Below are positions 1 to 22,500 of a stretch of DNA of 22,500 nt, piece after piece (positions within the stretch are counted from its first letter, which is position 1; each line of letters opens with the position of its first letter). Location: the NCBI RefSeq assembly GCF_040448675.1, contig NZ_CP159289.1, positions 3,097,501-3,120,000 on the forward strand, written 5' to 3'. The translations under genes and the position numbers were made by a program. The notes beneath the pieces are model-generated. The model searched no databases. It saw only the letters and a program-made list of their open reading frames with translations, and was not told where the DNA came from. This DNA comes from Dyadobacter sp. 676 (lineage in GTDB: Bacteria > Bacteroidota > Bacteroidia > Cytophagales > Spirosomataceae).

Positions 1-621
1 ATTGCCCATTAATGCAGGCGCAGCGGGCAGGTTTCCGGCAATGGCCGTGAAGTTAAACGGAGTAATAGCGAAGATGAAACCTTCCAGCGGACGGTATTCC
101 ATACGGTTCCAGACACCTTCTGAGGAGATCGGTTGCTCCTCATAGATATCCCGCATGAAGTTCACATTAAGCCTCAGAAAGTCAATGATTTCACAGGCCG
201 AATCAATCTCCGCCTGATAGACACTTTTCGACTGTCCCAGCATCGTCGCCGCATTCATTTCAGCCCGGTACGGACCGGCGATCAGCTCGGCCGCTTTCAG
301 GAATATGGCTGCGCGTTGTTCCCAGGCGAGTGTAGCCCAACTCTTTCTCGCCTCCAATGCAGCGTCAATCGCTTTGGCTACATCCTCCTTGCCTCCTTCA
401 TGAAAATAGCCGAGAATATGCTGGTGATCATGCGGTGGCGACACCTTCTGTTTGTTTCCTGAGTAGATTTCTTCGCCGCCTATATATTGTGGTATCTCAA
501 TGGTTTTGGCGCGGGCCTCTGCAAGCGCCTTTTTAAGTTCTGAGCGCTCCGGGCTTCCCGGCGCGTAGCTTTTCACCGGTTCGTTTTTTAACGCCGGTAC
601 ATTGAAAATTCCTATCGACAT
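1..621 (-). CDS. pruA: Delta-1-pyrroline-5-carboxylate dehydrogenase, N-terminal 207 residues (cut by window edge)
   Basis: Oxidises glutamate semialdehyde/P5C to glutamate with NAD+, the second step of proline catabolism, in the cytoplasm. Read on the minus strand from ATG 621..619, the frame stays open for 207 codons and runs off the window at position 1, so the catalytic Cys and Glu are not visible. The product begins MSIGIFNVPALKNEPVKSYA and contains ITPFNFTAIAGNLPAAPALM just before the edge, the highly characteristic cofactor-binding stretch of the long-form (about 540 aa) P5C dehydrogenase within the aldehyde dehydrogenase superfamily. The N-terminal segment with PGSPERSELKKAL and EIPQYIGGEEIYSG also fits that family. 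It diverges from thrC with about 200 bp between the start codons and has its own candidate promoter. Identification is from recognised motifs. Confidence 0.93.
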   Translation of the reverse strand, partial: MSIGIFNVPALKNEPVKSYAPGSPERSELKKALAEARAKTIEIPQYIGGEEIYSGNKQKVSPPHDHQHILGYFHEGGKEDVAKAIDAALEARKSWATLAWEQRAAIFLKAAELIAGPYRAEMNAATMLGQSKSVYQAEIDSACEIIDFLRLNVNFMRDIYEEQPISSEGVWNRMEYRPLEGFIFAITPFNFTAIAGNLPAAPALMGN

Positions 622-665
622 ATTATCTGGTTTGTTTTATTGATTTAAGATCTGTTAATCTTTAA

Positions 666-695
666 CAAAATTATTCTGCGGCACGATCCCGGCAA
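666..695 (-). promoter_or_regulatory. Candidate Bacteroidota-type promoter for pruA
   Basis: On the minus strand the sequence reads TTG (695..693), a 19-nt spacer, then TAATTTTG (673..666). This matches the Bacteroidota sigma consensus TTTG / TAnnTTTG with usual spacing. The start codon lies about 45 nt downstream of the -7 element, giving a 5' UTR of roughly 35-40 nt. Inferred from motif only. Confidence 0.55.
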
Positions 696-781
696 TGCAT
701 TCACAGCAAGCATCGCTCAGGCAACCATCTTGAAAACCCATTTAAAAGTTCTCAAAATAACTGACCTGCTGGGATTTTAGT

Positions 782-789
782 TAAATTTG
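782..789 (+). promoter_or_regulatory. Candidate -7 element for thrC
   Basis: TAAATTTG matches TAnnTTTG and sits 33 nt before the chosen thrC start. A clear -33 TTTG is not visible at the expected distance, so this is only half of a promoter. It also overlaps a possible upstream TTG start at 787, which argues that TTG is not the real initiation codon. Confidence 0.4.
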
Positions 790-822
790 CACTCCCATTT
801 TTCCGGATCAATTTTATATCAA

Positions 823-2130
823 ATGCTATTTTACAGTACCAAAACTGCCAGCCTGAAAGCGTCGCTGGAAGAAGCTATTTTCAACAGCCTTCCTCCCGAT
901 AACGGTCTCTACATGCCAGAATCTATCCCGACGGTTTCAAAGGAATTTCTGGATAATATTGAAAATAAATCCTTCAGGGAGATCGCCATCGAGGTGACCG
1001 CCACACTTTTGGGCAGTGAAATTACAAGAAGCGAAATTGAATCCATCATCGATCGCGCATATGATTTCGAAGCGCCTGTGGTAAAAATCACGCCGAACGA
1101 CTATGTGCTCGAATTATTCCACGGCCCATCCATGGCTTTTAAGGACTTCGGAGCACGGTTTATGGCTGCGATCATGTCCTATTTTTTGCATCGTTCCAAT
1201 AAGGAAATCCGCATTCTTGTAGCCACATCCGGCGATACGGGCGGCGCAGTTGCCCAGGGGTTCTATAAGGTTCCGGGTATTTCGGTAACGATCCTTTACC
1301 CCAGCGGAAAAGTAAGCGACATCCAGGAAAAACAATTGACTACCCTCGGCCACAATGTGACTGCCCTGGAAGTAGACGGTACCTTCGACGACTGCCAGCG
1401 CCTGGTGAAGGAAGCATTCCTCGATCCCGAACTGAATGCGAAATATAACCTCGCATCGGCGAACTCCATTAATATTGCCCGGTTGATCCCACAGTCATTC
1501 TATTATTTCGCAGCATATGCACAGTTGAAAAAACTCGGGAAGCCATTGGTGATCTCAGTACCAAGCGGAAACTTCGGAAACCTTAGCGCCGGCATCCTCG
1601 CCTATCGCATGGGCTTGCCGGTAGAACATTTCATCGCGGCGACTAATGTAAATAATGCAGTACCGCGCTACCTCCAGTCGGGGACCTACGAGCCGCTTCC
1701 TTCGATCGAAACGATTTCCAATGCCATGGACGTCGGCAGCCCGAGCAACTTTGTACGGCTGACCCGGTTTTTCAACGACGACTGGAATGCGATCAACGAA
1801 AAAGTGTCCGGCGCATTTTTCAACGACGAGCAAACACAAAAAGCGATGCGCGAAGTTTTTGGCAATGCCAATTACGTTATGTGCCCGCACACGGCCGTCG
1901 CTTACCGGGGCCTTCAGGAATACCGGAAAAAAACGAAGGGTGATTTTACAGGAGTCTTCCTTTCGACTGCCCACCCGGCGAAATTTATCGATCTCGTGGA
2001 AGAAACACTCGGAAAAAGCATCGATATACCTGAAAGACTGAAATCGCTGCTCGATATTGAAAAAGTGTCGATCAAAATGAAACCCGAATTTTCAGAATTC
2101 AAATCACTATTAGTGAGTGAGTTAAAATAA
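823..2130 (+). CDS. thrC: Threonine synthase
   Basis: PLP enzyme converting O-phosphohomoserine to threonine, the last step of threonine biosynthesis, cytoplasmic. The 435-residue product starts MLFYSTKTASLKASLEEAIF; the N-terminal FYSTK and GLYMP segments are typical. The PLP lysine is K107 in GPSMAFKDFGARF, the phosphate-binding loop region is ATSGDTGGAVAQGF, and SVPSGNFGN follows further on. Length fits the family. The same frame extends upstream to a TTG at 787, but ATG 823 aligns better with the family N-terminus and leaves room for the promoter-like element at 782. It is a single gene here, without thrA or thrB beside it, and ends before a bidirectional terminator. Confidence 0.96.
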   Translation: MLFYSTKTASLKASLEEAIFNSLPPDNGLYMPESIPTVSKEFLDNIENKSFREIAIEVTATLLGSEITRSEIESIIDRAYDFEAPVVKITPNDYVLELFHGPSMAFKDFGARFMAAIMSYFLHRSNKEIRILVATSGDTGGAVAQGFYKVPGISVTILYPSGKVSDIQEKQLTTLGHNVTALEVDGTFDDCQRLVKEAFLDPELNAKYNLASANSINIARLIPQSFYYFAAYAQLKKLGKPLVISVPSGNFGNLSAGILAYRMGLPVEHFIAATNVNNAVPRYLQSGTYEPLPSIETISNAMDVGSPSNFVRLTRFFNDDWNAINEKVSGAFFNDEQTQKAMREVFGNANYVMCPHTAVAYRGLQEYRKKTKGDFTGVFLSTAHPAKFIDLVEETLGKSIDIPERLKSLLDIEKVSIKMKPEFSEFKSLLVSELK

Positions 2131-2206
2131 AAATTCCGGGTTTTGGTCCGTCCGAGATTTGAATATTTGCTTGAATCCGGATAGAAGCACGTGAATTTTA
2201 AAATGT

Positions 2207-2242
2207 AAAAGGCTCCGAAGCGATGAACTCCGGAGCCTTTTT
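2207..2242. terminator. Bidirectional Rho-independent terminator between convergent genes
   Basis: GGCTCCG (2211-2217) pairs with CGGAGCC (2231-2237) around a 13-nt loop. It is flanked by AAAA on the left and TTTTT on the right, so it can stop thrC from the left and the TPR gene from the right. Confidence 0.85.
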
Positions 2243-2263
2243 CTATGCCTGGAAGAAATTTCT

Positions 2264-4075
2264 CTAATTGATCACATCGCCTCTCAAAACGCGGAAGCGC
2301 TTCCGCGACTCGGCGACAAAAATACTACCCGGGTATTTTTCCATGAGCTCCTGGTAAAGCTTCATCGCCTGGTCCTTGTCGTTGAGCTTCTCCTGATAAA
2401 GCTTCGCCATCGCAAAGAGCGCGTCGTCGCCGTACAGGTCGTGACCGTATTTGGAATACAACAATTTCAGGTCGGCCATCGCCTGCTGGTTGCTGTCGAG
2501 CTTGATGTATGTTTTGGCGGTAAGCCAAAGTATCTCGTCGGCGAGACTGTGATTTTCGTATCTTTTATAAAGTTGTTTCAAAGTATCAATTGCCTCGTAC
2601 TTTTTGTTCTGGAACAATTGCAACTCCACCGCGGAATACGCCTTCATCGCTGCTTCGGTGCTATCGAGGCCCGTATTATCCATAATTAGCAGCGAAAGCT
2701 CGTTTGCATCGTTCGCGATCTCACGGGATGTCGCCTTCTTAAGAATGTCGAGAACAGCCTTTGCCAATTCGAATTCACCTTTAAAATAATGCAACTTGGC
2801 GTTCCTGAGCTTCGCTTCATAGCCGAGTACATCGTCCTTCTGCGACTTTTCAACCTGCGAATAAACCAATGTAGCCTCCCACGGCTCGCCCTGCAGTAGG
2901 TAAATATCTCCCAGATCGAGCTTACATTTATCTACAAAATTCTTCTCGGCTTTACCCGCCTCGATAGCAGTTTGCAGTATCTCGATCGCCTTTTTAAAAT
3001 CATCCATATAAAAGGCATTCAGGATCGCCATATTGCGCAATGCCTCGATCGTACGCACATTCACCCCAAGCTCGTCGACTAATTGCTGATATTGCCCGAG
3101 CAGCTTCTGAACTTCGCTCCTCTTGACGGGATAAGTGTTTTTAACCTGCTCCTCCCTGGCGAAAATCGCCATCCTTCGAGCTACCGGATAGAGCTGGCCT
3201 TTCGGATATTCTTTCACCAAATGATCGAATATGTTGCCGGCGTTGGTATAATCATTATTCTGAAGAGCGAGCATTCCAAGATTGTAAAGCCGCGATCCGT
3301 TGTGCTTGAAACGACGATCGAGCGCGCGTTCCTGGATAAATGCTTTGTAAAAATCCTTGCGTTGCACCTGGTACCAGATGAGCAATTCATTGTAAAAGCC
3401 TTCCTGAGGGAACTTCTGGATCTTGTCGTACAGTACCTTTTCCAGCAGCGCCTGCTCCTTCTCGTCCTTCGTAAAGTCCTGAAGCATATTCTGAACGACC
3501 TCCGTATTCTGGTAACGCATACCATAGGAAAGCAGCTCGTCGATCATCTTTTCAGGCTGGTTCAGGTCGCGGTAAACGCTCGCCAGTTCCAGCTGAAAGA
3601 TATCGTAGCGCTTGGCGCTTTCCCGGGCCTCGAGCAGGATATTCTTAGCCCATTCCGCCTGGTTTTGTGCGCGGAATTCCTCCGCCAGATCGCGTTTAAG
3701 CTCGGTTCTCGCTCCCGATGCGGTAACGACCTGCTCATATTTTTTGGACGCCTCCACGGCCTTTCCCTGGTTCTCGAGCATAATGCCCCAGTTCAGATAA
3801 TACCAGGCCGCATTAGCGGCATCCCCTTTGATCTGCTTTTTGAGGAACTGCTCGCCATCGCCCCACGCCTTGCTTTTCACAATGCAACTGGTGTAATTTT
3901 TGAGTGCGACTTTTTCAAACGAGTTCTTCAGATACGAAGAATAGTAACTAAGGGCCTTCGGGCAATCCCCGTTTTTGAAATATTCCTCGGCCAGTTCCCG
4001 CTCCCCCTGCCCGAACGCCGCGGCCGCCCCGGAAAGCAGAAATCCTATCATCAAACAGCTCGTAACCCTTTTCAT
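2264..4075 (-). CDS. Exported tetratricopeptide-repeat protein
   Basis: A 603-residue protein with an N-terminal signal peptide (MKRVTSCLMIGFLLSGAAAA, likely cleaved after FGQ at residue 23). The rest is almost entirely helical repeats of TPR type: recurrent patterns such as AEEYFKNGDCPKALSYYSSY, YNLGMLALQNNDYTNAGNIF and ALFAMAKLYQEKLNDKDQAM, with alternating small and aromatic residues. TPR arrays mediate protein-protein contacts, and the signal peptide places it in the periplasm or at the outer membrane. No catalytic motif was seen and the partner is unknown. It converges on thrC and its 5' end borders the DnaA-box region. Start ATG 4075..4073 is chosen because it gives the signal peptide directly. 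I recognise the architecture but not a named family. Confidence 0.88.
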   Translation of the reverse strand: MKRVTSCLMIGFLLSGAAAAFGQGERELAEEYFKNGDCPKALSYYSSYLKNSFEKVALKNYTSCIVKSKAWGDGEQFLKKQIKGDAANAAWYYLNWGIMLENQGKAVEASKKYEQVVTASGARTELKRDLAEEFRAQNQAEWAKNILLEARESAKRYDIFQLELASVYRDLNQPEKMIDELLSYGMRYQNTEVVQNMLQDFTKDEKEQALLEKVLYDKIQKFPQEGFYNELLIWYQVQRKDFYKAFIQERALDRRFKHNGSRLYNLGMLALQNNDYTNAGNIFDHLVKEYPKGQLYPVARRMAIFAREEQVKNTYPVKRSEVQKLLGQYQQLVDELGVNVRTIEALRNMAILNAFYMDDFKKAIEILQTAIEAGKAEKNFVDKCKLDLGDIYLLQGEPWEATLVYSQVEKSQKDDVLGYEAKLRNAKLHYFKGEFELAKAVLDILKKATSREIANDANELSLLIMDNTGLDSTEAAMKAYSAVELQLFQNKKYEAIDTLKQLYKRYENHSLADEILWLTAKTYIKLDSNQQAMADLKLLYSKYGHDLYGDDALFAMAKLYQEKLNDKDQAMKLYQELMEKYPGSIFVAESRKRFRVLRGDVIN

Positions 4076-4123
4076 AATAGATAAAAAAATCTTTTCCTTT
4101 TAGTTATTATCCTTCAGTGTGCC

Positions 4124-4490
4124 TGTGGATTTGTGAATAATTCCTTTATCCACTGTAGATTAACATACTTATCCACATTTTGTGTATAACTTATGCGAGT
4201 TATGCACTGTAGAATTTTTTGAAATCAACATTTAAAACGCTGAACTACAAGTTAGGAATTATTCTGTTCACATTCGAATGTGGGTAAACTCCTTTTAGAT
4301 GACTACTTTTGTTATCCACAGTTTCTAAAGTGAATCAACGTACTGTTAACTCCGTTTTAGATGTTGGTTATCCACTGCAGGGCGAAATTCCCTTTTTTAT
4401 CCACACTTATTGGGGGTTATCCACAAGGTTATTCACAATTTCGCCCCTTTTACCAACAAGATTTCCGCGTTATACACATAGTTATCCACA
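4124..4490. other. oriC: DnaA-box cluster, candidate chromosomal replication origin (oriC)
   Basis: This 435-bp gene-free stretch (4076-4510) holds about 14 DnaA boxes. Perfect TTATCCACA: 4169, 4312, 4397, 4417, 4482. TTATNCACA matches: 4132 (reverse), 4181 (reverse), 4429, 4470. One mismatch: 4146, 4200, 4279 (reverse), 4368. Two mismatches: 4124 (reverse). They form a left group (4124-4208) and a right group (4279-4490). The 70-bp AT-rich, box-free gap between them (4209-4278) could be the unwinding element. Two related segments, AACTCC-TTTTAGATG (4287-4301 and 4348-4363), each precede a box. Such density is the hallmark of bacterial origins; a DnaA-titrating locus is the alternative. No dnaA gene is in the window. 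Confidence 0.8.
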
Positions 4491-4500
4491 GTCTATAGAC
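4491..4500. repeat. 10-bp perfect palindrome at the edge of the DnaA-box cluster
   Basis: GTCTATAGAC directly abuts the last perfect DnaA box (4482-4490) and precedes the stop codon of the neighbouring lipoprotein gene. No function can be assigned from sequence. Confidence 0.4.
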
Positions 4501-4510
4501 AAAAATGTCG

Positions 4511-6127
4511 TTATTTTTCTTCAGGAATGGTGATGTTAATGTCATTCAGTTCAAAATTCGCCTTCAAAAGGATCCTATCCGGGATGTAATAGATCGGCTC
4601 CGGCTGAAGGCCCTTGTCCATCTGCCCGGTGTCCCATCGCCGGTTCCGATTTTTGTCGATGGTAATGCGCAAAAAATATTTTCCTTGAGGGATATTCCTG
4701 AAAGTGTAAGGCGATTCGTAGAGTGTTTCGATCACCTTGTACTGCTCGTCGACCAGGTCGAGTATGAAATGCACCGAGGTGTCGGCGTTTGTGACGCGGC
4801 CTCGGATGACACCAAAATCTTCTTCTTTTAAAATTGGGTGCCGGAGCAGCGTTTTGGGAAGCGTATCGCCTTCCACGCTGATGATCGAACCTTTTGGTAT
4901 ATCGAATTTCACGGTATCCTTTGCAAAGGATTTTGCCTCTATCGTCAGGATATTGTGGTTTTTGTTCCAGTTGTACTTAAATGCGTTTAGCGGCTCATGT
5001 GTGAGACTGTCGGAGATAATCGCGATTTTCTGATCATCGATTGTCTTGACCGGTTTATTCAGAATGAGCTTGTACGTGAATGCATTGGTGACGGGTTTAT
5101 TCGCTTCGGGGAACGTAGTGAGCGACATCGGATCGAGTTGGCGCGTTTTGCCACGTTGCGCCTGAAATGCTATTTTTTGCTCGAACTCGCCTGAAATTCC
5201 GAGCGAGTCTATCGTTTTGAGCTTTACCAACGTAGTGTCCGGGTGGGGTTGTACATTAAAAAATTTGAGGTTGGCACCGTTCGGTTCCAGCAAATAGGGA
5301 AGTGTGTCTTTATTCATAAATATGACTTCCACATTCTCGATCGGTTTACTGAAAACGACCGAATAATTGTTCACTTTGGGAAGCGTTCGCTGCACTTTGA
5401 GCGGAGTGTTGTCGGACAAATACATATTTAGCTGGTAAGTCGCGGAATCGGTGCCGGCCGTTATGGTTTTGCTCCAGAAACCCATCCGTTCATCTTTCGC
5501 ATTGTAAAGCATATTGCGGTTTTTATCGTCGATAGCAATGAGTTTGTACTGCCTGGTCTGGATGTTTTCGATGGAAAAGATACCGCTGCTATCGGTTCGC
5601 GAGAAGTAATAGGGCTTTTGCTTGGCGATATTAAGGGTGTCGCTGACGTTGTAGAGGCCTACCAGGGCATCGAAAACAGGTTTGTTGGTGCGGATATCTT
5701 TCACTGTTCCGTACACGCGCCCTGAGTCGAGCGAATTGCCCGTGCTGAATACGATTTTGAGGTTTTTTGCAGGGTTCTTCTCTGCAAAATCCTTGATCGC
5801 ATCGCCAAAATTCAAGGTATAGGTAGTACTGTCCTTGAATTGATTTTTGAATGTGAGCTGCACCGACATTCCGTTTGGTTTATATGAATACGGGTTATCG
5901 GCCTCAGGCGTAATTACAAGCTTTTGATTGATATTGTCCACCACCACATATTCGTCGAAGAACAATTCGATTTTTTTGCCTTTGAAATTGAGGGTTTTGT
6001 TCAAGGGATTGCTTTCCACGAGATTGGGTGGAATCGAGTCCCTTTTCCCGCCTGTAGGCGGAACCTGCTGCGCGCAGCGCTCGAAAAAAAACAGTACGAG
6101 GATGGCAAATACTATTGTTCTAAGCAT
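4511..6127 (-). CDS. Ig-like (Big_5-type) domain lipoprotein
   Basis: A 538-residue putative surface or periplasmic lipoprotein. The chosen start, ATG 6127..6125, gives MLRTIVFAILVLFFFERCAQ, a hydrophobic signal segment ending at Cys18. The frame is open further upstream to 6364, but that extension overlaps the preceding gene and a terminator and looks non-coding. Around residue 31, IPPNLVESNPLNKTLNF with KIELFFDEYVVVDN is typical of the Big_5 (SbsA Ig-like) domain. A second segment (GRVYGTVKDIRTNKPVFDALVGLYN) resembles a carboxypeptidase-regulatory-like beta-sandwich. CAQQVPPTGGKRD after the signal is a common Bacteroidota lipoprotein start. Oddly, the residues before the Cys (E-R) do not match a canonical lipobox. 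The function is unknown; a structural or cell-envelope role is inferred. Its 3' end borders the DnaA-box cluster. Confidence 0.85.
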   Translation of the reverse strand: MLRTIVFAILVLFFFERCAQQVPPTGGKRDSIPPNLVESNPLNKTLNFKGKKIELFFDEYVVVDNINQKLVITPEADNPYSYKPNGMSVQLTFKNQFKDSTTYTLNFGDAIKDFAEKNPAKNLKIVFSTGNSLDSGRVYGTVKDIRTNKPVFDALVGLYNVSDTLNIAKQKPYYFSRTDSSGIFSIENIQTRQYKLIAIDDKNRNMLYNAKDERMGFWSKTITAGTDSATYQLNMYLSDNTPLKVQRTLPKVNNYSVVFSKPIENVEVIFMNKDTLPYLLEPNGANLKFFNVQPHPDTTLVKLKTIDSLGISGEFEQKIAFQAQRGKTRQLDPMSLTTFPEANKPVTNAFTYKLILNKPVKTIDDQKIAIISDSLTHEPLNAFKYNWNKNHNILTIEAKSFAKDTVKFDIPKGSIISVEGDTLPKTLLRHPILKEEDFGVIRGRVTNADTSVHFILDLVDEQYKVIETLYESPYTFRNIPQGKYFLRITIDKNRNRRWDTGQMDKGLQPEPIYYIPDRILLKANFELNDINITIPEEK

Positions 6128-6140
6128 TTCAAATAAATTT

Positions 6141-6176
6141 AAAAAAGCCCCCCAATACAGTGGGTATTGAGGGCCG
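6141..6176 (-). terminator. Rho-independent terminator after the methyltransferase gene
   Basis: On the minus strand the arm at 6175..6164, ending CTCAATAC, pairs imperfectly with GTATTGGGGGGC (6158..6147) around a 5-nt loop, followed by six U's (6146..6141). It ends the ybeY-mnmG-methyltransferase transcript and lies only 14 nt before the lipoprotein start codon. Confidence 0.75.
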
Positions 6177-6195
6177 TTTGTTGTGTTGAGACTTT

Positions 6196-7098
6196 TCAGT
6201 TTTTCGAAATAATGTAGATCAGGCTGGAAGTGTTCAACTCTTTGTTTGTTCCCGCGCGGCCTTTCAGGTTGGATTGCAAGCCGGTGATCACGCTGTCGAA
6301 AATATTCATTTTTTTGTTCTTGTACTTTGTGCTGAGCATACTCACATAGAAGGAGTCGAACCACATCGGAAGGATCTTTTTAACCACCAAATCATGCCGC
6401 TGCAGCAGGTTTTTCATACTGGCACGTGTGAAATGGTACAAATGCCGCGGAACGTCGTAAGCAGCCCAAAAACGGCCGTATTTAGCAGCATCGTGCGACT
6501 GCGGATTCGGCACCGCGATGATGATCCGGCCATTTGGTCTGAGGTGGTTTTGCAGCCAGTCGATCGTTTCATTCAACTTATGGACATGTTCCAGAACATG
6601 CCACAGGGTGATGATGTCGTATAACTGTGTATCCAGAGTTTGCTCAGTAATGCCTTCAAAGATGGTTGCTCCTACTCTCTTCGAAGCGATCTCCCGCGCT
6701 CCTGGATCCGGTTCTGTACCGAAGGTTTTCCAGCCGTCTTGTTTCACGGCACTTAAAAAACTGCCCGTTCCGCAGCCGATATCGAGTAATGTTCCTTTCG
6801 GTTGAACGAGACTGTTAATCAGTTTCACCTTTTGTTCGATAGTATGATTTCGTACCGAAGTATACGCTTTGCTCATCAGATCCCTGGCGTCGTCGTGATG
6901 AGAAATGTAATCCTGCGACTCATAATATGCGCCGATTTGTTCTTCGGAGGGGCGCGGATTCGTGAACAGAAAGTAGCAGGAATTGCATTGCTGGATCGTG
7001 AATTCTTTGTGCGAAACGGTATAATCCTCCACATTCAGGTAATTGCTGAAACTGGATTGCTGGCATACCGGGCATTTGTCGAGCGTTTCTAAAGACAT
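6196..7098 (-). CDS. Class I SAM-dependent methyltransferase with N-terminal CxxC zinc-ribbon-like motif
   Basis: A 300-residue cytoplasmic protein. Two Cys pairs, C9xxC12 and C38xxC41, form a probable zinc ribbon. They are followed by a Rossmann methyltransferase domain with motif I LLDIGCGTGSF (residues 104-114) and ITLWHVLEHV, as in the Methyltransf_23 group. The substrate is not evident; many relatives are annotated only as class I methyltransferases, including ones acting on sugars or small molecules. Its start codon overlaps the mnmG stop codon by one base (TAATG), implying translational coupling with mnmG and perhaps a link to RNA metabolism, which is unproven. A terminator follows. 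Confidence 0.9.
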   Translation of the reverse strand: MSLETLDKCPVCQQSSFSNYLNVEDYTVSHKEFTIQQCNSCYFLFTNPRPSEEQIGAYYESQDYISHHDDARDLMSKAYTSVRNHTIEQKVKLINSLVQPKGTLLDIGCGTGSFLSAVKQDGWKTFGTEPDPGAREIASKRVGATIFEGITEQTLDTQLYDIITLWHVLEHVHKLNETIDWLQNHLRPNGRIIIAVPNPQSHDAAKYGRFWAAYDVPRHLYHFTRASMKNLLQRHDLVVKKILPMWFDSFYVSMLSTKYKNKKMNIFDSVITGLQSNLKGRAGTNKELNTSSLIYIISKN

Positions 7099-8961
7099 TA
7101 GCGGCCTATGTAAAGCATTAAAACAGATATATCCGAAGGGCTGACACCGCTGATGCGCGACGCCTGGCCGATCGTCGAGGGGCGTGTCCTTTTCAGTTTT
7201 TCACGGCCCTCAAAGGACAAGGAAGTGACCACATCGTAGTTGAAATTGTCCACGATGGCGAGGTTTTCCAGCTTATTCATTTTCTCCACGAGCAGCATTT
7301 CCTTTTCGATGTAGCTGTCGTATTTCAGATTGATCTCCGCTTGCTGAACAGAATCGATTTCGTATTCGGCAAGGAGCCCGGTAACGACGGGACTTGCTTC
7401 CAGCAGCTGATCGATTGAAATTTGCGGTCTTTTCAGCAGCTGCGCAACGGCAATTTTTTCACGTATGGGTGCCGTACCGATCGCTTCCAATGCGGCATTG
7501 ATCTCGTCGGGAGTCAACTTCGTAGCATTTAGCCTTCCGATAATTTCTTCCGTCTCACGCTTCTTTTTACGCACAGCCTCTACCCTTTCTTTGCTCGCCA
7601 AACCGATTTCATAACCTTTTTCCGTAAGCCTTAAATCCGCATTGTCCTGACGGAGCAATGTGCGGTATTCGGCGCGGGATGTGAACATGCGGTACGGCTC
7701 TTCGGTGCCTTTATTAATGAGATCGTCGATCAATACGCCTATGTACGCTTCCGACCTTTTCAGAACAAACGGCTCGAGCTCGTTCACGTTCCGGTGCGCA
7801 TTGATGCCGGCCATTAATCCCTGGCAAGCTGCTTCTTCATAACCCGTAGTGCCGTTGATCTGGCCGGCAAAGAAAAGATTTTTCACCAGATGTGTTTCGA
7901 GCGTCGATTTCAGCTGCGTCGGCGGAAAATAGTCGTACTCGATGGCATACCCCGGACGGAACATTTTAGCATTTTCAAATCCGGGTATTTTCCGTAGTGC
8001 GGCGTATTGCACGTCCTCCGGCAGCGACGTTGAGAAGCCATTGACATACACTTCCACGGTGTCCCAGCCTTCGGGTTCCACGAAGATCTGGTGACGGTCC
8101 TTATCCGCAAACCGGTTGATCTTATCTTCCACGGATGGACAATAGCGTGGCCCCAGACCTTTAATGCGTCCCGAAAACATCGGAGATTTTTCAAAACCGG
8201 TTTTCAGGATATCATGGACCTCCTGGTTCGTATAGGTGATCCAGCAGCTTCGTTGCTTGCTTAGCGGCTTGGTATCGGTATAGGAAAACTTGGCGGGCTT
8301 TTCGTCGCCAGGTTGCTCTTCCATTTTCGAGTAGTCGAGCGAGCGGCCGTCGACACGTGGTGGCGTGCCGGTTTTCATGCGACCTGCTTCGAAGCCGAGC
8401 GATACCAGTTGTTCCGTCAAGCCCGTGGCGGATTTCTCCCCGGTGCGGCCACCACCGAAGTTCTTTTCACCGATATGAATAAGGCCATTAAGGAAGGTTC
8501 CGTTTGTCAGTACTACGGCCTTTGAGCGGATTTCGATTCCTAGGCTGGTTATTACGCCGCAGGCTCTGCCGTTCTCGACGATAACATTCTTCGCAGTGTC
8601 CTGCCAGAAGTCGACATTCGGATTATTCTCGAGAACCGACCGCCACTCTTCGGCGAACCGTACCCGGTCGCTCTGGCAACGCGGGCTCCACATGGCAGGT
8701 CCTTTGGAGAGATTCAGCATGCGGAACTGGATCATCGTTTTGTCGGAGACGATGCCCGACTGCCCACCGAGCGCATCTATTTCCCGGACGATTTGTCCCT
8801 TCGCGACGCCCCCCCATCGCAGGGTTGCACGACATCTGTGCGATGGTGTGCATATTCATTGTGATCAGCAGCACCGACGAACCCATCGTCGCTGCCGCGG
8901 CGGCGGCCTCGCATCCGGCATGGCCTGCGCCTACCACGATCACATCATATTCCTGAAACAT
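7098..8961 (-). CDS. mnmG: tRNA U34 carboxymethylaminomethyl-modifying enzyme subunit MnmG (GidA), frame broken at a G7 run
   Basis: FAD-dependent partner of MnmE that makes the cmnm5 modification at wobble U34 of certain tRNAs; cytoplasmic. The start [20 protein letters not shown] carries the FAD-binding GxGxx[26 protein letters not shown] and the C-terminal [14 protein letters not shown] are family motifs. The N-terminal frame reads through NPAMGG and then shifts; the expected [18 protein letters not shown] and all downstream family sequence lie in another frame. One extra G in the seven-G run (C7 on the plus strand, 8809-8815) explains it: with six G's the gene encodes 620 residues, the normal length. 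GTG 8973 four codons upstream is an alternative start. The most likely cause is a homopolymer error in the sequence; a real mutation or slippage site is possible. It lies downstream of ybeY and overlaps the methyltransferase by one base. Confidence 0.93.
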
Positions 8962-8996
8962 ATTATTACTCACTTGTTAAACTACTTTAATTAAAG

Positions 8997-9012
8997 TGTT
9001 CCACGTGGAAAT
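8997..9012. promoter_or_regulatory. parS: parS-like site (ParB-binding, chromosome segregation)
   Basis: TGTTCCACGTGGAAAT contains the perfect palindrome TTCCACGTGGAA and matches the widespread parS consensus TGTTNCACGTGNAACA at 14 of 16 positions (only the last two differ). It lies in the 55-bp gap between ybeY and mnmG, 4.5 kb from the DnaA-box cluster; parS sites typically lie near oriC. No other CACGTG in the window has matching flanks. Confidence 0.72.
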
Positions 9013-9016
9013 TTAA

Positions 9017-9430
9017 CTAGAACAGCCTAAGATACTCATCTTCCTTAGCCCTCATGGCCGTTTTAAGCGCTTCACTCGAGTCTTCGTATCCCGCGAGGTG
9101 TAGCAGCCCGTGAATGAGCACACGGCGCATTTCTGTGTCAAAATCGGTGTGGAACGTTGCTGCATTTTCACGTACCCTGTCTACACTGATGTAAATATCT
9201 CCTTCCAATTGGTTGTCTTCCTCACTATTGTCAAACGTAATAATGTCCGTGAAATAGTCGTGGTCGAGATACTGTTTATTGATTTCAAGCAGGTATTCGT
9301 CCGAACAGAATATGTAATTCAATTGAGATAACTCATAACCTTCTGAAATTGAGGCATTTTTGATCCACTTCTTTGTTTTGATCGGATTAACTACCTTAAA
9401 ATCAATGCCTTCTGAGAAGAAACTTACCAT
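9017..9430 (-). CDS. ybeY: Endoribonuclease YbeY (rRNA maturation factor)
   Basis: Zinc-dependent RNase involved in 16S rRNA 3'-end maturation and ribosome quality control. The 137-residue length is usual. The signature HGLLHLAGYED (residues 107-117) supplies His107 and His111. The third ligand, His in the E. coli motif, is not in its usual place; Bacteroidota members commonly have Asp/Lys-type residues here, so this is a lineage trait rather than damage. It ends with MRAKEDEYLRLF, typical of the phylum. It is the first gene of a minus-strand group with mnmG and the methyltransferase, all RNA-related or possibly so; mnmG starts 55 bp downstream across the parS-like site. Confidence 0.93.
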   Translation of the reverse strand: MVSFFSEGIDFKVVNPIKTKKWIKNASISEGYELSQLNYIFCSDEYLLEINKQYLDHDYFTDIITFDNSEEDNQLEGDIYISVDRVRENAATFHTDFDTEMRRVLIHGLLHLAGYEDSSEALKTAMRAKEDEYLRLF

Positions 9431-9509
9431 GTCTGATGATCACGTGCCGGTTGCCGCTGAGGCGTCGCCGGAGCGTGGAATATTTAAATATTTGACCGTA
9501 AATAATTTA

Positions 9510-9517
9510 CAAACTTA
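9510..9517 (-). promoter_or_regulatory. Candidate -7 element upstream of ybeY
   Basis: TAAGTTTG on the minus strand matches TAnnTTTG and lies about 80 nt before the ybeY start. No TTG is seen 17-23 nt upstream, so support is partial. Confidence 0.3.
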
Positions 9518-9548
9518 CGAAGTCTACGGTTAAGAACATGAAAAGCAA

Positions 9549-9594
9549 GGGATAGCGTTTGTAAACCCCTGTTAAAAAGAGTTAACGCTATCCC
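9549..9594 (-). terminator. Long inverted repeat downstream of the DUF4175-like gene, possible terminator
   Basis: GGGATAGCGTT (9549-9559) and AACGCTATCCC (9584-9594) form a perfect 11-bp inverted repeat around 24 nt. The loop contains a smaller GTTAA/TTAAC pairing. It lies 30 nt beyond the stop codon of the gene to its right. The tail on the minus strand is only TTGCTTTTC, so termination is plausible but not clear. Confidence 0.45.
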
Positions 9595-9624
9595 CTACCC
9601 TAGCCCAACAAAATGGGCATATGA

Positions 9625-12600
9625 TCAGTTCTTGGCCTGGTATTTCCGGAAGTACGAGTCTACTTCGCGTTTGTAGAATGGTGAGAATGTAGGCGGTATC
9701 GTCCGAAGCAGCTCTGTTTGCTTTTCCTTCTCGCGAATGTATTTTTCAAATGCGGCAGGCGGCTGTTTGGGTAGCTGCTTGGCGCTTTGTGCCTTGCGCT
9801 GTTCGTCTTCGTCCTGTTCTTTCATCGCCTTTTCCGATTCGAGCAGGCGCGTAGTGATTTCCTGGTTACGTTTGATCAGCTCCGGAGTAATCCGCTTATT
9901 CACGAGATCGGTCTCGGATTCGTCCATCTTCTCGGCAATCTCCTGCAATTCCTTGCCCAATTGTTGGCCTTCCTTAGTGCCCTTCTGCCGTTCCATAAAA
10001 TCCTGTATCATCTTGCGAATAGCAGCTTGCTCCGCCGCCATTCTCGCCAGTTTTTCTGACTGGTTCCCCTGCCCTTCCTTACCCTGTCCGAGCTGCTTGA
10101 TCTGCCCGTTCAGTTTCTCCTGCATTTCGCCCATGCCGGGTTGCTCGCCTTTCTGCTTACCCTTTTTGCCTTTGCCGGCTCCCGGCATGGCCATCGCCAT
10201 TTGCTGCTGCATTTGGTTGAAGACGTCGCTCAGCATCAATGCAAGGTTGTTCATGGAAGTCATGGCAAACTGCTGCTTCGAGGTAGCGACGTTGATCTGC
10301 CGGTCCTTGATGCTCTTCACGCTCTCGTTCATGTACGACTTCATATCGTTCAGCTCGCGCGTAATGAACGACTGGATTTGCACGACGCGGCTGGCCAATG
10401 CGTACAAACTATCTTCGACGATCTTCGCGTCGTCTTTCAGTTTCAGTTGTTGTTGGCCCAGTTTCACGAAACGCGGGTCTTGCAGGCTTACGCCGCGGAA
10501 GTCTTTCATCAGGGTTTCCTGGTCGAACGACAGTGTGATCAGGTTTTCCAGAATGTCGCGCAATGCGTCGAGGTTTTCCTGCATTTGCTCCATTTCCGCC
10601 GACTCCATTTGTTCCTGCATCGACTGCGCCATTTTCTTCATCGATTTTGCCGCATTTTTTTGCGACTGCGACGCTTTCTGGTTCTGTTGCTTGTCGAGCT
10701 GCTGCTTGCTCTGTTCCATCTGCTCAGAAGCGTTTTTTTGCTCCTCTTTCTGCATATCGAGCTCTTGTTCCAGCTCCTTGCTCATTTCCTCGATTTCCTT
10801 GCTGTTTTCCTGGGCTTTTTTGAAGTCGTCCTGGATTTTTTCCTGCTCTTTTTTCAGGTCCTCGTTTTTGCCTTTCTTATCATCGGCATTTTTGTTCTTG
10901 TCGTTCTGCTCGGATTTTTCAGCAAGCTGCTCTTCCTTATCGGCGAGGTCGCTTAGCTTCTCCGCCAGGTTTTCCATTTTCTGCTCCATCTGCATTTGCT
11001 TGAAGAGCTTCATGGTCCGTTCGAGTTCTTTTTCGAGGTTATTTTCCTTGTTACGGAGTTTTTCGAGCATGGTCGACATCCGTTCGCTCTGCTTTTGTTC
11101 CAAAAGCTTTTTAAGCTCCTTGTACAGCTTCTCGGTATCCTCGTCCATGAGATCGTTCATCAGCTTCTGTAACTGCTCGATTTTCGCCTGTAACTCGGGG
11201 CTTTGCTGATTGAATTGCCGCGCCTTTTCGTTGGCATTCTGATGCTTTTCTTTTAAAGCTTCCAATTCTTTCATCAGCTCCTCGCGCTTGCGCAGCACTT
11301 CCTCGATTTGTTTCTGCTCTTTGAAATCGAGCTCTTTATTGCTTTTGAGACGGTTATCCAGGTTTTCGATATCCTTTTGCAGGCTCTGCGCCTTTTTCAT
11401 CGCCGACTGCATCTGGTTCTCCGTTTCCTGCTCCGATTTTTTCACCTCCGCTTCCAGCTGATCTTTGGAAGGAACCGTAAACTGTATCGAGCGCGAGCGG
11501 GCGCTTTTTGCACCATTGACGCCATCGTTATCCCAAACCTGGGCATAGTATTCGATTTTGTCGCCAGGGGCCAGTTTCAGGCTGTCCACATACCACTGGA
11601 AAAAGAAGCTCTGGGTATTGACTGTTTTATTAAATGGAATAGGAATGCTCCTGGGCTGCGCAGGCTTGTCCTCATTGGCCCTTTGAACCGAGTAAAACAT
11701 CCTCAACTGCGAAAACCCGTAATCGTCGCTGATGGAGCCACCCAATACGAGGTAGTTGTATAGTGTCGTGTCCTGAAAGTTTTCCAGGTTCATTACCGGG
11801 TATTTATCCGGAATGACATTGATGAAATAGCCGATTTTGTCTGAATTGGTCGTCTCGTCATTTTTAAGATTCACCTGATATTGAGCCGATTTCCGCACTG
11901 TCCGCCTGATCTCAAAATGATCGCCATTGCTTTCTTTCGCCGTGTATAAGGCCGAGTCATTTTCGAATTTAATGGCCAGTGCCTTCGTGGAAGAAGTATT
12001 GAAATTCCACTCGATCGTGGTGCCTTCGGGTACCGAGAGGTTTCCCACGTTGTTCAGGCCCTCCGAAGGCTTGTTCAAATACGCGGGGTAATGCAGGTTT
12101 ACATCAAACGACAGCAAGGAAGGCCGCTCATTCACCACAATGCGATATTCATCGGAAGCATAACCCGCCGCGTCGAAAGAGAATGCAACGTCGCGTTGCA
12201 GGTTTTTGAATGTGTAGGAAAAGTCCTTCGCGCTTTCCTGGGTGAGTTTGAAACGGGTTCCGTTTTGAACGAGGTAAACCGCCGACGGTAATGCTTCTCC
12301 CTGTAATCTCAGTTTCAATGTAAAATCCTCATTCCGAAATGCTTTCAGGCTCTTGTTTTGTAATTCAAAAGAGAATGGCGCGTAGGTATAATTTTTCTGG
12401 AAATGGATAATACGTTCGGAACTGGACGAGAAGAACGATGGATTGAAAAGCAAAATCACCGCAATGGCTGCCAGCGGATATACCGCATATTTCAGCCTTT
12501 TTTTATTCTCGTTGAAACGAATGGCATCCGAAAAGCGAACGATCAGCAACTGGCTTGATTTCTGCCGGATACTGGCCTCGATCAGGTCCGACTGCACGCC

Positions 12601-12966
12601 GGTCAGGTTCCGCAGCTGCAGTGTATTCACGAGCTTATCTCCCACCTCCGGAAAATACTGCCCGATCTGCAATGCGGCTTCCTCGTCGGAAAGTGGTTTT
12701 CTCAGCCCGTACAAATGGATCAGCGGCTGCACTACCCACTGCACAAAAGAAAATACCAGCACGGCCAGGAAGCCGAAAAAGAGCATCCCGCGCACGAGCG
12801 AGCTGAACCGGCCAAAATATTCGATCGTATTGAAAAATAAAAAGACAGTCAGTAGCAGTCCGATCGAGAAGATCGCACCTTTGAGCAGCTGGTTCTGATA
12901 ATATTTCTGACGGTATTCCTGAATGCGGAGCAACAGGCCTTCCATTGAGGTAGTGAAAGGAGCCAT
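9625..12966 (-). CDS. DUF4175-like membrane protein with long coiled coil
   Basis: A 1113-residue inner-membrane protein of unknown function. Three hydrophobic segments lie near the N-terminus (about residues 28-47, 60-80 and 160-178). A beta-rich region follows (about 180-490; LSFDVNLHYPAYLNKPSEGL resembles an Ig-like fold). From about residue 500 comes a very long Glu/Lys/Gln/Met-rich coiled coil, interrupted near residue 930 by a Gly/Lys-rich linker (MPGAGKGKKGKQKGEQPGMG). The layout resembles DUF4175 family members widespread in Bacteroidota. The beta region is probably periplasmic, with the coiled coil beyond it. Met8 (12945) is an alternative start. It stands alone, with 224 bp upstream. 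The Gln/Ser-rich composition creates long false open frames on the other strand. The family is assigned from memory of its architecture. Confidence 0.8.
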   Translation of the reverse strand: MAPFTTSMEGLLLRIQEYRQKYYQNQLLKGAIFSIGLLLTVFLFFNTIEYFGRFSSLVRGMLFFGFLAVLVFSFVQWVVQPLIHLYGLRKPLSDEEAALQIGQYFPEVGDKLVNTLQLRNLTGVQSDLIEASIRQKSSQLLIVRFSDAIRFNENKKRLKYAVYPLAAIAVILLFNPSFFSSSSERIIHFQKNYTYAPFSFELQNKSLKAFRNEDFTLKLRLQGEALPSAVYLVQNGTRFKLTQESAKDFSYTFKNLQRDVAFSFDAAGYASDEYRIVVNERPSLLSFDVNLHYPAYLNKPSEGLNNVGNLSVPEGTTIEWNFNTSSTKALAIKFENDSALYTAKESNGDHFEIRRTVRKSAQYQVNLKNDETTNSDKIGYFINVIPDKYPVMNLENFQDTTLYNYLVLGGSISDDYGFSQLRMFYSVQRANEDKPAQPRSIPIPFNKTVNTQSFFFQWYVDSLKLAPGDKIEYYAQVWDNDGVNGAKSARSRSIQFTVPSKDQLEAEVKKSEQETENQMQSAMKKAQSLQKDIENLDNRLKSNKELDFKEQKQIEEVLRKREELMKELEALKEKHQNANEKARQFNQQSPELQAKIEQLQKLMNDLMDEDTEKLYKELKKLLEQKQSERMSTMLEKLRNKENNLEKELERTMKLFKQMQMEQKMENLAEKLSDLADKEEQLAEKSEQNDKNKNADDKKGKNEDLKKEQEKIQDDFKKAQENSKEIEEMSKELEQELDMQKEEQKNASEQMEQSKQQLDKQQNQKASQSQKNAAKSMKKMAQSMQEQMESAEMEQMQENLDALRDILENLITLSFDQETLMKDFRGVSLQDPRFVKLGQQQLKLKDDAKIVEDSLYALASRVVQIQSFITRELNDMKSYMNESVKSIKDRQINVATSKQQFAMTSMNNLALMLSDVFNQMQQQMAMAMPGAGKGKKGKQKGEQPGMGEMQEKLNGQIKQLGQGKEGQGNQSEKLARMAAEQAAIRKMIQDFMERQKGTKEGQQLGKELQEIAEKMDESETDLVNKRITPELIKRNQEITTRLLESEKAMKEQDEDEQRKAQSAKQLPKQPPAAFEKYIREKEKQTELLRTIPPTFSPFYKREVDSYFRKYQAKN

Positions 12967-13190
12967 AGTGGTTTAGGTATAAACTGTGAAGTTTTTATAA
13001 CGCATGCGGCCGGTAAAAATTACCAATGCGCATACACGCCGGAAAACGGTTTTTAAAAACAAAGAAATATAGCGAATCCTGCCGTATTTACCCAGAAAAG
13101 CAGTGAAAAATCCGGTTGCAGCCACATCTCGTGAGATAACATTGGTTGTCGCCATACAGCGCATTGTGGCGTTCAAACATCGTTTGGCCT

Positions 13191-13931
13191 TCAAAGCGTA
13201 ATCAGCAAACCGGCCGAGGCATAATTGATCCAGTTGAAATTGTAAATCTTGTCGTTGTCGGCACCACCTTCCAGCATCCGGTAACCGAGCTTGATCGCGA
13301 TGGTATTATTGAAATTGTAAGCGATACCGCCGAAGATGTCCTCCGCACGTCCTTGTTTCGCGGCCAGCGCGTCGCCTTCGAGTAAGACAGCCCAATGATA
13401 CGCCGGCTTCCAGGAAACATAAAAGTTAATCAGCGGCACAAAGCCGAGGTTGTCATAATGCGTATCGGCATATTCGCTCCTGAACCGGACGTCGGCGTCG
13501 CGGATTTTGCCGGTAAGTCCTGCTCCTACCCTCCACTTGCCATTCGCCAGAAAATCGTAGCGATAGGTAAGCCGGTACGAGTTGAACCGGTAGTCGACAT
13601 TCAGCGGCTGGCCGGGAAGGAAGTCTATGTTGTTAAAATTGGCGTCGTGTGAAAGCGCCCCGCGGTAATGCAACGTGAGCGGGGCAACCAATACGGAGAT
13701 ATTATGCCGGTTGTCGATCCGGTACCCGGCACGGATGCGATAGAACGCACGCTGGTCCGCTTTGAGTTGCTCTGGAAGATTCACACGGGTACCGACCCCG
13801 CCAGGAATTTGTACTTTATTGTAGCTGGTGCCTAAAATCAATCCGCCTTCGACATCGAAATTGAACTGTGCAAATACGGGCACATATACGCTGCATATGA
13901 GAAGTATACTTAACGAAACGACGGTTTTCAT
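13191..13931 (-). CDS. Outer-membrane beta-barrel-like protein
   Basis: A 246-residue protein starting MKTVVSLSILLICSVYVPVF with cleavage probably after AQ (residue 22). The remainder alternates short amphipathic strands and turns (RLTYRYDFLANGKWRVGAGL, GIAYNFNNTIAIKLGYRMLE), as in small outer-membrane barrels. There is no enzymatic motif and I cannot name a family. The frame is open to ATG 14009, but that extension would encode the trp operon terminator hairpin and spoil the signal peptide, so ATG 13931 is preferred. It follows trpA but is separated from it by that terminator, so it is probably a separate unit. Confidence 0.78.
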   Translation of the reverse strand: MKTVVSLSILLICSVYVPVFAQFNFDVEGGLILGTSYNKVQIPGGVGTRVNLPEQLKADQRAFYRIRAGYRIDNRHNISVLVAPLTLHYRGALSHDANFNNIDFLPGQPLNVDYRFNSYRLTYRYDFLANGKWRVGAGLTGKIRDADVRFRSEYADTHYDNLGFVPLINFYVSWKPAYHWAVLLEGDALAAKQGRAEDIFGGIAYNFNNTIAIKLGYRMLEGGADNDKIYNFNWINYASAGLLITL

Positions 13932-13947
13932 AGGCAGCATCGGACAT

Positions 13948-13981
13948 AAAAAAACAAACAACCCTGTGATGGATTGTTTGT
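13948..13981 (-). terminator. Rho-independent terminator of the trp operon
   Basis: On the minus strand ACAAACAATCC pairs with GGGTTGTTTGT (11 bp with one G-U) around a 6-nt loop, followed by seven U's (13954..13948). It lies 49 nt after trpA stops and 17 nt before the start codon of the barrel protein gene. Confidence 0.85.
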
Positions 13982-13982
13982 A

Positions 13983-14009
13983 CAAAATTAATGCCAAAAG
14001 AGAATTCAA
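13983..14009 (-). promoter_or_regulatory. Candidate promoter for the outer-membrane protein gene, just upstream of the trp terminator
   Basis: TAATTTTG (13990..13983, minus strand) matches TAnnTTTG, with TTG at 14009..14007 separated by 16 nt, one short of the usual range. Transcription from here would carry the terminator hairpin in the 5' UTR of the next gene. Confidence 0.4.
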
Positions 14010-14029
14010 ATTGACCCGTCCGGGGCGAA

Positions 14030-14839
14030 TTATGCCGGAACTGCCTCGGAAGAGTTTTTCACTTCCCTGATGAATGCCTTGATATCGTTCTCAAGATCGG
14101 TGCTTTGCTGCAATACGCGGATGAACGCGCTGCCGATGATCGCGCCGGCGGCGTGGCTCGAAGCCTTTGCGAAGGTGTCGTGGTCTTTGATGCCAAAACC
14201 GATGAGGCGCGGATTGCGAAGGTTCATTGCATCGAGTTTTTCAAAATATGCTTCCATGTCGCCGCTCACACCGGATTTGGAACCCGTCACGCTCGCCGAC
14301 GAAACGGTGTAGATAAAGCCTTCGCTCACCTCGTCGATCTGGCGAATACGCGCTTCGGAAGTCTGCGGCGTTACGAGGAAGATGTTCAGTAGCCCATGCG
14401 CGTCGAACACGGATTTGTATTCATCCAAATACACGTCCATCGGCATATCGGGCAAAATGAGCCCGTCCACACCTACTTCGGCGCATTTGGCACAAAACTC
14501 CTCGATACCATACTGCAATACCGGGTTGATGTAACCCATGAGCAGCACCGGCACCGTAATCGTTTCACGCATACCTTGCAACTGATCGAACAAAATACGT
14601 ACCGACATGCCGTTTTCCAGCGCGCGGTCATTGCTTTGCTGGATCGTCTCGCCATCGGCCACGGGATCGGAATAGGGCATTCCTATCTCCACGAGGTCGG
14701 CGCCCCCGTCCTGCAATGCCTGCAAAACGCGGCGGGTGTCGTTCAGCTCGGGGAAGCCTGCCGTGAAGTATACGTTTAGCAGTCCCGGATTGTCCGCAGT
14801 TTTATTAAAATTCTGAAAAAGACTTACAATGCGGTTCAT
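14030..14839 (-). CDS. trpA: Tryptophan synthase alpha subunit
   Basis: Cleaves indole-3-glycerol phosphate to indole and glyceraldehyde 3-phosphate; indole passes to TrpB in the alpha2-beta2 complex. 269 residues, normal length, TIM barrel. Catalytic Glu51 and Asp58 lie in LVEIGMPYSDPVADG, equivalent to Glu49 and Asp60 of the enteric enzyme. SSASVTGSKSGVSGD is the flexible loop and GFGIKDHDTFAKA the phosphate-binding region. Its start codon overlaps the stop of the upstream Dabb gene (ATGA), implying translational coupling. Last gene of the trp operon, followed by a terminator. Confidence 0.97.
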   Translation of the reverse strand: MNRIVSLFQNFNKTADNPGLLNVYFTAGFPELNDTRRVLQALQDGGADLVEIGMPYSDPVADGETIQQSNDRALENGMSVRILFDQLQGMRETITVPVLLMGYINPVLQYGIEEFCAKCAEVGVDGLILPDMPMDVYLDEYKSVFDAHGLLNIFLVTPQTSEARIRQIDEVSEGFIYTVSSASVTGSKSGVSGDMEAYFEKLDAMNLRNPRLIGFGIKDHDTFAKASSHAAGAIIGSAFIRVLQQSTDLENDIKAFIREVKNSSEAVPA

Positions 14840-15225
14840 TCCTGTGTCCAGTAGTCAACAACCAATACTTTATCCAGATGCGGTTCCAGGACTTTTACAA
14901 ATGCTTTGTGCTCCGGATGCGGCAGGTACACTTCGCGGCCGGCTTCGCTGTCGAAAGTCACGAAAAATACGTGTGTGAAGCCCTGTGCCAACCCTTCGGG
15001 GCTGTTGTTGGTACCCCATTCAAAACCTTTCACCTCTTTAATTTTCGAAGGAAGCTTACGAAAAGCGTCTTCCACCTCTTTCACCTGCGCCGGCGTTGAA
15101 GAATCCTTGAATTTGAAAAGAACGACGTGGCGCAGCATTTTTTTAGGTGGATTTGAAGGTGAAACAAACGACATGGTGCTGAAAAGGACCATGGAAGCAA
15201 GCAAAAAGAGTTTAAATCTCTGCAT
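14836..15225 (-). CDS. Dabb-domain (stress-responsive A/B barrel) protein with N-terminal signal segment
   Basis: A 129-residue protein: a hydrophobic leader (MQRFKLFLLASMVLFSTMSF) followed by a ferredoxin-like alpha/beta Dabb domain from MLRHVVLFKFKDSSTPAQVK to the C-terminus (HPEHKAFVKVLEPHLDKVLV). Dabb proteins form small dimeric barrels; some are enzymes and many have unknown roles. The leader suggests export, which is odd for a gene inside the trp operon and coupled to trpA by a 4-bp ATGA overlap. An internal start at residue 30 (ATG before LRHVV) would give a cytoplasmic form. The frame continues upstream to 15354, but that part overlaps the 66-aa gene and is not credible. Confidence 0.82.
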   Translation of the reverse strand: MQRFKLFLLASMVLFSTMSFVSPSNPPKKMLRHVVLFKFKDSSTPAQVKEVEDAFRKLPSKIKEVKGFEWGTNNSPEGLAQGFTHVFFVTFDSEAGREVYLPHPEHKAFVKVLEPHLDKVLVVDYWTQE

Positions 15226-15251
15226 ATGTTTGGTATGGATTAAAGGTGATC

Positions 15252-15452
15252 CTAGGCTGAGCAGTTGAGGCATTCGCCTTCGTCGCTGAATTTCAGGCGG
15301 TCGAACTCGCCTAGTTTTTCTTTCATTGCAAGGATCTCGTCTTCCATGTCGCAACGTTCGAAGAGCGACAGTTCACCTGAGTTTACCTTTGCTTCCAGTT
15401 CCTGGATCTTCAATCTGAGATCGAAAACCTCTGGCAATGTCAATGTAGCCAT
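15252..15452 (-). CDS. Small conserved-looking protein with C-terminal CxxC
   Basis: 66 residues, charged and helical (PEVFDLRLKIQELEAKV and EDEILAMKEKLGEFDRLKF, probably a short coiled coil), ending with a C61-L-N-C64 pair. It sits in the trp operon between trpB (23 nt upstream) and the Dabb gene (26 nt downstream), the regular spacing of a real co-transcribed gene. Function unknown; the CxxC could bind metal or be redox active. I do not recognise a named family. Confidence 0.72.
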   Translation of the reverse strand: MATLTLPEVFDLRLKIQELEAKVNSGELSLFERCDMEDEILAMKEKLGEFDRLKFSDEGECLNCSA

Positions 15453-15475
15453 GTGATGTTGTATTGAGGTGAAAA

Positions 15476-16675
15476 TTAATCGATGTATTTCATATAAGTG
15501 CCCATATCCTTATCGCCGCGGCCCGAAAGGGTCAGTACCACCGTCTCGTTCTCCGAAGCGCCCAGACGGCCTAATGCGGCCAGTGCATGGGACGACTCCA
15601 ATGCGGGGATAATACCTTCGAGGCGCGTCAGCTCAAATGCGGCCTGTACCGCCTCGTCGTCGGTCGCGGAAAGGAATGTACCGCGGCCGCTGGCGTAAAG
15701 CCATGCGTGCTGGGGGCCGATACCCGGGTAATCCAACCCCGCAGAGATAGAAAATGGTTCCACTACCTGCCCGTCTTCGGTTTGCATGAGGATGGTACGG
15801 CTGCCGTGAAGCACACCTGGCTTGCCCAATGCGGTCGTAGCCGCCGAATGTCCGGAAGTAAGCCCCATTCCCGCGGCTTCCACGGCCACGAGTTTCACGT
15901 CCTCGTCGTCGAGGAAGTGGTAAAATGTCCCCGCCGCATTGCTGCCGCCGCCTACACAGGCGACTGCATAGTCAGGCGTTTCTTTGCCGATGTGGTCTTT
16001 CAGCTGTGCACGGATTTCCTGCGAAATAACCGATTGGAACCGCGCCACCATATCCGGGTAAGGGTGCGGGCCCACCACCGAGCCGATAATGTAATGCGTA
16101 TCGACCGGATTGTTGATCCAGTGGCGCATGGCCTCGTTGGTGGCATCTTTCAGCGTACGTGATCCGCAGGTAGCCGGGCGTACCTCCGCGCCAAGCATCT
16201 TCATGCGCGCCACGTTAGGCGCCTGGCGCTCGATATCGATCTCGCCCATGTACACGACGCATTCGAGGTTCATCAATGCGCACACGGTAGCGGTGGCCAC
16301 GCCGTGCTGGCCTGCGCCGGTTTCGGCTACGATGCGTTTTTTACCCAGGCGCTGCGCCATCAGGATCTGCCCGATGGTGTTGTTCACCTTGTGCGCGCCG
16401 GTGTGGCAGAGGTCTTCCCGTTTGAGGTAGATATTGGTCTTATATTTCTCCGAAAGCCGGTTGGCGCGGTAAAGCGGCGTGGGCCGGCCCACGTAGTCGC
16501 GCAACAAATCGTTGAATTCTTTCTGAAAAGAAGGGTCCGCGATCACTTTCAGATAATTTTCACGCAGCTCTTCAACGTTCGGGTATAGCATTTCAGGAAT
16601 GAATGCGCCCCCAAAGGTGCCATAATAACCGCGGTCATTTACCTGATACGACTTCTTTTCTGCAATTGATTCCAT
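15476..16675 (-). CDS. trpB: Tryptophan synthase beta subunit
   Basis: PLP enzyme that condenses indole with serine to give tryptophan. 399 residues, the normal length of the TrpB1 type that pairs with TrpA. PLP Lys96 lies in HTGAHKVNN, the phosphate-binding loop is [10 protein letters not shown], and [12 protein letters not shown] and [11 protein letters not shown] are family motifs. The start [20 protein letters not shown] is followed by [12 protein letters not shown], as expected. It lies 5 nt downstream of trpF and is separated from trpA by two small genes, whereas trpB and trpA are often adjacent. Confidence 0.98.
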
Positions 16676-16680
16676 AAAAA

Positions 16681-17331
16681 CTAAGCTTCCGCTTCTTCTT
16701 GCTCTTTTACGCGAACTAAACTAAATAACTCTTCCAGCTTGGCAACGTCTTTAATGCCCGGCTCGGTTTCGAACTTGCTGTTGACGTCGATGCCGTAAAT
16801 GGGAAGGGTTTTGGATAAGGTGATGATTTCTTCGATATTGTCGAGCCCGATGCCGCCGCTGAGGAGGAAAGGCTTTTCGTTATCGTATTTGCCCAGCAAC
16901 TTCCAATCGAATGCCATGCCGTTACCACCCGGGTTTTCGCCTTTGGTATCGAATAAAAACAGGTCGCAAAACGATTTGTAGTTGTTCAGCATCGCGAAGT
17001 TGAACTTCTCGTCGATCGGGAACGCCTTAATCACGCTCACGCCTTTCTGGCGAATGCTCCGGCAAATGTCGGGCATTTCGTTCCCGTGCAGCTGCACATA
17101 TTGCAGGTCGTATTTTTTGACCATGTTCAAAATGTGGCCTGGGTTCGCATTGACAAATACACCCACTTTTTTGATGTTCTGGGGAATGCTGCGGATGTAT
17201 TCCTCGTTCAGCTCCTCGCCTACGAAGCGGGGCGACTTGTCATAGAAAATAAACCCTATAAAATTGGGCTGTAAGGCTACTACCTGCTCGATGTTGCCTT
17301 GCTGGCGCAATCCGCAAATTTTAATTTTCAT
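16681..17331 (-). CDS. trpF: Phosphoribosylanthranilate isomerase
   Basis: Amadori isomerisation of N-(5'-phosphoribosyl)anthranilate to CdRP, the third step of the pathway; TIM barrel. 216 residues, normal. Catalytic Cys6 lies in [15 protein letters not shown] and the late [11 protein letters not shown] plus [16 protein letters not shown] (with the catalytic Asp and phosphate contacts) are diagnostic. Its ATG overlaps the trpC stop by 4 bp, implying coupling. It is separate from trpC, unlike the fused enteric enzyme. Confidence 0.97.
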
Positions 17332-18146
17332 AGAACCAGAGGATTTAAATTGCTATGTTGAGTTAAGTCTTGTTGCAAACCTGCAAGTGCGGCGCCTGGG
17401 TTCGCGGTTTTCATAAATGTTTCTCCTATTAAAAAGCCCTTATAGCCGTGCTGAAACAGCTTCACAATGGTTTCGGCGTCTTTCAGGCCACTTTCTGAAA
17501 TCTTCACGAACTGCTCCGGGATCAGCTCGCTGAGTGCGATGGACGTTTCAATAGAGGTTTCAAAAGTTTTCAGATTGCGGTTGTTCACGCCCACGATATC
17601 GATATGCTCGCCTGTGCTTGCAGCCAGCTCCTCTGCATCATGGACTTCCAGCAGTACTTCCAGCCCGAGCTCGTGCGCCCTGCGGCTCAAATGGGCGATT
17701 TCCGAAGGCGTAAGACATGCTGCGATGAGCAGGATCACGTCCGCACCGATGGATTTGGCCTCGAAAAGCTGGTATTCGTCCACTATAAAATCTTTCCGGA
17801 GCATCGGGATCGCCGGATTGGCCTCCCGCGCTGCAAGAAAATCGGCAAACGAGCCGCCGAAAAAGTCGATATCGGTGAGTACCGACAGCGCCACGGCGCC
17901 TGCATTCACGTAATCCCGAGTCACGATCTGTGGCTGTACGTCGCCGCTGATAATACCTTTCGAAGGGGATTTTCTTTTAAATTCCGAAATAATGCGGGGT
18001 GTTGCAGATGATCTTAGCGCCGCCGCCAGCGAAGTAGTCGGACGCGAAAACAATGGCTCCTTTTCCAGCTCGGAAATGGGCCGCTGCTTTTTCGATTCGC
18101 TGATTTCTTCCTGCTTGCGGGCGATAATTTTTTCTAAAATATTCAT
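17328..18146 (-). CDS. trpC: Indole-3-glycerol-phosphate synthase
   Basis: Ring closure of CdRP to indole-3-glycerol phosphate; TIM barrel. 272 residues, normal. N-terminal MNILEKIIARKQEEISESKK, then IISEFKRKSPSKG (catalytic Glu55 and Lys57 region), MLRKDFIVDEYQ and GVNNRNLKTF with the late SESG motif are all characteristic. Overlaps trpF by 4 bp. Upstream, 52 bp separate it from trpD; a small imperfect hairpin with five U's lies there. Confidence 0.97.
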   Translation of the reverse strand: MNILEKIIARKQEEISESKKQRPISELEKEPLFSRPTTSLAAALRSSATPRIISEFKRKSPSKGIISGDVQPQIVTRDYVNAGAVALSVLTDIDFFGGSFADFLAAREANPAIPMLRKDFIVDEYQLFEAKSIGADVILLIAACLTPSEIAHLSRRAHELGLEVLLEVHDAEELAASTGEHIDIVGVNNRNLKTFETSIETSIALSELIPEQFVKISESGLKDAETIVKLFQHGYKGFLIGETFMKTANPGAALAGLQQDLTQHSNLNPLVL

Positions 18147-18171
18147 CTAAAAATGCTGTAACTGCAATTAT

Positions 18172-18193
18172 AAAAAGGGAGAAATGCTTCCCC
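18172..18193 (-). terminator. Weak hairpin with U-tract between trpD and trpC
   Basis: On the minus strand GGG-GAA pairs with TTC-CCC around a 4-nt loop with a one-base bulge, followed by UUUUUAUAA. It could act as a leaky intra-operon attenuator or be incidental. Confidence 0.25.
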
Positions 18194-18198
18194 GCTAA

Positions 18199-19189
18199 CT
18201 ATTCTTCGATCAATTTTTTGAAAGCGGCCAACGCTTTCTTACTTTCGAGCGACTCGCGGGCCGTCTCCACAGCGTCGGTCAGCGACAGTGCCGGATTGGC
18301 ACAATAAAGCGCCATAGCCGCATTGGCCAGTACCGCTTGCTTCTGCGAAGGCGTCGCCGTGTCGTTCAAAACATTCATGAAAATCCGGGCCGATTCTTCG
18401 ACTGTCGCACCGCCCGATAAATCGTCGGCGCGCAAAGTTTGAAGCCCTAGATGAGAGGGGGTAAGAACTTGCTCGGAATGAGCGGTGATAATTTTAAAAG
18501 CACCTGTCAATGACACTTCGTCGTAACCGTCTAATGCGTGAAGAACCAGAAATTGCTTATCCGTTTGTTGGTAAAGATAAGCAAAAAGACGCGCTAATTC
18601 AAGACTGAATACGCCCACAAGCTGTTTTTTCGGGGATACCGGGTTCACCATCGGACCCAGCATATTGAAAAAAGTTTTCACGCCCAATTCCTTTCTTACC
18701 GGCGCTACATTCTTCATAGCGGGGTGAAAAAGAGGGGCGTGCAGGAAGCACACACCCGCCTGGTCGATCTTCCGTTCAAGATAATCCTTATCGTTTGTAA
18801 ACTTCGCTCCCAGGTATTCCAGCACCGTCGACGACCCGCACAGGGAGGAAACGCCGTGGTTACCATGTTTCGCCACCTTTTGACCAGCCCCCGCCACCAC
18901 AAAACATGAGAGCGTCGAGATATTGAACGTGTCCTTGCCGTCGCCCCCCCGTTCCGCAAACATCGATGGGGTCGTATGCCGACAAATCTACCGAAAGGCA
19001 CAGTTCGAGCAGGCCGTCACGGAAGCCTTCCAGCTCTTTCACGGTAATGCTGCGCATAGCATAAGTGGTTAGGAACGAGGCGATTTCGGAATTGGAATAC
19101 TTGCCGGTTCCGATGCCCATTAAGACGTCTTTGGCTTGCTCTTTGTCGAGGACCTTGTATTCAAAAAGATGGCTAAGAATGTGTTTCAT
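18199..19189 (-). CDS. trpD: Anthranilate phosphoribosyltransferase, frame broken at a G7 run
   Basis: Transfers phosphoribosyl from PRPP to anthranilate, the second pathway step. The N-terminal frame (from ATG 19189) gives MKHILSHLFEYKVLDKEQAK through YDPIDVCGTGG, then loses homology. The expected continuation DGKDTFNISTLSCFVVAGAG, KHGNHGVSSLCGS and the rest lie in another frame to the stop at 18199. GTGGDG is the conserved PRPP-binding loop, so the break falls in an essential motif. One extra G in the seven-G run (C7 on the plus strand, 18944-18950) explains it; with six G's the protein is 329 residues, the normal length. The situation is identical to mnmG in this window. Most likely a homopolymer error; otherwise a recent mutation making the strain auxotrophic, or slippage. 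Confidence 0.93.
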
Positions 19190-19245
19190 GACAGTTTAAA
19201 ATAGCTAATATCGTCGGGAAGGTGTGGGTTGTTTCAATGCAAGAA

Positions 19246-19812
19246 TCAGATTTGCAGCCAGTTTTGGAGCATTTCCTTCCCGTGTTCGGTCAGTACCGAT
19301 TCCGGGTGGAACTGCAATCCTTTCACATCGTATTTCTTGTGTGAAAGCCCCATTACGCGGCCTTTTTCGTCGACGGCGGTGATGGTAAGATCGTCGGTAA
19401 ATGTTTCGGGAATGACGGTCCAGGAATGGTAGCGGCCGACTTTGATCTCCGTAGGCAAACCTTTGAAAATGCGCTCGCTGGCGTCGGTAACAATGGCGGT
19501 GTCGGCAATGCCATGCAGTACGTCGGTCATGTTTTCCAATGCTGCGCCGTAAACTTCTCCTATTCCCTGGTGCCCGAGACAAATGCCGAGAATGCTTTTG
19601 GAAGGCCCGTATTCACGGATTACTTCATGCATAATGCCCGCTTCCGAAGGAATACCCGGCCCGGGGGAAAGGAGGATCTTGTCGTAATTTCCGACGTCTT
19701 CCAGGGCTATTTTGTCGTTCCGGTAAATATCCACCTGGTCGTGCAGTTCACGGAGGATATACACGAGGTTATAGGTAAAAGAATCGTAATTGTCGAGAAC
19801 TAGTATTTTCAT
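19246..19812 (-). CDS. trpG: Anthranilate synthase component II (glutamine amidotransferase)
   Basis: Releases ammonia from glutamine for TrpE. 188 residues, normal for a stand-alone class I amidotransferase. Nucleophile Cys78 in GICLGHQ, with His169 and Glu171 in HPES completing the triad; DNYDSFTYNLV and SPGPGIP are further motifs. Not fused to trpD. It lies 56 bp upstream of trpD and 21 bp downstream of the tautomerase-like gene. It might also serve the p-aminobenzoate synthase, as in organisms with one shared subunit; this cannot be decided here. Confidence 0.97.
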   Translation of the reverse strand: MKILVLDNYDSFTYNLVYILRELHDQVDIYRNDKIALEDVGNYDKILLSPGPGIPSEAGIMHEVIREYGPSKSILGICLGHQGIGEVYGAALENMTDVLHGIADTAIVTDASERIFKGLPTEIKVGRYHSWTVIPETFTDDLTITAVDEKGRVMGLSHKKYDVKGLQFHPESVLTEHGKEMLQNWLQI

Positions 19813-19833
19813 TGTGACGGTGATTTCAAATCG

Positions 19834-20223
19834 TTAAACGGCAATTTTATAATCCAGGGCCAGCTCGTCCCCTGCTTTTCCGCGAATGCCCCAGTTGTGC
19901 GGCGGAGTTTCGGTAAGCGTAATTTCCACATCATTCGGCGCGATGCCGAGCTCCTCTTCGAATCTTTGGAAGATCAGCCGGTACAAATGCTTCCTTGCCT
20001 CGATCGAACGGCCTTCAAACAGCGCTATTTCGATGATCGTGTACCGTTCGGTTCTGCCTTCGGGGTAAAAGAAATCGCCGTCGTCGAGGTAAAAGAACCG
20101 GTGGACGCGCTTGTTTTGGGGATATTGGAACGCTTCGACAATGCAGCCGTGCAGCGTATCGGACAACCGCTCCCGGATCGCGTACAGCGAAGATTTGAGG
20201 CCATATATCTTGATCTGCGACAT
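19834..20223 (-). CDS. Tautomerase-family-like protein inside the trp operon
   Basis: 129 residues; MSQIKIYGLKSSLYAIRERL, RVHRFFYLDDGDFFYPEGRT, YTIIEIALFEGRSIEARKHL and DVEITLTETPPHNWGIRGKA resemble the larger Tautomerase_2-type members of the tautomerase superfamily. Superfamily enzymes normally use an N-terminal Pro; here Met is followed by Ser, so Pro1 chemistry is not available and the activity is uncertain. It sits between trpE (12 nt upstream) and trpG (21 nt downstream), two genes whose products form one complex, so it is certainly co-transcribed. A role in tryptophan or chorismate metabolism is only inferred from position. Confidence 0.8.
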   Translation of the reverse strand: MSQIKIYGLKSSLYAIRERLSDTLHGCIVEAFQYPQNKRVHRFFYLDDGDFFYPEGRTERYTIIEIALFEGRSIEARKHLYRLIFQRFEEELGIAPNDVEITLTETPPHNWGIRGKAGDELALDYKIAV

Positions 20224-20235
20224 GGTTTTCCGATG

Positions 20236-21657
20236 TTAGAGTCCTTCCGCTACCTGAATGGCCTGGCGTAACGCGGCCAGCTTATTGTTGATCTCCTGCA
20301 ACTCGCTTTCTACATCCGATTTTGCCACTACGCCCATTCCCGCGCGGAAGAACAGCGTGTTGTCTTTGCTGAGGAACGTGCGGATGGCGATGGCGTGGTT
20401 GAAATCGCCATTGAAATCCATGAAACCGATAGCCCCGCCATAAATACTTCGGTTGCTGCTCTCCATCTGATCGATCAGCTTCATCGCATTATGCTTGGGC
20501 GCACCGGATAATGTGCCGGCGGGAAAGGTGTCGGCCACCAGTTGGAGCGGGTTTACATCTTTATTCATCTTGCCAACCACTTTCGAAACAAGGTGGATGA
20601 CGTGCGAATAGTACTGGACTTCCTTGTAATTCGTGACTTTTACGCTGTCACAGCTCCGGCTCAGGTCGTTTCGTGCCAGGTCGACCAACATTACGTGCTC
20701 AGCGGTCTCTTTGGGGTCGTTAAGCAGGTTTTGCGCTGCTTCCGCATCCGCCTGATCGTCACCCGTGCGACGGAATGTGCCTGCGATGGGGTGGATTTCG
20801 GCCTGGCCGTTTTTGATGAAAATCTGTTTTTCGGGAGATGATCCGAATATCTTGTAATTACCGTAATCGAAATAGAAGAGGTAAGGCGAAGGATTAATGG
20901 AGCGCAACGCGCGGTAAACGTTGAATTCGTCGCCCTGAAATTTGCGGCTGAAACGACGAGAAGGAACAATCTGGAACACATCCCCGCGAAGGCAGTGATC
21001 GATGCCTTTCCGGATCACTTTTCGCATTTCATCGTCGGTAACGTTCGAGGTTTCGTCGCTTGTAATGCTGAAACCGTACTGCGGGAAATTCCGGTTCTTG
21101 ATCAGCACCTCGATCTGATCGATGCCACTTTCTTCCCTTGGTTCGCCATATTGGTGTTCAAAAATGTAAAGTTCATTCTTGAAATGGTTGATCGCGATGA
21201 CGTATCTGTAAACCTGGTAGAATATCTGATCGATTTCCGTTTCGGGGTTTGCGGATTGAATTTCGATGTCTTCAAAGTAAGTTACGGCATCGTAGGTCAT
21301 GTGACCGAACAGTCCGTTGGTAATGAAAGGAAACTTACTTTTTTCCGAAATAAAGCTTTGAGCAAAGCGATACAATGCCTGAACAGCGTCTTTGCGGTTC
21401 GCAAGCCCGAAGTTAAGTTCGGAGCCGTCCGGAAACTTTTGTATAACTGTACTATTGTTCAGTTTGAAAGAGGCAATAGGATCGCAACAGATGTACGTAA
21501 ACGAGTTTTCATTGCCGTGGTAATCCGAGCTCTCGAGCAGGATGGTGTTTACGAAACGGTCTCTGAGCTTCAGATAGATCGATACGGGTGTCAGTGTATC
21601 TGCCAGGAGCTTCTTGTAGCGTGTGGAGATCTGATAAGTCTTGTCCAGGGTTTTCAT
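20236..21657 (-). CDS. trpE: Anthranilate synthase component I
   Basis: Converts chorismate plus ammonia to anthranilate, the committed step. 473 residues, normal. The LLES motif (residues 40-43) that binds tryptophan for feedback inhibition is intact, so allosteric control is expected. The C-terminal chorismate-binding domain carries HPIAGTFRRTGDD, HVMLVDLARNDLSRSCD and TFPAGTLSGAPK. The start lies 26 nt after the U-tract of the attenuator. First structural gene of the operon. Confidence 0.98.
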   Translation of the reverse strand: MKTLDKTYQISTRYKKLLADTLTPVSIYLKLRDRFVNTILLESSDYHGNENSFTYICCDPIASFKLNNSTVIQKFPDGSELNFGLANRKDAVQALYRFAQSFISEKSKFPFITNGLFGHMTYDAVTYFEDIEIQSANPETEIDQIFYQVYRYVIAINHFKNELYIFEHQYGEPREESGIDQIEVLIKNRNFPQYGFSITSDETSNVTDDEMRKVIRKGIDHCLRGDVFQIVPSRRFSRKFQGDEFNVYRALRSINPSPYLFYFDYGNYKIFGSSPEKQIFIKNGQAEIHPIAGTFRRTGDDQADAEAAQNLLNDPKETAEHVMLVDLARNDLSRSCDSVKVTNYKEVQYYSHVIHLVSKVVGKMNKDVNPLQLVADTFPAGTLSGAPKHNAMKLIDQMESSNRSIYGGAIGFMDFNGDFNHAIAIRTFLSKDNTLFFRAGMGVVAKSDVESELQEINNKLAALRQAIQVAEGL

Positions 21658-21682
21658 TTGCAGGTTGTAATGTAAAGTGTAT

Positions 21683-21721
21683 AAAAAAACGGCTCGCTGT
21701 CAGATGAACAGCGAGCCGTTT
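21683..21721 (-). terminator. trp attenuator terminator hairpin
   Basis: AAACGGCTCGCTG and CAGCGAGCCGTTT form a perfect 13-bp stem with a 9-nt loop (TTCATCTGA on the minus strand), followed by seven U's (21689..21683). It lies between trpL and trpE. The leader segment AGATGGACA (codons 16-19 of trpL) can pair over 9 bp (one G-U) with TGTTCATCT in the loop and top of this hairpin, a candidate antiterminator. CTTATCC can pair with GGACAAG just upstream (one mismatch) as a 1:2-like hairpin. Pairing inferred by eye. Confidence 0.88.
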
Positions 21722-21757
21722 GGATGTATATATTTCATTCTATACCATGCAATAGCC

Positions 21758-21817
21758 TTACTTGTCCATCTTCGAAGGATAAGCACGCCACCACCAAATA
21801 GTATTGAATAATTTCAT
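21758..21817 (-). CDS. trpL: trp leader peptide with three tandem Trp codons
   Basis: A 19-codon frame on the minus strand encodes MKLFNTIWWWRAYPSKMDK and stops with TAA. Three consecutive UGG codons (21796..21788) are extremely unlikely by chance directly upstream of trpE and a strong terminator. When tRNA-Trp is scarce, a ribosome stalled at codons 8-10 would leave codons 16-19 free to pair with the terminator loop. When Trp is plentiful it would cover them and let the terminator form. No Shine-Dalgarno is seen; the AATTAATT just before the ATG is typical of this phylum. Confidence 0.9.
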   Translation of the reverse strand: MKLFNTIWWWRAYPSKMDK

Positions 21818-21848
21818 AATTAATTGTTGCCTTGCGGCCGTTACAGCA

Positions 21849-21856
21849 CAAATATA
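21849..21856 (-). promoter_or_regulatory. Candidate -7 element of the trp operon promoter
   Basis: TATATTTG on the minus strand matches TAnnTTTG. Initiation about 7 nt downstream would leave trpL roughly 25 nt into the transcript. No good -33 TTTG is found at 17-23 nt; the nearest TTG is 29 nt upstream, inside the inverted repeat at 21881-21913, which suggests an activator or unusual spacing. Confidence 0.5.
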
Positions 21857-21880
21857 CGAAAAAGAATAACTGCTGCAGTC

Positions 21881-21913
21881 CTTTGCAAAATATTTCTGCG
21901 AGATTTTGCAAAG
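21881..21913. promoter_or_regulatory. Perfect 11-11-11 inverted repeat upstream of the trp promoter
   Basis: CTTTGCAAAAT (21881-21891) and ATTTTGCAAAG (21903-21913) are exact reverse complements with an 11-nt spacer. Each holds the palindrome TTTGCAAA, with 23 bp between equivalent positions, about two helical turns. It begins 24 bp upstream of the -7 element, a position suited to a dimeric regulator. Confidence 0.5.
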
Positions 21914-22015
21914 GGTAGTTTTTGAAAAGCCATGTGTGGATTGGAAAAGGGAAAGGTTTTCGAACGTTCGGGCGCTGTCATAGTGGCAGCTATTTCTCTT
22001 CAAAAGCTTTAAAAC

Positions 22016-22044
22016 AAAAAAAGCCTCACTTCTGTGAGGCTTTT
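22016..22044 (-). terminator. rRNA operon terminator
   Basis: GCCTCAC pairs with GTGAGGC around a 4-nt loop, extended by A/T pairs, with a tract of seven U's on the minus strand (22022..22016). It lies just downstream of the 5S gene. Confidence 0.85.
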
Positions 22045-22054
22045 GTAAATAATT

Positions 22055-22161
22055 GTGGCGACTACCTACTTTACCAGGTTTGAACCAAGTATCATCGGCG
22101 GTACGGGGCTTAACTTCTCTGTTCGGGATGGGAAGAGGTGAACACCCGGCCAATAGTCACC
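22055..22161 (-). rRNA. rrf: 5S ribosomal RNA
   Basis: Read on the minus strand, the sequence contains the strongly conserved CCATCCCGAACAGAGAAG and TTAAGCCCC segments. Its ends pair (GGTGACTA with TAGTCGCC) as 5S helix I. Length about 107 nt; the ends are uncertain by a few bases. Confidence 0.93.
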
Positions 22162-22182
22162 AACAAGCTCTTTGAGTATTTC

Positions 22183-22216
22183 AATGATTGAATGATCGAA
22201 TTTTGAATGATTGAAT
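22183..22216. repeat. Direct repeat in the 23S-5S spacer
   Basis: AATGATTGAAT occurs at 22183-22193 and 22206-22216, a 23-bp period, in an AT-rich spacer that is otherwise featureless and has no tRNA. It may be a processing or structural element. Confidence 0.4.
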
Positions 22217-22290
22217 AAAAGATATTCACTGATTCAGACATTCAACATTGAATTTCATGTCATATTGGAAGTAGAAGAGATGAAGATAAA

Positions 22291-22500
22291 GATTAAATGT
22301 GCAAGCTGTTGGGTAATTAGTACTGCTCAGCTGAGTGTATTTCGACACGTATACCTGCAGCCTATCAACGTCGTAGTCTACAACGACCCTTATGTGGAAG
22401 ATTCATCTTCGGGCTAGTTTCGCACTTAGATGCTTTCAGCGCTTATCTATTCCCCACATAGCTACCCGGCCATGCTACTGGCGTAACAACCGGCTCACCA
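22291..22500 (-). rRNA. rrl: 23S ribosomal RNA, 3' end (cut by window edge)
   Basis: The minus-strand sequence ending GTACTAATTACCCAACAGCT is the conserved 3' terminus of domain VI. Further in, GGTGAGCCGGTTGTTACGCC and TCTAAGTGCGAAACTAGCCC are recognisable 23S sequence. The gene continues beyond the window; the exact 3' end is uncertain by about 10-15 nt. Confidence 0.92.

Follow-up and report, generated by a model that had tools for sequence, protein, structure and literature searches.

A DnaA-box cluster far from dnaA as the very probable replication origin of the Dyadobacter chromosome, with an rRNA operon directed toward it

Introduction

In Escherichia coli, the chromosomal origin oriC carries TTATCCACA DnaA boxes, is not located beside dnaA and has mnmG (gidA) nearby; the box groups of bipartite origins, as in Bacillus subtilis and Helicobacter pylori, flank or adjoin dnaA. 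A DnaA-trio beside a box is a further feature of oriC, not a universal one, and the orientation of rRNA operons away from oriC is a strong tendency, not a definition. Clustered boxes are also found away from the origin, in the DnaA-control loci datA and DARS of E. coli. The E. coli DnaA-box consensus is given as TTATCCACA in the accessible part of a published article (PMC10225481). According to the accessible part of the Prevotella genome paper (PMC4755523), an oriC far from dnaA is common in Bacteroidetes, and the oriC of the first chromosome of Prevotella intermedia OMA14, predicted by Ori-Finder, is a roughly 480-base multi-box locus with a clear skew transition, far from dnaA. A described origin for Dyadobacter was not found in our literature searches, and a word search of the D. 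fermentans genome paper (PMC3035232) gave no "origin".

Here, we describe a DnaA-box cluster in a window of 22,500 nucleotides, namely bases 3,097,501-3,120,000 of the 7,284,078-base single-contig genome of Dyadobacter sp. 676 (G000), for which no plasmid match was found. The 12 named relatives retrieved with the Big_5 protein encoded beside the cluster all belong to Dyadobacter. The locus is like that of P. intermedia OMA14 in its many boxes, its skew transition and its distance from dnaA, but the latter belongs to another genus, and the comparison covers these three features. It shares with E. coli oriC the TTATCCACA boxes, a non-adjacent dnaA and the presence of mnmG in the neighbourhood, whereas it differs in having more strong boxes, arranged in two groups around a 70-bp gap, and in the distance of about 2.6 kb to mnmG. 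Two box groups are also present in the B. subtilis and H. pylori origins; in Dyadobacter, however, only the 70-bp gap separates them and no DnaA-trio run beyond chance was detected.

Results

The cluster sits in a 435-bp intergenic gap between a TPR-repeat gene and a gene coding for a Big_5 (Ig-like) protein, the coordinates of the latter being those of the longest ORF, with the true start probably further in (Table 1). The site scan retrieved nine exact TTATNCACA sites, five of them in the TTATCCACA form, and four sites with one mismatch, in agreement with the five perfect and four further boxes of the preliminary description. The total of about 14 boxes proposed there amounts to 13 at up to one mismatch, a fourteenth requiring the admission of a two-mismatch site such as 4124-4132. 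Seven of the eight sites of the right group (4279 onward) lie on the plus strand, as claimed. The subdivision into two groups around a 70-bp gap also holds, but this gap, previously described as AT-rich and box-free, is only mildly AT-rich (71% AT versus 66% in the whole intergenic gap) and includes one two-mismatch site at 4264.

Table 1. Features of the proposed origin region and its surroundings (window positions; "exact" and "near" refer to TTATNCACA with zero and one mismatch in this genome; fractions are same-genus loci unless otherwise stated)
Feature	Position	Strand	Remarks
TPR-repeat gene	2264-4075	-	left border of the box gap; leading-strand-like composition
Candidate DNA-unwinding element	4062-4118		75% AT; overlaps the TPR start codon; putative function
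DnaA-box cluster, proposed oriC core	4124-4490		9 exact TTATNCACA and 4 one-mismatch sites
DnaA box TTATTCACA, exact	4132-4140	-	up to 1 mismatch in 29/37
Near box TTATCCACT	4146-4154	+	1 mismatch in 26/37
Conserved non-box motif AGATTAACA, candidate	4157-4165	+	majority base at least 85% in every column, 37 loci
DnaA box TTATCCACA, exact	4169-4177	+	faces the 4181 box; TTATNCACA exact in 28/37
DnaA box TTATACACA, exact	4181-4189	-	exact in 32/37
Near box TTATGCACT	4200-4208	+	up to 1 mismatch in 34/37
70-bp gap between the groups, without close boxes	4209-4278		71% AT; second unwinding candidate, putative function
Near box TTACCCACA	4279-4287	-	up to 1 mismatch in 23/37
DnaA box TTATCCACA, exact	4312-4320	+	exact in 30/37
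Conserved non-box motif TGTTAACT, candidate	4344-4351	+	alignment of 37 loci
Near box TTATCCACT	4368-4376	+	1 mismatch in 24/37
DnaA box TTATCCACA, exact	4397-4405	+	exact in 29/37
DnaA box TTATCCACA, exact	4417-4425	+	exact in 31/37
DnaA box TTATTCACA, exact	4429-4437	+	exact in just 7/37
DnaA box TTATACACA, exact	4470-4478	+	12 bp ahead of the same-direction 4482 box; exact in 22/37
DnaA box TTATCCACA, exact	4482-4490	+	most conserved; exact in 37/37
Big_5 (Ig-like) gene	4511-6364	-	right border; lagging-strand-like composition
parS-like palindrome TGTTCCACGTGGAAAT	8997-9012	+	between mnmG and ybeY; counterpart in the loci of 20/20 relatives
rRNA operon, 3' end	22053-22500	-	directed toward the cluster; 5S 22053-22164, 23S from 22296 on

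The mean number of exact sites in 300 first-order Markov sequences built from the gap was 0.06 (maximum 2) against the nine observed, and that of sites with up to one mismatch was 0.80 (maximum 4) against 13. Over the whole window, 34 sites with up to one mismatch were counted where 15.07 were expected, the top value of 100 shuffles being 24. When the searchable (unmasked) part of the 7.28-Mb genome was scanned for two exact boxes in the same direction (TTATNCACA, gap of 3-30, TTATNCAC), four matches were obtained, all in the cluster, and one with the reversed control; a relaxed pattern gave five matches, three in the cluster and two isolated elsewhere, again with one for the control. No other place in the searchable genome showed five consecutive perfect boxes within less than 24.8 kb. 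A dense intergenic cluster of DnaA boxes, as characterizes bacterial oriC, is present here.

The sole dnaA match of the genome was located at 829.6 kb, 2.27 Mb from the cluster, confirming that the gene is outside the window as originally noted, and the 3.2-kb dnaA locus showed no exact box. Among 40 sampled stretches, the highest number of exact TTATNCACA sites was five in 20 kb (G000:C1:3458001-3478000). In the whole genome, perfect TTATCCACA sites outside the cluster grow sparser with distance from the proposed origin, 34/60 falling within 0.91 Mb and 59/60 within 2.73 Mb, while the single reversed control word used was evenly distributed (18/69 and 52/69, respectively).

GC skew was determined on the same 40 sampled stretches, each up to 20 kb, plus the window. 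All 19 stretches to the left of the window (0 to 3.097 Mb) were negative and all 19 to the right (3.12 to 6.57 Mb) were positive, with the two stretches beyond 6.9 Mb being negative again. By these sampled stretches, the minus-to-plus switch expected at oriC falls at the window, so that the skew check suggested by the preliminary description came out in favour of an origin here; the opposite point of the chromosome, around 6.74 Mb, is where the skew reverses. A clean skew switch was not seen in the sampled stretches of G005, G012, G040 and G013.

The position at the skew switch bears on the possibility of a datA-like locus that titrates or inactivates DnaA without being an origin. Clustered boxes are shared with datA and DARS of E. 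coli, and DnaA could be titrated by so large a number of strong boxes, of which two face each other; a titration locus, however, should lie apart from the origin, whereas the Dyadobacter cluster coincides with the skew switch of the genome, and the searchable sequence holds no other same-direction paired-box cluster. We consider this explanation very unlikely.

The Big_5 protein was encoded in all of the 59 genomes searched (this one, 36 of the same genus and 22 of the order). At the 37 same-genus loci compared, out of 48 genomes of the genus, the cluster was retained without exception, with 4 to 9 exact boxes per gap at near-fixed spacing, thus showing the conserved place and box layout typical of an oriC and answering the proposed comparison of this gap among related genomes. 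The mean majority-base fraction over the 37 loci was 0.924 in the box columns versus 0.679 in the other columns. The 21-base word TTATNCACATAGTTATCCACA occurs as a single copy in 27 of the 48 genus genomes and is absent from the other 21. Outside the genus, the comparison covered loci from 13 of the 22 genomes of the order, and 5 of these 13 carried at least two exact boxes no further than 1.3 kb from the 3' end of Big_5. A locus from another family of the order (L086, G044) displayed an unusually long box field, with 17 exact TTATNCACA in 7.6 kb, spread over both the Big_5 gene and the gap.

A further reading, to which the left boxes, being upstream of the TPR start, would lend themselves, is that of a promoter region through which DnaA regulates the TPR gene. 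Far more boxes are present than regulation should need, their spacing is near-fixed over the whole gap and the skew evidence also speaks against it, so that a mere promoter role appears extremely improbable.

As to the place of DNA opening, a nearest-neighbour scan of the window gave its lowest stability over 50 bp at nt 4062-4111, although by a small margin (52.5, the next separate stretches having 52.7 and 52.8). This stretch adjoins the boxes but overlaps a gene start. The candidate unwinding element including it contains three conserved runs (4069-4081, 4083-4088 and 4104-4109). A scan for a DnaA-trio beside a box gave a longest run of two, which is not beyond chance (442 of 5000 random 40-mers reach at least two).

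The minus strand carries nearly all the genes in this window. The presence of mnmG near the boxes, previously reported, was verified at nt 7098-8973, about 2.6 kb away, where it is split over two frames. Both mnmG and trpD (nt 18199-19189) are in fact broken in this way in the present genome, and at the matching places G012 has single ORFs of 621 and 330 aa, identified by position; the frame splits are perhaps assembly indels.

The parS-like site mentioned in the preliminary description does exist at nt 8997-9012, with 14 of 16 positions matching the parS consensus TGTTNCACGTGNAACA, and it carries the sole GTTCCACGTGGAA of the genome. Its value as an origin neighbour is less certain: a search at up to three mismatches is expected to yield one match by chance (mean 0.85), so that the site with its two mismatches is by itself weak evidence, and a better match, with one mismatch, is located at 2,931.8 kb. 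One HTH_ParB protein, a ParB, is encoded at 531 kb. In a locus from another family (L130, G040), a perfect TGTTCCACGTGGAACA was observed 2-3 kb from the same Big_5 gene, accompanied at a distance of 36 bp by a copy with one mismatch (nt 17583-17634).

Since the excess of minus-strand genes biases the raw skew, the position of the switch within the window was addressed by gene comparisons within one strand. Trained on 395 genes of this genome (cross-validated AUC 0.878), with arm labels presupposing an origin within the window, a leading/lagging classifier scored thrC (plus strand) at -3.65 and, on the minus strand, TPR at +4.74 and Big_5 at -4.23. For the segment from 4.5 to 21.7 kb of the window, the mean was -0.79 over 12 of its 17 gene pieces, a value as low in 0 of 20,000 random leading sets and as high in 19% of lagging sets; the five short pieces left out are the mnmG N-part, ybeY, a Dabb-like gene, the trpD N-part and a piece between trpG and trpE. 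When the near stretches were excluded from training (381 genes), the lowest running score fell between TPR and Big_5 (-16.29), followed by -13.78 after trpD and -6.82 to the right of trpE, but the minimum at the cluster depends on the omission of the five short pieces and shifts to after trpD when they are added.

When all pieces entered a synonymous-codon test weighted by length (381 genes, AUC 0.823), the profile was flat from the cluster to about 19 kb: it stood at -16.1 at the cluster, reached its lowest value of -18.3 near 15 kb and rose to -14.0 on the right side of trpE and to -3.3 by 3.139 Mb. At the fourfold sites of the 4.5-21.7 kb segment, the value was +0.038, between the leading (+0.084) and the lagging (-0.034) one and nearer the former; values as extreme occurred in 1.7% of the lagging resamples and in 13.7% of the leading ones. 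When the G000 model was applied to 20 relatives, TPR was positive and Big_5 negative in all of them, while the segment mean was negative in nine and positive in 11; the GC content of these 11 was 0.42-0.45 versus 0.486 in the window, as was that of two of the nine. A model trained on G034 (94 genes, AUC 0.882) gave +2.58 for TPR and -0.77 for the segment, which fits a switch at the cluster, and own-genome classifiers were too weak for G012 (AUC 0.674), G005 (0.698) and G013 (33 genes, 0.813). The composition thus places the switch inside the window, most likely between about 4 and 19 kb, without a choice within this range; a switch at the box gap, and not up to 15 kb to its right, would be our reading.

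The rRNA operons at the two sides behave differently. The left operon, whose 5S end is some 10-12 kb distant from the cluster, is directed away from it in all of the 11 genomes where it was located (G000, G034, G012, G013, G017, G020, G036, G005, G063, G022 and G019), and hence follows the orientation tendency of oriC. The right operon does not: it points toward the cluster in 16 genomes, this one and 15 others (G000, G034, G012, G019, G013, G063 and 10 of 20 draft contig ends, the other 10 being without rRNA). In our own genome the operons were located by 5S, a 16S search giving no match, probably since the operon stretches are masked. In G005, G017, G020 and G036 the right operon is found at +56 to +64 kb and is directed away. 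As shown by alignment, the direction differs between genomes because the segment to the right of trpE is inverted: compared with this genome it is inverted in nine (G005, G017, G020, G036, G022, G010, G015, G008 and G031) and colinear in G034, G012, G019 and G013, with no alignment for G029. Here, it spans about 3119.2-3167.1 kb, i.e., some 48 kb including the operon, the far end being near 3,167.1 kb. The two arrangements, firm in 15 and nine genomes, require at least three changes on the best tree (Big_5 and part of TPR, 37 genomes), seven inner branches of which are weakly supported.

If the cluster is the origin, a head-on rRNA operon lies about 18 kb from it in this genome, and transcription of the right operon, as well as of the genes between 4.5 and 21.7 kb, would oppose the right fork. 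A published study (PMC2797598) describes an almost exclusive co-directionality of rRNA and tRNA genes and examines the cost of head-on rRNA transcription with engineered inversions. Either the operon is replicated head-on, which is unusual for rRNA, or the origin lies beyond the operon, where no box cluster was found.

According to the second option, replication would start in the invertible segment, at about 3.125-3.167 Mb, and the boxes would serve as an accessory DnaA-binding site nearby. Both flanking rRNA operons would then be co-directional in either arrangement, in line with the near-exclusive co-directionality just cited (PMC2797598), and the inversions would do little harm; moreover, in the codon test, a switch just to the right of trpE is merely 2.2 units behind the cluster, and composition could trail a recent inversion. 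On the other hand, a single exact TTATNCACA is present in the segment here (5 kb being masked, presumably the operon), no two exact boxes within 400 bp were found in 14 right flanks of other same-genus genomes, each spanning a portion of the segment, and its genes are right-arm-like on average (means of 1.56 for L035 and 1.17 for L036). In the synonymous-codon test, a switch in mid-segment trails the cluster by at least 13 units. Given the 2.2 units on the trpE side, the decision between cluster and segment is carried mostly by the box evidence, which makes an origin inside the segment, in our opinion, unlikely.

Discussion

On the whole, the box gap is in all likelihood the oriC from which bidirectional replication of the Dyadobacter chromosome would start. 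The earlier proposal of a chromosomal origin away from dnaA is thus supported by the skew switch and by the conserved boxes. Our confidence is held down by the right rRNA operon pointing toward the origin and by the gene composition, which leaves the switch anywhere between about 4 and 19 kb of the window.

The double-stranded boxes would be bound by DnaA, whose gene is 2.27 Mb distant. On the right (4279-4490) they form a tandem array with mostly one direction, and on the left (4132-4208) a smaller group of mixed orientation. The complex might then open AT-rich DNA, most likely at 4062-4118 beside the left group or else in the central gap at 4209-4278, and helicases would be loaded at the opened DNA. 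Of the two departing forks, the left would cross the TPR gene and the right Big_5, mnmG and trp, before meeting near 6.74 Mb.

A dnaA-distant oriC is ordinary for the phylum, the odd element being the nearby rRNA operon oriented against the copying direction. We slightly favour the view that a segment on one side of oriC was repeatedly inverted at approximately the same two points together with an rRNA operon, and that many lineages, the present one among them, keep a head-on operon about 18 kb away, against the near-universal co-orientation. Among the titles and abstract openings of mostly open literature, none reported a naturally head-on rRNA operon for Dyadobacter.

The locus would mark the origin in a genus for which the literature offered us no described one, and the compact box map over 37 genomes may serve for testing how the DnaA of Bacteroidota opens DNA. 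The neighbouring inversion merits more interest than the origin itself: an operon facing the origin and a recurrent inversion, if true, would provide natural pairs of related species for measuring the cost of head-on rRNA transcription.
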